Positions 1-64,000 of a stretch of DNA of 64,000 bases are shown one piece after another. The number at the start of each line of letters is the position of its first letter. The stretch's first letter is position 1. Source of the DNA: Thermanaeromonas sp. C210 (GTDB lineage: Bacteria > Bacillota > DSM-521 > Neomoorellales > Neomoorellaceae). The position numbers and the translations under genes are program-made. The stretch spans positions 248,001 to 312,000 of the forward strand of contig NZ_BLWF01000003.1 in NCBI RefSeq assembly GCF_013167955.1. The letters run 5' to 3'. The notes below the pieces were generated by a model. It did no database searches. It saw nothing but the letters and a program-made list of their open reading frames with translations, and was not told where the DNA came from.

Positions 1-1193
1 AGCCATGCTAAAAATTCGTCCAGCTCTGGTTTGCTGCGCTCCTGCCGGATTTGATATCGTTCTTCCGGGGTTTTGTCTTTAAGTTCGCGCTCTATGGCAA
101 AAAGCCTGTTGCAGAACTTAAGCCCCTCCCGGGCGGCTACTGCTTTGTTTCTTTTATCTTGCGGCAGGGCTTTTAAGGCTTCATCAAACTTGCGCCGGGC
201 GTGAGCCCAGCAGCCCACCAGGGTGACCTCTGAAAGTCCATTGTAGCCCTCATAGCCGTCAACATGCAAATAGCCCTTAAAACCTTTTAGAAACCGGCGG
301 GGGTGTTTGCCGGCCCGGGTGGTCTGGTAGTCGTAGAGGATAATCGGGGGACCGTCCCGCCCGGTACGGTAAAGCCAAAGGAATGATTTGGTGGTAGCTT
401 CCCTTCCCGGTTCATGAAGTACCTGCAACGTGGTCTCATCGGCATGGAGAATGTCTCTTTTAAGAAGGTGTTCATGGAGACGGTCGTAAATAAGGGTTAA
501 GTAGGTGTTAGCTCCATGGAGCACCCAGTTGGCCATGGTCTGCCGGGAAAGGTCTATCCCTAAGCTTTTAAACTGCTGCTCCTGGCGGTAAAGGGGTAAT
601 CCTGCCCCGTATTTCTGGGTCATAATGTAGCTAAGAAGCGAGGGAGATACCGGGCTTCCCGGAAGTACAGGAGCAGGCATGGGCGCCGTGATAACAGGAG
701 TGGTTATCTCTTCTTTCTCGCAGCGGCGGCAAGAATAGACGTAGCGCACGTGCTTGACCACTTTCACTTGGGCCGGGATAATTTTGAGCTCCTGCCGCAC
801 TTCGGTGCTCATTTCATGTAAAGGGCCACCGCAGCACGGGCAGACCCGCTCCTCTTCCGGCAGGCGGTGCTCTACTACTTCTACCGGCAGCTCTTCCAGG
901 TTCATCTCCCGGCGGCCGCGCGTTTTACGGCGCTGGTAGGTGATGGTCTCCAAATCCGGTTCAACTGCTTCCGGCCGGGCTTCCGCTTCCGCCTCATTAA
1001 AAAGCAAAAGCTGCTCTTCTAGTGCGCAAGTCCTCTCGCTGGAAGAACCGAATTGCCGCTTCTTGCTTAAACGGAACTGCTCCATAAACCAGTTTAACTT
1101 GGCGGTAAGTTCGGCAACCTGTTGTTCCAATTGAGCACAGTGCTCTCGCAGCTCTTCTATGGTCATGGTAGCTATAGACTTAGCCGTGTCCAT
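1..1193 (-). CDS. tnpC: IS66 transposase TnpC, C-terminus outside window
   Basis: This is the DDE transposase of IS66. The reading frame starts at the ATG complementary to 1191-1193 and runs leftwards off the window; the full-length identical protein (524 aa) is seen at 13656-15230. Visible parts are an N-terminal coiled-coil/leucine-zipper segment (from [14 protein letters not shown]), a zinc-finger-like CPCCGG motif with a later CRRCEKEE pair, and the start of the DDE domain ([10 protein letters not shown]). It lies 80 bp downstream of tnpB. It is partial only because of the window edge. Confidence 0.93.
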
Positions 1194-1273
1194 GCTTTAA
1201 TAATTCGACGAATCAGCCCCAATTCCTCTAGAATCAACCATAAGGTAAAAATATTTCTTCCTGAGGCTTTATA

Positions 1274-1630
1274 TTACAAGATGGTGCGCGCTTTTACCTC
1301 AGGATGGGCTTTAGGCTGGTTTAAGGGAAGACCATCAAGCAGCCAGCGCAGCTCCCGGCGGCTTATGGTGATGGTAGAAGAAGTATTTCCCACCGGCCAT
1401 ATGAATTTGCCCTTCTCCAGCCGGCGGTAATAAAGCCAAAACCCGTTGTGCTCCCAATGGAGAATCTTCAGTTTGTCCCTCTTACGGTTGCAAAAGACAA
1501 AGAGGCAGGAAGAGAAGGGGTCCAGCTCGAAGCCTTCCTTGACCAGCACCGCCAGGCCGTCAATAGATTTACGCAAGTCTGTGGCGCCGCAGGCGAGGTA
1601 AACCCGGTCGATACCAACTTCGTTTAGCAT
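1274..1630 (-). CDS. tnpB: IS66 accessory protein TnpB
   Basis: 118 aa, the usual size of the IS66 Orf2 (TnpB) family. It has the family signature near the N-terminus (RVYLACGATDLRKSIDGL) and the CNRKRDKLKILHWE motif around residues 47-60. TnpB is needed for IS66 transposition but its biochemical role is not settled. The start overlaps the end of tnpA by 7 bp, which implies translational coupling. It is identical in sequence to the copy at 13219-13575. Confidence 0.93.
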   Translation of the reverse strand: MLNEVGIDRVYLACGATDLRKSIDGLAVLVKEGFELDPFSSCLFVFCNRKRDKLKILHWEHNGFWLYYRRLEKGKFIWPVGNTSSTITISRRELRWLLDGLPLNQPKAHPEVKARTIL

Positions 1631-1950
1631 AACGCTATCAGCACCCGGACTACCTGGGTGAGCAAGGCCGGGTCAAACCCGGGTCTTACCTCGATGCTGG
1701 TCTTGCCTATCCTGACCAGCAAGGAGTTGCCCCCATCCCCAGAAGATGACTCGCTTATTTCTACCGGCAGCCAACGGGTTGGCTTCTCGAGGGAAACTCC
1801 GTTTTGGTCTTTATACTTCCGCAGCCAGTACCATAACTGCCTGGGGCTAATGCCCTCATGGGAGGCGCACCATTCTTTAACGCTTTGCCCGCTCGCTTGG
1901 TATTCGGCTATCCGGGTTTCCCATAACTTTTGCCGTTCGGCTCTGGTCAT
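1624..1950 (-). CDS. tnpA: IS66 accessory protein TnpA
   Basis: 108 aa with an N-terminal helix-turn-helix of the IS66 Orf1 type (SGQSVKEWCASHEGISPRQL followed by WYWLRKYK). The SD sequence GAGGAGG lies just upstream of the ATG. The first 30 or so residues differ from the copy at 12899-13225 (ERQKLWETRIAEYQAS here, ELQQLWEARIAEYRES there) while the remainder is identical, which points to recombination or gene conversion between IS66 variants. Confidence 0.9.
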   Translation of the reverse strand: MTRAERQKLWETRIAEYQASGQSVKEWCASHEGISPRQLWYWLRKYKDQNGVSLEKPTRWLPVEISESSSGDGGNSLLVRIGKTSIEVRPGFDPALLTQVVRVLIALC

Positions 1951-2109
1951 AATAAAAAATCCTCCTCAAGCGTATTTTCTGAGAAGGATTATCCCCTGTA
2001 CTTGGGGTTGGTGCCAAGGTGGGTTGTATTTGACGCTTACAAATTTCCGACGTTCCACTTGAACAACCTCCTGACCTTATAGTCTCATGAATTTGGAAGA
2101 TTGTCCAAT

Positions 2110-2652
2110 CTAATTTCGGGGCTTAAGAGGGATCTTTTTTACGGTACGGGTGATAACCCGTACTCCATCGGCTAAAAGGCCGGCGTCTGTAGGATGATGA
2201 ATATTAGCTTCCACTACCGTGGTATCTACCTGGAGCTTCTTTCCCCGGATAATCTTTTTCTCCCGGGCTTCCTGAACCAGGGCTTTATTGAGTTCTTCTA
2301 CAACCCCGGGGCCACAACGTTTGGTGAGTTTAATCAAAGTAGTAGCATGGGGTACCTTGTGGGTTAAGGGAATACGGCAGAAACGCCGCCACTTAATACT
2401 GTCATTTACCTCCTGGACTAAAACTTCATAACCCAGGCCGTAGCGGTGCTTCAAGTACATCAGGCGCAGGTAGGTTTCTATAGGGATAGTTGGCCTGCCC
2501 AGGCGCGCCTCAAACCGGCTGATGAATGGAGCCATAAACCTATCGTCATCCAGGAGTTCATCCACCCTGGCCAGTTCTGGATTGAGTTGGACCAGGTCAG
2601 ATGGCAACAGGGCATCCCACAGGGTGAGCTGCGGATCTTTTAGCCTTAACAT
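2110..2652 (-). pseudogene. Truncated DDE transposase (ISNCY/IS5-like), N-terminal part
   Basis: 180 codons survive of a family that is normally well over 400 residues. The N-terminal part (FISRFEARLGRPTIP, then YLRLMYLKHRYGLGYE) and the first catalytic region (QVDTTVVEANIHHPTDAGLL) are typical of DDE transposases often labelled ISNCY. The frame ends abruptly after VKKIPLKPRN, before the other two acidic residues of the DDE triad. An IS66 end lies only 70 bp further, so the downstream half was probably lost during IS66 insertion or a later rearrangement. Not functional. Confidence 0.75.
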
Positions 2653-3033
2653 GGGGTCACCCGGCAGGAAAAGGAGGCGATGTGGCGAATGTTATTCATA
2701 GGAGTTCCTCCTTCTGGGTTTTCTTGTTTTCTCGTACTTACAAGATTCGATCCAGAGGATGGTAACTCCTTCTGTTTTGCTAAAAACTATTCGGTTTTCT
2801 GTGACGCTAAGAATTTTATCCCTGGATTTTTTCAGGGGGAACTAATTAGGATTCGATGTTGGTTGGCAAATACCTGCCAATTAGAATGGGTTTTTCACAA
2901 CGCTTTTAGGGTAGGAAGTTTCAACCTTACACTTTTTATGTATTTCTCCGCAATAAAGCCCAGGCGCGGTGGCGATTTATGCACACTTAATAGCCCTGGG
3001 AGTTAAGATTAGCTTAGACGTGCAAGTTCTGTT
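2653..3033. other. Gene-free stretch upstream of the truncated transposase
   Basis: Between the transposase remnant and the end of the regulator gene. The part next to the remnant has a GGAGG-type SD on the minus strand and is probably the old left end of that insertion sequence. No supported gene, tRNA or clear terminator was seen; frames here are short and lack ribosome binding sites. Confidence 0.4.
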
Positions 3034-4236
3034 TCACCTGTTAATACCGAGGATGCGTTCTGCCGTTAATCTTTGCCCAGTAAGGTCCAAATTTGTAGCC
3101 AACTTAAGTCCTTCTTGGGCTAAACTTTTGGCCGAATCTAATTCTCCTCCCCATAAATATACCTCAGCAAGATCAAGGACAAGATGTACACGGTAGGAAA
3201 GAATACTTATTAAAGATTTACGTTTGCTCGTCCATCCACCGGCATCATCGAACTCGTGTTGTTGTTTTTGGCAAAGGTCTAGTCCCTGTCGCAAGAGTGA
3301 AAATGCTTCATCAAAGGCAACCTTGGTGAAAGGCTTTTGTATCTTTAGCTTGGCCCAGTTACCTAGGGTAATCACTTGCGGTCGAGCAGCATCAAGTTTA
3401 GTAAAGACATCGATAGCTTCACCCAGCAGGCGTTCTGCTTCTCTTGAGGGCCCTAACGCTAATGCTTTATAACGTTTAATAAGGGCCTCAAGCAACTCCT
3501 TTTTCTCGTAAATGTATACAGGTTGCTTCTCCACAAAACCATAAGATTTCACCACTTTTTTTGCTAAGGGCTCTGAAATTGCTAACACCTTTTGAATTTG
3601 GCCGCGGTTGAAATAGGCAATAAGCTCATGGTATTGTCTTATAAAATTAAACCATGGAAAAGCGCCTTCATTCGCGTATTGTTCTACTTTCCTTGTCAGT
3701 CTTAGAACAGAATCCCAGTCGCCAAAAAGCGTTTGTAAATAAGAGAGTCCTGTAGCTGCATGAAGATATATAGGTTGAAAATCCTGAGGTATTTTTTTAT
3801 TGGGCTCAAACCAAATTTCTAGTACATCAAGGACATTTTGTAAATATCTAGCCGCTTGCTTAAGTAGGCGATCCTCATGGATGTGACGATCGGCATCGTC
3901 ACAAAGAGATTTTAAAAATTCTGGATCAGGGGGTAGTAAGCCGACCAATCTGGGGATGGTAGGCTGAGAGGCTAGTAAAAAGAGACTGTTTTTTTCTTCC
4001 TCTGAGAGGTGTAATACAAGGGATAGCCGCTCCAGCATTACGGGGCTGGGGAGGAACCGGCGTTCAGCGTCCCTTGTAATCCAGCGAGTAACAGTAGACG
4101 GGTTTACACCAAGGCGTCGCGCTAGCCTATAAGGGTTTAGGCCACGTTCATTTATTTTCTTTTCTAAGAATAGGCCAACTCTTTCACTGATAATTTTCCG
4201 CACCCTGTCATCTTCGAAGAATTTTTTGCGTCCCAT
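3034..4236 (-). CDS. Xre-type HTH regulator with TPR-like C-terminal domain
   Basis: 400 aa. Residues about 25-60 form an Xre/Cro helix-turn-helix (NPYRLARRLGVNPSTVTRWI), followed by about 300 residues of helix-rich sequence with repeated hydrophobic spacing, as in tetratricopeptide solenoids. Near the end, LDLAEVYLWGGELDSAKSLA looks like a TPR helix pair. This layout is that of large Xre/TPR transcription factors, some of which (RRNPP family) bind peptide signals; binding of a peptide here is only a possibility. It is transcribed away from the amidohydrolase-MFS-GcvT-carbamoylase genes and is the only regulator in the island, so it is the likely controller of that cluster. Base composition is AT-rich like the cluster. 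No peptide pheromone gene was recognised next to it. Confidence 0.72.
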   Translation of the reverse strand: MGRKKFFEDDRVRKIISERVGLFLEKKINERGLNPYRLARRLGVNPSTVTRWITRDAERRFLPSPVMLERLSLVLHLSEEEKNSLFLLASQPTIPRLVGLLPPDPEFLKSLCDDADRHIHEDRLLKQAARYLQNVLDVLEIWFEPNKKIPQDFQPIYLHAATGLSYLQTLFGDWDSVLRLTRKVEQYANEGAFPWFNFIRQYHELIAYFNRGQIQKVLAISEPLAKKVVKSYGFVEKQPVYIYEKKELLEALIKRYKALALGPSREAERLLGEAIDVFTKLDAARPQVITLGNWAKLKIQKPFTKVAFDEAFSLLRQGLDLCQKQQHEFDDAGGWTSKRKSLISILSYRVHLVLDLAEVYLWGGELDSAKSLAQEGLKLATNLDLTGQRLTAERILGINR

Positions 4237-4781
4237 GCAACCCCCCCTAGTTTATAATGAAAACCAAAAGTGGACGCGAAAGGTAGATAAAGGGAAATAC
4301 TGAAGAAATAGATTACTCCAGATGGAATGGTCTTACGGCAACGAGAGATTTAGAATTACGCTTTCCTAGTGCTAAACGGAACTGTAGTGTTTAAAACATC
4401 TTACTTTAACATCAAGCGTCGGTCAAGATAAAAAACATCCTGAGACATCCCAAGTTTTCATGGAACTGGCAAAGCAGAAGGGATTTGGGTTGTTAGCAAT
4501 TTCCAGGCAAGAGATATTTTCTAGAAGGGATAAAATCCTACTTTCCAGAGTTTGGGACACGACCTTTTTTGTGGAACTGGCAACAAGCGTCACTGACGTC
4601 CCTGCTGTTCGCGATAATTGCCTGCCAGCATTAGAAAGCATTCTATCTAACAAAGCCGTACCTCAAGGGGGATACGCAAGGTTTGGGCATTACGAAGGAG
4701 AGTCAACGCTTGTGTAAAATTAAGCTTTCCTATAAAAGGGAATAGTTAAAGTAAAGTCCATTAAATGAGGGGGTTTTAACT
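4237..4781. other. 545-bp intergenic region between regulator and amidohydrolase
   Basis: Probable regulatory region for the divergent regulator and the catabolic cluster. It holds an 85-codon plus-strand frame (4460-4717) with no visible Shine-Dalgarno and no recognised family; it stays open upstream to about 4388, so it may be a decayed gene end rather than a gene. Just before the amidohydrolase start is an SD-like GAGGGGG at 4767-4773. Confidence 0.4.
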
Positions 4782-5540
4782 TTGGGAATATCCATTTGGG
4801 AAATGAAACAAAAGGTCTGTAAAGCGGTAGACGAAAGGGCCAATGATCTTATATCTATGGGCAACTATTTATTTCATAATCCGGAGTTGGGCTTTAAGGA
4901 ATTTAATACTGCTGCCTTTATATCTCAACAAATAGAACAAATGGGTCTCCCGTATAAGAAAGGGCTAGCTATAACAGGAGTTAAGGCTTATATTGATACG
5001 GGCAAACCCGGCCCAACGGTGGCAGTATTGGGAGAATTGGATGCAGTTATTTGTCCGGAACACCCTGCCGCAAACAAAGAAACTGGCGCGGCACATTGTT
5101 GTGGACATCATGCTCAACTTGTAAACATGTTGGGTGTTGGTATGGGACTTTTAGATTCAGGGATTCTTCAGGAACTTTGTGGCCGGGTTATACTTTTTGC
5201 AACGCCAGCAGAGGAACCGTTCGAGGCAGAATACAGAGCCAAGCTAAAAGAGGAAGGAAAATTAAAATTTACATGTGGTGGTAAGCAGGAGTTAATTAGA
5301 ATAGGGGAATTTGATGATATCGATTTAGCACTATTTGTCCATACTGGAACTCAAAACGTAATGAGAATAACTAGTAATGCATTTATTTCAAAGAGAGTAA
5401 TATTCTCTGGAAAGGAAGCTCACGCTGGAAATGCTCCACATCTCGGAATTAATGCCCTAAATGCCGCCACAATAGCATGGACAGCAATAAATTCATTAAG
5501 GGAAACATTTATAGAAGAAGATTATGTAAGAGTACATGGA

Positions 5541-5548
5541 ATCATGCC
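5541..5548 (+). repeat. 8-bp target-site duplication, left copy (ATCATGCC)
   Basis: ATCATGCC occurs immediately before the IS256-type element and again immediately after it (6992-6999). An 8-9 bp duplication is typical of IS256-family transposition. It falls on the codons Ile-Met-Pro of the interrupted amidohydrolase. Confidence 0.88.
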
Positions 5549-6991
5549 AGCGTTGTCCCAAAAATCGTGGAAAATGAAGGTGGCGGTCCCTCAATCCTCT
5601 GTGATATAACAGAGGTGGACAATCCATACAAAAGGAGGTAACCGCCACCAATGCCAGTATATCACAAGTCAAAAGAAAACCCAATATCCTCCGGAGGCTT
5701 TCCTAACTTACCTGACCATGTACAAGTATCCTTAAGGGAGATCATAGGTAAAGCCAAGGAAGGGCTCTTAGCCCTTTCCGTTGCCGTAGGCTTGGATGTG
5801 GTTCAATCCATGATGGAGGCCGAAGTAACTGAGATAGCGGGACCCAAAGGAAAGCACAATCCGGAGCGCACAGCTAGACGTCATGGGAGCGAGAAAGGTA
5901 GCGTGGTGTTAGGGGGGCGAAAGGTGGCGATCCGGCGTCCCCGGGTGCGCGCCATAAACGGCAGAGAAGTAAAACTTAAAACCTATGAAGCCTTCCAGGA
6001 TGAAAGGTTCATAACTGAGACAGTTCTAGAGCATATACTTTACGGGTTATCCATAAGGCACTATAAGCATAGCCTTGAACCCATAGGAGAAGAATTACCT
6101 GTTCATGGGACTTCCAAGAGCACCATAAGCCGGCGATTTATCTACGCTACCCGTAAGGCCTTAGAGGAGCTGCTAAGCAGGCCTTTGGGAGACAAACGTT
6201 TCTTGGTTCTGGTAATTGATGGGGTTGTGTTTGCCGGGCATACAGTGGTAGCTGCTTTAGGCATCACTGACAAAGGCGAAAAAGAGGTCTTGGGCTTATG
6301 GGAAGGGGCTACAGAGAATGCTGCAGTCTGTAGGTCTCTTCTTACCAACCTTGTAGAACGCGGCCTAAAGGTGGAAGAGGGTATACTGGTGGTCATAGAC
6401 GGCTCCAAAGCTTTAAGGGCGGCGGTTAAAGAAGTTTTTGGTAATCGGGCCGTAGTACAGAGGTGCCAGGTGCATAAGAAGCGGAACGTCTTAGAACACC
6501 TGCCCAAAGGAGCCCAAGAATGGGTGGGTAAGAAGCTAGAGCAAGCCTGGTCAGAAAAGGATTATCATAAGGCTTTAACGGAACTAAATAGGCTAGCTGA
6601 TGCCCTTGAAGATAAGTACCCTGGGGCAGCGAGGAGCCTGCGGGAGGGATTAGAGGAGACGCTGACCGTTACCCGTCTAGGTCTACCCGAAACCCTGTGG
6701 AAAACTTTACGGTCAACGAATGTAATAGAGACGGCCTTTGACAAGGTCAGGGTTGTTACCCGGAACGTAAAGAGGTGGCGAAATGGGATGCAGGTTTTGC
6801 GCTGGGCTGCAGCTGGACTGCTTCAGGCCGAGAAGGGGTTTAACCGCATCAAAGGATACCGAGAGTTACCCTTATTGGCCACGGCTTTGCTGGAAGTCAT
6901 TACTACTCCAGAGACTTCCAGGAGGGTGAAAACGGCTTAAAAAACGCGAAAGAGGGCGCCACCAAAATTCCACGACGTTTAGGACATGCTC
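5549..6991 (+). mobile_element. IS256-family insertion sequence, complete copy
   Basis: 1443 bp with one transposase gene and imperfect terminal inverted repeats: the left end begins AGCGTTGTCCC and continues with TCGTGGAA and GGTGGCG, while the reverse complement of the right end contains GCATGTCCTAA, then GTCGTGGAA and GGTGGCG. It is flanked by the direct repeat ATCATGCC and splits an amidohydrolase gene. The right 1237 bp recur almost identically at 15326-16562. Confidence 0.92.
5651..6940 (+). CDS. IS256 (mutator)-family transposase
   Basis: 429 aa, about normal for the family. Cut-and-paste/copy transposase with a DDE core: the first Asp lies in VLVIDGVVFAGH, the second in VVIDGSKAL, followed by the conserved RCQVHKKRNV signature and, near the C-terminus, LRSTNVIETAFDKVR with the conserved Glu. 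The ATG is preceded by AAAGGAGGT at a good distance. The gene is intact, so the element is probably active. Confidence 0.95.
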   Translation: MPVYHKSKENPISSGGFPNLPDHVQVSLREIIGKAKEGLLALSVAVGLDVVQSMMEAEVTEIAGPKGKHNPERTARRHGSEKGSVVLGGRKVAIRRPRVRAINGREVKLKTYEAFQDERFITETVLEHILYGLSIRHYKHSLEPIGEELPVHGTSKSTISRRFIYATRKALEELLSRPLGDKRFLVLVIDGVVFAGHTVVAALGITDKGEKEVLGLWEGATENAAVCRSLLTNLVERGLKVEEGILVVIDGSKALRAAVKEVFGNRAVVQRCQVHKKRNVLEHLPKGAQEWVGKKLEQAWSEKDYHKALTELNRLADALEDKYPGAARSLREGLEETLTVTRLGLPETLWKTLRSTNVIETAFDKVRVVTRNVKRWRNGMQVLRWAAAGLLQAEKGFNRIKGYRELPLLATALLEVITTPETSRRVKTA

Positions 6992-6999
6992 ATCATGCC
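6992..6999 (+). repeat. 8-bp target-site duplication, right copy (ATCATGCC)
   Basis: Second copy of the duplicated target next to the right end of the IS256-type element. It re-enters the amidohydrolase frame exactly. Confidence 0.88.
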
Positions 7000-7764
7000 G
7001 CAAGGTGGGAGAATTGCTATTTCTGTTCCAGCTGAAGTAAGTATGGAGATTATAGTTAGAGCTAAAACAATAGAAACAACAATCGCTATTAATGAAAAGG
7101 TAAATCGGGCTTTAAAAGCAGGCGCGATGGCAGTGGGAGCTAAGGTAGAAATTATAGATACTCCTGGCTTTTTGCCCCTGAGTCCAAACGAAAAAATGGC
7201 CAAGTTATTTGAAAACAACTTTAAATCTTTATTACCGAATGAGAGCTTTGTTGAACACATTCATTTTAAAGGTGCATTTGATATGGGGGATGTAGGACAC
7301 ATTATTCCCCAAGTTCACCCAATGATGGGTGGAATTGAAGGCAATCTACATCAACGAGACTTTACTATCGTTGATGAACAAATGGTATATATTAACCCTG
7401 CAAAATTAATTGCTATGACAATAATTGATTTATTATCTAATAATGCAAACGAAGCAAAAGAGATAATCAAAACATTCCAACCCAAGCTTTCAAAAGATGA
7501 TTATGTTCACTTATTAAATAGCTTATCAAAGATAGCCGTTTTCAATTATTTTGATTAAAACTTAAAGAGGAACGGTTATATTACTTGTTTCGAGTTGGGG
7601 TGGTAGGTGCCCCGGTCAGTTTGCTAAGGGGGTGATTCCTAACCATAAAAAATTTTAATTAGTCAATCGAGAGGTTTTAAAGGAGGTGATCCTGAAATAA
7701 AAAATCCTCATAGGTTATTAGAAACGAGATTTTTACCAAAAAAGGAAGATAAAGGAGGGTTATA

Positions 7765-7881
7765 ATGTTTACCCCAGAAAACATTTGGACTTTGGGAGAA
7801 AAAATCCTTTTTCCGATACAGATAGTTATTAGCATTATCATCCTAATATCAATCTTTAGGGAATACAAAGTTAAAAATTAA
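7765..7881 (+). CDS. 38-residue single-span membrane peptide upstream of MFS transporter
   Basis: A short frame with a near-perfect SD (AAAGGAGGG, 7 nt before the ATG). It encodes about 12 soluble residues (MFTPENIWTLGEK), one strongly hydrophobic span (ILFPIQIVIS then IIILISIF) and a basic tail (REYKVKN). Its stop codon is followed at once by a potential ATG and, 21 bp later, by the likely MFS start, so the two are co-transcribed and probably translationally coupled. The likely role is a small accessory or stabilising subunit of the transporter. That is inferred from position and topology; I do not recognise a family. Confidence 0.6.
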   Translation: MFTPENIWTLGEKILFPIQIVISIIILISIFREYKVKN

Positions 7882-7902
7882 ATGCTCGAGGTGGGAATAA
7901 AA

Positions 7903-9267
7903 ATGGAAAAACCCAAAACTAAATGGCGAATTCGTTATACAGCCTTAATCTGTATGTGGATAGCTTACTGTATGTTACAACTGGACCGTCAAAAAACTAC
8001 GGTTTTAATGCCAGTTATTCGTGAAGATATCGGGTTGGATCATGCCCAAATAGGTATTTTGATCGGTACGTTTACCTTAATTTTTGCCACAATGCAATTT
8101 ATATCAGGTTATATAGTGAATAGAGTAGGTCTTAAAAGGGTTATGGCGGTAGCGCTTGCCGGGTTCTCGGTTTCCACCTGGTGGACCGGTTTTGTGACAA
8201 GCTTTGAATCCTTTTTGTTCAGGTATGCAATCTTTGGTTGGTTCGAAGGGTTAAATCCCCCGGCTGCAGTTCAATTAGTTTCCCGATGGTTTCCCAAGAG
8301 AGAAAGAGGTAAAGCGTCGGCTGTTTGGGCAACAACCTGGGTAATAACACCAATTTGGGCGCCGATAGTGGCTGTAGCACTCATGAATGCTACTAGCTGG
8401 AGGTGGGTGTTTGGCTTCTGCGCTTTAGCAGGATTACCCGCTCTACTATTAATTAAGTATTTTATCTTTGACCGGCCTGAACAGTATCGTTTTAAGGGGA
8501 AAACTATGCCCGAATATGAATTGGAGGAAATCTATGAAGATGAAATAGCAGAAGAACAAAAAAAGAACCCTGCAAAGGTTATCACATATAAGGATGTTAT
8601 TAATAAAAAAGACGGAACGGCTTTGAGGGTTGCCGATGTTTATAAAAATGTATCTATTTGGTTATTAAGCCTGGCAGCCTTTTTCCACAACACCTTATTT
8701 TGGGGAATGAACATTTGGCTTCCCCTCTATTTAACGGAAGTACACAAGTATAATATGCAGACTATGGCTATATTAGTTGGATTGTACAATTTATCTGGAG
8801 CCATTGGCCAATTCCTATGTGGCGCAGTTTCAGACCGAATTGGCGTGCGTAGGCCATTTATGATTGCTTCTAATTTATTGAGCCTACTGTTTATGATTTT
8901 ATTTGTTACTTTAATTAAACCAGGTACACCCTTTATTGTAACGGCTTTATTGCTGCTAGTTACGGGCTTTTTCCTCAATATGCATTGGGCCGTACAGGCA
9001 GCCCTGAGTAGCGAACTTTCTTCCCCAGATCTTGGTAGTGTAGCTATTGGAGTGGTCAATGGAATGGCCCAATATGGCTCAGCTGCGGCAGGCTATGTTA
9101 CTGGTTTTTTGGTTTACAAAACACCTCAAGGGACAACAGTCTATGATAATGCCTTCATCTACTGGGGTCTTTCGGCATTATTAGCTGCACTATTTGTTTA
9201 CTTAATTAAAGAAAAATCTCGTAAGGTACCAGAAGCTGCGCCTCAACCAGTTAAGACAAATATTTAG
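7903..9267 (+). CDS. MFS transporter, about 12 membrane spans
   Basis: 454 aa from the ATG at 7903, preferred because CTCGAGGTGGG precedes it; an in-frame ATG at 7882 abuts the previous stop but has no SD. The sequence shows two halves of hydrophobic spans joined by a charged central loop (residues about 200-245, rich in E and K). The loop between spans 2 and 3 has the MFS motif A form (NRVGLKRVMAVALAG), repeated in the second half as SDRIGVRRPFM. The N-terminal span with the conserved Asp-Arg pair (MLQLDRQKTTVLMPV) resembles anion:cation symporter-type MFS proteins that carry organic acids. Its place between two amidohydrolases and a GcvT-type protein suggests uptake of an N-substituted amino acid or amide. 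The substrate is not determinable here. Confidence 0.85.
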   Translation: MEKPKTKWRIRYTALICMWIAYCMLQLDRQKTTVLMPVIREDIGLDHAQIGILIGTFTLIFATMQFISGYIVNRVGLKRVMAVALAGFSVSTWWTGFVTSFESFLFRYAIFGWFEGLNPPAAVQLVSRWFPKRERGKASAVWATTWVITPIWAPIVAVALMNATSWRWVFGFCALAGLPALLLIKYFIFDRPEQYRFKGKTMPEYELEEIYEDEIAEEQKKNPAKVITYKDVINKKDGTALRVADVYKNVSIWLLSLAAFFHNTLFWGMNIWLPLYLTEVHKYNMQTMAILVGLYNLSGAIGQFLCGAVSDRIGVRRPFMIASNLLSLLFMILFVTLIKPGTPFIVTALLLLVTGFFLNMHWAVQAALSSELSSPDLGSVAIGVVNGMAQYGSAAAGYVTGFLVYKTPQGTTVYDNAFIYWGLSALLAALFVYLIKEKSRKVPEAAPQPVKTNI

Positions 9268-9419
9268 ATTATGATTTAATTTCCTAATGAGAGAATTGTA
9301 AACCTAGAGGGTTCCCTCTGATTAAGTTTTTATGAAATCTGCAACTCGAAATCGGAGGGAAACTTAAGTTAAATAAACCAATTTTAAGAATATATTTGGA
9401 GAGGAGCCTTGTCTTTATT

Positions 9420-10964
9420 ATGAAACATACCCCCTTATACGAAAGGCATATGCAGATGGCTTCCAAAGTTATTAACCTTAAGGGTTTTGCACGTCCGGTA
9501 GAATATTTTGGCCATATACAAGAACATCATGCGGTCCGTGAAAGAGTTAGTATCTGTGATGTTTCACATATGGGAGAGTTCGAAATAAAGGGTAAAGATG
9601 CGCTAGCCTTAGTACAGAAGTTAATAACAAATGATGCCAGCAAACTTTCTATTAATCAAGCCCTTTATGCGGTTATGTGTAATGAGAATGGAGGTATTAT
9701 AGATGACCTAATTTGTTACCGCTTGGGAGAAGATCATTTTCTTTGGGTTGTTAATGTCACGAAAACCGAAGAGGATTATCAGTGGGTTTTAAAGCAATCG
9801 CAAGGAATGAATGTGACAGTCAAGAATCTTTCATGCGAAATAGCGTTAATCGCTCTGCAGGGACCAAATTCCAGGGAAGTTCTACAGAGAGTAACAAAAG
9901 CAGATCTGTCGGAGTTAAAGTATTATTGGCTTGCAAACACAGTAATCAGTACAGAAAGCATGGAAGTTCCTTGTATTATTAGTCGGACGGGGTATACAGG
10001 AGAACTGGGCTATGAAATTTTTGTTTCCAGGGAACTGGCTCCTCTTGTATGGGATGAGCTTTTATTAGTTGGCAGGCCTCTGGGAATTATTCCGCATGGA
10101 GTCGCCGCCCGGGAAAGTCTAAGAATAGAAGCAGGCTATTTACTTAACGGAAATGATATGGACGAGGAAACTAATCCATTTGAGGTAGGTTTAGAATGGG
10201 TTGTTAAATTTTCAAAGGAGTTCATTGGCAAACAAGCTTTATTAAAGATATTAGAGAATGGAATTAGTCGAAAGCTGGTAGGGTTTGAGGTCCTCGAACG
10301 CTACACTGTTAGATATGGATACCCAATATATAAAAACGGAAAACAGATAGGCCATGTAACTAGCGGCCCACTTTCTCCAAGTCTAATTAATAGAAGTGCA
10401 GGTTTGGGATTTGTGCCTGTGGAATACAGTGATGTAGGTACAGAAATTGAAATAGGGATTAGAGAGAAGAAATGTAAGGCCCGTATTGTCCCGGTACCGT
10501 TTTGCAAGCGTAGAGTTAAGGATGAACCGGTTATGAAGACTCACTCTCCTTACAACCTAAGATTTAGTACTTTCCATGTTTGGGTACATCAAGAAACTGA
10601 TAATGTTTTTACGCTTGGTATAACTGATTTTATACAAAGAGATCTAGGCGATATACTCTTTATTGAATTACCAAAGGTCGGAGATAAAATTGTTAAGGAT
10701 TCAATCTTAGGTTGGGTTGATGCTTACAGAAAGGTTTGGGATATCAAATCACCGCTATCTGGAGAGGTGATAGAAATAAATACGAGCTTATTAGAAAACC
10801 CAGAGCAAATCAATAAATATCCTTATACTAATTCAGGGTTAGTAAGAATAAAAGTGAATGCTTTGGATGATTACAAGACATTGTTGCGATACGAAGAATA
10901 TATGGAAGTCATTAGGCAGCTTCGACGATATGATAATTGGTCCAAAGAAAAGAGAATAACCTAA
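9420..10964 (+). CDS. GcvT-like aminomethyltransferase fused to a GcvH-like domain
   Basis: 514 aa. Residues about 1-370 match the glycine-cleavage T protein/folate-dependent demethylase fold: SICDVSHMGEFEIKG, NENGGIIDDLICYR with the folate-site Asp, LQGPNSRE, SRTGYTGELGYEIFV and AARESLRIEAGYLL. Residues about 375-500 are a lipoyl-carrier (GcvH-like) domain ending in SPLSGEVIEIN. In canonical GcvH the lipoylated Lys lies eight residues before that Pro. Here that position is Arg437 and a Lys (438) is one residue later. Such enzymes move a one-carbon unit from an N-methyl or aminomethyl group to tetrahydrofolate. No gcvP, gcvPA/PB or separate gcvH is nearby, so a role in demethylating an amino compound made by the amidohydrolases is more likely than glycine cleavage. 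ATG 9420 follows GAGAGGAG. Confidence 0.82.
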   Translation: MKHTPLYERHMQMASKVINLKGFARPVEYFGHIQEHHAVRERVSICDVSHMGEFEIKGKDALALVQKLITNDASKLSINQALYAVMCNENGGIIDDLICYRLGEDHFLWVVNVTKTEEDYQWVLKQSQGMNVTVKNLSCEIALIALQGPNSREVLQRVTKADLSELKYYWLANTVISTESMEVPCIISRTGYTGELGYEIFVSRELAPLVWDELLLVGRPLGIIPHGVAARESLRIEAGYLLNGNDMDEETNPFEVGLEWVVKFSKEFIGKQALLKILENGISRKLVGFEVLERYTVRYGYPIYKNGKQIGHVTSGPLSPSLINRSAGLGFVPVEYSDVGTEIEIGIREKKCKARIVPVPFCKRRVKDEPVMKTHSPYNLRFSTFHVWVHQETDNVFTLGITDFIQRDLGDILFIELPKVGDKIVKDSILGWVDAYRKVWDIKSPLSGEVIEINTSLLENPEQINKYPYTNSGLVRIKVNALDDYKTLLRYEEYMEVIRQLRRYDNWSKEKRIT

Positions 10965-11093
10965 ATTTATTACTATACCCTATGTTTCAATGAATGGAAG
11001 TACAGAATTCCTTCATTGATACAAAAAGGAATAAGGTTTTTTAAGATTTGCCTTTTATGTAGTTAATTAAATATATCTAGGGGAGGGGCAAAA

Positions 11094-12341
11094 ATGTCCT
11101 TGAAGATCAATGGTAAGCGACTAAAAGAACGTTTGATTGCTTTATCCGAATTCGGCAAGGATGAGGCTGGTGGCTGGAGCAGGTTTACTTGGACTGATGA
11201 TTATATTAGGGCCAAAGAGCTAGTGAAACAATGGATGCGAGAGGCTGGTATGACGGTTCGGGAAGACGCTATGGGTAATGTGTTTGGACGTTTAGCTGGT
11301 TTGGATGATTCTTTACCGGTTGTTGCTGCCGGGTCCCATATTGATAGCGTTAAGTGTGGCGGGATGTTTGATGGGAATGTAGGGGTGTTGGGGGCTCTAG
11401 AAGTAATTACGACAATTGCTGAAAACAAGATTAAAACTAAACATCCTCTGGAAGTAATTATCTTTGTTGAAGAAGACGGGGCGCGTTTTAACTGGAGAAT
11501 TCTGGGCGCCCGTGCCATGGTCGGAGAGGTAGCAAGGGAGTCTTTGGATAAATATAAAGATAAAGACGGCATTTCGATCGCCCAAGCGATGGAGGCGGCG
11601 GGGTATGATCCTAATAAAATTAGTGAGGTCAAAATTGATCCAAAGTATTACAAGTGTTTCTTCGAAATGCATATCGAGCAAAGTCATTGCCTGGAATCTG
11701 AGGGGGTTTCGGTGGGCGTTGTAGAAGGTATTTTTGGTTCGGTCTGGCTTAAGGTGACGTTAAAGGGTAGGGCTGATCACGCAGGCGCGACCCCGATGAA
11801 ATTTAGAAAAGACGCTTTAGTTGCGGCTTCTGAAATTATCATTGCCATGGAAAAGATTGCTAAGGAAGCCGGAGAAACCACCGTAGGTACCGTAGGGTGG
11901 ATTAGTGTTCAACCTTGTATGATTAATACAATTCCGGGCATTGTGGAGATGACTTTAGATATCCGGGATATAAATGAAAAAAATCTAGAGACGGCCATTA
12001 ATAACATCCGGCAATTTATCGGGGAAGTCTGTAAAAAACGTAACATCGAAGTGGAAATTGAAGAAGTTGTCCGTTTTTCTCCTATACATTTCCCTGATCA
12101 CATGATTGATACAGTGGAACAAGCGGCGAAAGAAGAAGGGATTCCCTTTATGCGCATCGCCAGCGGAGCGGGACATGATGCCCAAGCCCTGGCTAAGCTT
12201 ATCGATGTAGGAATGATTTTTACTCCCAGTAGAGGGGGTTTGAGCCACTGTCCCGATGAGTACACCGACTATGAAGACATTGCTAAGTGTGCCCAGGTAT
12301 TGTTGAAGGCGATGCTTAAGAAGGCTGAAGTTGTTGCGTAA
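11094..12341 (+). CDS. N-carbamoyl-L-amino-acid hydrolase/allantoate amidohydrolase family (M20)
   Basis: 415 aa, the usual family length. A dinuclear-metal amidohydrolase that removes a carbamoyl (ureido) group, releasing CO2, ammonia and an amino acid. Metal and substrate motifs are in order: AAGSHIDSV, GMFDGNVGVLGALEV, FVEEDGARF, FEMHIEQSH, the lid-domain GRADHAGATPM and C-terminal ASGAGHDAQALA. The ATG follows AGGGGAGGGG. It is the last gene of the island cluster, 129 bp after the GcvT-GcvH fusion. In known pathways it follows a hydantoinase or allantoinase, neither of which is in the window, so the carbamoyl compound must come from elsewhere or be imported. Sarcosine from N-carbamoylsarcosine would be a fitting substrate for the neighbouring GcvT-like protein; this is a hypothesis. 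Confidence 0.9.
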   Translation: MSLKINGKRLKERLIALSEFGKDEAGGWSRFTWTDDYIRAKELVKQWMREAGMTVREDAMGNVFGRLAGLDDSLPVVAAGSHIDSVKCGGMFDGNVGVLGALEVITTIAENKIKTKHPLEVIIFVEEDGARFNWRILGARAMVGEVARESLDKYKDKDGISIAQAMEAAGYDPNKISEVKIDPKYYKCFFEMHIEQSHCLESEGVSVGVVEGIFGSVWLKVTLKGRADHAGATPMKFRKDALVAASEIIIAMEKIAKEAGETTVGTVGWISVQPCMINTIPGIVEMTLDIRDINEKNLETAINNIRQFIGEVCKKRNIEVEIEEVVRFSPIHFPDHMIDTVEQAAKEEGIPFMRIASGAGHDAQALAKLIDVGMIFTPSRGGLSHCPDEYTDYEDIAKCAQVLLKAMLKKAEVVA

Positions 12342-12368
12342 TTCTGGTCAAGAGAGTTTAAAACTGGG

Positions 12369-12620
12369 TCATCCCCACTTTCTATCTATATACACGGTAG
12401 CAGGGAAGGTAAGAATCCCAATAGTCGGCGGCAACTTACCTTGAAAGCGTTCAGTATAATATCCAACTTGCCACAGCCCCAGAATGCATCTTTTGGTAGT
12501 GGAACTTGCTACCAGTTTGCGGTGATAGAGCCGATATGCCAAAGCTGCTAATGTTTTCCTCTGGGACTTGCGCAACTCCATAAACCATGTTATAAAACTT
12601 GAGAAATCTTTAAAACTCAG
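12369..12620 (-). pseudogene. N-terminal fragment of an IS4-type transposase
   Basis: After an SD (AAGGAGGA on the minus strand) the frame reads SFKDFSSFITWFMELRKSQ then RKTLAALAYRLY, the typical opening of IS4-type transposases. The rest loses similarity and soon reaches a stop, about 80 codons in all against 350 or more for the family. A decayed remnant at the right side of the catabolic cluster. Confidence 0.5.
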
Positions 12621-12719
12621 GGGAATCCTCCTTTCAATGGTTGTTTACCTAAATTATTTTTTCGAAAGGGGGATTCCCTTTTCCTTCCTCGCTTTCAATT
12701 CGAGAATATCAGAATCGAG

Positions 12720-12809
12720 GTAAGCGTCAAATACAACCCACCTTGGCACCACCCCCAAGTTTAGGGGATAATCCTCTTCAGAAAACAAGCTGAGGAGGAT
12801 TTTTATTAT
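12720..12809 (+). repeat. Solo IS66 left end abutting IS66 copy 2
   Basis: Begins GTAAGCGTCAAATACAACCC and runs through the IS66 leader (inverted repeat, GGGGATAATCCTC, GAGGAGGAT) up to where tnpA should start, then stops at TTTTATTAT, exactly where the next IS66 left end begins at 12810. It resembles the leader of copy 1 more than that of copy 2, so it is probably the remains of a third element into which copy 2 inserted or with which it recombined. Confidence 0.7.
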
Positions 12810-12898
12810 GTAAGCGTCAAATATAACCCACCTTGGCATTGTGCTCGAGTTTAAGGGATAATCTTCCTCGGAAAACTAACTGAGGAGGATTTCCCCTT

Positions 12899-13225
12899 AT
12901 GACCAGAGCCGAATTACAGCAACTGTGGGAAGCTCGTATAGCCGAATACAGGGAAAGCGGGCAAAGCGTTAAAGAATGGTGCGCCTCCCATGAGGGCATT
13001 AGCCCCAGGCAGTTATGGTACTGGCTGCGGAAGTATAAAGACCAAAACGGAGTTTCCCTCGAGAAGCCAACCCGTTGGCTGCCGGTAGAAATAAGCGAGT
13101 CATCTTCTGGGGATGGGGGCAACTCCTTGCTGGTCAGGATAGGCAAGACCAGCATCGAGGTAAGACCCGGGTTTGACCCGGCCTTGCTCACCCAGGTAGT
13201 CCGGGTGCTGATAGCGTTATGCTAA
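12899..13225 (+). CDS. tnpA: IS66 accessory protein TnpA
   Basis: 108 aa, HTH-type IS66 Orf1 with the KEWCASHEGISPRQLWYWL segment. The SD is TGAGGAGG upstream of the ATG. It differs from the copy at 1624-1950 only in the first third. Its last 7 bp overlap the tnpB start. Confidence 0.9.
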   Translation: MTRAELQQLWEARIAEYRESGQSVKEWCASHEGISPRQLWYWLRKYKDQNGVSLEKPTRWLPVEISESSSGDGGNSLLVRIGKTSIEVRPGFDPALLTQVVRVLIALC

Positions 13226-13575
13226 ACGAAGTTGGTATCGACCGGGTTTACCTCGCCTGCGGCGCCACAGACTTGCGTAAATCTATTGACGGCCTGGCGG
13301 TGCTGGTCAAGGAAGGCTTCGAGCTGGACCCCTTCTCTTCCTGCCTCTTTGTCTTTTGCAACCGTAAGAGGGACAAACTGAAGATTCTCCATTGGGAGCA
13401 CAACGGGTTTTGGCTTTATTACCGCCGGCTGGAGAAGGGCAAATTCATATGGCCGGTGGGAAATACTTCTTCTACCATCACCATAAGCCGCCGGGAGCTG
13501 CGCTGGCTGCTTGATGGTCTTCCCTTAAACCAGCCTAAAGCCCATCCTGAGGTAAAAGCGCGCACCATCTTGTAA
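13219..13575 (+). CDS. tnpB: IS66 accessory protein TnpB
   Basis: 118 aa, identical to the protein at 1274-1630. It contains the TnpB signature (ACGATDLRKSIDGL) and the LFVFCNRKRDKLKIL block. It lies between tnpA (overlap 7 bp) and tnpC (80-bp gap), the standard IS66 layout. Confidence 0.93.
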   Translation: MLNEVGIDRVYLACGATDLRKSIDGLAVLVKEGFELDPFSSCLFVFCNRKRDKLKILHWEHNGFWLYYRRLEKGKFIWPVGNTSSTITISRRELRWLLDGLPLNQPKAHPEVKARTIL

Positions 13576-13655
13576 TATAAAGCCTCAGGAAGAAATATTT
13601 TTACCTTATGGTTGATTCTAGAGGAATTGGGGCTGATTCGTCGAATTATTAAAGC

Positions 13656-15230
13656 ATGGACACGGCTAAGTCTATAGCTACCATGACCATAGAAGAGCTG
13701 CGAGAGCACTGTGCTCAATTGGAACAACAGGTTGCCGAACTTACCGCCAAGTTAAACTGGTTTATGGAGCAGTTCCGTTTAAGCAAGAAGCGGCAATTCG
13801 GTTCTTCCAGCGAGAGGACTTGCGCACTAGAAGAGCAGCTTTTGCTTTTTAATGAGGCGGAAGCGGAAGCCCGGCCGGAAGCAGTTGAACCGGATTTGGA
13901 GACCATCACCTACCAGCGCCGTAAAACGCGCGGCCGCCGGGAGATGAACCTGGAAGAGCTGCCGGTAGAAGTAGTAGAGCACCGCCTGCCGGAAGAGGAG
14001 CGGGTCTGCCCGTGCTGCGGTGGCCCTTTACATGAAATGAGCACCGAAGTGCGGCAGGAGCTCAAAATTATCCCGGCCCAAGTGAAAGTGGTCAAGCACG
14101 TGCGCTACGTCTATTCTTGCCGCCGCTGCGAGAAAGAAGAGATAACCACTCCTGTTATCACGGCGCCCATGCCTGCTCCTGTACTTCCGGGAAGCCCGGT
14201 ATCTCCCTCGCTTCTTAGCTACATTATGACCCAGAAATACGGGGCAGGATTACCCCTTTACCGCCAGGAGCAGCAGTTTAAAAGCTTAGGGATAGACCTT
14301 TCCCGGCAGACCATGGCCAACTGGGTGCTCCATGGAGCTAACACCTACTTAACCCTTATTTACGACCGTCTCCATGAACACCTTCTTAAAAGAGACATTC
14401 TCCATGCCGATGAGACCACGTTGCAGGTACTTCATGAACCGGGAAGGGAAGCTACCACCAAATCATTCCTTTGGCTTTACCGTACCGGGCGGGACGGTCC
14501 CCCGATTATCCTCTACGACTACCAGACCACCCGGGCCGGCAAACACCCCCGCCGGTTTCTAAAAGGTTTTAAGGGCTATTTGCATGTTGACGGCTATGAG
14601 GGCTACAATGGACTTTCAGAGGTCACCCTGGTGGGCTGCTGGGCTCACGCCCGGCGCAAGTTTGATGAAGCCTTAAAAGCCCTGCCGCAAGATAAAAGAA
14701 ACAAAGCAGTAGCCGCCCGGGAGGGGCTTAAGTTCTGCAACAGGCTTTTTGCCATAGAGCGCGAACTTAAAGACAAAACCCCGGAAGAACGATATCAAAT
14801 CCGGCAGGAGCGCAGCAAACCAGAGCTGGACGAATTTTTAGCATGGCTTAAGAAGCAGAAAGCGCAGGTGCTGCCCAAAAGTGCCTTTGGGCGGGCGGTC
14901 TATTATTGCCTGGACCAATGGGAGAAACTTGTCGCCTTTTTACAAGACGGGCGTTTGGAACTCGACAACAACCGCAGCGAGCGTTCTATAAAACCCTTCG
15001 TCATTGGCCGTAAGAACTGGTTATTTGCCAACACCCCGCGGGGTGCTAAAGCGAGTGCTATTGTCTACAGCATCATAGAGACAGCCAAGGAAAACGGGTT
15101 AAATCCCTTCCACTACCTTACCTACCTCTTCGAAAGGCTGCCCAACCTGGACCCGCAGGATAAAGAGGAATTAGATCAACTCCTGCCGTGGTCGGAAACT
15201 CTGCCTTCTGTTTGCCGGATGAATAATTAA
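13656..15230 (+). CDS. tnpC: IS66 transposase TnpC
   Basis: 524 aa, full length. The N-terminal leucine-zipper-like coiled coil (residues about 10-40) is followed by a zinc-binding segment (CPCCGG about residue 118, CRRCEKEE about 155) and the DDE domain: first Asp in [11 protein letters not shown], second in [14 protein letters not shown] with [10 protein letters not shown] behind it, and the Glu in [16 protein letters not shown]. The C-terminal IS66 domain ([11 protein letters not shown]) closes the protein. An intact gene, so a candidate source of transposase for all IS66 copies. Confidence 0.95.
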
Positions 15231-15325
15231 GCTTGTTTTAGCCCCTACCCCTTAGATGATTTCAGTAGGGGTTCTTTTATGCTTACTACCGCAACCCAAC
15301 AAGGTGGGTAGTATTTGACGCTTAC

Positions 15326-16511
15326 CAAGGAAGGGCTCTTAGCCCTTTCCGTTGCCGTAGGCTTGGATGTGGTTCAATCCATGATGGAGGCCGAAGTAAC
15401 TGAGATAGCGGGACCCAAAGGAAAGCACAATCCGGAGCGCACAGCTAGACGTCATGGGAGCGAGAAAGGTAGCGTGGTGTTAGGGGGGCGAAAGGTGGCG
15501 ATCCGGCGTCCCCGGGTGCGCGCCATAAACGGCAGAGAAGTAAAACTTAAAACCTATGAAGCCTTCCAGGATGAAAGGTTCATAACTGAGACAGTTCTAG
15601 AGCATATACTTTACGGGTTATCCATAAGGCACTATAAGCATAGCCTTGAACCCATAGGAGAAGAATTACCTGTTCATGGGACTTCCAAGAGCACCATAAG
15701 CCGGCGATTTATCTACGCTACCCGTAAGGCCTTAGAGGAGCTGCTAAGCAGGCCTTTGGGAGACAAACGTTTCTTGGTTCTGGTAATTGATGGGGTTGTG
15801 TTTGCCGGGCATACAGTGGTAGCTGCTTTAGGCATCACTGACAAAGGCGAAAAAGAGGTCTTGGGCTTATGGGAAGGGGCTACAGAGAATGCTGCAGTCT
15901 GTAGGTCTCTTCTTACCAACCTTGTAGAACGCGGCCTAAAGGTGGAAGAGGGTATACTGGTGGTCATAGACGGCTCCAAAGCTTTAAGGGCGGCGGTTAA
16001 AGAAGTTTTTGGTAATCGGGCCGTAGTACAGAGGTGCCAGGTGCATAAGAAGCGGAACGTCTTAGAACACCTGCCCAAAGGAGCCCAAGAATGGGTGGGT
16101 AAGAAGCTAGAGCAAGCCTGGTCAGAAAAGGATTATCATAAGGCTTTAACGGAACTAAATAGGCTAGCTGATGCCCTTGAAGATAAGTACCCTGGGGCAG
16201 CGAGGAGCCTGCGGGAGGGATTAGAGGAGACGCTGACCGTTACCCGTCTAGGTCTACCCGAAACCCTGTGGAAAACTTTACGGTCAACGAATGTAATAGA
16301 GACGGCCTTTGACAAGGTCAGGGTTGTTACCCGGAACGTAAAGAGGTGGCGAAATGGGATGCAGGTTTTGCGCTGGGCTGCAGCTGGACTGCTTCAGGCC
16401 GAGAAGGGGTTTAACCGCATCAAAGGATACCGAGAGTTACCCTTATTGGCCACGGCTTTGCTGGAAGTCATTACTACTCCAGAGACTTCCAGGAGGGTGA
16501 AAACGGCTTAA
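15326..16511 (+). pseudogene. IS256 transposase lacking its first 35 residues
   Basis: From KEGLLALSVAVGLDVV onwards the protein equals that of 5651-6940, including all DDE residues. The native start and SD are gone. An open frame runs back into the IS66 end (a TTG/ATG-like start near 15315 would add only MTLT), so a nearly complete protein could be made only if transcription and initiation came from IS66 sequences. I treat it as a pseudogene. Confidence 0.85.
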
Positions 16512-16562
16512 AAAACGCGAAAGAGGGCGCCACCAAAATTCCACGACGTTTAGGACATGCTC
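15326..16562 (+). mobile_element. IS256-type element, 5'-truncated copy between IS66 and CRISPR
   Basis: Matches 5755-6991 of the complete copy base for base as far as I can read, with a constant offset of 9571. The first 206 bp of the element (left inverted repeat, SD and 35 transposase codons) are missing and replaced by the IS66 right end. The intact right end stops at 16562, and the first CRISPR repeat begins at 16563. Confidence 0.92.
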
Positions 16563-16989
16563 GTTTTTAGCCTACCTATGAGGGATTGAAACGGTCACTC
16601 TCAAGTTGCTTTATCTCTGCCCGTAGCCGTTTTTAGCCTACCTATGAGGGATTGAAACGTTGTTCGGCATACTGGCTCATCCGCCTGGCCCAGGTTTTTA
16701 GCCTACCTATGAGGGATTGAAACAAGAAGCCTCCGAAGCATGTGAGACGGTACTGGATGGTTTTTAGCCTACCTATGAGGGATTGAAACCGTAACTCTAA
16801 TATGTCTCCATATTTCGGCACGTGCGGGTTTTTAGCCTACCTATGAGGGATTGAAACATCGCCAGGCATCACATCTATAGCCCTCATAAGGTCGTTTTTA
16901 GCCTACCTATGAGGGATTGAAACAGTTCGAGAAGTAAATGCCATCGGCCATGACGAAGGGTTTTTAGCCTACCTATGAGGGATTGAAAC
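16563..16989 (+). CRISPR. CRISPR array, 7 identical 30-bp repeats, 6 spacers
   Basis: Repeats start at 16563, 16629, 16694, 16760, 16828, 16894 and 16960. Each is 30 bp, beginning GTTTTTAGCCTACC and ending GAGGGATTGAAAC, the style seen in type I-B/III arrays of thermophilic Firmicutes. Spacers are 36, 35, 36, 38, 36 and 36 bp. The ATTGAAAC end marks the 3' side, so the leader should lie on the left, where the right end of an IS256-type element abuts the first base of repeat 1. No cas gene occurs in the window, and all repeats are identical, so the array is young or recently shortened. I recognised no spacer source. Confidence 0.96.
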
Positions 16990-17401
16990 CCATTTCCTTA
17001 TCTTCCTTAAAGGAGGGGACCAGTCGGACTACAGTTCGGAAATAACATTTCCCTTATATGGTGCAAAAAGTGGACTTCTTCAGAGGGAACTATCTAGAGT
17101 TTTACAAAGCTAATTTAATGCTGTTTTATGACACATATGTTCAATAAACGGATTTGATACGGAGGTGAATCGGAGGTGGTCGGGAAAGGGAGGGTTAAGT
17201 ATAGCTTAATCTCGAGGTGCGGAAAGTTACAGTCTAAAGCTGAACCACAGGATAGGCTTCCGTTTCTTCCCGTGCCTTGGATTCTAAATGACGACCTGCA
17301 AGGATTAGTGGCTACGGCGTACACATCTCGCTGTAATTGAAAAAGGGGAGGTAAGGGAGCATGTAGGTTAAGCAAGTTATGCACCGGAAACCCCAGCTCC
17401 C

Positions 17402-17475
17402 TTTAGAGTCAACGAAAGTGATAGATACGGCCTCTGACAATGTAAGAGTTGTCGCTCAGAACGCAATTCACTAGT
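17402..17475 (+). pseudogene. Decayed IS256 transposase scrap
   Basis: Translates as ESTKVIDTASDNVRVVAQN, which aligns with RSTNVIETAFDKVRVVTRN near the C-terminus of the complete transposase (about 6714-6770). Only this block is recognisable. It is an older relative rather than a piece of the nearby copy, since many bases differ. Confidence 0.6.
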
Positions 17476-17519
17476 CGACCCGCATCGGCATGTACGATTG
17501 CGAAGGTTTAGTCCGTCCG

Positions 17520-17735
17520 TTGGGAGAGCCGAATTGCCGCTTCTCGCTTAAACGAACTGATCGAAAACCCATTCAATTTAGCGGACAGCTCGGAGTTGTC
17601 CCTCCAGCTGGATACAGGGGTTCTACAGCTCTTCTAAAGGATGCAGCTCGAAGCCTTCCCTGGGCGATACCGCGGGGCCGTCAAGGGACTTAATGGGCTT
17701 GAGCAGGTCGGTAGTGACATAGATATAGCCCTTGG
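17520..17735 (-). pseudogene. Decayed IS66 tnpB-tnpC scrap
   Basis: Bases 17520-17640 align with the start of tnpC in minus orientation (compare 1038-1160: both contain CCGAATTGCCGCTTCT, then GCTTAAACG, and end CAGCTCTTCT). Bases 17641-17735 align with the start of tnpB (compare 1529-1615: CAGCTCGAAGCCTTCC). The part in between is deleted. Many substitutions make it an old remnant. Confidence 0.6.
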
Positions 17736-17886
17736 CCTCACGTTATTAAAAGGCTAAGGGCTGAAGGCTTTGAACGAACGGTGCTTGGAATTTGTGTATC
17801 GGTCTTGTACCCAGCGACACACACGGTGGTATGGAGCATGGGGGTTAAGTCCACGCCCATGCCGGCACAAGGACCTTGCGTTCCCC

Positions 17887-19080
17887 TCAATCTAACTGCT
17901 TGACGAAGTCGCCCAGCCGGGCCAGGCCGGCTTCGATTTGTTCCATGGACGTAGCGTAGGACAGGCGCAGATAGTTATCATTGCCGAAGGCTATACCGGG
18001 AACGACGGCTACCTGGAAATGCTCTAGCAGAACGGACGCTATATCGGTGGCGGAGGAAAGTACTTTCCCGCGGAATTTCCGGCCGAACAATCCGGAAACG
18101 TTGGGGAACAGGTAAAAGGCCCCGCCGGGGCAATTACAGCTTATTCCGGGGAGATTCCTGAGGCTGGCGAGGAGGCGATCCCGGCGTTTATTAAACTCCC
18201 GGCGCATCTTCTCCACCGGGTCTTGGCTCCCCGTAAGGGCGGCTACGGCAGCTTTCTGGGCAATGGAAGTGGGATTGGAAGTGGAGTGGCTCTGGAGGTC
18301 GGCCATGGCCTTGGCAATGGGCCGGGGTGCGGCCGCATAGCCTATGCGCCAACCCGTCATGGCATATGCTTTAGAAACTCCGTCGATTAAGATGGTGCGC
18401 TCCTTAATTTCCGATCCCAGGGAGGCAATACTGGTGTGGGTTAGGTCGTCATAGATTAGGGAGGCGTAAATCTCATCGGAAATGACGAGGAGGTCGTGCT
18501 CCCGGATAATCTTTGCTAGGTCTTCTAGCTCTTCCCGCCGGTAAACAGCACCGGTGGGGTTGCACGGAGAGTTAAGGATAAGGAGCCTGCTGTGCGGCGT
18601 CAAAGCCCCTTTCAGGGCGGCGGCCGTGAGCTTGAACCCCGTTTCCTCGGTAGTCTGCACTACTACCGGTTCGGCTCCGGCCAGTTTCACCTGTTCGTAG
18701 TAGCTTACCCAGTAAGGTGCTATAAGTATAACCTCGTCACCCTCCTGGCAGCAAACCTGGAGGGCGTTGTAGAGGGAGTGCTTGGCACCACAGGAAACCA
18801 CTATGTCGGCCGGCTCGTAGTCCACACCCCGGTCCTGCCGCAACCGATCGGCCACCGCCTTGCGAAGTTCTTCGGTTCCCGGTACAGGGGTATACTTGGT
18901 AAAACCGGCCTTCAGGGCTTCAACGGCTGCCTCCTTGATATGTTCAGGGGTGTCGAAATCGGGTTCGCCGGCGCTAAAGTTGATTACCTGGATTCCCTGG
19001 GCCTTCATTTTTTTGGCTTGGGCATCAATGGAAAGGGTGGGAGAGGGGCTTATACCTGCGGCCCTTCTGGCTAGTCTCAA
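17887..19080 (-). CDS. Class I aminotransferase (aspartate aminotransferase type)
   Basis: 397 aa, PLP-dependent fold type I. Visible landmarks: FSAGEPDFDTPEHI near the N-terminus, YTPVPGTEELRKAVADRL, LNSPCNPTGAVY, SDEIYASLIYD, the PLP-lysine motif GVSKAYAMTGWRIGYA and the C-terminal RLSYATSMEQIEAGLARL. This is the Ig-subgroup aspartate aminotransferase common in Firmicutes and thermophiles, which moves an amino group between aspartate and 2-oxoglutarate in the cytosol; activity on other amino acids is possible. The start is a TTG at 19080 preceded by GGAGGGA. Transcribed divergently from the Fe-S protein gene. First gene of the GC-rich backbone to the right of the mobile region. Confidence 0.9.
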   Translation of the reverse strand: MRLARRAAGISPSPTLSIDAQAKKMKAQGIQVINFSAGEPDFDTPEHIKEAAVEALKAGFTKYTPVPGTEELRKAVADRLRQDRGVDYEPADIVVSCGAKHSLYNALQVCCQEGDEVILIAPYWVSYYEQVKLAGAEPVVVQTTEETGFKLTAAALKGALTPHSRLLILNSPCNPTGAVYRREELEDLAKIIREHDLLVISDEIYASLIYDDLTHTSIASLGSEIKERTILIDGVSKAYAMTGWRIGYAAAPRPIAKAMADLQSHSTSNPTSIAQKAAVAALTGSQDPVEKMRREFNKRRDRLLASLRNLPGISCNCPGGAFYLFPNVSGLFGRKFRGKVLSSATDIASVLLEHFQVAVVPGIAFGNDNYLRLSYATSMEQIEAGLARLGDFVKQLD

Positions 19081-19243
19081 GGTCTTATCCCTCCGTTCTC
19101 AAAGGCTACTAACATTAATTATTCCTTTAGCCTGCCTTTTTGTAAAGGGGTGCTCGGCGGCCGGGCCGGCGCGGGCGTCTTGATGAGGCGGAGCGAAAAG
19201 GTGATAATATTATGGAACCTAGTTCTGTGGTAGGGGGAGTAGG

Positions 19244-20338
19244 ATGGACGTTGCCGGCCTGACGGGTTTCCTCTTGGGGAAGGTCGGTGTCCATGCTGAA
19301 CGTTGTGTCCGCCGGTTTTCACCCCGGGCAACCTGCCGCCGCTGCCTGGAAGCGTGCCCCGTAGACGCCGTTAAGCTGACGGGGGAAGGCGTTAAAATAG
19401 GGGAATGTAACCGCTGTGGACTGTGTACCGCCGTGTGTCCTACCGAAGCCCTGCAGGACCCGGAGAGGACCCCCGCCTTCTTCCTGGCCCGCGGACGGGA
19501 GATTCTACAAACCTACGGACAGGTAGGGTTTGTATGTTTTCCCCGGGGCAAAGAAGCCAGGATGGGAAGCCATTTAATAGGGGTAACTTGCCTGGGAGGA
19601 ATACCCGTGGAGGTTGTAGTGGCCCTGGCCACGGAGGGGAAGGTGGTATTCTCCCGCCAGGGGCAGGAGTGCACCTCGTGCCCTTTGGCCCGTGGAGGTG
19701 AAATCTGGGAAGAACTCCTTGCCCTGGCCCGTCAAATGATAGCCTGCCTGGGCTTGCCCGAAGACCGGATTACCTTCCTGAACGAAGCTCCCCCGGCGGC
19801 ACCCGCAGAATACCGGAGGGAGGGGGAGGGCCGGGCGGCAATGGGTCGGCGGGAGTTCTTTGCTGCTCTGGTCCGGGGACTGGGGTTAAAAGGCGCATCT
19901 CAAGTGTCGGACCGGCCCGGGATGCCCGCTTCCCGGCGTGCCATCCTGCAGGAGGTCTGGAGCACCCGGGCTTCTGCCGAGAAGAAGGAACTTTGGCCCC
20001 AGCCCGGACTAAAGCTGGCAGGTCCATGTTACCTGTGCAACATATGCAGCCGCCTCTGCCCCCAGGAGGCGTTAGTTCTAAAGGGGGACGAGCTCCTCTT
20101 TCAACCCTCCCTGTGCACCGCTTGCGGCCTTTGTATAGATGTCTGTCTTCATGGAAGTCTGGCGTGGGGAGAAAAGGTAAGCCTCAAGGAGGTGTCGTCG
20201 GCGGAAAGGAAACGGCTGGCGACGGCAGTTACCCTGCAGTGCTCCCGTTGCGGTCAGGAATTCAGGGCCAGTCCCCAAACCGATCTTTGCCTGCGCTGCC
20301 GGTTCTCGGCGGCCCAGGAAGGTTTGAAGGCTAACTAA
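19244..20338 (+). CDS. Multi-cluster 4Fe-4S protein with C-terminal zinc ribbon
   Basis: 364 aa. Four ferredoxin-type cysteine groups are visible: CRRCLEACPVDAV (about residue 32), CNRCGLCTAVCPTEAL (about 57), CYLCNICSRLCPQEAL (about 260) and CTACGLCIDVC (about 288). Between them lies a region of about 150 residues with a further CTSCPLA group. The C-terminus has a zinc-ribbon-like pair of CxxC motifs (CSRCG, CLRC). It is followed 27 bp later by a TorD-type chaperone gene, so the pair probably serves maturation or electron supply of a molybdopterin oxidoreductase, although no such enzyme is in the window. SD GGGGGAG before ATG 19244. Confidence 0.75.
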   Translation: MDVAGLTGFLLGKVGVHAERCVRRFSPRATCRRCLEACPVDAVKLTGEGVKIGECNRCGLCTAVCPTEALQDPERTPAFFLARGREILQTYGQVGFVCFPRGKEARMGSHLIGVTCLGGIPVEVVVALATEGKVVFSRQGQECTSCPLARGGEIWEELLALARQMIACLGLPEDRITFLNEAPPAAPAEYRREGEGRAAMGRREFFAALVRGLGLKGASQVSDRPGMPASRRAILQEVWSTRASAEKKELWPQPGLKLAGPCYLCNICSRLCPQEALVLKGDELLFQPSLCTACGLCIDVCLHGSLAWGEKVSLKEVSSAERKRLATAVTLQCSRCGQEFRASPQTDLCLRCRFSAAQEGLKAN

Positions 20339-20364
20339 CTTTTAGGCTTAAGGAGGATCCGGGT

Positions 20365-21036
20365 ATGGACTTTGAGCTTTTGGCCGACTGGTTGAAGGGC
20401 CGGGAGATTATATACGGTTTACTGGCCCGTTTATATAGGGAGGGCCCCAGCAGGGAAATCCTCGCTGCCCTGGACCGGGAAGGGATCTTGGCCCGGCTGG
20501 CCGAGGAAGAAAGTAATGAAGAAGTCCGCGAGGGCTGCCGGCGCATGCAGCAAGAGCTGTCCGGACACCAAAACGATTTGGACGCTTACTGCGTCAAATT
20601 GAAGGAAGAGTATAACCGCCTCTTTGTAGGTCCCGGCCACCTAGAGGCGCCGCCGTGGGAATCTGTATATCGTTCTCCCGACCGTCTCCTTTTTGGTGAA
20701 GAAACCCTGGCGGTGCGCGAGTTCTATCATTCCTTCGGCCTGGTCAACAAAAACCTCTATCGAGAACCCGACGACCACCTGAGTTTGGAGCTGGAGTTCA
20801 TGGCCTGGCTTTGCGCCCAAAGCGCCGACTGTTTAGACAAAGATAGTGATTGGCAGCGGTATTTGCAAGGCCAGCAGGACTTTTTGCGTGACCACTTGAT
20901 CCAATGGGTACCGGCATGGAGTAAGGATATGTTTGACCACGCCAAAACTGAGTTCTTCCGGGGCCTGGCCCAGTTCACCCGGGGATTTATCTTAAGCGAT
21001 TTAAAGGAAGTGGGGGCGGCCTTAAACCACCAGTAG
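20365..21036 (+). CDS. TorD/DmsD-family molybdoenzyme chaperone
   Basis: 223 aa, all-helical, the family's usual size. These chaperones bind the twin-arginine signal and the apo form of DMSO-reductase-family enzymes during cofactor loading. Recognisable blocks are EEYNRLFVGPGHLEAPPWES (the family's YxxLF...P pattern), VREFYHSFGL and DDHLSLELEFMAWL, the conserved helix with paired acids. An SD (AAGGAGG) precedes ATG 20365. Co-transcribed with the upstream Fe-S protein; a strong hairpin follows the stop. Confidence 0.85.
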   Translation: MDFELLADWLKGREIIYGLLARLYREGPSREILAALDREGILARLAEEESNEEVREGCRRMQQELSGHQNDLDAYCVKLKEEYNRLFVGPGHLEAPPWESVYRSPDRLLFGEETLAVREFYHSFGLVNKNLYREPDDHLSLELEFMAWLCAQSADCLDKDSDWQRYLQGQQDFLRDHLIQWVPAWSKDMFDHAKTEFFRGLAQFTRGFILSDLKEVGAALNHQ

Positions 21037-21044
21037 CAACAACA

Positions 21045-21072
21045 GGGGCACCTGGTCCAGGCCAGGTGCCCC
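21045..21072 (+). terminator. Strong hairpin after the torD-like gene
   Basis: Perfect 11-bp stem GGGGCACCTGG/CCAGGTGCCCC with a 6-nt loop. The downstream U tract is weak (a TTTTT run begins about 10 nt later), so it may be a terminator or an RNA-stabilising end. Confidence 0.55.
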
Positions 21073-21147
21073 AAATTCGCAGCTTTTTAAGGGAGGCGAT
21101 GGAGGGCCTGGCCCGGGCTTAAGGACGAGGCCAGGGACTCCAGGATC

Positions 21148-21717
21148 CTACTGAAACTGGTAGCGCATACCCCCATGGGGAGCCGTGGTAAAGGTATTTA
21201 TCATGGTATGGGTAGTTACATCCTGGAGGGTGGGAACCTGGTAAAAGCCCTTTTGATTCATGTACTGCCACACTTCATAAGCCTGCTCAGCACAATTAAC
21301 GGCTCCCTGCTGCAGCATACTCCGCAGTTCCCGGTCCGCACATTCGAGGGAAGCCATCATCCTCATTACCGCCGAAGCCTTGTGACACCCCAACATTCCG
21401 CTGGCTATGTCCCTGTCGTCTATTTCGTCGGCCGAAACATTAGGGGCCTGACTCTCGGGCTGGTGTAATCCGTAAACCGGTCGAGCCGTGCGCGGCGCGC
21501 GGTAAGGAACCGCATGCCCCATACCCCGCTGGTTGATGGCCTGGACCATATTGTTGTATTCCTGGGTCATGAACTGAATCTGTTTGTCCAGGATGGAACG
21601 GAGCTGCTGGTCCTTTACGTGGGGACGGTACAGCTGGAACTGGTTAATGCCGTCGATGGTATCGGTCAAGACTTCGTGGAGCTCCATGATTTCATGGGCG
21701 CCGTAGTGAGATGCCAT
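21148..21717 (-). CDS. CotF-family spore coat protein
   Basis: 189 aa. Two helical, ferritin-like halves: HEIMELHEVLTDTIDGINQF and QLRSILDKQIQFMTQEYNNMV in the first, and DRDIASGMLGCHKASAVMRM in the second, the pattern of CotF/coat-F proteins. It has a Gln/Pro-rich linker and an aromatic C-terminus (GGMRYQFQ), as often seen in coat proteins. Expected in the mother cell, assembled into the coat. SD GGAGGAGGGG precedes the ATG. A CATAATA box lies upstream on the minus strand and may be part of a sporulation sigma-factor promoter, but I cannot pair it with a good -35. Confidence 0.85.
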   Translation of the reverse strand: MASHYGAHEIMELHEVLTDTIDGINQFQLYRPHVKDQQLRSILDKQIQFMTQEYNNMVQAINQRGMGHAVPYRAPRTARPVYGLHQPESQAPNVSADEIDDRDIASGMLGCHKASAVMRMMASLECADRELRSMLQQGAVNCAEQAYEVWQYMNQKGFYQVPTLQDVTTHTMINTFTTAPHGGMRYQFQ

Positions 21718-21847
21718 TTAATCCCCTCCTCCACATCTTTTGTCATTTTAACTGTATTATGTCTTAGTTCAGCCCCAATTATTAATGGAATTCTTTTACG
21801 CATAAGGACGGTGAAAAGTGACCAACAATATACCTGAGGTGAGGAAG

Positions 21848-22360
21848 ATGGCTGATCAAACCCAACAGCCGGGCCCTCCCAAGAAGCCCTTGAGCTTGGC
21901 CGAACAGATCGCCCAGCAGCAGCAAGCATATGAGCAGCAGGCGTATCAAAAGCTAGTCGAACAGATAAAACCCAAGCCCAAGGTCTGGGTAAATGTCTTA
22001 AATGCCTTTTGGGTGGGAGGAACCATTTGCGGTATAGCCCAGATTATTACCCTGATCTTTAGGGAGGCGGGGCTCAGCGCTCAAGACGCCTCTAACGCTA
22101 CCGCTATGATAATGGTGTTTCTAGGTGCCCTGCTTACTGGGCTGGGCGTCTACGATGAAATTGGGAAGCGGGCCGGAGCCGGCTCCATTATACCCATCAC
22201 CGGTTTCGCTAATTCCATTGTTTCCCCCGCCATGGAGTTTAAGCGGGAGGGGTTTATCTACGGCGTCGGCGCCCGCCTTTTCACGGTGGCCGGGCCGGTG
22301 ATTATTTACGGCTTGGTCACCTCGGTACTGATCGGCTTGGTTGCCTATTTCGTGAGTTAG
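21848..22360 (+). CDS. spoVAC: Stage V sporulation protein AC
   Basis: 170 aa from ATG 21848, chosen because GAGGTGAGG stands 6 nt before it; an in-frame GTG at 21818 has a poorer SD. A Gln-rich cytoplasmic N-terminus is followed by four to five hydrophobic spans with the SpoVAC/SpoVAE signatures VWVNVLNAFWVGGTICGIAQ, GALLTGLGVYDEIGKRAGAG and IPITGFANSIVSPAMEFKRE. SpoVA proteins form the inner-membrane channel that loads dipicolinate into the forespore and releases it at germination; SpoVAC alone can act as a mechanosensitive channel. Its usual partners spoVAD and spoVAE are not adjacent but about 9 kb downstream. Confidence 0.93.
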   Translation: MADQTQQPGPPKKPLSLAEQIAQQQQAYEQQAYQKLVEQIKPKPKVWVNVLNAFWVGGTICGIAQIITLIFREAGLSAQDASNATAMIMVFLGALLTGLGVYDEIGKRAGAGSIIPITGFANSIVSPAMEFKREGFIYGVGARLFTVAGPVIIYGLVTSVLIGLVAYFVS

Positions 22361-22410
22361 GCTTTCCTCCGGGCAAGAAATTCAGTTGAGGAAACAAATG
22401 TGGTCAGGCG

Positions 22411-22450
22411 CACCGGGTGTTGTAAATGCACCTGGTGTTTCCTTTTTCTT
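22411..22450 (+). terminator. Rho-independent terminator after spoVAC
   Basis: 9-bp stem CACCGGGTG/CACCTGGTG (one G-U pair), 9-nt loop, followed by TTTCCTTTTTCTTT. It separates spoVAC from the methyltransferase gene. Confidence 0.8.
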
Positions 22451-22595
22451 TGGCCTATACTGTGCTTAGAAGAAAAGGCCGAGGGTTAAAATAGGCTGGA
22501 TGGGGAGCCCGGGAGGGCCGTTGCGGCAGAGTCTTTAGGAGCGGCCTTGGGAAGGAGCCCTGTACCGGCGTCCTTAAGAAGGGAGGAGCCGACGA

Positions 22596-23192
22596 ATGGA
22601 GTTGGCGGATCTTATACGGCTTAATGAGCTATGGCGGCCGGTATACCCATACCTGGCCAAGCAGGTAGAAGAAATCTTACCCGCCGGAACTGAGCGAGTC
22701 CTGGAGCTGGGGCCCTTCTCCGGCGGCTTAACGTGGGCTTTAGCAGAAACCTCGCCCTATGCTGTTTTTACCATAGGGGAGGAGAGGCAGGAAGTAAGGA
22801 ACTGGCTGGAGGAAGAAAGCCGGAGACTGGGGCTTGCCAACCGGCTCCACATAGTAGAGACGCCCCTTAAGCCCCTGGCCTTCCCTGGCGAAGCCTTTGA
22901 CGGCTTGATTTTCCGTGGGGCTTTTTTCTTTTTGGATACTGATATACTCCGGGAAATATACCGCGTCCTCAAGAGGGGAGGAAGGGGTTTGGTAGGCGGC
23001 GGGTTCGGCAGGTTTACTCCATCGGACGTGATTAAAGGCATAGCCGGTGAGTCCCGCCAGCTCAATTACCGCTTGGGCAAGAAGTGGATGGCGGTGGACG
23101 AGCTTGAAAGCCTGGTACGCAATGCGGGCCTCCATGGCTGCTGCCGGATTTGTACCGAGGGCGGGTTATGGCTCATAATTACCAAGGACTAG
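22596..23192 (+). CDS. Class I SAM-dependent methyltransferase
   Basis: 198 aa. A Rossmann-type methyltransferase with motif I VLELGPFSGGLTWAL (residues about 34-48), an acidic residue after strand 2 (TIGEE), motif II/post-II FDGLIFRGAFFF and motif III-like EIYRVLKRGGRGLVGGG. Substrate unknown; the protein lacks a recognisable substrate domain. SD GGGAGGAG before the ATG. It stands alone between spoVAC and a convergent gene. Confidence 0.75.
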   Translation: MELADLIRLNELWRPVYPYLAKQVEEILPAGTERVLELGPFSGGLTWALAETSPYAVFTIGEERQEVRNWLEEESRRLGLANRLHIVETPLKPLAFPGEAFDGLIFRGAFFFLDTDILREIYRVLKRGGRGLVGGGFGRFTPSDVIKGIAGESRQLNYRLGKKWMAVDELESLVRNAGLHGCCRICTEGGLWLIITKD

Positions 23193-23400
23193 AATGAGAA
23201 ACTGGCCCTGTGGCGAGCCCTGGAGGGGTTGCGTGCCCGGCCGGTTAACGAGGAGAAGGGGCTGCAGCCGAAAGGGTCCCGGCGCCCACATGCGAGGCGC
23301 CCAGGTGCCGTGTTCGGGGAGTTCCGCCGGAGGCCAACAATTGAGCGCTCCGAGGTTATTGGTATGAGTAACGGATCGCGCCGGCCGTATTCACCGGCCG

Positions 23401-24672
23401 TTACCCAAGGTCGGGTCTATTTCCGGGCACTATGGTGGAACGCAGCGCCTCCCATATCTCCCCGGGCACCAGCCCCAGGCGCCAGAGGGCAATACCGTCA
23501 AGGCCGTAGCGTTTGGCCATACCCATCTTAGTGAGGACGCTGGCCGCCGTTTCGGCTGGAACGGAGATACCCAGCACCAGCTTTTCCGCCGGCACCGCGG
23601 CCCGCGCCATCTCCACGGCTTCCCGCACCAGGTCTACCGGCTCCGGCGTCGTGCCGTAGTCGTAGGCCATAATGATGATCCGGTCCGCCAGTCCCCCTAA
23701 AGCCTGGTAATCATATCCACGGTAGGCGCTGTTGGGGGCGTGGAGGGTGAGGGTTAAGTTGAGGCCGGCGACCTTTAATTTCCCTGCCAGCTTGGCTACA
23801 AACCCCGTGAAGGCGTCCCGCACCGCCTGCAGCTCTGCACCCGTATCTTGATAGCCCAAGCCTTCGAAATCCAGGTTAACACCCTGGTACAACACCCCCT
23901 CCCTCGTTATCTCATTAATCGCCCTTTCCATTGCCTTACCATCCGCCAGAAGGGAAGAGAGGGTACCGTCCCCGTCGGTTACGTGAACGACCATTTCGGT
24001 TTTGAGTTTATACTTTTCTGCGGCCTCCAGTACCCTTTCCCAGCCGTCGGGCCGCTGCCAGCCGGTCCTGCTTCTGGTGAGGAGGTTGCCGTCCTTATCC
24101 AGGCTGTACCATCCCAGGGCCAGCTCGTCTACAATGTCCGTGTTTCCGGGGGCGTGCCGGGGGTACGGCATCCCGAAGAGGTTGGTCCAGCTGCTGGTCC
24201 TGCTGTCGCCCAGGGCGTAGAAGCCGATAACCGTCATGGCCGCCGGAGGGGAGGCGATGCGGACTTCCTTGAGGGCACCATCCCAATCTACCCGGCAGCC
24301 GAAGGCTTCCCCAAAGAAGCGGAGGGGTATGAGAGTCCGGCCCTTAAGGATCTGCGGCGGAACTTCCAGGGATATAGGGGAGCCATTGCGGTAGGCGGTA
24401 TTGCTGCCAATGGGGAGGACCACAGAGTTCTCCCCGTCGGTGGCCCTCACCGTCCGGGTAAGATAGTCCCAGGATACTTCTATGTTCAAGGCTTCCCCGA
24501 TGGCCCGGAAGGGGACTAGAACACGTTGGTTCTGGATAACCGGAGGTACATCGAAGGCAACCGGCAGCCCGTCCACGAACACCGGGATTTTCTGTTGTTC
24601 ATGGGCCAAGGCCCCAGGCGCAAAATAAGCGGTGAGCGCCAGGATAAGGAGTACCACTGTCAGCCGTTTCAC
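23401..24672 (-). CDS. Secreted GH18-like protein with copper-amine-oxidase-N repeats
   Basis: 423 aa. An N-terminal signal peptide (MKRLTVVLLILALTAYFAPG then ALA) is followed by two copies of the stalk-type Cu-amine-oxidase N domain (PVIQNQRVLVPFRAIGEAL and PQILKGRTLIPLRFFGEAF). From about residue 145 there is a glycoside hydrolase 18-like TIM barrel (MTVIGFYALGD, then IIIMAYDYGT). The catalytic strand reads QGVNLDFEG: the catalytic Glu and the Asp two before it are present, but the first Asp of DxxDxDxE is Gln. Such proteins act on cell-wall or spore-cortex glycans outside the membrane; the altered motif leaves activity uncertain. Confidence 0.8.
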   Translation of the reverse strand: MKRLTVVLLILALTAYFAPGALAHEQQKIPVFVDGLPVAFDVPPVIQNQRVLVPFRAIGEALNIEVSWDYLTRTVRATDGENSVVLPIGSNTAYRNGSPISLEVPPQILKGRTLIPLRFFGEAFGCRVDWDGALKEVRIASPPAAMTVIGFYALGDSRTSSWTNLFGMPYPRHAPGNTDIVDELALGWYSLDKDGNLLTRSRTGWQRPDGWERVLEAAEKYKLKTEMVVHVTDGDGTLSSLLADGKAMERAINEITREGVLYQGVNLDFEGLGYQDTGAELQAVRDAFTGFVAKLAGKLKVAGLNLTLTLHAPNSAYRGYDYQALGGLADRIIIMAYDYGTTPEPVDLVREAVEMARAAVPAEKLVLGISVPAETAASVLTKMGMAKRYGLDGIALWRLGLVPGEIWEALRSTIVPGNRPDLG

Positions 24673-24819
24673 GGTATCCCCCCGCCAGTATAAGGGCTTA
24701 TATTAGCGAACCTCAGGGAATCGAAACACTATTTTCGACTTCGCGGGATGGGACTCCTTCCTGCCTTGCCATGTTTTTTCTCAGCCTCCACTGGGCTGGC
24801 CGGAAGCTTCGATTTACAC

Positions 24820-25578
24820 TTACACCTCCACCCAGAGGCGCATCACCAGGGCGGCCAGCCACAGGAAGAGGGCGGCCAGGAGGACGAAGGCAAGTAGCGC
24901 GCCCGCGGGCAGGGCAGGCTGGATGGTCAGGCTAAAGCCCTGGGGACCCAGGCCGTAAGAGCCGGATCCCAGCAGGGGCAGGGCGGGAAGAAAATCCAGG
25001 ACCTCCGCCAGCCACTCCGTGAAGCGCACGGCCAGCCATACCCCGGCAACCATTACGGCTACCTGCATAAGCTGGCCGGCCAGCCTCCCGGCGCGGGGTA
25101 TTACCGCCAGGCCGGAGAGGGAGGCCAGGAAGACCAGGCCCGTTAACATAAATGCTACCAGGAGGGACAGGAGGTACAAAAGCAGGTAGGTGTGGGCAAA
25201 GTGCGGCCAAAAGGCCCCGACGCTCGCCCGCTCCAGCAGTATACCCCAGCCGGTGACCGCCGGGAGGGAGATTAAAAGCCCCCTGGTGACCAAGGCCAGA
25301 GCCTTGGCCAGCAAGATGGTTTCTTCCCGGACAGGCAGGGACAGCAGCCAGTAGGCGGTGTGCTGGTTCCACTCGTGATGGATGCTGGCAAAAGCCGTTG
25401 CCAGATACCAGATGGGCAGCCCATACAGGGGCATGACGATCAAGAACGCTCCCCAGGGCGGCCTGTCCAGGAAGGCCGTACCTATCACCAGGGCGGCAGC
25501 CACCACGGCCATCCCGATGAGGGTCGCCACCAGGTTCTCCCGCATCTCTTTCCAGTAAAGGAGTCCCAGATTGCGCAT
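24820..25578 (-). CDS. ABC transporter permease (ABC-2 type)
   Basis: 252 aa with about six hydrophobic spans (for example LVATLIGMAVVAAALVIG and LLYLLSLLVAFMLTGLVF). The start overlaps the stop of the ATP-binding gene (TGATG), so the two are translationally coupled. It is the membrane part of a GntR-ABC-permease module. Export substrate unknown; modules of this type (YtrA/YhcF-linked) often respond to cell-envelope stress. Confidence 0.8.
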   Translation of the reverse strand: MRNLGLLYWKEMRENLVATLIGMAVVAAALVIGTAFLDRPPWGAFLIVMPLYGLPIWYLATAFASIHHEWNQHTAYWLLSLPVREETILLAKALALVTRGLLISLPAVTGWGILLERASVGAFWPHFAHTYLLLYLLSLLVAFMLTGLVFLASLSGLAVIPRAGRLAGQLMQVAVMVAGVWLAVRFTEWLAEVLDFLPALPLLGSGSYGLGPQGFSLTIQPALPAGALLAFVLLAALFLWLAALVMRLWVEV

Positions 25579-26279
25579 CAGTTGTATTCCTCCCTGAAAA
25601 TCTCATCTATAGACATGCCCCGTTCCTGCCTTAAGGCTTCGGCCTCGCCCGCCAAGAAGATTTCGCCTCCGCTCAAGAAAACTACCCGATCAAACAGCTT
25701 TTCTGCCTCCCGCACCAGGTGGGTGCTGAGGATTAGGCACCTATCCCCACGGTGGGTGGCGAGGATCCCCTGGAGGATGCGCTCCCGGGAAGGTGGGTCG
25801 ATGCCCGAAAAAGGCTCATCCAGCAGTATCAGGTCCGCCCGCCGGGCCAGAGCCAGCACCAGCTTAAGCCGGGCCCTCTGTCCCTTGGAGAGGCTCCTCA
25901 ACGCAGCCCTCGGTGGCAGGTGCATAAATTCCAGTAGTTCCGCCGCTTGGGTGCGGTCGAAATCGGCGAAGAAACGGGCCTGGAGATCGACCATTTCTTC
26001 TACCCGGAGGGAGGGGTAGAGACAATCCACCTCCGGTACGTAGGCCACCCTTGCCCTGGTAGAGGGGCCGGGCGGCTTCCCCAGGATACGGATCTCGCCG
26101 GCACTGGGCCGGCTTAAACCCGCCATCAGGCGCATTAAAGTGGATTTGCCGCTGCCGTTCGGTCCCAGGATTCCGAGCACCCGGCCGGCCTCCAGTTCCA
26201 GGCTCACGCCGCGCAGTGCTACCGTGGGACCGTAACGTTTACTTACGTTCCGTACTTCCACCACGGGCAAGGTCATCAT
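25578..26279 (-). CDS. ABC transporter ATP-binding protein
   Basis: 233 aa, one nucleotide-binding domain: Walker A GPNGSGKST (residues about 38-46), Q-loop region, signature LSKGQRARLKL (slightly divergent from LSGGQ), Walker B LILLDEPFSGIDP and the switch His in ILSTHLV. Two adjacent ATG codons are possible; the second is better spaced from AAGGAAAGGG. It overlaps the end of the GntR gene by about 40 bp. Confidence 0.88.
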   Translation of the reverse strand: MMTLPVVEVRNVSKRYGPTVALRGVSLELEAGRVLGILGPNGSGKSTLMRLMAGLSRPSAGEIRILGKPPGPSTRARVAYVPEVDCLYPSLRVEEMVDLQARFFADFDRTQAAELLEFMHLPPRAALRSLSKGQRARLKLVLALARRADLILLDEPFSGIDPPSRERILQGILATHRGDRCLILSTHLVREAEKLFDRVVFLSGGEIFLAGEAEALRQERGMSIDEIFREEYN

Positions 26280-26649
26280 CCCTTTCCTTGGTTCTTTCGG
26301 CCAGAAGACGTAAGGCCTCGGCAGGGGAGAGCCCCAGGGACTGTAGCTCCTGGAGGTACTTGTCGGCAGCCCTGGCGGCCAGCTCCCGACGCAGGCGTGG
26401 TACTAGATCCGGCACTTCGGCGACAAAGGTCCCCTGGCCGCGCCTGGTGGCCGCGACCCCCAGCCGTTCCAGCTCTTGATAGGCCCTCTGCACAGTGTTG
26501 GGATTAACTGCCAGCTCCTGGGAGAGGTCCCGCAGGGAGGGGAGGCGGGTGCCGGGAGGCAGCTCGCCTCGCGCCACCCGCCGGCAGATCAGCTCCACAA
26601 TCTGCAGGTAAATGGGCCGCCTTTCATCAAAGTCGGCCACCGGTTTCAC
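26239..26649 (-). CDS. GntR-family regulator (YtrA subfamily)
   Basis: 136 aa. A winged helix (RPIYLQIVELICRRVARGEL, LPSLRDLSQELAVNPNTVQR, YQELERLGVAATRRGQGTFV) with only a short C-terminal tail, as in the YtrA subgroup that represses linked ABC transporters. GTG start. First gene of the minus-strand module. An inverted repeat at 26661-26684 lies just upstream and is the likely operator for autoregulation. Confidence 0.88.
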   Translation of the reverse strand: MKPVADFDERRPIYLQIVELICRRVARGELPPGTRLPSLRDLSQELAVNPNTVQRAYQELERLGVAATRRGQGTFVAEVPDLVPRLRRELAARAADKYLQELQSLGLSPAEALRLLAERTKERDDDLARGGSTERK

Positions 26650-26660
26650 CGACCCTTCTT

Positions 26661-26684
26661 AGTGTACTAGTAACATGGTACACT
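26661..26684. promoter_or_regulatory. Inverted-repeat operator and promoter of the left GntR-ABC module
   Basis: AGTGTAC (26661-26667) and GTACACT (26678-26684) form a perfect 7-bp inverted repeat. On the minus strand TTGACA (complement of 26696-26701) lies 17 nt before TACCAT, so the repeat covers the -10 region. Fits binding by the adjacent GntR protein. Confidence 0.6.
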
Positions 26685-26832
26685 ATAGCATTATACTTGT
26701 CAAGGTTTTTGCTGTTTTGTCCACCTTTACTTAAGGCCTGGCGCTGGTCAGGGCCGCAGGTTTTCAAGCAGCCCATATGGCGGGGTCTCTTAAGGGTAAA
26801 AGCAGAGGGGGAGAGGGGCGGAAATATGGTTA

Positions 26833-26861
26833 TTGACAAGTCCTTCCGGGCGGGGTATTAT
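26833..26861 (+). promoter_or_regulatory. Sigma-A-type promoter of the right GntR-ABC module
   Basis: TTGACA at 26833-26838 and TATTAT at 26856-26861, 17 nt apart, upstream of the plus-strand gntR gene. Confidence 0.65.
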
Positions 26862-26865
26862 AATC

Positions 26866-26897
26866 TTGTATTAACTGTATTAAGCTAATTAATACAA
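26866..26897. promoter_or_regulatory. Inverted-repeat operator of the right GntR-ABC module
   Basis: TTGTATTA (26866-26873) and TAATACAA (26890-26897) are perfect inverted arms straddling the expected transcription start, just before the SD AGGAGG. Sequence differs from the operator at 26661, so the two GntR proteins probably do not share sites. Confidence 0.6.
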
Positions 26898-26911
26898 AAG
26901 AGGAGGTGCCT

Positions 26912-27292
26912 ATGTTTCAACTTGATTTCCGGGACCGTCGCCCCCTCCACGAGCAGATTAAAGACCAGGTCAAGAAGCTTATCATCACCGGCGTCCTGCA
27001 GCCGGACGAGCGGATACCTTCGGTGCGCGAACTGGCCCAGATGCTGGCGGTCAACCCCAACACCATCCAGCGGGCCTACAAAGAGCTGGAGGCGGAAGGC
27101 TATATTTACTCCATCCGCTCTAAGGGGAGCTTTGTCGCCCAGCGCGACCCTACCGTCTCGAATCCCCGGCGGGAGGAACTGCTGCGGGAGTTGGAACGTA
27201 ACGTCGCTGAGCTAATGTATCTCCGGGAACCGCTAGAAAACCTGATCGAAACCATCCGCGCCATCTATAACAAGGGAGGTTTGAGTGGGTGA
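26912..27292 (+). CDS. GntR-family regulator (YtrA subfamily)
   Basis: 126 aa from ATG 26912 (SD AGGAGG, 5 nt); an in-frame GTG at 26906 would overlap the SD. Winged helix with RPLHEQIKDQVKKLIITGVL, PSVRELAQMLAVNPNTIQRA and YSIRSKGSFVA, then a short helical tail. Its stop overlaps the GTG start of the ABC gene (GTGA). Probable local repressor of the three-gene module. Confidence 0.9.
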   Translation: MFQLDFRDRRPLHEQIKDQVKKLIITGVLQPDERIPSVRELAQMLAVNPNTIQRAYKELEAEGYIYSIRSKGSFVAQRDPTVSNPRREELLRELERNVAELMYLREPLENLIETIRAIYNKGGLSG

Positions 27293-28188
27293 TTGAAGTC
27301 CGGAATCTGACCAAGAGGTTCGGCAGCCACGAGGCCCTTGCCGATGTCAGCCTTGAAGTGGCCAGGGGTTCGGTTTACGGCCTCCTAGGCCCCAACGGTG
27401 CGGGCAAGACCACCCTTATCAAGCACCTGGTGGGCGTATACCGCCAGGATGCGGGGACGGTGTCCGTGGCCGGCCGGCCGGTCTATGAGAACCCGGAAGT
27501 GAAGGGCTTTATTGTTTATATCCCTGACGAGCTTTACTTTTTCTCCCCTTACAGCATTGAAGAGGCGGCCCGCTTTTACGCCGGTTTCTATCCGACCTGG
27601 AGCTGGAAAAGGTATGAAACCTTAAAACAGGTGTTTGCCATCGATCCCGGGCGCCGCATCACTCGCCTTTCCAGGGGGATGCAGAAACAGGTGGCCTTCT
27701 GGCTGGGTATTTCCGCCATGCCCCAAGTTATGGTCCTGGACGAGCCGGTGGACGGCCTGGACCCCGTCATGCGGAAGAAGGTCTGGAGCCTGGTCCTCCA
27801 GGATGTGGCCGAGCGGGAGACTACGGTAGTGGTGTCCTCCCACAACCTGAGGGAACTGGAGGACGTGTGCGATCATGTGGGCATCCTCCACAACGGTTCC
27901 CTCCTTCTGGAAAGGAACCTGGACGATTTAAGAAGCGACATCCATAAGTTCCAGCTGGCCTTTACCGGCCAACCTCCGGAGGAAATTTTTACGTCTGGAA
28001 CGGTCCTGCACCGGGAGCAAAACGGGAGCGTCCTCCACATGGTAGTCAAGGGAGATAGGGAGCAGCTCCTGGCCGAAGCCCGCCAGGCCGGTCCGGTTAT
28101 CCTGGATGTCCTGCCGCTGACCCTGGAGGAGGTTTTCATCTATGAGCTGGGGGTGAGGGGCTATGATATTCAAAGGGTCCTTATTTAA
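27289..28188 (+). CDS. ABC transporter ATP-binding protein
   Basis: 299 aa. Walker A GPNGAGKTT (residues about 36-44), signature LSRGMQKQVAFWLG, Walker B VMVLDEPVDGLDP and switch His SSHNL, followed by a C-terminal extension of about 80 residues typical of YtrB-like ATPases. GTG start with GGGAGG upstream. The end overlaps the permease start by 26 bp. Confidence 0.9.
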   Translation: MIEVRNLTKRFGSHEALADVSLEVARGSVYGLLGPNGAGKTTLIKHLVGVYRQDAGTVSVAGRPVYENPEVKGFIVYIPDELYFFSPYSIEEAARFYAGFYPTWSWKRYETLKQVFAIDPGRRITRLSRGMQKQVAFWLGISAMPQVMVLDEPVDGLDPVMRKKVWSLVLQDVAERETTVVVSSHNLRELEDVCDHVGILHNGSLLLERNLDDLRSDIHKFQLAFTGQPPEEIFTSGTVLHREQNGSVLHMVVKGDREQLLAEARQAGPVILDVLPLTLEEVFIYELGVRGYDIQRVLI

Positions 28189-30148
28189 CAAAGGCCTGTT
28201 AGTAAGCGATCTTAAGCGCTTCTGGTGGGTCAGCGCCCTGTACGGCCTGTTGCTTTTCTTAATACTCCCCTTCAGCCACATGATGCAGGAGCTTCCCGCG
28301 GAGGAATGGGCCCGGGACATCCTAAAAAGGTCCCTAGACATTTTTGGGGGCTCAGCCGGGATTCAAGCACTTCTCATCTGTGTAGTTCCCGTAGTCCTGG
28401 GAGTGTTGGTTTTCGGATATCTCCACAGCGGACGGGCGGCGGCCTGGATGCACAGCCTGCCCTGCACCAGGCTCACCCTATTCCTAAGCCACAGCGCGGC
28501 GGGGCTGGCCTTGCTTTTTCTGCCCGTTATCATTAACGGCCTGGTGCTGGCCCTCCTCAATATAACTACTCCTTTGCAGGAGTATTATTCCCTGGCGGAC
28601 ATCTTCCGCTGGATGGGTATGACGGCCCTCTTTGATGCCCTGGTTTTCGCCCTTACCGTTTTGGTCGGCATGTTTACGGGAAATACGGCGGCGCACCTGG
28701 TCCTTACCTACATTCTCCAGGTGCTGCCCAACGGGCTCCACGTCCTCATGGTGGAGAACTTGAGCCGCTGGCTCCACGGCTATACCCCCTTAAGTTACCC
28801 CGGCGAGCTGCCCTACAATTTTCCTCTCATGATGTTCGCCTCCGGCACCGGGAGGGAGGACTTTACCGCCTGGGTTGCGGCCGCCTATCTCTTGGCCACC
28901 GTCATCACCTTTGGCCTCGCTTACTTTATCTATAGATTACGGCAGGTAGAAGCGGCCGGTGATGTCGTCGCCTTCCCCATCCTGCGGCCCGTCTTCAAGT
29001 ACGGAGTCACGGCCTGCTGCATGCTCCTCGCCGGAGCTTACTTCGCCGCCGAGTACCGGAGCGGCCCGGCGGTAATCCTCTGGGGATACTTCCTCGGCTC
29101 CTTCGTAGGTTATTTCGTAGCGGAAGCCCTGCTCCAGAAGTCTTTAAAGGTATGGTCCGCCTACCGCGGCTACCTTGTTTACGGAGTGGTGGTGGCCGTT
29201 TTGGTAGCGGGGCTGGCCTCCGACGTAACCGGCTATGTCCGGCGCGTCCCCGACCCGGAAGAGGTCCGGAAAGTTTATTTCGGCAGCAGTTTAGGACAAT
29301 GGATTCACGTGGAGAAGCTCAAAGACGTCGACCCGGGGGACCCCAGGTACGGGGACCAAATGTTCTTTGAGGACCGGAACAATATCGCGCATATTGTCCG
29401 CCTCCACCATGAGCTGGCGGCAGACCGCTCTAATAAGACCGGAGTAACCCGGTATATCATCTACACCCTGGCCGACGGCACTCATTTGGCCCGACGCTAC
29501 GAGGTGGACGAAAGGGAGTATGCTTCTTTCTTAAAACCTATTTACGAGTCCCTGGAGTACAAGGAGGCCCGGTTCCCAGTGTTGAACCAAGACCCGGAGG
29601 ACATAAAAATGGTCGTAATCGACGATCACCGGGTGCCCAAGGGTCCGGTCGTTCTGTCCGATCGGGAAGAGATCCGGGAGTTCACGGCCAGGTTGAAGCA
29701 GGATATCCTGGGAGCTACCTTTGAAGAAATGACGGCAGGGGTGAGACACCACGTGATCATGGACGTGGTGGAGGAGGACGGGATAGCCGCGAGCTACGCC
29801 CTCGTCGACGGGTACAGGTCGGTTATGACCTGGTTAAAGCAAAAGGGGTATTACGAGGGCATCATCCTGCTGCCGGAAGAAGTGGAGTATGTTGTCCTGG
29901 AGACCCCGGCACCACCCGGCAAGGCCGGGGAAGGTACGGCGCCTCGGCGGGTCGAAATCAGGAACCGGCGGCTCATCGAGGAACTCCTTAATATCGAGGC
30001 TTCCTCCGAGTTTGTTAGAGGCACGAGGCAAATTTTGGTCACCTTTTACGGTAAAACGGCCGGGGGACCCTTCCAGTACGAGAGTTTCATCGACCCCACC
30101 GGCCCGGTCTCGGAAGAGTTAAAGATATATATAAAGCAGTTGGAGTAG
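28163..30148 (+). CDS. ABC transporter permease with large soluble C-terminal domain
   Basis: 661 aa. Residues about 1-355 hold about eight hydrophobic spans (including LYGLLLFLILPFSHMM and VVPVVLGVLVFGYLHSGRAA), followed by a final span near VYGVVVAVLVAGLASDVTGY and about 290 soluble residues with no recognised motif. This large YtrC/D-like permease is expected to form a dimer with the preceding ATPase. The C-terminal domain, outside or inside depending on span count, could sense the substrate. The start lies within the end of the ATPase gene. Confidence 0.82.
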   Translation: MIFKGSLFNKGLLVSDLKRFWWVSALYGLLLFLILPFSHMMQELPAEEWARDILKRSLDIFGGSAGIQALLICVVPVVLGVLVFGYLHSGRAAAWMHSLPCTRLTLFLSHSAAGLALLFLPVIINGLVLALLNITTPLQEYYSLADIFRWMGMTALFDALVFALTVLVGMFTGNTAAHLVLTYILQVLPNGLHVLMVENLSRWLHGYTPLSYPGELPYNFPLMMFASGTGREDFTAWVAAAYLLATVITFGLAYFIYRLRQVEAAGDVVAFPILRPVFKYGVTACCMLLAGAYFAAEYRSGPAVILWGYFLGSFVGYFVAEALLQKSLKVWSAYRGYLVYGVVVAVLVAGLASDVTGYVRRVPDPEEVRKVYFGSSLGQWIHVEKLKDVDPGDPRYGDQMFFEDRNNIAHIVRLHHELAADRSNKTGVTRYIIYTLADGTHLARRYEVDEREYASFLKPIYESLEYKEARFPVLNQDPEDIKMVVIDDHRVPKGPVVLSDREEIREFTARLKQDILGATFEEMTAGVRHHVIMDVVEEDGIAASYALVDGYRSVMTWLKQKGYYEGIILLPEEVEYVVLETPAPPGKAGEGTAPRRVEIRNRRLIEELLNIEASSEFVRGTRQILVTFYGKTAGGPFQYESFIDPTGPVSEELKIYIKQLE

Positions 30149-30249
30149 CAGCGGTCCTGAACCCGGGAGGCTAACACCTTTGTTACAGGGGGCCGGGACG
30201 AAGATGCAGATGTTCGGCCGGGCCTGGAGTGGAGCTTCAGCTTAAGAAC

Positions 30250-30284
30250 AAAACAGGGAGGCGATTTCGCTTCCCTGTTTTTAT
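30250..30284. terminator. Bidirectional terminator between permease and CotJC-like gene
   Basis: AAAACAGGGAGGCG/CGCTTCCCTGTTTT forms a 14-bp stem (one G-U pair) with a 4-nt loop, with A and T tracts on both sides, so it can serve the plus-strand module and the minus-strand coat gene. Confidence 0.85.
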
Positions 30285-30339
30285 TTACGTTCTTAATCTA
30301 TAGCCTCCCTGGACCAGATGGTCTACGGCGGCTCCTGCT

Positions 30340-31026
30340 TTACTGGGGCGGGACCTGGGGGTCGGTAAAGGAGGGCGGTTGCGGGTTCTGGAGGGATGAA
30401 CCTACGTAATTACCGGGTGTGGAGAGGTTGAAAAATAGGCGGGCGTCCTTGTCCACTCCCCAGTCCCTGGTAGAGCCGGTACCCTGGACCTTCTGGAAGC
30501 ACTCCCGGAACAAGGTATTATGGGCTTCTTCCCTGTTGAGGAGGAAATCTATCATCTGCCGGACGTAACGGTCTGCGATTTGGCGGTGGAGGTATTCGTA
30601 CACTACTTTGGCCCTCTGCTCGGCGGCGATGTTGGAAAGAAGGTCTGCCGGCAGGTCTCCGGTGGCCTCGATGTAGGATGCGGTCCACACCTGGCCCGAG
30701 GCGTTGCTGTAAAAGGGGTTGAGGCCGGTGGTAACATGGGCCTGAACATTACCGATGGTAGCGTTCATGGCCTGGGGCTCGTGGCCGTTTAAGAGGTTGA
30801 CTGCCGTGCAAACCATTTCCAGGTGGCTGAGTTCCTCGGCAGCAATGTCCAGGAAGATATCCCTTATGGCCGGGTCCTGAATGCGAAAGCTCTGGGCCAG
30901 GTACTGCAGGCCTGCTTTAAGCTCGCCATGGGGTCCCCCGATTTGTTCCTGGAGGAGGGCGGCATAGTTGGGGTTAGGCCGCTCTACGCGAATCATCTCG
31001 AGGAGCTTTTTATCGTGCTTAAACAT
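30340..31026 (-). CDS. CotJC/manganese-catalase-like spore coat protein
   Basis: 228 aa, a ferritin-like four-helix protein of the Mn-catalase/CotJC family. Metal-binding helices are visible: LKAGLQYLAQSF with its Glu in GPHGELKAG, DIAAEELSHLEMV, NIAAEQRAKVVYEYL and LNREEAHNTLF, which give the Glu/His set of a dimanganese site. In Bacillus CotJC is an inner-coat component; catalase activity is possible. A Pro-rich tail follows the core. SD GGGAGGA before the ATG. Cotj partners (CotJA/JB) are not adjacent. Confidence 0.85.
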   Translation of the reverse strand: MFKHDKKLLEMIRVERPNPNYAALLQEQIGGPHGELKAGLQYLAQSFRIQDPAIRDIFLDIAAEELSHLEMVCTAVNLLNGHEPQAMNATIGNVQAHVTTGLNPFYSNASGQVWTASYIEATGDLPADLLSNIAAEQRAKVVYEYLHRQIADRYVRQMIDFLLNREEAHNTLFRECFQKVQGTGSTRDWGVDKDARLFFNLSTPGNYVGSSLQNPQPPSFTDPQVPPQ

Positions 31027-31197
31027 AAGTGTTCCTCCCTTCTTAGGTGTATTATTTCATTACCGGCTTTGCGGTATGTAACTCCGTGTGGCTTACCAAC
31101 CTAGGCTCGACCCTCCCCTCCGCTGCCCTTGGCGGGATGCCGGGGCGGACGGTTCCACCGCGGGGTGATGCGTATTCGTGCATAAAGGCGGCTGGTA

Positions 31198-32271
31198 TTG
31201 GCGGATAATATGACCAAGGCCTATTTTGGCAGGGATAGAGGTGACGGACTGTTGAGCTCGGCCACCAAGAGGGTGGGAAAACATACCATTCAATTTGCCA
31301 ACCCGCCGGTAGTAGTGGCTACCGCCTCGGTAGTGGGCCCTAAGGAAGGGGAGGGTCCCCTGGGGGACACCTTCGATATGGTCATTGACGATACCTATTT
31401 TGGCGAAGACAGCTGGGAAAAGGCCGAACGCAAGATGCTGGAAGAAGCCGTCAAGATGGTCATTGCCAAGGCCCACCTGCAATGGCAGGACATCGATTTT
31501 CTCCTGGCAGGCGACCTGTTGAACCAGACCATTTCGGCCAACTATGCGGCCCGCAATTTGGGCATCCCTTTCCTGGGCCTCTACGGTGCGTGTTCCACCA
31601 TGTATGAGGGGATGGCCCTGGCCAGCATGTTAATCGACGGCGGCTTTGCCACCCATGTGGTGGCCGCCTGCAGCAGCCATTACGACACGGCGGAACGGCA
31701 ATACCGCTTTCCCAACGAACAGGGGGTCCAGAAACCCCCGACGGCCCAATGGACGGTCACCGGCGCAGGAGCCGTTCTCCTGGCGCCTTCAGGTAACGGT
31801 CCTCGCATAACCCATGCCACCATAGGCCGGGTTGTGGATCTCGGCCAGAAGGATGCCCAGGATATGGGTTCGGCCATGGCACCCGCTGCCGTGGACACCA
31901 TGGTCCGGCATTTCCAGGATACCGGCCGCACTCCCGACGATTACGACCTCATTATTACCGGTGATCTGGCCAGGGTAGGGCATGAGCTGGCCATCAAGTT
32001 AATGGAACATAAAGGATATAAACTGGGTGATAAGTACACGGACTGCGGCCTTCTTATTTACGATCCCGAACGCCAGGGCACCCATGCCGGAGGAAGCGGT
32101 TGCGCCTGTTCGGCCGTGGTCTTCGCCGGCCATCTCATGGGCAAGTTAAACGATGGGACTTACAAGCGCATCTTCGGCATAGGAACCGGGGCCTTATTAA
32201 GTCCCATCTCCACCTACCAGGGAGAGTCCATCCCCAGTATCGGGCACGGGGTAGTTATTGAAAGGGGATGA
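31198..32271 (+). CDS. spoVAD: Stage V sporulation protein AD
   Basis: 357 aa from a TTG at 31198 (SD-like AAAGGCGG); an in-frame ATG at 31210 is the alternative. SpoVAD has a thiolase-like fold without catalysis and binds dipicolinic acid at the forespore membrane. Diagnostic blocks: FANPPVVVATASVVGPKEGEG, DIDFLLAGDLLNQTISANY, LYGACSTMYEGMALASMLID, SSHYDTAERQYRFPNE and GGSGCACSAVVFAGHLM. First of the spoVAD-AE-AF run. Confidence 0.95.
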   Translation: MADNMTKAYFGRDRGDGLLSSATKRVGKHTIQFANPPVVVATASVVGPKEGEGPLGDTFDMVIDDTYFGEDSWEKAERKMLEEAVKMVIAKAHLQWQDIDFLLAGDLLNQTISANYAARNLGIPFLGLYGACSTMYEGMALASMLIDGGFATHVVAACSSHYDTAERQYRFPNEQGVQKPPTAQWTVTGAGAVLLAPSGNGPRITHATIGRVVDLGQKDAQDMGSAMAPAAVDTMVRHFQDTGRTPDDYDLIITGDLARVGHELAIKLMEHKGYKLGDKYTDCGLLIYDPERQGTHAGGSGCACSAVVFAGHLMGKLNDGTYKRIFGIGTGALLSPISTYQGESIPSIGHGVVIERG

Positions 32272-32275
32272 TAGG

Positions 32276-32632
32276 GTGAGCGTTGTTATGGCCTTTATCG
32301 TAGGCGGGGCCATCTGCGTGGTGGGCCAACTGATTATGGATTTAACCCCCTACAAAGTAACGCCGGGGCATGTTCTCGTGGGATTTGTGGTGGGAGGAGC
32401 CATCCTGAGCGCCTTGGGTCTGTACCAGCCGTTAGTGAACATCGGCGGCGCCGGCGCGACCATTCCCTTAAGCGGGTTCGGCCATCTCTTGGCCCAGGGG
32501 GCCTTAGGAGCGGTGCAGACCAAGGGTTTGATGGGAGCCTTTGCCGGCGGTCTGCAGGCGGGAGCAGTGGGGCTGACGGCAGCAATCCTGTTCGGCTATA
32601 TCATGGCCGTTCTATTTAATCCCCGCGGCTAA
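32276..32632 (+). CDS. spoVAE: Stage V sporulation protein AE (SpoVAEb type)
   Basis: 118 aa from GTG 32276 (AAAGGGG 8 nt before), a better start than the in-frame TTG at 32258 inside spoVAD. Three to four membrane spans with VGQLIMDLTPYKVTPGHVLV, NIGGAGATIPLSGFGHLLAQG and AFAGGLQAGAVGLTAAILFG. Membrane part of the dipicolinate channel. Same region of fold as SpoVAC, to which it is related. Confidence 0.93.
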   Translation: MSVVMAFIVGGAICVVGQLIMDLTPYKVTPGHVLVGFVVGGAILSALGLYQPLVNIGGAGATIPLSGFGHLLAQGALGAVQTKGLMGAFAGGLQAGAVGLTAAILFGYIMAVLFNPRG

Positions 32633-32663
32633 GTAGCCAAGAATTTGTACTGGGGGCAAATCC

Positions 32664-34226
32664 ATGACTATTACAGGTGAAGGGGTAAAGGTAAGCCGCA
32701 AGCTGGAAGTTAATGTAGAATGGCTGAACAAGGAGCTGGGAGTTAACGAGAGCTTTGACATTATTCGGCGGGATATCAGGTTTGCCAGCCGGCAGGCCAG
32801 CCTGTTTTACATTGACGGCTTTGTCAAGGACGAAATCATGCTTTTTATTTTGCGCACCCTCTCCGGCTTAGACCGGGAGGACCTGGCGGTCGACGCTTTT
32901 AAGAAGGTATTTGAACAGTACATCCACTATATAGAAGTAGAAGCCCTGGATGATCTCCATAAAGTAGTAGATAAGATTTTGGCCGGCGGGGTAGCCGTGG
33001 TGGTCGACGGCTTTGAGCAAGTAATCTTCATTGAGGCTCGCCAATACCCTGCCCGTAATCCCGACGAGCCTGATTTAGAAAGGGTAGTTAGGGGTTCTCG
33101 CGATGGTTTTGTAGAAACCCTTCTCTTTAACACCAATCTCCTTCGCCGCCGGCTGCGCGACCCCCGATTGCGTATTGAAAACCTCCAGGCCGGGAGCCGT
33201 TCTAAGACCGACATTGCGGTGGCGTATATCAAAGACATCGCCAATCCACGCCTGGTGGACATGGTAAAGAAGCGCATAAAGGCCATAAAAATAGACGGCT
33301 TGCCCATGGCCGAAAAATCGGTAGAAGAACTCATCACTCCGGGGAACTGGTGGAATCCCTTCCCCCGCGTTCGTTACACGGAGAGGCCCGACGTAGCCGC
33401 CACCCATTTGCTGGAAGGGCATGTGCTCATCATGGTGGACACGTCCCCCAGCGTCATGATCTTACCGGTCACCCTCTTTCACCATCTGCAGCACGCCGAA
33501 GAATATCGCCAGGTGCCTCTGGTAGGGGCCTTCTTGCGCTGGGTCCGTTTTCTGGGGGTAGGGGTTTCCGTATTCTTGGCGCCCGTATGGCTATTGTTTG
33601 CCCTGGACCGCAGCTTAATCCCTCCCGGTTTAGAGTGGTTGGGGCCCAACAGGATAGCGAGCATGCCCCTGATGTGGCAGTTCCTGCTGGCCGAGGGCGG
33701 CATTAACCTCATGCGCATGGCGGCCATCCATACACCCACGGCCCTGGCTACGGCCCTGGGCTTGATTGCCGCTGTCCTCATCGGTGAGGTGGCGGTGGCC
33801 GTAGGTTTTTTCAATCCGGAGATTATCCTCTACGTGGCCATTGCTGCTGTGGGAATTTTTGCCACGCCCAGCTACGAACTGGGGATGGCCAATACCCTGG
33901 TGCGGATCGCGGCTATCATCGGCGTGGGCTTATGGAGGTTACCCGGACTCGTAGTGGTAACCATGGGCACCTTCTTGCTGCTGCTGACCACTAAATCCTT
34001 CGGCGTGCCTTACTTGTGGCCCCTGATTCCCTGGGACTGGCGCTCCCTCAAATCCATCCTCCTGCGCTCGCCGGTACCGCTCCAGAACCTGCGGCCGCCG
34101 GCCCTCCAACCTCAGGATGAAGACCGGCAACCGGCTCCCGCTTACAAACCTTTGTTAGAGCAAGGTCAAGAGACCTTGCGCGAACGCTTAGCCAAGACCG
34201 AGCGGAATGAAGAAGGAGAGGGGTAG
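32664..34226 (+). CDS. spoVAF: SpoVAF/GerA-family spore germination protein
   Basis: 520 aa. A soluble N-terminal half (residues about 1-270) with the GerA-type YIKDIANPRLVDMVKKR segment, then several membrane spans (VGVSVFLAPVWLLFAL, LIGEVAVAVGFFNPEIILY, VVVTMGTFLLLLTTKSFGVP) and a charged cytoplasmic tail. Its position after spoVAD and spoVAE and the NWWNPFPRVRYTERPDVAA segment identify the SpoVAF branch, which in Bacillus helps trigger germinosome signalling. The gene ends 10 bp from the convergent galU. Confidence 0.9.
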   Translation: MTITGEGVKVSRKLEVNVEWLNKELGVNESFDIIRRDIRFASRQASLFYIDGFVKDEIMLFILRTLSGLDREDLAVDAFKKVFEQYIHYIEVEALDDLHKVVDKILAGGVAVVVDGFEQVIFIEARQYPARNPDEPDLERVVRGSRDGFVETLLFNTNLLRRRLRDPRLRIENLQAGSRSKTDIAVAYIKDIANPRLVDMVKKRIKAIKIDGLPMAEKSVEELITPGNWWNPFPRVRYTERPDVAATHLLEGHVLIMVDTSPSVMILPVTLFHHLQHAEEYRQVPLVGAFLRWVRFLGVGVSVFLAPVWLLFALDRSLIPPGLEWLGPNRIASMPLMWQFLLAEGGINLMRMAAIHTPTALATALGLIAAVLIGEVAVAVGFFNPEIILYVAIAAVGIFATPSYELGMANTLVRIAAIIGVGLWRLPGLVVVTMGTFLLLLTTKSFGVPYLWPLIPWDWRSLKSILLRSPVPLQNLRPPALQPQDEDRQPAPAYKPLLEQGQETLRERLAKTERNEEGEG

Positions 34227-34236
34227 GGCGCAAGGG

Positions 34237-35142
34237 TTAGAGCTCCCCTCCGGAGGCAGCTTCGGCCTCGAGCCCCGAAAGGAGCCGGTACAGGTATTGG
34301 CGGAAGGGCCCGGCCAGGTCCGGACGTTCCAAGGCAAATTCCACCGTGGCCTGGAGAAAGCCGAGCTTGTCGCCTACATCGTAGCGCCGACCGGCAAAGC
34401 GATAAGCATAAACCCGGCCCTCCTGGGCCAGCACCTGCAAGGCGTCGGTCAGCTGAATCTCGCCCCCGGCCCCGGGTTTAATGTCAGCCAAAATGGGGAA
34501 TATCTCCGGCACTAAAATATAGCGCCCTATAACTGCAAGGTTAGACGGTGCCTCTTCCGGCCGCGGTTTTTCCACCAGGCCCTTCACGGGGAAGAGCCTG
34601 CTTCCGCAGCCGTCCGCCGGGCGGATTATGCCGTATCGGCCGGTTTCCTCCGCCGGGACCTCCTGAACCGCCACGATGGCTGCCCGCACTTCCCCGTAAG
34701 CCTCCATCATCTGCCGGAGGCAGGGAACCTCGTGGATGATGATGTCATCGCCCAGCAAGACCGCAAAGGGCTCTTCACCTACGAATTGGCGGGCGCAGTA
34801 CACGGCATGTCCCAGGCCGAGCTGTTCCTTCTGGCGGATATAGTGGATATCGGCCAGAGACGCCACTTCCTCTACCAGCTGCACCAGATCGGGGTTGTTT
34901 TTTTCCTTAAGGAGGTTGACCAGCTCCACGGACTGGTCGAAGTGGTCTTCGATGGCCCGCTTGTGCTTGCCGGTAATTATGAGGAGGTTGTTTATTCCCG
35001 ATTGGACGGTTTCTTCTACTATATACTGGATGGCCGGCTTATCTACGATGGGGAGCATTTCTTTGGGCTGGGCTTTCGTGGCAGGCAGGAAGCGGGTACC
35101 CCAGCCGGCAGCCGGGATCACAGCCTTGCGTATGGTAGACAT
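34237..35142 (-). CDS. galU: UTP-glucose-1-phosphate uridylyltransferase
   Basis: 301 aa. Makes UDP-glucose from UTP and glucose 1-phosphate. N-terminal nucleotide-binding signature AAGWGTRFLPATKAQPKEML, then DKPAIQYIVEE, RQKEQLGLGHAVYCA, VLLGDDIIIHE with the metal-binding Asp, and GLVEKPRPEEAPSNLAVIGR. Last gene of the minus-strand trehalose operon, where it supplies the glucosyl donor for OtsA. Confidence 0.95.
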   Translation of the reverse strand: MSTIRKAVIPAAGWGTRFLPATKAQPKEMLPIVDKPAIQYIVEETVQSGINNLLIITGKHKRAIEDHFDQSVELVNLLKEKNNPDLVQLVEEVASLADIHYIRQKEQLGLGHAVYCARQFVGEEPFAVLLGDDIIIHEVPCLRQMMEAYGEVRAAIVAVQEVPAEETGRYGIIRPADGCGSRLFPVKGLVEKPRPEEAPSNLAVIGRYILVPEIFPILADIKPGAGGEIQLTDALQVLAQEGRVYAYRFAGRRYDVGDKLGFLQATVEFALERPDLAGPFRQYLYRLLSGLEAEAASGGEL

Positions 35143-35155
35143 AGGAACGACCTCC

Positions 35156-35977
35156 TTACTGGCATTGGTGAACGGATATGGGTTGACGGACTGCTTCGCG
35201 CAACAAAGTTAGGAACTCCTTTACGGCTGCCGGTGAGGGCAGCCGATGGGAAGCCCGGGAGGGCCGCGGCGGGCCCACCAGCACCGCCGGTCCCCGGCCC
35301 TTTAAGGCGCGAAAGGCGTCTTCGTCGGTGGTATCGTCGCCCAGGTAAACGGGAAGGGCCTGCGGGTAAAGGCCCATGAGATATTCCACCGCTAAGCCCT
35401 TATGGACTCCTCGTATTCTAACCTCCAAGACCTTGTGACCTCGCAGCAGCTCCAGGTCTCCGGAGGCCAGCCAGGGCTCCACTTCCCTGCTAAAGGCCGA
35501 AAGAGCACCGTCTAGCTGGGCGGCATCGGCCTCCCGGTAGTGTAACGCTATGCCTTCTTCCTTATCTTCAACCCACATTCCCTTTACGGAAGCGGCCGCA
35601 GCCCTGGCCAGGGACCGCACCGACTGCCAGACTTCGCGGCCGGGGCCGGCCGGGCCCAGGCGTATTACAGTACGCGGCTCCCCATCCCGTGTACCGGGAA
35701 GGGATAAGAACCTACCGTGGGAGGCCGCCAGGTAGGCCCGGCTTAAGGGGAGCAGGCGGTACAGGTCCCCTAGGGGACGGCCGCTGATAACCGCCAGCTT
35801 AAGACCGGGCCTTGCGCTCAAGCCTTCTAGGATCCGCAAGAGATCCTGACCGGGCCTGGCCTGCTCCGGTCGCGGGGCTAGGGGAACCAGGGTACCGTCA
35901 TAGTCAAGCATCAACAGCACTTGTGGATGGGATTCTATTGTAGCTGCTAAGGCGCAAGGGTCGGCGTACGGCTTCAT
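35156..35977 (-). CDS. otsB: Trehalose-6-phosphate phosphatase
   Basis: About 273 aa if it starts at the ATG at 35977; the frame is open to 36040, deeper inside otsA. HAD-superfamily phosphatase: motif I LMLDYDGTLVPLAP, motif II VISGRPLGDL, the cap with GMWVEDKEEGIALHYREAD, Lys in RGHKVLEVRIRGVHKGLAVE and motif IV YLGDDTTDEDAF. Removes phosphate from trehalose 6-phosphate made by OtsA. Overlap with otsA is about 74 bp even with the shorter start, so the two are tightly coupled. Confidence 0.92.
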   Translation of the reverse strand: MKPYADPCALAATIESHPQVLLMLDYDGTLVPLAPRPEQARPGQDLLRILEGLSARPGLKLAVISGRPLGDLYRLLPLSRAYLAASHGRFLSLPGTRDGEPRTVIRLGPAGPGREVWQSVRSLARAAAASVKGMWVEDKEEGIALHYREADAAQLDGALSAFSREVEPWLASGDLELLRGHKVLEVRIRGVHKGLAVEYLMGLYPQALPVYLGDDTTDEDAFRALKGRGPAVLVGPPRPSRASHRLPSPAAVKEFLTLLREAVRQPISVHQCQ

Positions 35978-37400
35978 CTTCCTTAATCTCACGCTCCAGG
36001 AGCGCCCTCTGGAAGCTAGAGATCCACCAATGTACATCATGGCGCCGGACTTGCTCCTGCAGGCGGTAGAGCCGCTGCTTCTGCTGGGACAGCGGCATGG
36101 CCAGGGCAGTTTTTAAGGCGGCCACCATTCCCTCGACGTCGTAGGGATTCACAATCAGAGCCTCCCTCAGTTCCCGTGCCGCGCCGGCAAAGCGGCTCAA
36201 AATGAGGACGCCGGTACCGTCTACGCGGCTGGCAACGTACTCCTTGGCCACCAAATTTAAGCCGTCCCGCAGGGGGGTGACCAGCATCAAGTCGGCCGCC
36301 AAATAATAGCTTACTAGCTCGCGCCTGGGAATCCCGCGCCAGAAATAATGCACCGGCCGATAGCTGCCGTAGCTAAACCGGCCGTTAATGCGGCCCACCG
36401 CTTCTTCTACCCGGCTCCGCAACTGCTGATAGGCGGGGATCGCCGTGCGGCTGGGCACGGCTATTTGCAGCAGGGCGAGGCGGCCACGCCATTCCGGCGC
36501 TTCTTCCAGGAAACGCTCGAAGGCCAGGAGTCTTTCTAAAATGCCCTTGGTGTAATCTAAACGCTCGATGGCCAGGGCGATTTTCTCCACGCTGAGCTGG
36601 CGCCGCAGGTCTTCGGCCTGCTGCCGGATGTTAGGGTCCCGGGCCAACTTTTGGAAAGCTTCGAAGTCGATGCCCATGGGCCAGGCAGGCACCATAATTT
36701 TCCTGCCATTCCAGCGGACCGTTAGGGAGTTGTAATCTACGGGCGCATCGAGCAGTTTGTTAACGGCTTGCAGAAAGTTGTGGCTGTAGTCCATAAGGTG
36801 AAAGGCTATTATATCGCTGCCCAGCAGGCCCCGCAACAGGGCCCGGGCCCAGGGTAAAGTTGCGAAAAGATCGTAATGGGGAAAGGGTATATGCCAGAAA
36901 AATACCTGTTTAAGGTACGGCCGGTGGCGCCGCAGGATGGCGGGTACCAGGGTCAGGTGATAATCGTTCACCCAGACAGTATCGCCGTCACCGGCCTCGG
37001 CCAGGGCCGCCAGGGCAAATTTATTATTAACCTGGCGGTAGGCGGCCCACTCCAGGGGATCATAACGGCATTTCTCTAGGAAATAATGGCACAGGGGCCA
37101 CAGGGCTCCGTTGGTGAAACCGTGATAATAGAGCCGGATCTCTTCGGCGGTCAAAGGCACTTCCGAAAAAAGATATGACGGTTCTCCGGGAGGTACCATC
37201 ATCTTGAGGCCGGGAGCGCCAGCATCTGCGGCTTCCCGGCCACCCCACGCTACCCATACGCCGCCCCTTTCCATGAGAACGGGCTCCACGGCCGATACCA
37301 GGCCGCTGATGGCCGGAACGGCTTCGGGCCCACCGTCTGTATCCTTTATAGTGTACGAGCCGCGGTTGGAAACCAAAACGATTTTGCCTTCCTTGTCCAT
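35904..37400 (-). CDS. otsA: Trehalose-6-phosphate synthase (GT20)
   Basis: 498 aa from ATG 37400 (SD GGGGAGCGGAG); the frame is open further upstream but without a better start. Retaining glucosyltransferase that joins UDP-glucose and glucose 6-phosphate. Landmarks: VLVSNRGSYTIK near the N-terminus, GGVWVAWGG, VWVNDYHLTLVPAIL, FFWHIPFPHYD, the donor/phosphate site ERLDYTKGILERL and PLRDGLNLVAKEYVASR near the end. The canonical N-terminal SNRLP is SNRGS here. Followed directly by otsB. Confidence 0.93.
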   Translation of the reverse strand: MDKEGKIVLVSNRGSYTIKDTDGGPEAVPAISGLVSAVEPVLMERGGVWVAWGGREAADAGAPGLKMMVPPGEPSYLFSEVPLTAEEIRLYYHGFTNGALWPLCHYFLEKCRYDPLEWAAYRQVNNKFALAALAEAGDGDTVWVNDYHLTLVPAILRRHRPYLKQVFFWHIPFPHYDLFATLPWARALLRGLLGSDIIAFHLMDYSHNFLQAVNKLLDAPVDYNSLTVRWNGRKIMVPAWPMGIDFEAFQKLARDPNIRQQAEDLRRQLSVEKIALAIERLDYTKGILERLLAFERFLEEAPEWRGRLALLQIAVPSRTAIPAYQQLRSRVEEAVGRINGRFSYGSYRPVHYFWRGIPRRELVSYYLAADLMLVTPLRDGLNLVAKEYVASRVDGTGVLILSRFAGAARELREALIVNPYDVEGMVAALKTALAMPLSQQKQRLYRLQEQVRRHDVHWWISSFQRALLEREIKEDEAVRRPLRLSSYNRIPSTSAVDA

Positions 37401-37428
37401 TTTCTCCGCTCCCCTTCTGTCACCAGTG

Positions 37429-38625
37429 TTACCCCGTCTGAGCTTGCAACAGGCCCAAGGTGTCCTGGTAAACATCAAGGGTAGCTCGAGTCATGATTTC
37501 TACGGTGAAATGCTCTTCTACCATGCGCCGCCCGTTCTGACCTATATTGGCGGCAATACCGGGATTGTGGAGCAGGAAGATTGTGTAGCGGGCGAGGTCT
37601 TCATAATCCTTAGGAGATATCAGGAAACCGTTATAACCCGGGCGTACTACTTCAGGCATGCCGCCGGCCCGGCTGACGATGATGGGCTTGCCGCTGGCCA
37701 TGGCCTCCAGCATTACCAGCCCAAAGGGCTCCTGGAAGGACGAAGGATACCAGCAGATCTCGGCGCCTTTGTAAATTTGAGGCATTTCAAACCAGGGAAA
37801 GAAGCGGACGAATACGTGGTCCTTCAGGTCCAGCTCCTCTATGAGCTGGTTGATGTAGAGTATTTCTGCCGGCTGCTTTTGACCCCAGTCTACGGTGTTG
37901 GAAGTTCCCGCCATCACAAGGAGGGCGTCCGGTATCTGGCGCCTGATTAGATCCAGGGCGCGGAGGCTGACGTCACAGCCTTTGGCAAGGCTCATGCGGG
38001 CCGGGTGGAAGATGACCCGCCGGCCGCGCAAGGCAGGATAGGCTCGATAGAGATTTTGTAATTCCAAAGCCGTGGGCGGCTGGAAGGCATGGTCGTCGAT
38101 TCCGTGGTGAACCACTACCACGCGTTCGGGAGGATAGCCGTTCACTATCAACTCCTGGCGTATGTAGTGGCTCACGGCGATCACCGCATCCCAACCGCGG
38201 GCTAGAGTATTCATGCGCTTCCACAATTCATCATCCCACACATTATGGGCCGTTAGTACGAGGGGCCAGCCATGGCGAGCGCAGATCTCCTGTAAGGCGG
38301 AAGCATGTACGAAGCTGAAGTAGTGAAAGTTGTGGGCATGAACCACATCGGGCCGGAAATCGAGGAGGAAGTCTTCCATAACCCGGCGTATTTCTACCGC
38401 TTTAGCCTCGATAAGCTCCGGAGTTAGAGAGTTAAGATCCAGGAGAGGAGAGCGCCGGATGGCCACTCCCCGCCAGGTCTCGTAGGCCAAGGTTCCCGGA
38501 GCTGTAGCTGTTACCAGGCTCACGGTATGACCCTGCTGCACCAGCCGCGGACAAAGGAGGGCCAGGTGAGACTCTACCCCGCCAATAATGGGGGGAAAAG
38601 CCCAGTGCAACATGGCGATGCGCAT
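37429..38625 (-). CDS. GT4-family glycosyltransferase
   Basis: 398 aa from ATG 38625 (SD GGGGGAGGAA). GT-B fold: MRIAMLHWAFPPIIGGVESH at the N-terminus, HAHNFHYFSFVHA, VVHHGIDDHAF, a FHPARMSLAKGCDVSLRAL donor-site strand and the ExE-type segment PSSFQEPFGLVMLEAMASGK with GMPEVV behind it. Sits between the debranching-like enzyme and otsA, so a role in making or decorating a glucose-based solute or glycan is likely. The acceptor is not determinable from sequence. Confidence 0.85.
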   Translation of the reverse strand: MRIAMLHWAFPPIIGGVESHLALLCPRLVQQGHTVSLVTATAPGTLAYETWRGVAIRRSPLLDLNSLTPELIEAKAVEIRRVMEDFLLDFRPDVVHAHNFHYFSFVHASALQEICARHGWPLVLTAHNVWDDELWKRMNTLARGWDAVIAVSHYIRQELIVNGYPPERVVVVHHGIDDHAFQPPTALELQNLYRAYPALRGRRVIFHPARMSLAKGCDVSLRALDLIRRQIPDALLVMAGTSNTVDWGQKQPAEILYINQLIEELDLKDHVFVRFFPWFEMPQIYKGAEICWYPSSFQEPFGLVMLEAMASGKPIIVSRAGGMPEVVRPGYNGFLISPKDYEDLARYTIFLLHNPGIAANIGQNGRRMVEEHFTVEIMTRATLDVYQDTLGLLQAQTG

Positions 38626-38706
38626 ACGCGATTCCTCCCCCTGATGGAATAGTTTAACACTAAAATTATAGTCCAGGAGCACGACGAAAGTCAAGGAAGG
38701 GCAGGA

Positions 38707-40869
38707 CTACGCTTCAATGATAACCTTTATATTACCCTCCTTCCGCAGCACATGGCAAAAGACTTGCCCCTCCCGCTCCTCGAAGACCAGATCAATGCGG
38801 CTCTGGGCCACAGCCAGATTGCGCATCTCCAGTCGTTTGGCTCCCGGTAAAAGAAGCGGCCGATTAATATATATGGTGTTGTCCCGGCAATCTAAACCTA
38901 ATAAGCTCTGCAAAAAAGAAAAAATACTTCCCACCGCCCAGGCCTGGGGATCACAGGCAATGGGGTAGCGGACGGGACCGGTGAGGCCCCGGCGGGTAAA
39001 GCCGCAGAAAAGTTCGGGCCAGCGGTTGTAGGAAAAGAAGGCGCTGGCCTCAAAGAGGCCGGAGGCCAGGCGGTACAGCTCGGCGAGGCACTGGTACCGG
39101 CGCATGCCGGCCGCGATTATGGCGTTGTCGTGGGGCCAGACGGAGCCGTTGTGGTAACTCATGGGGTTGTAGGGTTTTTCCCTTTTGCTCATGGTACGGA
39201 TGCCCCAGCCGGAATAAAAATCTTCGGCCAGGAGGCGGCGTACCACCCGCTGGGCCTGTTCCTCCGACAGAATGCCAGTAAACAGGCAGTGCCCCCCGTT
39301 GGAGACGAGAGTAGTAATGGGCCGTTTTGACCCGTCCAGGGCAAAAATAAGATAGCCCTCATCCTCCCGCCAGAAATCCCTTATGAACCGCTCCCTTAGC
39401 CTGTGGGCCCTCCGGAGCAGGCTGGCGGCTACCATTCCTTCCCCCAGGACCTGCAGCAGGTAGGCCGCTTCCTGCAGGGCCAAGTAATAATAGGCCTGCA
39501 CCTCTACCAGAGCAATGGGGCCGGCGGGGACACGGCCTTCAGGGTCAATTACGCCGTCCCAGGAATCCTTCCAACCCTGGTTGGTTAGCCCGGCGGGAGA
39601 TGTCCGCAGGTACTCCAGGTAGCCATCGTTATCCAGGTCCCCGTACCAAAGGCACCACCGGATGCAGCGTCGCAGGGGCTCGGCCATGTCCCTCAGGAGG
39701 TCTTTATCCAGGGTCCAGCGGTAGAGGGCACCGAGAAGAATCACAAACCAAAGGGTGGCATCGATGGAACCATAATAGGGGCTGTGGGGGACTTCCCGAC
39801 AACGGGTCATTTCTCCCCGGCGGAGTTCGTGCAAGATCTTGCCGGGTGCTTCCTCCCGCCATTTATCCTCCCGCCTTCCCTGGTAGCGGGCGAGGAAGCG
39901 GAGAGTATTTCTGGCAATATCCGGATTGACGATTAAGGTCTGCCAGGAAGTAATAAGGGAGTCGCGGCCGAAGGGAGCTGCATACCATGGTATGCCGGCA
40001 TCAAGGATGCGCCCTTCCCCCGGGTAATCGGTCTGGAGGGCAGCCAGGTCCGTCAGGGCCGTCTGCAACATGTTGTTTAGAGAGGTGTTGTCCGTGTGGA
40101 ATTGGGTGCATTCCCGTTCCCACTGGTGATAGCGGCCCGCCAGCATGATGGTGGCGGCAGAAAATCCGGTGGAAATGAGGGCCGGGTCCTCAGCGATTTC
40201 CTTATCCAGATCTACCCGGAAATGGAGGTAAACTTTCTTATGGGGAGGTAAAGTAAGATTATACCGTATCAGAGCTCGACCCGGTTCGGCCCTGATGGTA
40301 GCCGGAGGAGGGTCCAAAGAGACCGCCGTGGTCCTTACCTGGCCGTCGAGGCCCCGGTAGGCCAGCTTAACCCCCCAGCGGGTCACCTCCGGGGGCAAAA
40401 TTTCCCCCCGCCGGGGCCTCCTGGTTCCGCGGACCTCAAAAATATCGCGGAAGTCGGCCCCCAGGAGGATATCCAGGGAAAGGCTTAAGGGAAAGGAATT
40501 AAAGTTAATAAGGCGCAAGCGCTGGAATAAGGCGTCCTTGATGAGCCTTAATAGGCGGAGGTGGACACTTTGCAGCGGGACGACCTGGCCTGAGGGAAGG
40601 GTAAACTCCGGGTTGGTCAACTCTATCTGGGCAAAGTGGCTGTCCCGTATGGCCGAGGAGAGAAAGACGGGCTTGCGTTCCTGCAGGAACAGCTCGAACC
40701 GGTCCAGGTAGCGGGTGTCGCTGTGAAAGAGACCCAGACTTCCCGGATTGCCGCCTGCAATTTCCCCCGTGGGCAGGGAAACCAAAAAGATATTACCTTC
40801 TTTCAACACTTCGGTTACCGGTTCGACTTCGGCGGGGGCCACGCGGAGATCTAAGGGAAGTTCTGCCAC
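38707..40869 (-). CDS. Glycogen-debranching-type glycosidase (amylo-1,6-glucosidase family)
   Basis: 720 aa. The N-terminal beta domain (residues about 1-250) has the bacterial GDE pattern (NIFLVSLPTGEIAGGNPGSL, GLFHSDTRYLDRFEL). The C-terminal part is an (alpha/alpha)6 barrel with GIPWYAAPFGRDSLITSWQ, GQRREDKWR-like charged loop, GQWKDSWDG-like acceptor segment (here QGWKDSWDGVIDPEG) and GWGIRTMSKREKPYNPMSYH with NGSVWPHDNAIIA. Related proteins hydrolyse alpha-glucosidic bonds of branched glucans or glucosyl compatible solutes. First gene of the operon with GT4, otsA, otsB and galU. SD AAGGAGG before the ATG. Confidence 0.83.
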   Translation of the reverse strand: MAELPLDLRVAPAEVEPVTEVLKEGNIFLVSLPTGEIAGGNPGSLGLFHSDTRYLDRFELFLQERKPVFLSSAIRDSHFAQIELTNPEFTLPSGQVVPLQSVHLRLLRLIKDALFQRLRLINFNSFPLSLSLDILLGADFRDIFEVRGTRRPRRGEILPPEVTRWGVKLAYRGLDGQVRTTAVSLDPPPATIRAEPGRALIRYNLTLPPHKKVYLHFRVDLDKEIAEDPALISTGFSAATIMLAGRYHQWERECTQFHTDNTSLNNMLQTALTDLAALQTDYPGEGRILDAGIPWYAAPFGRDSLITSWQTLIVNPDIARNTLRFLARYQGRREDKWREEAPGKILHELRRGEMTRCREVPHSPYYGSIDATLWFVILLGALYRWTLDKDLLRDMAEPLRRCIRWCLWYGDLDNDGYLEYLRTSPAGLTNQGWKDSWDGVIDPEGRVPAGPIALVEVQAYYYLALQEAAYLLQVLGEGMVAASLLRRAHRLRERFIRDFWREDEGYLIFALDGSKRPITTLVSNGGHCLFTGILSEEQAQRVVRRLLAEDFYSGWGIRTMSKREKPYNPMSYHNGSVWPHDNAIIAAGMRRYQCLAELYRLASGLFEASAFFSYNRWPELFCGFTRRGLTGPVRYPIACDPQAWAVGSIFSFLQSLLGLDCRDNTIYINRPLLLPGAKRLEMRNLAVAQSRIDLVFEEREGQVFCHVLRKEGNIKVIIEA

Positions 40870-41205
40870 GGCAATACCTCCTTCTGCAGGGCCTCTGTCC
40901 TTGCCGCCCGGGTTTATGGTCCCGCCATTACTCTTCGGACACCTTTTGTTTTTGCCCGGAAGACTGCGGGGCTGTAAAGCAGGCTGAAATGCCGCAGTTT
41001 AGGTGGGGCGGCAAACCGGGGTGGGGAGGAACCCGGGACCGCCCGCTGGGCCGATGCTCCGCCGCCGGTAAAACCGGGGCTCGCGGGTATATGGCCTTAG
41101 ATTTCGACGGATAACGGAAGTTTCCTTCTGAGTTTACGTCATTCCTGGACAGCGGCCCCGCCCTTGAGTAAAATGAAGATATACTCGGGGGAAAGGGGAA
41201 AACGG
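40870..41205. other. 336-bp divergent intergenic region
   Basis: Holds the promoters of the minus-strand sugar operon and of lysA. No lysine-riboswitch core, tRNA or terminator was recognised. GC-rich palindromic patches are present but none is convincing as an operator. Confidence 0.4.
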
Positions 41206-42519
41206 ATGGAGTTTCACGGAACTATGCGGGTCAACCTACGGGGCCACCTCGAGATAGGGGGGTGCGACGTAGTTGACCTGGCCCGGGAGTTTGGTACGCC
41301 GCTGCATATTTTTGACGAAGACCTCCTCCGTCAAAACTGTCGCAGGTTCCACCAGGCTTTCGTTCATAAGTATGGCAACGCCGAGGTAATTTATGCCGGC
41401 AAGGCCTTTCTGACCGTCGCCGTGTGCCGGATTATCCAACAAGAGGGTTTGGGTTTGGACGTAGTATCCGGAGGAGAGCTTTATACGGCCTTAAAGGCCG
41501 GATTTCCACCTGACCGCATTTATTTTCATGGCAATAATAAAAGCTATGCCGAACTTATAATGGCTTTGGAGGCAGGCGTGGGCCGGATAGTAGTGGATAA
41601 CTTCTTCGAGTTAGAAGTCCTGGCCCGCCTGGCAGAAGAGCGGGGGCAGAAGGTTCCCGTCCTCCTGCGCCTCACTCCCGGCATTGAAGCCCACACCCAT
41701 GAATATATTAGGACCGGCCAAATAGATTCCAAGTTCGGGTTTACCTTGCCCAACGGACAGGCCATAGCTGCCGTGAAAAAGGTGAAGGAGATGCCGGGGT
41801 TAGAATATAAAGGCCTGCACTGTCATATAGGTTCCCAGATCTTTGATGTGGAGCCCTACCGCCATGCTGCCGAAGTTATGATGGCGTTTATAGAGGAGAT
41901 AAGGAACACCACCGGGCTCATAACAGAGGAACTGGACCTGGGCGGAGGGTTCGGCATCGTTTATGTGGAGGGCGACAATCCCCCGCCTATTGAGGCCTAT
42001 GCTGAGGCCATTATGGCGGGAGTATGCGGGGAAGCCGAAAGGCGGGGGCTTAAGGTGCCGAAAGTTATTGTGGAACCGGGGCGGGCCATCGTGGGAACGG
42101 CCGGCAGCACAGCCTACACTGTGGGCTCCATCAAAGAAATCCCGGGCGTGCGGAAGTATGTGGCGGTGGACGGCGGGATGGCAGATAACATTCGCCCGGC
42201 CCTGTACGGGGCCCGCTACGAAGCCATCCTGGCCAATAAGGCGGCGGCCGAGGCTACCGAAGTGGTGTCCATTACAGGGAAGTGCTGCGAGTCGGGAGAC
42301 ATGCTCATATGGGATGTCGCCCTGCCGGAGGTGGAGCCGGGCGACATTCTGCTGACCCCTTGCACCGGCGCCTACGGTTATGCCATGGCCAGCAACTACA
42401 ACCGTCTGGGTCGGCCGGCTGCAGTCCTGGTCAGGGAAGGTCAAGCGGACCTCATCATCAAAAGGGAGACCTATGAGGACTTGCTCCGGTATGACGTACT
42501 GCCGGCCAGGCTGAAATGA
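41206..42519 (+). CDS. lysA: Diaminopimelate decarboxylase
   Basis: 437 aa from ATG 41206 (SD AAAGGGG); the frame opens earlier with a TTG at 41164 that lacks an SD. PLP enzyme of fold type III, converting meso-diaminopimelate to lysine and CO2. PLP-lysine in VIYAGKAFLTVAVCR; HGNNKSYAEL; HCHIGSQIFDVEPYRHA; GGGFGIVYVEGD; EPGRAIVGTAG; active-site Cys block GKCCESGDML; and TGAYGYAMASNYNRLGRPA. Co-directional with the M50 protease, trpS, scpA and scpB. Confidence 0.95.
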   Translation: MEFHGTMRVNLRGHLEIGGCDVVDLAREFGTPLHIFDEDLLRQNCRRFHQAFVHKYGNAEVIYAGKAFLTVAVCRIIQQEGLGLDVVSGGELYTALKAGFPPDRIYFHGNNKSYAELIMALEAGVGRIVVDNFFELEVLARLAEERGQKVPVLLRLTPGIEAHTHEYIRTGQIDSKFGFTLPNGQAIAAVKKVKEMPGLEYKGLHCHIGSQIFDVEPYRHAAEVMMAFIEEIRNTTGLITEELDLGGGFGIVYVEGDNPPPIEAYAEAIMAGVCGEAERRGLKVPKVIVEPGRAIVGTAGSTAYTVGSIKEIPGVRKYVAVDGGMADNIRPALYGARYEAILANKAAAEATEVVSITGKCCESGDMLIWDVALPEVEPGDILLTPCTGAYGYAMASNYNRLGRPAAVLVREGQADLIIKRETYEDLLRYDVLPARLK

Positions 42520-42532
42520 AGGAGTGACCGCC

Positions 42533-43162
42533 TTGTTTTTAAATAATATTGGAGACCTGTTGGCCAGCATCCCGGCCATACTACTGGCCCTCACCTTCCA
42601 TGAGTATGCCCATGGGAAGGTGGCCTACCTCCTGGGGGACCCCACTCCCAAATACCAAGGCAGGTTAACCCTAAATCCCCTGGCCCACCTGGACATCCTG
42701 GGAACCCTCCTCCTTTTGGTGGCCGGTTTTGGGTGGGCCAAGCCGGTCCAAGTGAATCCTTATTATTTTCAAATGGACCGGCGCAAAGGCATGATGCTGG
42801 TGGCCCTGGCCGGGCCCTTGATGAATCTGGTCCTGGCCTACTTGGCGGCCGTTGTTTTGCAGGTGTCCGTTTACCGCGGACTAAAGGAACCCTTTATTTT
42901 GACTTTCCTCCATTTGAGCGTTATGTATAATGTAGTCCTGGCGGTTTTTAACTTGCTGCCCCTGCCTCCTCTGGACGGTTCCCGGGTCTTGGCCGGCCTT
43001 GTATCCCGCCAGAGCGCCGGTTACCTCTACCAGTTGGAAACCGCAGGTCCCTTGATACTGCTTTTGCTGGTCGCCACGGGCATTGTGGGGAAGGTCATGC
43101 GTCCCCTGGTGTACCTGGTCCTCGATTTTATTCAGGCGGTAAGCAGATTGAGCGTCATATAA
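42533..43162 (+). CDS. Site-2-type membrane metalloprotease (M50)
   Basis: 209 aa from TTG 42533 (GAAGGAG 8 nt before); GTG 42524 in frame would sit inside the SD. Polytopic zinc protease: HExxH in LALTFHEYAHGKVAYLLGD, the second zinc-site segment NLLPLPPLDGSRVL with its Asp, and spans at LVALAGPLMNLVLAYLAAVV. Short M50B type without PDZ domain, common in Firmicutes; substrate unknown. Sits between lysA and trpS, 13 bp and 22 bp away. Confidence 0.87.
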   Translation: MFLNNIGDLLASIPAILLALTFHEYAHGKVAYLLGDPTPKYQGRLTLNPLAHLDILGTLLLLVAGFGWAKPVQVNPYYFQMDRRKGMMLVALAGPLMNLVLAYLAAVVLQVSVYRGLKEPFILTFLHLSVMYNVVLAVFNLLPLPPLDGSRVLAGLVSRQSAGYLYQLETAGPLILLLLVATGIVGKVMRPLVYLVLDFIQAVSRLSVI

Positions 43163-43184
43163 GGGTTTGATGGAGGTTAAAGGC

Positions 43185-44171
43185 ATGGCACGGGAAAGGA
43201 TCTTGAGCGGTATGCGGCCTACGGGGAGGTTGCATATCGGGCACTTAAGCGTGATAGAGAATTGGGTGCGTCTGCAGGAAGAACATGAGTGCTACTATTT
43301 CATTGCCGACTGGCACGCTTTAACTACGGCTTACGACGATCCCTCGGAGCTGCAGGAGAATATCCGGTCGATGCTCGTGGATTGGCTGAGCGCGGGCTTG
43401 AATCCTGAACGCAGTACGATTTTTGTCCAGTCCCATGTGAAGGAGCATGCCGAACTCCACCTGCTCTTTTCCATGATCACCCCCCTTTCCTGGCTGGAGC
43501 GCGTGCCAACCTATAAGGATCAGGTGCAGCAGCTGGGCCAGGAGGGCAAGGATATATCGACCTACGGTTTCCTGGGCTATCCCCTCCTCCAGGCGGCCGA
43601 TATTCTCATTTATAGGGCCAGCGCCGTACCGGTAGGAGAAGACCAGCTGCCCCACCTGGAGTTCTGCCGGGAGGTGGCCAGACGCTTTAACCATCTCTAT
43701 AAGGTTCCCCTTTTTCCGGAACCGAAAGCCCTCCTGTCCAGGGTGGCCCTGCTGCCCGGGATTGACGGCCGCAAGATGAGCAAGAGTTACCGCAACGATA
43801 TTCCCCTGGGGGCCACGCCGGAAGAGGTGCGGGAAAAGGTGCGCCTCATGATTACCGATCCCACCCGCATCCATAAGAGCGATCCGGGGCATCCGGAGGT
43901 ATGCGTTGTTCATACCTACCACGAGATTTACAACCGGGAAGAAATAGAAGAAACCAGGGCCAGTTGCCGGGCAGGTGCCATCGGATGTGTAGCGTGCAAA
44001 CGCCGCCTGGCGGACAGAGTCAATGAGGTCCTGGAACCTTTGCGGGAACGCCGCCAACGGCTTCTGCAACGGCCGGAGTTACTGCAAGATATTTTGCACG
44101 CCGGAGCGGCTAGGGCAAGGGAGGTAGCCGGTTCCACCATAGCCGAGGTGCGGGCTGCTATGGGGGTATAG
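43185..44171 (+). CDS. trpS: Tryptophanyl-tRNA synthetase
   Basis: 328 aa from ATG 43185, with GGAGG 9 nt before. Class I synthetase charging tRNA-Trp. HIGH motif as RLHIGHLSVIENW, tryptophan-binding region YFIADWHALTT and PLLQAADILIYRA, VGEDQLPHLEFCREVARRF, and KMSKS in GRKMSKSYRNDI. No T-box leader is visible upstream; it is read through from lysA and the protease gene. Confidence 0.96.
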   Translation: MARERILSGMRPTGRLHIGHLSVIENWVRLQEEHECYYFIADWHALTTAYDDPSELQENIRSMLVDWLSAGLNPERSTIFVQSHVKEHAELHLLFSMITPLSWLERVPTYKDQVQQLGQEGKDISTYGFLGYPLLQAADILIYRASAVPVGEDQLPHLEFCREVARRFNHLYKVPLFPEPKALLSRVALLPGIDGRKMSKSYRNDIPLGATPEEVREKVRLMITDPTRIHKSDPGHPEVCVVHTYHEIYNREEIEETRASCRAGAIGCVACKRRLADRVNEVLEPLRERRQRLLQRPELLQDILHAGAARAREVAGSTIAEVRAAMGV

Positions 44172-44178
44172 GAATCCC

Positions 44179-44931
44179 GTGGCCTACTGGGTAGAGTTGG
44201 ACGTCTTCCAGGGACCCCTGGACCTGCTCCTATACCTCCTTAAGGAGCAGGAGATAGAGGTGAGGGATATACCTGTGGCGGAGGTAACGGCCCGCTATTG
44301 GGAATTCCTGCGCCACCTGGGTGAAACAGATGCGGAGGCCATGGAAGAATTCCTGCTCCTGGGAGCCGAGCTTTTAGCCTTGAAGGCCAGGCTTCTTCTT
44401 AACCTTCCTTCTGAAGGGGCTGCCGGAGAAGAGGAACCAGACGAAGAAGCGTCCCGGCCGGAAGAGGAACTGGCCAGGCGCATGGAAGAATACCGCCCTT
44501 TCAAAAAAGCAGCCGAAGTTCTGGCCCTCTTGGCGGGTAGGGCTTCCCTGAGCTACGGCCGCCCCCTGGAGGCTGAGGCGGTTGTCGCGGCCCTGGCCCG
44601 GGTGGACCCCCTGGAGGGGGTCACCCTGGTTCATCTGCAAAGGGCCTACCGGGGTGTTTTGCTGCGCCTCGAGGAAGATCGGGAGGCTCGCGAACGGGTA
44701 CATACAGTAAAGCGGTTGTCCATCACTTTGCGAGGGCAGCAACGCATCATTTTGCGCTGCCTGTACCAGGTAAAGGGAAAACTTACCTTCCGTTCCCTTC
44801 TCCGGCCCCAGCCCAGCCGTTTAGAGGTGGCCACTACCCTGGTGGCCCTCCTGGAGCTGGTGAGGCGGGGAAGGGTTTATCTCTACCAGCCCCAGGCTTT
44901 TGCCGAAATTGAAGTGTGGCGGAAGGAGTGA
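44179..44931 (+). CDS. scpA: Segregation and condensation protein A
   Basis: 250 aa. Kleisin subunit of the Smc-ScpAB condensin. Begins with the family hallmark VELDVFQGPLDLLLYLLKEQ; then EEFLLLGAELLALKARLLL, an acidic linker (GAAGEEEPDEEASRPEEE) and the C-terminal winged helix (LTFRSLLRPQPSRLEVATTL). GTG start 8 bp after trpS. Followed by scpB with close spacing. Confidence 0.95.
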   Translation: MAYWVELDVFQGPLDLLLYLLKEQEIEVRDIPVAEVTARYWEFLRHLGETDAEAMEEFLLLGAELLALKARLLLNLPSEGAAGEEEPDEEASRPEEELARRMEEYRPFKKAAEVLALLAGRASLSYGRPLEAEAVVAALARVDPLEGVTLVHLQRAYRGVLLRLEEDREARERVHTVKRLSITLRGQQRIILRCLYQVKGKLTFRSLLRPQPSRLEVATTLVALLELVRRGRVYLYQPQAFAEIEVWRKE

Positions 44932-44938
44932 AGGGCTC

Positions 44939-45502
44939 TTGGCAGAAACCGCCGGTCAGGATAAAAGAGCCGCCTTGGAATGCCTCCTTTTCGTGGCCGG
45001 GGGGCCGGTCACCGCCTCTGCCCTAGCGCGCAGCCTGGACTTGGATGAGGAAGAAGTCGAGAACCTAGTCGGGGAATTACGGGAATTATATGAAAGGCAC
45101 GGGCATGGCCTGCAGATCAGGTGCATAGCGGGGGGGTACCAAATGTGTACGCGGCCCCGGTATGCTGAATATGTCGAAAAATTTCTTAAGCCAGAAGTCC
45201 CGGCCCTTTCCCGCGCCGCCCTGGAAACCCTGGCCATTATCGCTTACCGCCAGCCTATTACTAAAGGGGAGATCGAGCGCCTGCGGGGTGTAAAGGTGGA
45301 TGGAGTTCTGCACACCCTCTTGTCCAGGGAGCTCATAATGGAAGTGGGACGTAAAGAAGTACCCGGACGCCCTATACTCTACGGTACCACCTCCCGCTTT
45401 CTGGAACATTTCGGTTTGACCAGCCTGAAAGAACTCCCTCCTTTAGAAGAAGGGCAAGAGGGACGTATGGAGGTTGCGGCCACCGTTCCCGAAGAGCCGT
45501 AA
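44939..45502 (+). CDS. scpB: Segregation and condensation protein B
   Basis: 187 aa from TTG 44939 (GGAAGGAG about 10 nt before); the frame opens at 44900 inside scpA without an SD. Two winged-helix domains with RAALECLLFVAGGPVTA, LETLAIIAYRQPITKGEIE and VDGVLHTLLSRELIMEVGRK. Dimer that binds ScpA in the Smc complex. Confidence 0.95.
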   Translation: MAETAGQDKRAALECLLFVAGGPVTASALARSLDLDEEEVENLVGELRELYERHGHGLQIRCIAGGYQMCTRPRYAEYVEKFLKPEVPALSRAALETLAIIAYRQPITKGEIERLRGVKVDGVLHTLLSRELIMEVGRKEVPGRPILYGTTSRFLEHFGLTSLKELPPLEEGQEGRMEVAATVPEEP

Positions 45503-45517
45503 TCCCCCTTACACTAT

Positions 45518-45578
45518 CCCCTTTTACCCGGGCGTTAACGCCGTATAGAGGAGTGTCGCCCGGGGAGACTAAAGGGGG
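45518..45578 (+). promoter_or_regulatory. Hairpin able to mask the ribosome binding site of the DUF2953 gene
   Basis: CCCCTTTT (45518-45525) and CCCGGGCG (45527-45534) can pair with CGCCCGGG (45557-45564) and AAAGGGG (45571-45577). The last segment is the SD of the gene starting at 45588. There is no U tract, so translational control or an RNA-processing structure is likelier than termination. Confidence 0.45.
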
Positions 45579-45587
45579 GAAGGCAGT

Positions 45588-46238
45588 ATGGATCCCGCAA
45601 AGTGGAGCCTGTTGTTCGGGGGCCTGGCCGGCCTTTGTCTTCTGCTGTTGTGGCCCGTAAAGGTGGAGGTGTCCTATCACCGCCGGGAGGCAGAAGGGGG
45701 GTTCCTCCACCTTACCTTAGGCCTGCCCTGGAAAAGCCTTTCCTGGAAATGGTGCGACATCTCCCCTTCTCCGTGGGAGATCCTCGGGGAGGACCCGGGC
45801 TTAACGGATACTAAGGCCCGGGAGCCGTTTCCGGTCCGGAGCTCCGGCGGGCGGCGACCTACCACGCGGTCCTTGTTAAAGAGGGGCACCTGGCTGTGGT
45901 GGAAGTTGGCTTCTGTGTGGGGCTGTTTCTTGGGAGGCACCCGATGCCAAAGTTTCCGCTGTATAATCGAAGTCGGCACCGGCAATCCGGCTTCTACGGG
46001 TGTTCTTGCAGGCGTGTTGTGGAATCTTTTGGGATTTTTTCTGCAAAATCTTCTGCGGCAAACCCGCGGCCGGTTCAAGCCCGAACTGGACATCATCCCT
46101 CACTTCGGCGCTGTTCGGTGGCAGGCGGAGTTCCGTTGTCGGCTCTCCTTTGCTGCCGGTCGGCTAATCCTGGCGGGCCTCAAAAGCGCCTTGTTGCTGT
46201 GGAGGGTGGCAAGGGGGATTCGGCGGAAGGCCCGTTGA
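45588..46238 (+). CDS. DUF2953-family membrane-anchored protein
   Basis: 216 aa. One N-terminal span (SLLFGGLAGLCLLLLWPV), then a region with few conserved features until EVGTGNPASTGVLAGVLWNLLG, the family's most conserved block, and a basic C-terminus. In Bacillus the DUF2953 gene ytfI precedes ytfJ (gerW); here one secreted-protein gene stands between the two, which supports the assignment. Role unknown, suspected in spores. Confidence 0.75.
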   Translation: MDPAKWSLLFGGLAGLCLLLLWPVKVEVSYHRREAEGGFLHLTLGLPWKSLSWKWCDISPSPWEILGEDPGLTDTKAREPFPVRSSGGRRPTTRSLLKRGTWLWWKLASVWGCFLGGTRCQSFRCIIEVGTGNPASTGVLAGVLWNLLGFFLQNLLRQTRGRFKPELDIIPHFGAVRWQAEFRCRLSFAAGRLILAGLKSALLLWRVARGIRRKAR

Positions 46239-46357
46239 AAAGGAGCCCGGGAAGAAGGGCTTTCTTAGTTTTTTCTTAAAAAATTCTAAGGTTGATTTCA
46301 TAAAGGGCGGGTATAGTATAACTGCCGGCACAAAGTTTAAGGAGGGGAGAAGGTAAA

Positions 46358-47002
46358 GTGGGTAAAGCGAAGAAGTATCTACTCATCGCGGCCGCCGCAG
46401 CGCTGATCTTCACCCTGGGATGGGGCGGGATGGCTTTGGCCCAGGGAACAGATCCCGCCAAGCCCCCGATGCGGCTGGACCAGATTTTCCTGGAGAAACT
46501 CTCCGGGCTGTTGGGACTAAGCCAGGAGGAGCTGGTCAGCCGCCTCAAGACCGCCGGGCAACAGACCGTGGACGCGGCGGTTTCCGAGGGTCTAATGAGC
46601 GCCGAGCAGGGAGAGAGGATGAAACAGGCCATAGAGGAAGGGCGCTTCCCTTGTGGACCGGGTATGTTTATGTTCGGACTTAAGGGTGGTCCCGGGGGAC
46701 GGGCGGGCATGGGTTACCTGGGGGATGTGGCTTCCATCCTGGGCATGACACCCCAGGAGCTGAGAGATGAATTGCGCAGCGGCAAAACCTTGGAGCAGCT
46801 GGCCGCCGAAAAGGGGCTTACCCTACAGGGGATAAAGGAGCGGCTTACGGAGGCCGTTAAGGGCAGGCTGGACCAGATGGTGGCCCAAGGAAAGATAAGC
46901 CGGGAAAAGGCCGACCGGATTATCGAAAGACTGCAGCAGCTGGACTTAAGTGAGTTCCCGCCGGGTAAAGGGGCCTTCCGTCTGTGGACCGATGAAGGTT
47001 AG
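46358..47002 (+). CDS. Secreted helical protein with two repeated three-helix units
   Basis: 214 aa. GTG start after AGGAGGGGAG. Signal peptide (KKYLLIAAAAALIFTLGW, cleavage near ALAQG), then two related units: LSGLLGLSQEELVSRLKTAG with QTVDAAVSEGLMSAEQGERM, and VASILGMTPQELRDELRSGK with LEQLAAEKGLTLQGIKERL and a closing helix pair. A Gly-rich hinge (GLKGGPGGRAGMG) joins them. The pattern resembles DUF2680-type exported proteins. Function unknown. Confidence 0.7.
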   Translation: MGKAKKYLLIAAAAALIFTLGWGGMALAQGTDPAKPPMRLDQIFLEKLSGLLGLSQEELVSRLKTAGQQTVDAAVSEGLMSAEQGERMKQAIEEGRFPCGPGMFMFGLKGGPGGRAGMGYLGDVASILGMTPQELRDELRSGKTLEQLAAEKGLTLQGIKERLTEAVKGRLDQMVAQGKISREKADRIIERLQQLDLSEFPPGKGAFRLWTDEG

Positions 47003-47157
47003 GGCCCAAGGGGCGGGGGCGGTTTCCTATCCCGTCTCCTGCCCCACATTCCCTTACATACTACGGTGGCGGGCAGGCCATGCTATTATATGGGGTGCAG
47101 CTCTGCGGGGCACGGCCTCGTGTTAACGGCTTGGCCAGAGGGAAAGGGGGTACAGAA

Positions 47158-47604
47158 TTGAGCGACCATCCCATTGAGGCCCTTATGAAGACGGCTATGG
47201 AGAGCATTAAAGAGATGGTGGATGTCAATACCGTGGTGGGTCAGCCCATCGAAACGGCCGACGGCATGGTAATCGTGCCTGTATCCCGGGTTACGGCGGG
47301 TTTTGCAGCCGGGGGTTCGGAATATGAATTGGGGCAGGAGGCTAAGGGTGGCGAAAGCAAAGGGCTACCCTTCGGCGGCGGCAGCGGAGCCGGTGTATCG
47401 GTTCAGCCGGTAGGCTTCCTGGTAGTGGGTAGAAACCAAATACGCTTGCTGCCGGTAGACGGCAATGCGGTAGTGGACCGGCTGATCGATTTAACTCCCC
47501 AGGTTTTGGAGCGTATCCAGGAAATTATGGGGAAGAACAAGAAGGATGCTAAGAAAGAAGAGCGGATAGTAGGTCGTACCGAAACCCTGCTGCGCCCTCA
47601 ATAG
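47158..47604 (+). CDS. gerW: Spore germination protein GerW (YtfJ)
   Basis: 148 aa from TTG 47158 (AAAGGGGG 7 nt before); the frame is open upstream to 47080 without a better start. Family landmarks: IEALMKTAMESIKEMVDVNT, GQPIETADGMVIVPVSRVT, FAAGGSEY and PFGGGSGAGVSVQPVGFLVV. Made in the forespore and needed for normal spore properties in Bacillus and Clostridium relatives. Followed by dacB. Confidence 0.92.
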   Translation: MSDHPIEALMKTAMESIKEMVDVNTVVGQPIETADGMVIVPVSRVTAGFAAGGSEYELGQEAKGGESKGLPFGGGSGAGVSVQPVGFLVVGRNQIRLLPVDGNAVVDRLIDLTPQVLERIQEIMGKNKKDAKKEERIVGRTETLLRPQ

Positions 47605-47656
47605 AAGGAATCGGCGCCTTTCCGGCGAATAAAGAAAGCCGGGGAGGTTGTCAGTA

Positions 47657-48829
47657 GTGCTTCTTAGTAGAATATGGCACCGCAAACTCTGTCGGGCAGC
47701 AGCCGGGCTCTTTTTGTTATTATGGCTGATCTTTCCCCTAGAGGCGTCGGCCGGGGAACCCCAGATTGAGGCCACAAGTGCGGTACTCATGGATGCCCTG
47801 ACAGGACAAGTCCTGTGGAGCAAGAATCCCCATGAGAGGCTTCCCCAGGCCAGTACTACGAAAATCACCACCGCCATAGTTGCCCTGGAGCGCGGGAACC
47901 TCACCGACCTGGTGCGGGCCAGCAAGAAGGCGGCCGAAGTAGGGGAGGCGTCTATTTATCTGGAGGAAGGAGAAACCCTCACTCTGGAAGAGCTTATCTA
48001 TGCCCTGCTACTGCGCTCGGCTAACGATGCGGCCGTAGCCATTGCCGAGCACATCGGCGGTACCGAAGAAGAGTTTGTAAACCTTATGAACGCCAAGGCC
48101 CGGGAAATAGGGGCCGGAAATACCCACTACGCCAATCCCCATGGCCTATCGGCACCCGGGCATTATTCTTCCGCCTATGACCTGGCTCTTATAGCGCGTT
48201 ACGCCCTCCAAAACCCGAAATTCAGGGAGATAGTGGCTACGAAGGAGGCGGTCATTCCCTGGCCGGGAAAGCCCTGGGATCGCCTCTTGGTTAATAACAA
48301 CCAGCTTTTGTGGGGCTACTATGAATATCCGGGAGCGGACGGAGTCAAAACGGGCTATACGCGGGAAGCAGGGCAGGTACTGGTGGCCTCGGCCACCCGC
48401 GAAGGCCGCCAGCTCATTGCTGTAGTCATGCATTCTCCCAATAGGTACCGGGAAGCAAGCCTGCTGCTGGACTACGGCTTTGAGCATTTTACCCGCCGGG
48501 TCCTTATGCCGGCCGGGAAAACAGTGGCCATGGCCCCAGTGAGCAGGGGTCTTAGAGACACTGTACCGGCCGTCACGGCCGGGCAGGTAGTGGTTGCCGT
48601 GCCCAAAGACGTGCCGGCTGAGTGGCAGCAGGACATTGAAATATTGCCGGGGCTAACGGCTCCCCTTAAGCAGGGGGACAAGGTAGGCACGGTGGTCTTT
48701 AGGTGGCAGGACCATAAGGTAGCGGTGGACTTGGTGGCCGGCCGGGATATACGGGAACAACCTTGGTGGCTGGCCTTTCTTCAGGCCTTCATTAACATCT
48801 TCCATTTTCCCTGGGTCCGGTTGAGCTAG
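47657..48829 (+). CDS. dacB: D-alanyl-D-alanine carboxypeptidase (DacB/DacF type)
   Basis: 390 aa from GTG 47657 (GGGGAGG 9 nt before). Serine peptidase S11 that trims the terminal D-Ala of peptidoglycan; in sporulation it sets cortex cross-linking. Signal peptide (AAGLFLLLWLIFPLEASA), SxxK as PQASTTKITTAIVAL, SxN as LRSANDAAVAIAEH, KTG as GVKTGYTREAGQ, and the C-terminal beta domain plus a hydrophobic/amphipathic membrane anchor at the end. The order dacB-spmA-spmB matches the sporulation operon of Bacillus. Confidence 0.93.
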   Translation: MLLSRIWHRKLCRAAAGLFLLLWLIFPLEASAGEPQIEATSAVLMDALTGQVLWSKNPHERLPQASTTKITTAIVALERGNLTDLVRASKKAAEVGEASIYLEEGETLTLEELIYALLLRSANDAAVAIAEHIGGTEEEFVNLMNAKAREIGAGNTHYANPHGLSAPGHYSSAYDLALIARYALQNPKFREIVATKEAVIPWPGKPWDRLLVNNNQLLWGYYEYPGADGVKTGYTREAGQVLVASATREGRQLIAVVMHSPNRYREASLLLDYGFEHFTRRVLMPAGKTVAMAPVSRGLRDTVPAVTAGQVVVAVPKDVPAEWQQDIEILPGLTAPLKQGDKVGTVVFRWQDHKVAVDLVAGRDIREQPWWLAFLQAFINIFHFPWVRLS

Positions 48830-48906
48830 CCTGTTTTATTTCCCTTGGTTCTATATTTTGCCATCCCTTCATAAGTTTACTAGAAAGTAGCTTATGGGGG
48901 GATTAG

Positions 48907-49494
48907 ATGGTCAATCTGATCTGGCTCCTAATGCTAGTCGCCGGTATAGCCGTGGCTGGTGTCCAGGGCAGAATTGAAGCAGTGACGGAGGCGGCCCTGG
49001 GAGCTGCCCAGATGGCCGTGAACCTGGCCCTGGAGCTAATAGGGCTTATGGCCCTTTGGCTGGGCCTGTTAAAGATTGCGGAAGAAGCGGGACTGGTGGG
49101 GCTCTTGGCCCGTGCCCTGCGGCCCGTTACCCGCTACCTGTTCCCCGAAATTCCCCAGGACCACCCTGCCATCGGTGCTATCCTGATGAATTTGAGTGCC
49201 AACATTTTGGGGCTGGGCAACGCCGCCACCCCTTTTGGCTTAAAGGCCATGCAGGAACTCCAGCGGCTAAATCCTTCCCAGGAAGAAGCTACTCCGGCCA
49301 TGTGCACCTTTCTGGGATTGAACACGGGCTGCATAACCCTCATACCGGCCACCATTATCGGTATCAGGGCCGCAGCCGGGTCAACCGATCCCACCATTGT
49401 TGTGGGTCCCACCATCATTGCCACCGGGATCAGCATGATGGCTGCCGTCGCCGGCGACCGCCTCTTCCGCCGCCTCTACGGTCGCCGGGGGTGA
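48907..49494 (+). CDS. spmA: Spore maturation protein A
   Basis: 195 aa, polytopic membrane protein of the nucleoside-recognition (Gate) family. Landmarks: IEAVTEAALGAAQMAVNLAL, LMNLSANILGLGNAATPFGL, AMCTFLGLNTGCITLIPAT. SpmA with SpmB promotes spore dehydration. ATG after GGGGGG. Followed 4 bp later by spmB. Confidence 0.94.
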   Translation: MVNLIWLLMLVAGIAVAGVQGRIEAVTEAALGAAQMAVNLALELIGLMALWLGLLKIAEEAGLVGLLARALRPVTRYLFPEIPQDHPAIGAILMNLSANILGLGNAATPFGLKAMQELQRLNPSQEEATPAMCTFLGLNTGCITLIPATIIGIRAAAGSTDPTIVVGPTIIATGISMMAAVAGDRLFRRLYGRRG

Positions 49495-49498
49495 TGCC

Positions 49499-50032
49499 GT
49501 GACCGAAGTAATTCTTGAGATATCCCGTTGGGCCATCCCTGCAGTCCTGTTTTTTATCCCAACCTACAGCTACCTCAAGGGGCTTAGGGTGTACGAGGTT
49601 TTTGTTGCCGGCGCCGAAGACGGGTTCAGGGTAGCGGTTAAAATCATACCCTTCCTTGTGGGCATGCTGGTCGCCATAGGTGTTTTCCGGGCCTCGGGGG
49701 CCATGGACCTGTTGGCCCGCCTCCTGGACCCCCTTTTAAGAATGATAGGGGTGCCGGGAGAAGTCCTCCCCCTGGCCATCCTGCGCCCCCTTTCGGGAGG
49801 TGGGGCCCTGGGGGTGGCCGCGGAACTCATAAGCCACTATGGTCCCGATTCCTTCATCGGCCGGCTCTCCTCGGTAATGCAGGGAAGCACCGACACAACC
49901 TTTTACGTACTCACCGTCTACTTCGGCTCCGTGGGCATAAGGCGCTACCGCTATGCCCTGGCTTTGGGCTTGATAGCGGATATATCCAGCCTGCTGGCCG
50001 CCGTGGCCGTCTGCCGCATGATGTTTGGATAA
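49499..50032 (+). CDS. spmB: Spore maturation protein B
   Basis: 177 aa. Second Gate-domain membrane protein: FVAGAEDGFRVAVKIIPFLV, LAILRPLSGGGALGVAAELI, SVMQGSTDTTFYVLTVYFGS. GTG start, essentially contiguous with spmA. Acts with SpmA in spore core dehydration. Confidence 0.94.
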   Translation: MTEVILEISRWAIPAVLFFIPTYSYLKGLRVYEVFVAGAEDGFRVAVKIIPFLVGMLVAIGVFRASGAMDLLARLLDPLLRMIGVPGEVLPLAILRPLSGGGALGVAAELISHYGPDSFIGRLSSVMQGSTDTTFYVLTVYFGSVGIRRYRYALALGLIADISSLLAAVAVCRMMFG

Positions 50033-50222
50033 AGTATTCGAGCTTTGGTTTCAACCTGGGTCAGCAATTGGTCTAAGTTGACTCTAACTAAGGGGCCATT
50101 CTTACCACCAGGCGGTGAAAATTGATAATTAAACCCCAGTAAAATCATAGCAAAAAGGGTAGAACAACACCAACTCTTAGCCAGAAGAGGTATTGAGGGT
50201 ATACCCATGAAGGCGGGGCAGC

Positions 50223-50750
50223 CTAAGGATCCAGGGCACCTTCCAGCTTTAAGAGCCTCTCTTTTACCTCCAGCCCTCCTCCGAAGCCCCGCAGGTCACC
50301 GCTAGCTCCGATAACCCGGTGACAGGGAACGATGATGCCTACGGGGTTGCTCCCTATGGCCCTCCCCACAGCTCGAGCAGCTTTAGGTTTACCTATACCG
50401 CGCGCTATGTCGCCGTAACTGCAGGTAGCACCGTAGGGTATGGCCCGGAGGGCCTCCCATACCCTCAGCTGGAAAGGAGTACCCCTGAGATCCAAGGATA
50501 CTTCAAAGGTGCGGCGCCGGCCGGAAAAATATTCTTCCAGCTGCCGGAAAACTTCCCTGGCTATCCCTGGGTTTTCTTTTATGGTTGCCCCGGGGAAAAT
50601 AACTTTTAGGGCGGCCTGGACCTCTGCCGGGCCTTCATTGGGAAAGGACAGTCGGCATACACCTTTGGAACTTAAGGCTACGGTAAGGTAACCTAAGGGG
50701 GAAGGGCGCCTTTCCCAGTAGATCACGGTTGGTTCCGGTTGAGTTGACAT
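50223..50750 (-). CDS. ogt: Methylated-DNA-protein-cysteine methyltransferase
   Basis: 175 aa from ATG 50750 (AAGGTGGG upstream). Suicide repair enzyme that takes alkyl groups from O6-alkylguanine. Active-site block GIIVPCHRVIGASGDLRGFGGG, the recognition helix YGDIARGIGKPKAARAVGRA and GTPFQLRVWEALRAIPYG. Stands alone between spmB and the cwlJ-like gene, on the opposite strand. Confidence 0.95.
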   Translation of the reverse strand: MSTQPEPTVIYWERRPSPLGYLTVALSSKGVCRLSFPNEGPAEVQAALKVIFPGATIKENPGIAREVFRQLEEYFSGRRRTFEVSLDLRGTPFQLRVWEALRAIPYGATCSYGDIARGIGKPKAARAVGRAIGSNPVGIIVPCHRVIGASGDLRGFGGGLEVKERLLKLEGALDP

Positions 50751-50966
50751 ATGGCCCACCTTTTATAATTGATATAAAAGCTTTTCTAAACTCATCATAA
50801 CAGAAATCAAGCAAGGAAATCACCTGGGGGCACAACACTTTCTAACCTGCTCCGCTCTGGCCCCCGGCGTCCAACGGCACACTTTAGTTGTAGTGGGAAC
50901 ATAAATTATGATAGCACCTACCAATAATGACCTGTACAGATAATGATTAAGAAAGGAGAATAGAGA

Positions 50967-51380
50967 TTGACGGATACCACCAAACATGAGTCCCCTGATA
51001 AAACCTCTATTATCCCGGCGACTGAAGAAGATGTGTTATTGTTGGCCAGGTTAATTCAGGCGGAAGCGGAGGCAGAACCGCTGGAAGGCATGATTGCCGT
51101 CGGTGCCGTCGTGGTCAATCGTGTGCGCCACCCCGACTTTCCTAACACAATCTACGAGGTGATTATGCAACCTGGCCAGTTCGAATCGGTAGGCAATAAT
51201 AGGCTGGCTAGTGTGAAGGCTCCCAATAGGGATGCCATTAAAGCTGCGGTAAAAGCCCTGGAGGGTGTTGACCCGACTAACGGCGCCCTCTTTTTCTATA
51301 ACCCGCAGCTCACAGATAACCAGTGGATAAAAAGCAAAAAAGTTAAGATGGCTTTTGGCAATCACCTCTTTGTTGTTTAG
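50967..51380 (+). CDS. Cell-wall hydrolase of the SleB/CwlJ family
   Basis: 137 aa from TTG 50967 (GAAAGGAG upstream). Single Hydrolase_2 domain: LLARLIQAEAEAEPLEGMIA with the catalytic Glu, VGAVVVNRVRHPDFPNTIYE, VIMQPGQFESVGNNRL and a C-terminal NGALFFYNPQ. There is no signal peptide and no peptidoglycan-binding domain, so it resembles CwlJ (spore-cortex lytic enzyme of the coat) more than SleB. No gerQ gene is adjacent. Confidence 0.85.
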   Translation: MTDTTKHESPDKTSIIPATEEDVLLLARLIQAEAEAEPLEGMIAVGAVVVNRVRHPDFPNTIYEVIMQPGQFESVGNNRLASVKAPNRDAIKAAVKALEGVDPTNGALFFYNPQLTDNQWIKSKKVKMAFGNHLFVV

Positions 51381-51532
51381 GCAGTTCATACTATGCTTGC
51401 AGGATAACGATCGTTTTCAAGAATAAATCCTATCTATTCTATTATAAGGGTCTATTCCCCGGAGTTCGGGCATAGGCCCGTACCGAAGGTAAAAACCCTT
51501 AAGATTGCTGCCCCAGTCTCAAGGGCTTTATT

Positions 51533-51709
51533 TCATCCTGTCGCCTGGCTTCTGGCTTGTGAGTTCTGTTTTACACACTCGGATAACAGATATTCAATTT
51601 GCGCGTTGATCGACCGAAAATCATCCTCCACCCAGGCGGCCAGCTCCTGCCAGAGTGATGCGGATATCCGAAGTAGGAGTTGTTTTTTCTCTTTTTCTTT
51701 GTGTCCCAT
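51533..51709 (-). CDS. Small Arc-type ribbon-helix-helix DNA-binding protein
   Basis: 58 aa. A basic start (MGHKEKEKKQ) leads into the ribbon LLLRISASLWQELAAWV, then helix 2 (DFRSINAQIEYLL), the standard Arc/MetJ ribbon-helix-helix pattern, and a short polar tail. AAGGGA stands 9 nt before the ATG. Likely a small dimeric repressor or antitoxin-like protein. No toxin gene is visible next to it. A palindrome-like GTACACTAGTAC lies upstream (51745-51756) and could be its operator. Confidence 0.7.
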   Translation of the reverse strand: MGHKEKEKKQLLLRISASLWQELAAWVEDDFRSINAQIEYLLSECVKQNSQARSQATG

Positions 51710-51864
51710 CTCCCGACGTCCCTTTTTGTCTTTACTTCTTTATTCAGTACACTAGTACAGCGACCCTCACTCTACCCAAAGTGTTCTTGGTCTGGTACAG
51801 TAAGTTTAGACTACTTCGGTTAAAACTTGCCTGGTAAACAAAAGAATGTCCATGGTGAATCCAC

Positions 51865-52596
51865 ATGCGCTTACAAAAATTTTTGGCCCAAGCAGGAGTA
51901 GCCTCCAGGCGTAGCGCAGAAGACCTCATCCGCGCCGGGAGGGTTAAGGTGAACGGCAATACAGTGACGGCCATGGGCGTAAAGGTAGAACCCGGGCGAG
52001 ATTTGGTGGAAGTGGACGGCCGAGAGGTGAAGTGGAACGGAGAAAAAGTGTACTACCTGCTGTACAAGCCTCCGGGTTATGTTACTACTCTCTACGACCC
52101 CCAGGGAAGACCTAAAGTTATCGACCTGCTCAAGGGAGTAAAGAAAAGGGTATTTCCTGTGGGGCGCCTGGATTACGACACGGAAGGCCTGTTATTGTTG
52201 ACCAACGACGGTGAACTGAACTTGAGGTTAACTCACCCGCGTTACGGGGTGACCAAAACCTACCGGGCTCTGGTGAAGGGCGTGCCCGACCGGCAGGCTT
52301 TACACAAGCTGGCTACAGGGGTAAAACTGGAGGACGGCATGACGGCTCCGGCGGAAGTTAAACTGTTGCGGTTGGGGAAAGATACCTCTATACTGGAACT
52401 AACCTTGCGGGAAGGGCGAAAACGGGAAGTGCGCCGCATGTGCTCGGCGGTGGGACACCCGGTTTTAAGGCTTAAGAGAACTAAGATGGCTTTTTTGACG
52501 TTGAAGGGGCTACGTCCGGGCGAATACCGGCCGCTTACGAAGAGGGAAGTGGAACGTCTCTATGCTCTGACGGGCCTAAAGAGGGACGACAGTTAA
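51865..52596 (+). CDS. rluB: 23S rRNA pseudouridine synthase, RluB/RsuA family
   Basis: 243 aa. N-terminal S4 RNA-binding domain (MRLQKFLAQAGVASRRSAED, LIRAGRVKVNG), then the pseudouridine synthase domain with catalytic Asp in VGRLDYDTEGLLLLTNDGEL and LREGRKREVRRMCSAVGHPV. Modifies U2605-type positions of 23S rRNA. Same gene order (spmB to rluB) as in Bacillus apart from ogt, the cwlJ-like gene and the small DNA-binding protein in between. Confidence 0.94.
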   Translation: MRLQKFLAQAGVASRRSAEDLIRAGRVKVNGNTVTAMGVKVEPGRDLVEVDGREVKWNGEKVYYLLYKPPGYVTTLYDPQGRPKVIDLLKGVKKRVFPVGRLDYDTEGLLLLTNDGELNLRLTHPRYGVTKTYRALVKGVPDRQALHKLATGVKLEDGMTAPAEVKLLRLGKDTSILELTLREGRKREVRRMCSAVGHPVLRLKRTKMAFLTLKGLRPGEYRPLTKREVERLYALTGLKRDDS

Positions 52597-52695
52597 CCCG
52601 ACGCCGGGGGGTGAAAAGAGAGCCGGTAACAGCTTATCCCGAGGGGTGGCGCAACAGGCAGATTGAAGAACAGCTCAGAGGAATGGGGTGGTACT

Positions 52696-53226
52696 TTGGC
52701 AGGACTTAAATGTGGCCTGGTGCAGGTCTACACCGGCGATGGTAAAGGGAAGACAACGGCGGCCTTCGGTTTGGCCCTGCGGGCGGCCGGGCGCGGGTTA
52801 AAGGTGGTGATCGTACAATTTCTTAAGACCGCGGACTACGGTGAGCATAAGGCTTTGGCCCGGCTGACCCCGGAAATCCAGGTGAAGGCTTTTGGGCGTC
52901 AGGGCTTCGTCCGGCGCCAGGGACTCCAGCCGGAAGACTATGAAAGGGCCCGGGAGGCCCTCTCTTTTGCCGGGGAAGTCATGTTGAAGAGGGAAGCGGA
53001 CATACTAATCCTGGATGAGATCAATGTGGCCCTCCATTTTGGCCTGCTGTCGGAGGAAGAGGTACTGGCACTCTTAGAGACGCGGCCGCCGGAAATGGAG
53101 CTAGTTTTGACCGGCCGTGGTGCGCCGGAAAGGATTGTGGCCGTAGCCGACCTGGTAACCGAAATGCGGCCCCTGAAACACCCGTATTCCAAGGGAGTTA
53201 AAGCGCGAAAGGGTATAGAGTTTTGA
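52696..53226 (+). CDS. cobO: Cob(I)alamin adenosyltransferase (CobO/BtuR type)
   Basis: 176 aa from TTG 52696; the frame opens at 52663 with another TTG. P-loop VYTGDGKGKTTAAFGLALRA, then VVIVQFLKTADYGEHKA, ILILDEINVALHFGLL (Walker-B-like) and VTEMRPLKHPYSKGVKARKG at the end. Transfers adenosyl from ATP to corrinoids. No cobalamin riboswitch or other cob genes were seen, so it stands alone. Confidence 0.93.
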   Translation: MAGLKCGLVQVYTGDGKGKTTAAFGLALRAAGRGLKVVIVQFLKTADYGEHKALARLTPEIQVKAFGRQGFVRRQGLQPEDYERAREALSFAGEVMLKREADILILDEINVALHFGLLSEEEVLALLETRPPEMELVLTGRGAPERIVAVADLVTEMRPLKHPYSKGVKARKGIEF

Positions 53227-53352
53227 GAAAGGTTTTTCCAGTCTCCAGCAGGAGTCTGGCCTTTGCATTGCGAATAAGTAGTATAATCATGTCATGCTAC
53301 AATTACTGGGAGACAGGAGGTGAATCCTGGCAAGGAAGGGGCCAGGAACAAA

Positions 53353-54345
53353 GTGGCAGTAATATTTTATGATCAGGATGCCGATCTCAAGGTACTGCAG
53401 GGCAAAAAGATCGCTATTATGGGCTACGGTAGCCAGGGGCATGCTCAGGCTCAAAACTTAAAGGACAGCGGCATGGACGTTGTGGTGGGTCTGCGCAAGG
53501 GCAGCAAGTCGTGGGCTGCAGCGGAAGAAGCCGGGCTTACGGTAAAAACCGTGAGCGAAGCCGCGGCAGAAGCCGATGTTATCCAGATCCTTTTGCCTGA
53601 TGAAGTCCAGCCCCAGGTTTATCGCGAAGAGATTGCTCCTCATTTGAAGGCGGGCAACGCCCTGATGTTTTCTCACGGCTTTAACATCCATTACCACCAG
53701 ATCGTTCCCCCTGATGATGTGGACGTCCTCATGGTAGCCCCTAAGAGTCCAGGCCATCTGGTGCGGCGCATGTATGTAGAAGGTAAAGGCGTCCCCGCGT
53801 TGCTGGCTGTTCATCAAGATACCACCGGCAAGGCCAAAGAGCTGGGCCTGGCCTATGCCAAAGCCATTGGGTGTACCCGGGCGGGGGTCATCGAAACCAC
53901 CTTCAAAGAGGAAACGGAAACGGACATATTCGGTGAACAGGCCGTTTTGTGTGGCGGATGCACAGCCCTCATCCAAGCGGCCTTTGAAACTCTGGTAGAG
54001 GCCGGTTACCAGCCGGAGATAGCTTATTTCGAATGCCTTAATGAGCTTAAGCTCCTGGTGGACATGATGTACGAGGGCGGCATCAAGTATATGCGCTTCT
54101 CCATCAGCGATACGGCTGAGTACGGGGATTTGACCCGTGGGCCGCGGGTTATCGACGACCATGTGCGGGCCACCATGAAGCAGATCCTGCGCGAGATCCA
54201 GGACGGCACCTTTGCGCGGGAATGGATTTTAGAAAACCAGGCGGGCCGGCCCGTGTTTAACGCTTTGCGCAAGCGGGCGCGGGAGCACCTGATTGAAAAG
54301 GTAGGGGACGAACTGAGGGCTATGATGCCCTGGTTGAAGAAATAG
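53353..54345 (+). CDS. ilvC: Ketol-acid reductoisomerase
   Basis: 330 aa from GTG 53353, which gives the family's canonical length and start ([20 protein letters not shown]). Class I enzyme of valine/leucine/isoleucine synthesis. NADPH site [15 protein letters not shown], metal and substrate residues in [34 protein letters not shown] and [19 protein letters not shown]. The other ilv/leu genes are not in the window. A TATAAT box at 53282-53287 may be the -10 of its promoter. Confidence 0.96.
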
Positions 54346-54395
54346 TCTCTTGCCGGAGGGGATGCGGTGGCAGCATGATAACCCTTTGAGGAGGG

Positions 54396-54438
54396 GCACT
54401 TAAGGGGTGAACGACACACCCCTTAAGTGCTTCGTTTT
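54396..54438 (+). terminator. Rho-independent terminator after ilvC
   Basis: Perfect 14-bp stem GCACTTAAGGGGTG/CACCCCTTAAGTGC (54396-54409 and 54417-54430), 7-nt loop, followed by TTCGTTTTT. Confidence 0.92.
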
Positions 54439-54750
54439 TCGCGGGCCCGGAGGTTCGGACCCGGGGGGATGGCTCCGGCTTTGCAGGTGTGCCGACAATA
54501 AGGGGGCGGCGGCGCCCGGTCACCGCCTTGCCGAAGGGGTTCTCCGGAAGCCGAAGGCCACTATCGAGATGCTTTAGACGCCCTGCCCAGCCCTTGGAAG
54601 GGCTAGGGGAAGCCGTACCTCCCTCAGTTTTCCTTCGGCCTGCCTACCTTGAGGCGGTGGCGGGAAAAAAGCCCTGGATAGGCAACGCGAGATATGATAT
54701 AACAGAAAGGCAACGGATTCCATTTTGCGGTGGGGATGGGGTATAGATCT
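54439..54750. other. Gene-free stretch after the ilvC terminator
   Basis: About 310 bp of GC-rich sequence with no supported gene. A TATAACAG at 54697 may belong to the promoter of the HutP-family gene. No riboswitch or tRNA was recognised. Confidence 0.35.
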
Positions 54751-55164
54751 ATGGAGTATGGCAGTAAGAAGGTGGCGGCAGTAGCCGTCAAGATGGCCCT
54801 CTCGGAAAGCCGGGAAGAGGAGAACCGGCTCAAGCAAGAATTTGCCCGTCAGGGTATTCGGGCAGCGGCCGTGGACTATGGAGGAGAATTCGTAGGCTCT
54901 ATCCAGAAGATAGTAGAGAGGGCGGTGGTAGCGGCCAAACGCGAAGGGGTAATCCGTGAAACCCATGCGGAGGAGGGAGCGGTTGCGGGAGCCACGCGCG
55001 AGGCCCTCTCTCAGCTTCTATTTAAGGCCTTGGGGCTTAACATCGGGGGCAAGATAGGCATTGCCCGGTACCACGACCACATTAGCGTTGCCGTATTCTT
55101 CGGCATAGGGCTGCTGCATTTAGACGAAGTAGGCATCGGCCTGGGCCACCGGGCGGTTTCCTAA
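54751..55164 (+). CDS. HutP-family RNA-binding protein
   Basis: 137 aa from ATG 54751, with GATGGGG upstream; in-frame GTG/ATG codons at 54730 and 54736 are alternatives. Strong match to HutP: SESREEENRLKQEFARQGI, VDYGGEFVGSIQKIVERAVV, ETHAEEGAVAGATREALSQL, LGLNIGGKIGIARYHDHISV, and GIGLLHLDEVGIGLGHRAVS. HutP is the L-histidine- and Mg-dependent antiterminator of the hut operon in Bacillus. The histidines of the THAEEG and YHDH blocks are kept. No hut gene is in the window, so the target RNA is elsewhere or different. Confidence 0.9.
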   Translation: MEYGSKKVAAVAVKMALSESREEENRLKQEFARQGIRAAAVDYGGEFVGSIQKIVERAVVAAKREGVIRETHAEEGAVAGATREALSQLLFKALGLNIGGKIGIARYHDHISVAVFFGIGLLHLDEVGIGLGHRAVS

Positions 55165-55243
55165 GCCATGGAGGGGGATGCAAGGCCGGGCGGCAGCAAA
55201 ACAACCCGAATCATGGGGGCAGTATGGTAGGAAGGTGGATTAT

Positions 55244-55603
55244 ATGGACAACGTGCGGGTTATAGGTATCAGAGGCGCCATATCGGTGGAGCGCAACGAA
55301 GCCTCTGAGATCTTGGAGCGCACAGAAGAACTCTTGCGCGAGATGTTAAAAGTTAACCGCCTCGGGAAGGCGGACATAATCAGTGCTTTTTTCACCGTTA
55401 CTCCGGATCTCAATGCCGCCTTCCCGGCAGAAGCTGCGCGGCGCCTGGGCTGGGGGGAAGTGGCCCTAATGTGCGCCACCGAGATTCCGGTACCCGGCAG
55501 CCAACCGGGCATCATCAGGGTTCTCCTTCATGCATACAGCCAATCCCCCCCTCAACATGTTTACCTCGGCCGAGCCGCCCTGCTTAGACCCGACCTGAGG
55601 TAA
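55244..55603 (+). CDS. aroH: Chorismate mutase, AroH type
   Basis: 119 aa from ATG 55244 (GAAGGTGG upstream); the frame is open to 55178 without an SD. Trimeric monofunctional chorismate mutase: VIGIRGAISVERNEASEI, ISAFFTVTPDLNAAFPAEA, LMCATEIPVPGSQPGIIRVL with the active-site Arg. Converts chorismate to prephenate for Phe and Tyr, opposite to the Trp branch encoded 1 kb downstream. Confidence 0.94.
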   Translation: MDNVRVIGIRGAISVERNEASEILERTEELLREMLKVNRLGKADIISAFFTVTPDLNAAFPAEAARRLGWGEVALMCATEIPVPGSQPGIIRVLLHAYSQSPPQHVYLGRAALLRPDLR

Positions 55604-55749
55604 TTCAAACTTTTTGAGGGGGGGCCAGGGTTTAACTTCTACAAAGGCTTACTCCTCCGGCTTCCGGCCCGAGCAGTCCTTCTTGACGTACCCAGAGGTT
55701 TACCCTCTAGGAGGCTTGTGGTAAAATTACGGCAAGGGAGGTGGGGGAG

Positions 55750-56316
55750 ATGGGTATGGCCCTACAGGAAATGGCTGCTGCCACAGATAAGGTCTATACC
55801 TACGCTGATTACCAGCAGCTACCGGAGGGGGCACCTTACCAGCTGATTGGGGGGAAGCTGGTATTGACGCCGTCACCTGCTCCTTACCACCAGATTATTT
55901 CCGTGAAGCTTGAATTTCAAATGATTGCCCATGTAACTTCAAAGGATTTAGGCATTGTATTGCACGCACCTTTGGATGTTTACCTGGAGGAAACCGAAAC
56001 CTACCAGCCGGATATTATATTCATTTCCCGAGGACGCATGGATATTATCAAAGAAGATAAAATCGAAGGGGCTCCCGACCTTGTGGTGGAGATACTTTCC
56101 CCCAGCACGGCCTATTATGACCTGCGTCATAAGTACAGAGTTTATGAAAGATCCGGGGTGAAAGAATACTGGGTGGTCGACCCCCTGGAGAAATCCATTG
56201 AGTTATTTATTTTAGACGAAGGTAAATTTAAATTGGATCAGGAAATACAGGTGAGAGGGATAATCCGTTCCCGAGTGATAGAAGGCTTTGCCGTGGACGC
56301 GGCGGACCTTTTTTGA
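55750..56316 (+). CDS. Uma2-family (DUF820) PD-(D/E)XK protein
   Basis: 188 aa from ATG 55750 (GGGAGGTGGG upstream). Restriction-endonuclease-like fold: YADYQQLPEGAPYQLIGGKL near the start, the acidic strand YQPDIIFISRG, then APDLVVEILSPSTAYYDLRH with the E and Lys-bearing YRVYERSGVKEYWVVDP. Uma2 proteins are common in mobile and phage-rich genomes. Cellular function is not known. Confidence 0.85.
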   Translation: MGMALQEMAAATDKVYTYADYQQLPEGAPYQLIGGKLVLTPSPAPYHQIISVKLEFQMIAHVTSKDLGIVLHAPLDVYLEETETYQPDIIFISRGRMDIIKEDKIEGAPDLVVEILSPSTAYYDLRHKYRVYERSGVKEYWVVDPLEKSIELFILDEGKFKLDQEIQVRGIIRSRVIEGFAVDAADLF

Positions 56317-56437
56317 GTTTGCCCCTACTCAGGTATTCCAAGGGAGCTTGCCTTGATTATAGGGTTGCTCCTGTAAGATTAGGTCAAGGCCCTCTAAAAG
56401 ATGTAGCACAACGCAGATAGCTCAGGCGACTAACCTA

Positions 56438-56467
56438 TTGACACTAAATAGCGCTATAGGGTATCAT
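56438..56467 (+). promoter_or_regulatory. Promoter of the trp operon
   Basis: TTGACA (56438-56443), 18-nt spacer, TATCAT (56462-56467). Transcription would start about 56474, just before the triplet-rich leader. Confidence 0.75.
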
Positions 56468-56485
56468 AGCCTTAACACGCGAATA

Positions 56486-56544
56486 GAGGAGAGGTTTAGC
56501 TGAGCTGAGTAGAGGAGAGGGGAGCTGGAGATGAGCCGGACGAG
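56486..56544 (+). promoter_or_regulatory. TRAP-like binding site: regular (G/U)AG triplets in the trp leader
   Basis: GAG or TAG triplets begin at 56486, 56491, 56497, 56502, 56507, 56512, 56517, 56522, 56528 and 56533, with spacers of 2,3,2,2,2,2,2,3,2 nt. An eleventh GAG is at 56542 after 6 nt. This is the spacing TRAP (MtrB) needs to wrap RNA around its ring of eleven subunits in Bacillus trp leaders. The last regular triplet lies in the 5' arm of the antiterminator. No mtrB gene is in the window. Confidence 0.85.
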
Positions 56545-56585
56545 AAAGTCGAGGTGCCGGTGCTCATTCGAGCGTCGGCTTTTTT
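56531..56585 (+). terminator. trp attenuator: antiterminator and overlapping terminator
   Basis: Terminator: GCCGGTGCTC (56556-56565) pairs with GAGCGTCGGC (56570-56579, two G-U pairs), loop ATTC, then TTTTTT. Antiterminator: ATGAGCCGG (56531-56539) pairs with CCGG (56557-56560) and CTCAT (56563-56567), leaving TG bulged, and uses the terminator's 5' arm. Protein bound to the triplets would block the antiterminator and favour termination. Confidence 0.85.
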
Positions 56586-56604
56586 GTATCTTGGGGGTGA
56601 AGAA

Positions 56605-58032
56605 ATGATACCCGTCTGGCAGGAAGTCTTGGCCGACACCGATACCCCCGTATCCTTGTACTTAAAATTCGGAAGAACCCCCTATAGCTATCTTTTGGAG
56701 AGCATAGAAGGGGGAGAGAGGCTGGGCCGTTATTCTTTCATAGGGTTTGATCCTCTGCTCGTTTACCGCTGCCGGGGCGATGAGAGCGCTCTCTTACGGG
56801 AGGGCAGGGAAGAAAAAGTCTCCGGTACCCTGGACTTTCTCCGCCGGCTGTTGCAGGAATTGAGGGTTTCTCCCCTGCCGCCGGGCGCGCCGCGGTTTTT
56901 CGGAGGCCTGGTAGGTTATTTCGCCTATGATGTGGTGCGCCGGCTGGAGAAGCTACCGACCAACGGTAAGGATGACCTGCAGCTGCCGGATATTTATCTG
57001 GTACTTAGCCGCACCCTCTTAATTTACGACCACCTCTTGCGCACCGTGAAGGTGGTATGCCTCGCCCGGAGGGGGGACCGGCAGGACTACGAAGCAGCTC
57101 AAGCTCGCCTGCAGAAGGTGATCGGGCTCATGCGTGAAAATTCTCCGGAGCATCCCCCGAGAAGCCAGGATCCAGACCTCATTTCCGGACCTGTCACCTA
57201 CCGCGCCAACATGACGGCAGAAGAGTATAAAAACAAGGTAAGGCGTATCCAGGAATATATAGCTGCCGGTGATTGTATCCAGGTAGTCCTATCCCGGAGG
57301 CTGGAACTGCCTTTTCGGGGCGATACCTTCGCGGTGTACCGCCGGCTGCGAACCATTAACCCTTCCCCCTACATGTTTTATCTTAACTTTCCCGAAGTAC
57401 AGCTGGTAGGTTCTTCCCCGGAAATGCTGGTACGGGTAGAGGATGGGATTATCGAAAACCGGCCCATTGCCGGTACCCGGCCGCGGGGCCGTACGGCGGG
57501 TGAAGACCGAGAACTGGCCGAGGACCTGCAAAACAGCGAGAAGGAACGCGCCGAACACCTCATGCTTTTGGACCTGGGGCGAAACGATGTAGGCCGTGTA
57601 GCTGTTCCGGGAAGCGTACAGGTGCCCCAATTTATGGCCCTCGAAAATTATTCCCATGTGATGCATCTGGTTTCCCGGGTTACCGGCCGCCTGGCCCCCG
57701 GCCAGAACGCCTTGGATGCCCTCCTGGCTTGTTTCCCCGCTGGTACGGTTTCCGGCGCGCCTAAGGTGCGGGCCATGGAAATAATCGCCGAACTGGAGCC
57801 CAACTGGCGCGGCCCTTACGCCGGGGCGGTGGGCTACTTGAGCTTAAACGGGAATATGGATACCTGTATTGCCATCCGGACCATCGCCTTTACCAGGGGT
57901 ATGGCCTATGTGCAGGCCGGCGCCGGCATCGTGGCCGATTCTGAACCCGAGGCCGAATACGAGGAAACCATGAATAAAGCCCGGGGTTTGCTCAAATCAT
58001 TAGGTTTCGGCACTTCCGGCGAAGGGACATGA
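56605..58032 (+). CDS. trpE: Anthranilate synthase component I
   Basis: 475 aa from ATG 56605 (GGGGGTGAAG upstream); the frame runs back into the terminator, so earlier starts are unlikely. Makes anthranilate from chorismate with TrpG. The Trp feedback site LLES with SIEGGERLGRYSFIG is present, and the chorismate-binding core holds IENRPIAGTRPRGRT, LGRNDVGRVAVPGSV, FPAGTVSGAPKVRAMEII and YVQAGAGIVADSEPEAEYEE. First gene of the complete trp operon, directly behind the attenuator. Confidence 0.96.
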   Translation: MIPVWQEVLADTDTPVSLYLKFGRTPYSYLLESIEGGERLGRYSFIGFDPLLVYRCRGDESALLREGREEKVSGTLDFLRRLLQELRVSPLPPGAPRFFGGLVGYFAYDVVRRLEKLPTNGKDDLQLPDIYLVLSRTLLIYDHLLRTVKVVCLARRGDRQDYEAAQARLQKVIGLMRENSPEHPPRSQDPDLISGPVTYRANMTAEEYKNKVRRIQEYIAAGDCIQVVLSRRLELPFRGDTFAVYRRLRTINPSPYMFYLNFPEVQLVGSSPEMLVRVEDGIIENRPIAGTRPRGRTAGEDRELAEDLQNSEKERAEHLMLLDLGRNDVGRVAVPGSVQVPQFMALENYSHVMHLVSRVTGRLAPGQNALDALLACFPAGTVSGAPKVRAMEIIAELEPNWRGPYAGAVGYLSLNGNMDTCIAIRTIAFTRGMAYVQAGAGIVADSEPEAEYEETMNKARGLLKSLGFGTSGEGT

Positions 58033-58162
58033 AAGCCCCGGGCTGCCCGGTGACTCGGGGTAACCTTGGGGCCGCAGGGCTACACGGGACCGACCCGGGT
58101 CTAAAGGCCGCACCCTGGGGGCGGCCATGGGGACAGTTAGGGGCCATAAAGGGAGGGGTACC

Positions 58163-58729
58163 ATGCTGCTAATGATCGACAACTATGATTCCTTTACTTA
58201 TAATCTGGTACAATACTTCGCCGAATTGGGAGAAGAGGTGATGGTGAGGCGTAACGATGCTATCACTTTAGAGGAGATGGAAAAACTCAAGCCCCGCTAC
58301 CTGGTTATTTCCCCGGGGCCCTGCACGCCCGCCCGGGCCGGCGTTTCCCTGGCCGCTATAAGAAATTTTGCCGGCAGAATACCCATCTTAGGCGTCTGCC
58401 TGGGGCACCAGTGCATCGGGCAGGCCTTCGGGGGAAGAGTGGTCCGGGCCCGGCGCCTGATGCACGGCAAAACGTCTTTCATCACCCACGACGGGAAGAC
58501 CATTTTTCGGGGCCTCAAGAACCCCTTCCGGGCCACCCGCTACCATTCCCTCATTGTGGAAGAAGAAACCCTGCCCGCCTGCCTGGAAGTTACGGCCAAA
58601 TCCGAGGAGGGGGAACTCATGGGTATACGCCACCGGCAGTTTCCTATTGAGGGAGTCCAGTTTCACCCGGAGTCCATACTTACCGAAGCAGGTAGGAGAT
58701 TATTGGCCAATTTTCTGGCCTTGGCCTGA
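58163..58729 (+). CDS. trpG: Anthranilate synthase glutamine amidotransferase subunit
   Basis: 188 aa from ATG 58163 (GGGAGGGG upstream). Class I amidotransferase: [31 protein letters not shown], the nucleophile [15 protein letters not shown], and the His-Glu pair in [11 protein letters not shown]. It may also serve p-aminobenzoate synthesis, as in many Firmicutes. Its place inside the trp operon differs from Bacillus subtilis, where the shared subunit is in the folate operon. Confidence 0.95.
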
Positions 58730-58758
58730 GAAATAAAATCCGGCTGAGCAGAGGGGAG

Positions 58759-59793
58759 ATGAGCAGAGCCATGTTATTATCCGAATACATCCATAAAGTG
58801 GTGGCCGGCCATTCCTTAACCGAGGCGGAGGCCGAGAAGGCCATGGAGGTAATTATGGGGGGCCAGGCCACGCCGGCCCAGATAGGGGCATTTTTGACCG
58901 CCCTGCGGCTTAAAGGGGAAACGGTGGAAGAAATCACGGGCTTTGCCCGGACCATGCGGCGCCTGGCCGAGCCCCTACACAGCCGCCAGCGTGTCCTCGT
59001 GGATACCTGTGGCACCGGGGGCGATGGTCGCCATACCTTCAACATCTCCACCGCCGCCGCTTTCGTGGTGGCCGGCGCCGGGGTACCGGTAGCCAAACAC
59101 GGCAATCGCTCGGTTTCCAGCCGTGCCGGTAGCGCCGATGTTTTGGAAGCCTTGGGGGTGCGGGTGGATCTGCCTCCTGCCGCCGTCGAAGCGTGTCTGG
59201 AAAAAGTGGGTATAGGTTTTCTGTTCGCCCCCGCCTTCCACAAAGCCATGAAACATGCTGCAGGTCCGCGGCGGGAAATAGGTATTCGCACCGTATTTAA
59301 TCTCCTGGGTCCTCTTACCAACCCCGCCGGCGCACCGTATCAGCTGGTTGGCGTCTACGGGCCGGAATTGACGGAAACCGTGGCGTCCGTTTTGGGACGC
59401 CTGGGGTGTCGTCGAGCTTTCGTAGTTCACGGCAGCGACGGGTTAGATGAAATTACCATAACCGGGCCAACCAAAATTACCTGCCTGGAGGACGGTTCCC
59501 TGGAGACATTCCTTTTTGATCCCGAAGAAGTAGGTATTAAACCCGTCGGGCTGCAAGAGCTGCTGGGCGGGACGGCCGCCGATAATGCTGAGATCATCCG
59601 CGGGGTTCTGGAGGGCAGACCGGGACCGGCCCGGGACGTGGTGGTAGTGAACGCCGCCTTCGCCCTAATGGCCGCCGGTGCCGCGGCTTCGGTAGGGGAA
59701 GGTATGCAACTGGCCGCCGAGAGTATAGACACGGGAGCGGCTTACGACAAGCTGGCCGCCCTGGTCAATCTCACAGAAAGCTGGGCAGCCTGA
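58759..59793 (+). CDS. trpD: Anthranilate phosphoribosyltransferase
   Basis: 344 aa from ATG 58759, with GAGGGG only 2-4 nt before; ATG 58771 in frame is an alternative. Glycine-rich PRPP loop DTCGTGGDGRHTFNISTA, then KHGNRSVSSRAGSADVLEAL with the Mg and anthranilate residues, FLFAPAFHKAMKHAAGPRRE and RTVFNLLGPLTNPA. Its stop overlaps the trpC start (TGATG). Confidence 0.95.
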   Translation: MSRAMLLSEYIHKVVAGHSLTEAEAEKAMEVIMGGQATPAQIGAFLTALRLKGETVEEITGFARTMRRLAEPLHSRQRVLVDTCGTGGDGRHTFNISTAAAFVVAGAGVPVAKHGNRSVSSRAGSADVLEALGVRVDLPPAAVEACLEKVGIGFLFAPAFHKAMKHAAGPRREIGIRTVFNLLGPLTNPAGAPYQLVGVYGPELTETVASVLGRLGCRRAFVVHGSDGLDEITITGPTKITCLEDGSLETFLFDPEEVGIKPVGLQELLGGTAADNAEIIRGVLEGRPGPARDVVVVNAAFALMAAGAAASVGEGMQLAAESIDTGAAYDKLAALVNLTESWAA

Positions 59794-60572
59794 TGCTAAA
59801 GAAAATTTTAGAGCATAAACGCCGGGAGACCGCCCGCGCACGGGAGGAGGTTCCTTTACACCGGTTGGAGAAAATATGTAAGAGGCTGCCCGCTACCCGC
59901 GATTTTGCCGGCGCCCTTCGCCGCGGTGGATCTATTAATCTCCTGGCCGAGCTTAAAAAGGCCTCTCCCTCGCGGGGGGTGCTGTGCGAGGACTTTGACC
60001 CCCAGAGACTGGCGGGCCTTTATACCCGTGCCGGGGCAGCGGCCCTATCCGTATTGACCGACGAAGAATTCTTTCAGGGACACCCGGGGTATATTGCCCT
60101 GGTGCGGGAAGTAACCCCCCTTCCCATTTTGCGCAAGGACTTTGTCATCGATGAGTATCAGATTTTTGCCACCCGGGCCCTGGGAGCCGACGCCGTCCTA
60201 TTCATTGTGGCCGCTCTGGAGGAGGCCCCGCTTAGAGAATACCTGGCCTTGGCCTCCCGCCTGCACCTCGCAGCTCTGGTGGAAACCCACACCGCAGGAG
60301 AAATCGAGGCGGCTCTCAAGGCGGGTGCCAGGATTATAGGAATTAATAACCGCGATTTGCACACCTTCAAGACGGATATAAAAACCACTTTGGAGTTGCG
60401 TCCCCTGATACCTCCCGGACGGGTCGTGGTGAGCGAAAGCGGTATCCGTGGGCGCGAAGATGTGGTTAGCCTGGCCCAAGCCGGCGTGGACGCCATCTTG
60501 GTGGGTGAAGCACTGGTGACGTCCGCCGATGTGGAGGCCAAAATACGTGAGCTCTTGGGAACTGCTCCTTAA
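59793..60572 (+). CDS. trpC: Indole-3-glycerol-phosphate synthase
   Basis: 259 aa TIM-barrel enzyme. Catalytic blocks LAELKKASPSRG, LRKDFVIDEYQIFATRALGA, AALVETHTAGEIEAALKAGA, IGINNRDLHTFKTD and VVSESGIRGREDV. The start overlaps the trpD stop by one base. Monofunctional, with TrpF encoded separately downstream. Confidence 0.96.
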   Translation: MLKKILEHKRRETARAREEVPLHRLEKICKRLPATRDFAGALRRGGSINLLAELKKASPSRGVLCEDFDPQRLAGLYTRAGAAALSVLTDEEFFQGHPGYIALVREVTPLPILRKDFVIDEYQIFATRALGADAVLFIVAALEEAPLREYLALASRLHLAALVETHTAGEIEAALKAGARIIGINNRDLHTFKTDIKTTLELRPLIPPGRVVVSESGIRGREDVVSLAQAGVDAILVGEALVTSADVEAKIRELLGTAP

Positions 60573-60617
60573 AACTAGAGAGGAAACAAATAAGGGAATA
60601 AGCGAGGGTGAAAGCCC

Positions 60618-61226
60618 TTGGTAAGGGTAAAAATTTGCGGTATTAAGACCTGGGAAGACGCCAGGTCGGCTTTAGATGCGGGCGCACATGTTTTGGGCTT
60701 CGTTTTCGCCCCCAGCCCGCGCCGGATTCACCCCGAGAGGGCTCGGGAGATAATCACGAGACTGCCGCCTTTTGTTACTACCGTGGGCGTGTTTGTCAAT
60801 GAGCCGCGCTACAGTCTGCTGGAGATTGCCAGCTTTTGCCGGCTCGATGTGCTACAGCTTCATGGAGATGAGCCGCCCGAGTACTGCCGCGGCCTCTTCC
60901 ACCGTTTAATAAAAGCCATACGAGTAAAGGATATAGGATCCCTCGATCTTATCCCTAAATACCGGGTGGACGCCTTCCTGCTGGATGCTTTTGTTCCCGG
61001 CCAGGCCGGAGGCACGGGTCACACCTTCAACTGGGAGATTGCCCGCCGGGCCAAGGAGCTGGGTTCCCCTATTATTCTGGCCGGCGGTTTAACTCCGGAA
61101 AATGTGGCCGAGGCCATACGCCAGGTGCGGCCTTATGCCGTAGATGTGAGCAGCGGGGTGGAAACTAACGGCCAGAAGGACCCCGTCAAAATAGCCCGTT
61201 TCATGGAAGCCGTAGCCGGGGCTTAA
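60618..61226 (+). CDS. trpF: Phosphoribosylanthranilate isomerase
   Basis: 202 aa from TTG 60618 (GAGGGTG upstream). TIM barrel with the catalytic Cys in VKICGIKTWEDARSA, LGFVFAPSPRRIHPERA, LQLHGDEPPEYC, the catalytic Asp in LLDAFVPGQAGGTGHTFNW and LAGGLTPENVAEAI. Follows trpC by 45 bp. Confidence 0.95.
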   Translation: MVRVKICGIKTWEDARSALDAGAHVLGFVFAPSPRRIHPERAREIITRLPPFVTTVGVFVNEPRYSLLEIASFCRLDVLQLHGDEPPEYCRGLFHRLIKAIRVKDIGSLDLIPKYRVDAFLLDAFVPGQAGGTGHTFNWEIARRAKELGSPIILAGGLTPENVAEAIRQVRPYAVDVSSGVETNGQKDPVKIARFMEAVAGA

Positions 61227-61241
61227 AGAGGAGGAAAACCA

Positions 61242-62432
61242 ATGAGTTTACCGGATGCCACGGGTCGCTTTGGAAGCTACGGGGGTCGGTTTGTCCCGGA
61301 AACCCTGATGCCGGCCCTGGAAGAACTGGAAAGTGCTTATCTAGAGGCACGCGAGGACAAGGAGTTCCAGGCAGAGTTGAGTTATTACTTGCGCCACTAC
61401 GCGGGCCGGCCTACGCCATTGTATTTGGCTCGCAATTTAACGGCCCATTGGGGCGGTGCCAGGATATATTTAAAACGCGAAGATTTAAACCATACGGGTT
61501 CCCATAAGCTCAACAACGCCCTGGGCCAGGCTTTGCTGGCCCGGCGGATGGGTAAGAAGCGCATTATTGCCGAAACGGGAGCCGGGCAGCATGGGGTGGC
61601 CACGGCTACCGTCGCGGCCCTTTTAGGGCTGGAATGCGAAATATACATGGGCGCCGAAGATTGCCAGCGCCAGGCTTTAAACGTATTTCGCATGGAGCTA
61701 CTGGGCGCCAGAGTAACGCCGGTGAACAGCGGGACGGCCACCCTGAAAGACGCCATTAATGAGGCCCTGCGCGACTGGGTCACCAATGTGAAAACTACCC
61801 ACTACCTGGTGGGTTCGGTAGTGGGGCCCCACCCCTACCCCGTGATGGTCAGGGATTTTCAGGCGGTTATCGGTAGGGAAGTGCGGGACCAGCTCCTGGA
61901 CGCCTGCGGCCGGCTGCCGGATCATCTGGTGGCCTGCGTCGGAGGGGGCAGCAACGCCATGGGGCTCTTTTACCCCTTCTTGGGGGAAGAAAAAGTAAAA
62001 CTTTGGGGGGCGGAGGCCGCCGGCAAGGGTCTGGAAACAGGGTTGCATGCTGCTACCCTTACAGCCGGAAGACCGGGGGTGCTCCACGGTTTTTACAGCT
62101 ACCTGCTCCAGGATGAGGCCGGGCAAATTTTGCCCGCTCACTCCGTCTCTGCCGGGCTGGACTATCCAGGCGTGGGGCCCGAACACAGTTACCTTAAGGA
62201 TACCGGGCGGGCGACTTATCAGGCCATTAGCGACGCGGAAGCCTTAGAAGCTTTTCAACTGCTGAGCCGCACAGAAGGCATTTTACCGGCTTTGGAGAGC
62301 GCCCATGCCGTGGCCCTGGCAGCCAAGCTGGCTCCACGTTTGAAGGCGGAGGAGATTATGGTTATCAATCTTTCAGGCCGGGGAGACAAGGACGTGCAGC
62401 AGGTAGCGGAGATTCTGGGAAGGGAGGCATAA
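61242..62432 (+). CDS. trpB: Tryptophan synthase beta chain
   Basis: 396 aa, TrpB1 type. PLP-lysine in [42 protein letters not shown]-phosphate loop [15 protein letters not shown], and C-terminal [18 protein letters not shown]. Converts indole and serine to tryptophan together with TrpA. SD AGAGGAGG before ATG 61242. Confidence 0.97.
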
Positions 62433-62436
62433 GAAT

Positions 62437-63222
62437 ATGGGAAAAGAAAGGCTGGCCGTCCCCTTTGAAAACGGCCGCAAGGCTTTAATCATTTATGTGT
62501 GCGCCGGGGATCCGTCCCTAGAAGTGACCGCCGAACTCGTACCGGCGCTGGCGGATGCCGGGGCCGACATCATCGAACTGGGAGTTCCCTTTTCTGACCC
62601 GGTAGCCGACGGCCCGGTGATTCAGGCTGCCGGCCAGCGGGCTCTGGCGTCCGGCACCACTCTGGCTCGTGTTTTGGATTTGACGGCTGCTCTACGGGCG
62701 AAGATGAAGATGGGAACACCGCTGGTTTTAATGAGTTACTATAATCCTATACTGCGCTACGGCCTGGCGGATTTCGGCAAAGAATTGGCGGCGGCCGGGG
62801 GGGATGGAGTTATCGTTCCCGACCTTCCATGGGAGGAAGCAGGTCTCCTGCAGAAGATCCTGGAAGGGAAAGGGTTGGCCCTCATCCCCCTGGTAGCACC
62901 TACTACCCCTGAAGGGCGGCTGCGGCGGATTGCGTCCAGGGCCGCAGGCTTTATCTATTGTGTTTCCCTTACCGGGGTCACGGGAGCCCGGGAAGAGCTG
63001 CCCCCGGACCTGTTGTCCTACATGGAAAGGGTGCGAAGGGTTACTTCTTTGCCCCTGGCCTTGGGCTTCGGCATCGGTAGCCCCGGGCAGCTCAAACATC
63101 TGGCACCCTTGGGCGACGGCTTTGTAGTGGGCAGCGCGGTGGTCCAGGCCCTGGCCGAGGGCGGAGTAGCCCGGGCGGCCGCCCTGGTTAAGGCTATGCG
63201 CGAGGCTCTGGATTCTATTTAG
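62437..63222 (+). CDS. trpA: Tryptophan synthase alpha chain
   Basis: 261 aa TIM barrel releasing indole from indole-glycerol phosphate. Catalytic Glu in IIELGVPFSDPVADGPVIQ, Asp in GVIVPDLPWEEAG, FIYCVSLTGVTGAREELP, LGFGIGSPGQLKHL and VVGSAVVQALAEG. SD GGGAGG, 5 bp after trpB. Last of the seven trp genes; the next gene has its own promoter. Confidence 0.96.
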   Translation: MGKERLAVPFENGRKALIIYVCAGDPSLEVTAELVPALADAGADIIELGVPFSDPVADGPVIQAAGQRALASGTTLARVLDLTAALRAKMKMGTPLVLMSYYNPILRYGLADFGKELAAAGGDGVIVPDLPWEEAGLLQKILEGKGLALIPLVAPTTPEGRLRRIASRAAGFIYCVSLTGVTGAREELPPDLLSYMERVRRVTSLPLALGFGIGSPGQLKHLAPLGDGFVVGSAVVQALAEGGVARAAALVKAMREALDSI

Positions 63223-63258
63223 CAAGGGATGCTCTCGGCCCAGATGCCTGGTTACCCC

Positions 63259-63287
63259 TTGCCAGGAGGGGGTAGCTATGGTATAGT
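63259..63287 (+). promoter_or_regulatory. Promoter of the DAHP synthase gene
   Basis: TTGCCA (63259-63264), 17-nt spacer, TATAGT (63282-63287). It lies after trpA and before a leader of about 190 nt. Confidence 0.65.
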
Positions 63288-63355
63288 TTACAATAAGCCC
63301 AAGTCGTACGGTAGGATGGTAGTTTTATAGCCGGAGTTTTCCGGAGGAGAGCAGG

Positions 63356-63412
63356 ATGGTAGCACGGCAGGAGGGTGGGCAGCAAAAGAGAGCATCACTC
63401 CTGGCGGGGTGA
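63356..63412 (+). CDS. Possible 18-residue leader peptide before DAHP synthase
   Basis: ATG 63356 preceded by GGAGGAG at an ideal 6 nt. Encodes MVARQEGGQQKRASLLAG. Its stop codon (63410-63412) lies in the 3' arm of the downstream terminator hairpin, so a ribosome finishing this frame would open the hairpin. It has no Trp, Phe or Tyr codons, so classical aromatic-codon attenuation does not fit. Could also be chance. Confidence 0.4.
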   Translation: MVARQEGGQQKRASLLAG

Positions 63413-63422
63413 TGCTTTTTTC
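63391..63422 (+). terminator. Leader terminator (attenuator) before DAHP synthase
   Basis: AGCATCAC (63391-63398, extendable by TC) pairs with GTGATGCT (63409-63416), loop CTGGCG, followed by TTTTTT. It stands 60 bp before the gene it would control. An upstream AGGATGGTAGCACGG vaguely recalls a T-box sequence but lacks the conserved core. Confidence 0.8.
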
Positions 63423-63483
63423 TATCACCTCCTGGCGGTTGCCTGACCATTCGGAAGGTGAACTGTGAGGGGGCAGGGTAAGA

Positions 63484-64000
63484 ATGATAGTGGTAATGCA
63501 GGGCGGAGCCAAGGAAGAAGAGATTGAGGCCGTAATAAAAAGGCTGGAGGAGGCGGGGTTTAAAGTCCACCTTTCCCGCGGGGTAGTACGCACCCTCATC
63601 GGTGCCATTGGGGACAAGAGCCGCCTGGAACTGCAGTCCCTGGAGGCCATGCCGGGGGTAGAAAAGGTAGTTCCCATCCTCAAGCCCTATAAACTCGCCG
63701 GCCGGGAGTTTAAACCTGATGATACGGTGGTGCAGGTAGGAAAACTTCGTATCGGCGGGCCGGAGATACACCTCATCGCCGGTCCATGCGCCGTGGAAAG
63801 CCGGGAACAACTCTTGGAAACGGCTCACGCGGTGCGGGAAGCCGGCGCTACCATGTTGCGGGGTGGCGCCTTCAAGCCCCGTACCTCGCCCTATTCCTTT
63901 CAGGGGCTGGGCGAACGCGGATTGGAAATATTGGCTGAAGCCCGGGAGCAGACGGGTTTGGCCGTCGTCACTGAGGTAACGGATCAGGCCATGGCCAGGG
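63484..64000 (+). CDS. aroF: DAHP synthase (class I-beta, with ferredoxin-like N-domain), cut by window end
   Basis: First 172 residues visible. An N-terminal ferredoxin-like regulatory domain ([40 protein letters not shown]) precedes the catalytic barrel, which begins [17 protein letters not shown] and [20 protein letters not shown]. First enzyme of the shikimate pathway, joining phosphoenolpyruvate and erythrose 4-phosphate. The N-domain mediates feedback inhibition by aromatic amino acids in Thermotoga-type enzymes. Gene order trp operon then aroF suits supply of chorismate. Confidence 0.94.

Follow-up and report, generated by a model that had tools for sequence, protein, structure and literature searches.

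Proteins of the major facilitator superfamily (MFS) are mostly regarded as working alone. As described in the available sections of one published account, small-protein modulators are established for other transporter classes, with partners given for PTS, PiT, P-type, MntP, RND, and ABC transporters; the MFS entry among the table rows shown there is ProP, under osmoregulation (PMC10710835). Among the matches listed in the literature on small membrane proteins and transporters and on NSS small subunits, nothing concerned a bacterial MFS small subunit, and the phrase "MFS transporter small subunit" was absent from the literature searched. Two protein families bear names of this kind. NF047966 (MFS_OXA_tail_dom, "MFS transporter small subunit") describes a short single-span peptide that is paired with an MFS protein through NCBI naming. 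NF045580 ("symporter small accessory protein") describes peptides of about 35 residues with one span, transporter accessories by name, whose partners we take to be sodium:solute symporters and not MFS proteins.

Here we analyzed a stretch of 64,000 nucleotides from Thermanaeromonas sp. C210 (contig NZ_BLWF01000003.1, positions 248,001 to 312,000), referred to below as the window, in which a candidate membrane peptide gene directly precedes an MFS gene (Table 1). The peptide gene comprises 38 codons, from ATG 7765 to the stop codon TAA at 7879-7881, and its translation is MFTPENIWTLGEKILFPIQIVISIIILISIFREYKVKN. The Shine-Dalgarno (SD) sequence AAAGGAGGG lies 5 nt ahead of the ATG and matches the 16S complement over 8 nt. 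The best 19-residue Kyte-Doolittle mean (h19) of the peptide is 2.49, with a single span, and its C-terminal tail, REYKVKN, is basic. A preliminary description of this locus had claimed a strong SD, one hydrophobic span with a basic tail, and a distance of 21 bp between the peptide stop and the likely MFS start, and the sequence bears out each of these features. The extent it gave, 7765-7905, takes in the first MFS codon; the 38-residue frame itself ends at 7881. We took ATG 7903 as the MFS start because it has the better SD match (6 nt, versus 4 nt for ATG 7882) and because it aligns with the starts of two MFS relatives.

Table 1. Coordinates of the peptide gene, the MFS gene, and the associated signals within the window.
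Feature	Position	Strand	Evidence and remarks
TAAAGGAGGTGATCC, very long SD-like string ahead of the 22-codon frame	7678..7692	+	Longest in the window
Possible 22-codon frame	7697..7765	+	Coding-like codon usage; codons 7697-7762, TAA 7763-7765
TAAAGGAGG, SD of the peptide gene	7750..7758	+	Sequence inspection
Candidate gene for a 38-aa single-span membrane peptide	7765..7881	+	ATG frame, SD, h19, codon usage
21-bp gap with the MFS SD (GAGGTGG) and alternative in-frame ATG 7882	7882..7902	+	Sequence, SD comparison
MFS transporter, 454 aa	7903..9267	+	PF07690 at 5.7e-63; start from SD and alignment

The peptide frame was compared with chance expectation using cut-offs that were chosen with the frame already known, so that the figures are not clean probabilities. 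When the spacer (7559-7902) was shuffled 5000 times with its dinucleotide content preserved, 538 of the shuffled sequences contained an ATG frame 38 or more codons long; in 95 this frame was also led by an SD of 5 nt or more, and in none did it further have a span of near-equal hydrophobicity. Twenty stretches of 20 kb from the same genome (400 kb) provided 283 examinable genes, a sample that is probably unlike the AT-rich island around the MFS gene in base composition. A short ATG frame ended near the gene start in 48 of these 283 cases; 16 of the frames carried an SD, and 1 carried both an SD and a span. This lone comparable case is an SD-led single-span frame of 39 aa (L078:17251-17370), located 61 bp before the next gene, which by its looks we take to encode an HD-domain protein. 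Codon usage was scored with a model trained on five neighboring coding stretches, with a leave-one-gene-out control. The peptide frame scored 0.118 bits per codon, a value reached by none of 178 off-frame 38-codon segments, and 63% of 89 in-frame segments scored at or below it. Together, shuffles, genome sample, and codon usage argue well for a gene without settling the matter. Because no shuffle passed all the criteria, only 1 of the 283 genes was preceded by a comparable frame, and the codon usage is like that of the neighboring genes, we consider it probable that a genuine gene encodes this small membrane protein and is translated together with the MFS gene. The earlier proposal of such a coupled gene is thus supported by the SD, the codon usage, the spacing, and the chance controls.

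A second, shorter frame lies immediately upstream and had been described as weak, a description that proved accurate: the frame lacks ATG, GTG, and TTG, has ATA at 7697, and has a stop codon that overlaps the peptide ATG as TAATG. Its codon usage is nonetheless coding-like, with only 1.9% of 320 off-frame segments scoring as high, and family searches with it gave no match. The frame may start at ATA, may have lost an ATG, or may reflect an assembly error. The 15-nt SD-like string ahead of it compares with 10 nt for the second-best string in the window, and we take its last 14 nt to be complementary to the conserved tail of the 16S rRNA. The string occurs once in the genome assembly searched, and therefore no 16S gene with exactly such an end is shown in that sequence.

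The closest solved structure to the MFS protein by sequence is 6e9n, the D-galactonate:proton symporter of Escherichia coli (4.9e-19), which also ranks first by fold, with 22% identity over the fold alignment; we know of no small subunit for this symporter. A terminator-like site was looked for between the peptide and MFS genes, and none was found. Control of the MFS gene by a preceding riboswitch or attenuator was considered and rejected: at E ≤ 5, Rfam gave no match across 4300-12700, and the RNA folds no better than its shuffles (z-scores of 0.09 and 0.70).

In its AT-rich surroundings, the MFS gene is accompanied by a broken M20-type gene, a GcvT-GcvH fusion, and a gene for an M20 family amidohydrolase. 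From these neighbors, the transporter may import an amide or ureide compound; literature on creatinine breakdown offered nothing useful for the genes adjoining the MFS gene. In the stretch made up of 4782-5609, 5651-6940, and 6986-7558, the M20-type gene appears to be split by a transposase gene, presumably of the IS256 type, and most of the insert (5754-6991) is repeated identically at 15325-16562. The fusion, at 9420-10961, is in frame; in the eight related loci examined, GcvT is in every case a separate frame of about 360 to 380 aa. At a larger scale, two inverted arms that are 98.1% identical (1-2044 and 12805-14848) enclose an AT-rich island of catabolic genes. From their protein sequences we take the arms to be IS66-like, and arms and island together resemble a composite transposon.

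Relatives of the MFS protein were sought widely, and none exceeded 34% identity in any collection searched. One protein scan of genome contigs returned no close ortholog, and an alignment scan gave 12 loci at 25 to 32% identity. Whole-genome searches of the class (22 genomes), of two draws from the phylum (398 and 397 genomes), and of two further classes (82 and 113 genomes) reached 34% at best, the second phylum draw returning the same best genome as the first. The single genome of one further order contained no relative, nor did viral contigs, and plasmid relatives reached 29% at best among the matches listed. Likewise, in 11 stretches around relatives of the other two neighboring genes, tblastn detected no MFS relative (E ≤ 1e-3) and no match to the peptide (E ≤ 100).

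We then assembled 26 distinct MFS relatives from the 12 alignment-scan loci and 14 whole-genome loci, counting six repeat loci once and leaving out two copies that repeat both loci of one genome. The region upstream of each was searched for a frame of 25 to 70 residues with any start codon, an SD match of 5 nt or longer, and an h19 of 1.6 or higher, ending between 150 nt before and 60 nt after any possible MFS start. The frame in the window passes this rule, and no SD-led hydrophobic frame was found at any of the 26 relatives, all of which are 25 to 34% identical to the MFS protein; one of them has an upstream hydrophobic frame, but this lacks an SD of the required length. The peptide thus appears to be no general feature of the wider MFS family. 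This says little about true orthologs, because proteins at 25 to 34% identity represent different subfamilies. The preliminary description had proposed a search upstream of MFS homologs and named absence of the peptide from orthologous genes as what would count against it; the search gave none in 26, and relatives this distant leave that objection unproven. With the peptide itself as the query, 12 of 61 genomes gave a match at E ≤ 1, namely its own genome and 11 with weak matches (E of 0.03 to 1) that are at chance level. At the four of these 11 whose surrounding frames were inspected, none of those frames had the look of an MFS gene. There is no second copy in its own genome and no tblastn match on plasmids. 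Within the collections searched, the peptide so far appears to be an orphan found in one genome only.

What might such a peptide do? Our best single guess, and the most likely function, though one we put forward tentatively, is that the peptide serves the MFS protein as an accessory, a view based on its position and shape. The peptide would be a 38-residue single-span inner-membrane protein, oriented according to the positive-inside rule with the basic C-terminus facing the cytoplasm and the N-terminus on the outer side. Translation from one message is probable because the two genes lie on the same strand 21 bp apart, and the ribosome would terminate on the peptide gene near the point where the MFS gene begins. 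Once inserted in the membrane, the peptide would bind the MFS protein and, beside it, could help its assembly, stability, or activity, with a consequent effect on transport. We also modeled peptide and MFS protein as an artificial read-through fusion with AlphaFold2, using an alignment of 12 sequences, 11 of them MFS relatives from the alignment scan that lack the peptide. The resulting MFS fold is good (pTM 0.77), with the peptide as one helix and no confident docking; because the pLDDT of this helix is about 43 to 60, no interface is defined, and the model speaks neither for nor against binding. Of the earlier claim of an accessory subunit, the coupled membrane protein gene is supported, and the subunit role is suggested by position and shape. 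A more specific version is possible but doubtful, namely a dedicated subunit or stabilizer of a D-galactonate-symporter-like MFS importer, from a family outside Pfam, NCBIfam, and PHROGs, with the 22-codon frame perhaps as a third member.

Alternatively, the frame could be a leader whose translation counts for more than its product, with ribosomes loading at the SD at 7750, ending at 7881, and restarting at ATG 7882 or 7903, which would raise or tune MFS expression. The strong SD ahead of the peptide, the stop codon abutting ATG 7882 at the head of the 21-bp gap, and the second, longer SD-like string farther upstream all agree with such a leader. However, an SD of its own precedes the MFS gene, the region shows no terminator, unusual RNA fold, or Rfam match, and a leader would not need a clean membrane span and a basic tail; we regard this explanation as unlikely, if a serious one. 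The frame might also be functionless, either lineage specific or decaying on an acquired island. Its presence in one genome and in none of the 26 MFS relatives is consistent with this, and decay is conceivable because the AT-rich surroundings are filled with insertion sequences and include the M20 gene that one of them has split. We nevertheless think it improbable that the frame has no function, since SD, frame, codon usage, and span are all intact, the combination of length, SD, and span arose in none of the 5000 shuffles, and the MFS gene that follows is likewise undamaged.

The peptide might also act in the membrane independently of the MFS protein, for example as a regulator or a toxin-like peptide; only its shape speaks for this. 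The tight position before the MFS gene argues against it, as do the lack of Pfam, NCBIfam, and PHROGs matches and of a second copy in the genome, and we give it little credence. That the peptide gives the MFS protein a 13th span, joined to it by a TAA that is read through or erroneous, is very unlikely. The two genes do lie in the same reading frame, with the in-frame ATG 7882 immediately after the TAA, but a shared frame is expected by chance at one in three, and the MFS gene carries a separate SD and a start at 7903 aligned with those of its relatives.

We therefore return to the accessory role and to how the peptide compares with described small subunits. Searches of Pfam, NCBIfam, and PHROGs with the 38-aa peptide matched no family. 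No match was obtained to NF047966 at E ≤ 10 (threshold, 24 bits) or to NF045580 (threshold, 35 bits). Control peptides were detected by both models, with 60.3 bits on NF047966 and 76 bits on NF045580; the NF047966 model thus works, because its control peptide was scored in the same search. Judged by these profiles, the window peptide belongs to neither family, and it may still work like them. Like NF047966, it is short and single-span, and its gene adjoins that of an MFS protein, 21 bp ahead of one that matches PF07690. In contrast to NF047966, the MFS protein of the window stays under the curated threshold for the oxalate/formate subfamily, and its scores place it closer to D-galactonate/phosphoglycerate transporters than to oxalate/formate ones.

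The candidate is plausibly a new small membrane protein, ordinary in kind, and it currently stands as one orphan candidate; if a small subunit were proven, it would contribute an MFS example whose genetic arrangement is clear. In size and span it is alike to NF045580. It also resembles transporter accessory small proteins such as AcrZ and MgtS in being short, at 38 aa, with a single span (h19 = 2.49). The likeness to AcrZ is one of description: this 49-aa protein is a small single helix that acts on the efflux pump AcrB (PMC10710835), which is an RND and not an MFS transporter.

Follow-up and report, generated by a model that had tools for sequence, protein, structure and literature searches.

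What defines the H-protein is its swinging lipoyl arm. The GcvT fold is also found in a series of demethylases (DMSP demethylase, TMAO demethylase, dimethylglycine dehydrogenase/oxidase, sarcosine oxidase alpha and LigM), and the efflux membrane fusion proteins have lipoyl-fold hairpins that are non-lipoylated and in which the lysine is unused. The lipoylation motif of GcvH is Ex2Kx10G, and GcvH-L, encoded in the SirTM operon, keeps the lipoylated lysine (PMC4518038). The same is true of LbpA, from Hdr-like sulfur oxidation (PMC6067878). Here we describe a GcvT-GcvH fusion that has lost both this lysine and the cavity for the aminomethyl arm, whereas the lysine persists in the known paralogues of GcvH that have taken on other roles.

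Domain architecture of the fused gene

The window is a stretch of 64,000 nucleotides (C3:248001-312000) from a host genome of 2.68 Mb. The first-pass annotation had described a single 514-aa chain with a full GcvT-like and a GcvH-like domain, and this agrees both with the open reading frame, which runs from an ATG at 9420 to a TAA at 10962-10964 on the + strand, and with three Pfam matches: GCV_T at residues 6-261 (289 bits), GCV_T_C at 284-362 (73 bits) and GCV_H at 381-499 (104 bits, against a cut-off of 22.2). All three exceed the curated Pfam cut-offs. The features of the gene are as follows.

9420..10964, + strand: GcvT-GcvH fusion CDS, 514 aa
9435..10202, + strand: GcvT folate-binding domain, residues 6-261 (Pfam; 1woo fold match)
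10269..10505, + strand: GcvT C-terminal barrel, residues 284-362 (Pfam)
10506..10535, + strand: junction, comprising the old gcvT end, a relic AAGGA ribosome-binding-like sequence and a relic GcvH start
10560..10916, + strand: GcvH-like domain, residues 381-499, without the lipoylation motif (Pfam, alignment, motif scan)
10728..10733, + strand: Arg437 (the lipoyl-lysine position) and Lys438, both in the hairpin turn that the model places between strands 429-435 and 439-443

Loss of the lipoylation site and arm cavity in the H domain

Arg437 falls in the lipoyl-lysine column of a gapless alignment, eight residues ahead of Pro445, and is followed directly by Lys438. This column holds a lysine in 59/59 other GcvH proteins sampled from the phylum, which bears out the earlier claim that an arginine occupies the lipoyl-lysine site with Lys438 adjoining it; every separate GcvH that we examined has retained the lysine. 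At the fusion site the motif Ex2Kx10G reads Dx2Rx10G (D434-R437-G448), and a motif scan found no match to Ex2Kx10G anywhere in the H part of the fusion. The NCBIfam gcvH cut-offs were also missed (99.8 versus 115.85, and 110.9 versus 117).

The presence of a lysine next to the site raises the alternative, put forward in the first-pass annotation, that lipoylation has moved by one residue to Lys438 and that the carrier still works. Registering the motif on K438, however, places an alanine at −3 and a glutamate at +11, so that both ends are broken and Ex2Kx10G cannot be satisfied. In an E2 lipoyl domain, lysines displaced by one place were not lipoylated (PMC6270654). Because the motif suits position 437 and not 438, and because the displaced E2 lysines were unmodified, a shift is unlikely; with the loss of the residues that line the arm cavity also standing against it, we give a working carrier at Lys438 only the slimmest of chances.

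The residues reported for the aminomethyl-arm cavity of the E. coli H-protein are Glu12, Glu14, Ser67, Asp68 and Tyr70 (PMC7733448). Four of these five are changed in the fusion, with E12, E14, S67 and Y70 becoming F385, V387, W440 and K443, and D68 alone is retained, as Asp441. Given the loss of the motif, the failure of displaced E2 lysines to be lipoylated and the loss of the arm-cavity residues, the H domain of the fusion is very probably no longer a lipoyl carrier, and we infer that it is not lipoylated in the cell.

The fold itself has fared differently from the cavity. The fusion keeps 18 of the 25 near-invariant H columns, mainly glycine, proline, asparagine and hydrophobic fold positions. 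Structure prediction of the GcvH-like hairpin had been proposed in the first-pass annotation; in an AlphaFold model of the fusion (mean pLDDT 92.6, built from a 66-row alignment and leaning on canonical sequences) the GcvH fold and the hairpin are intact, with the two strands flanking a YRK turn. A prediction for the H domain alone, without an alignment, was of no use (pLDDT 36). The H branch of the fusion is the longest in the H tree, at 4.4 changes per site compared with a median of 0.47. The earlier reading of the carrier as re-purposed into a structural or binding domain fits these observations, the lysine and the arm cavity being lost while the fold invariants and the modelled fold are kept. 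The H half would then be a ‘pseudo-carrier’, having the GcvH fold but neither lipoylation nor a cavity for the aminomethyl arm. It probably packs against the T half, serving as a structural domain or as a lid to the active site, as judged from one AlphaFold model (pTM 0.73) with read-through T-H alignment rows.

The T domain

The T domain of the fusion scored 401.7 with NCBIfam GcvT (cut-off 300), and the model matched the T. maritima T-protein (1woo) with a TMt of 0.96 and 43-45% identity. All of the folate-site residues checked are retained, namely Y83, D96, Y100, N112, Y192, E199 and R231, the T. maritima counterparts of which are Y83, D96, Y100, N112, Y188, E195 and R227; the last T residues of the fusion were left out of this comparison and of the T tree. 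We take D96 of the T. maritima protein to be the catalytic aspartate and, from T-protein structures, the other six residues to be folate contacts.

Near-invariant T columns have nevertheless changed to an unusual degree: the fusion departs at 16/86, compared with 7 for the worst of 43 other T-proteins. Departures at otherwise invariant positions include G44S, F46C, N115K and Y243N, and several are grouped at 109-118 and 228-246. The T branch has a length of 1.02, against a median of 0.42. This suggests a T half with an altered substrate side and an unaltered folate side. Such a T half would still bind tetrahydrofolate (THF) and would most likely transfer to it a one-carbon group from a small molecule that is reached directly, and not from a lipoyl arm. 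The fusion would presumably be catalytically active.

The junction and the distribution of the fusion

Met372 (10533) corresponds to a GcvH-type start inside the fusion and is preceded by AAGGA, while another reading frame at the junction has a TAG directly after the PFCK codons. In 22 sampled loci, some of which are the same genome counted twice, gcvT and gcvH are adjacent and in frame. The partner of the T-protein would be the neighbouring gcvH product, joined to it through loss of the gene boundary. The fused frame could have arisen by a one-base deletion or by stop loss, but a one-base assembly error would also yield it. The out-of-frame TAG, followed by the AAGGA-like sequence and the ATG, has the layout of a normal gcvT-gcvH pair, and this, together with the 22 loci, is what would be expected if a missing base had merged two separate genes. 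Against this, the assembly is good (19 contigs, 99.4% complete), and a real deletion or stop loss would leave an identical junction. We consider an artefact improbable; it would concern the fusion and not the arginine, since the K-to-R change and the cavity losses do not depend on the junction.

No orthologue of the fusion was found by an H-domain search of 398 genomes of the phylum, among the other 21 genomes of its order (all 22 genomes being searched) or in 59 genomes of the class that holds the nearest T-domain relatives; the three samples overlap in part. A contig search returned one canonical operon only, and no fusion orthologue was found in viral contigs or plasmids. Long matches that resembled fusions ‘with a stop inside’ were actually adjacent, in-frame gcvT-gcvH gene pairs.

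Glycine cleavage genes elsewhere in the host

As stated in the first-pass annotation, gcvP and lipoate genes are missing from the vicinity: neither gcvP nor lplA had a match in the window or in the 12 kb upstream. The host has a canonical gcvT-gcvH-gcvPA-gcvPB-lplA operon on contig C1, and its genome carries two LplA/LipB-family genes. Since this complete glycine cleavage system (GCS) lies elsewhere, the fusion is a paralogue, and the host does not depend on it to cleave glycine in the usual way.

A second free-standing, lysine-containing GcvH is encoded at L067:9633-10034 (C4:378.6k), beside Fe-S/Hdr-like and PHP-domain genes and away from any gcvT or gcvP, in an arrangement reminiscent of LbpA-type use. 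The canonical GCS-lplA operon (L066:161-13169) follows xanthine dehydrogenase-like, amidohydrolase and amino-acid/carbamate-kinase-like genes, and a gene for AllG (oxamate carbamoyltransferase) is present on contig C4 (L067). It would appear that the host can break down purines or allantoin.

A foreign island around the fusion

The GC content is 38.7% for the fusion gene and ∼40% for its neighbourhood, compared with ∼57% beyond 18 kb, a composition foreign to the surrounding sequence. The neighbours of the fusion are as follows.

4782..7558, + strand: M20 amidohydrolase gene, split by a Mutator/IS256-type element (transposase 5651-6940)
7882..9267, + strand: MFS transporter, anion:cation symporter-like, upstream neighbour
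11094..12341, + strand: hydantoinase/carbamoylase-family (allantoate/N-carbamoyl) amidohydrolase, downstream neighbour

The combined halves of the M20 gene span nearly the whole TIGR01891 profile and, because this neighbour has been broken by an insertion sequence (IS), the island may be decaying. The best relative of the MFS transporter in 299 genomes of the phylum is 34% identical, and searches of relatives with the MFS and carbamoylase neighbours turned up no syntenic cluster. As inferred only from the neighbouring genes, the island may serve ureide or N-carbamoyl amino acid catabolism; the substrate of the fusion would then be an N-methyl or aminomethyl compound produced by this route, a guess made from the neighbours.

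Two inverted IS66-type copies, 96.6% identical and located at 1-2041 and 12809-15325, bracket the island. A single transposition of a composite IS66 element is not supported, as the left copy has its own flanking direct repeat of ∼15 bp (AATTTCCGACGTTCC), which suggests that it was inserted independently. CRISPR repeats (GTTTTTAGCCTACCTATGAGGGATTGAAAC) at 16563-16990 abut an IS256-type copy at 15325-16562, and a long array with the same repeat, accompanied by cas3/cas1, lies ∼20 kb upstream (L069 about 5760-8850). What was once a single CRISPR array may have been divided by the mobile elements and the island.

Function or decay

The reading that we favour, tentatively and at a little short of an even chance, is that the fusion is a laterally acquired, lipoate-independent THF enzyme with a non-lipoylated, fused pseudo-carrier H domain. 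If this is true, the fusion would show a carrier-dependent enzyme pair turning into a stand-alone folate enzyme. The main rival, which we regard as rather unlikely though still to be taken seriously, is decay: the gene would be the remnant of a second laterally acquired GCS locus from which gcvP has been lost, with the H domain drifting without function and the constraint on the T domain relaxed. The island is riddled with insertion sequences and the M20 neighbour is interrupted, both domains show long branches and departures, the full host GCS makes the copy dispensable and orthologues were not found in the relatives searched. Decay is less easily reconciled with 1,545 bases free of stops and frameshifts, or with the retention of 70/86 near-invariant T columns and all of the folate residues checked. 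Had the H domain drifted freely along a branch of some 4 changes per site, 18/25 of its near-invariant columns would not still be in place, and the H changes strike the arm cavity while the fold residues stay. Relaxation that began only with the transfer would remain compatible with these data.

A more specific proposal, which we hold to be unlikely as it stands, is that of a lipoate-free T/H descendant with H as a fixed accessory domain and with T passing one-carbon units directly to THF, the donor being an N-methyl or aminomethyl compound set free by ureide hydrolysis. It is improbable that the fusion is instead a T-protein with a regulatory or accessory role, in which the T half uses the lipoylated GcvH of the host in trans and the pseudo-H acts as a competitor of that GcvH or obstructs the arm channel. 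The host does encode two intact GcvH proteins and a lipoate ligase, and the fused H domain keeps the overall GcvH fold in the model, but the T domain departs at otherwise invariant positions such as those listed above and the gene lies in a foreign island, far from the GCS operon.

Comparison with known systems

The fusion shares with GcvT, as represented by T. maritima 1woo, its fold, its folate-site residues and a score above the NCBIfam GcvT cut-off; it differs in having a GcvH domain added, in its 16 near-invariant departures and in a locus that lacks gcvP and lies in a foreign island. From GcvH it has the full-length Pfam GCV_H match, the fold and the hairpin, but it is without the lipoyl lysine, the glutamate and serine of the motif and the arm-cavity residues, and it falls below the NCBIfam gcvH cut-offs. 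GcvH-L and LbpA are likewise GcvH-like proteins used outside glycine cleavage; in contrast to the fusion, they keep the lysine, and the fusion is joined to GcvT.

The GcvT-fold demethylases provide a functional precedent for the preferred reading of the fusion as a lipoate-independent enzyme, as they act on small molecules through a folate-binding GcvT fold, with no lipoyl carrier involved. Unlike these enzymes, the fusion has no oxidase domain. Its NCBIfam score was 402 bits for GcvT, compared with 281 for TMAO demethylase, 180 for SoxA and 154 for DMSP demethylase, and membership of the TMAO, DMSP or sarcosine demethylases was rejected as the scores lie far below the cut-offs of those families. 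With the efflux membrane fusion proteins, the fusion would have in common a lipoyl fold that is kept without use of the lysine, although the two differ in architecture and function.
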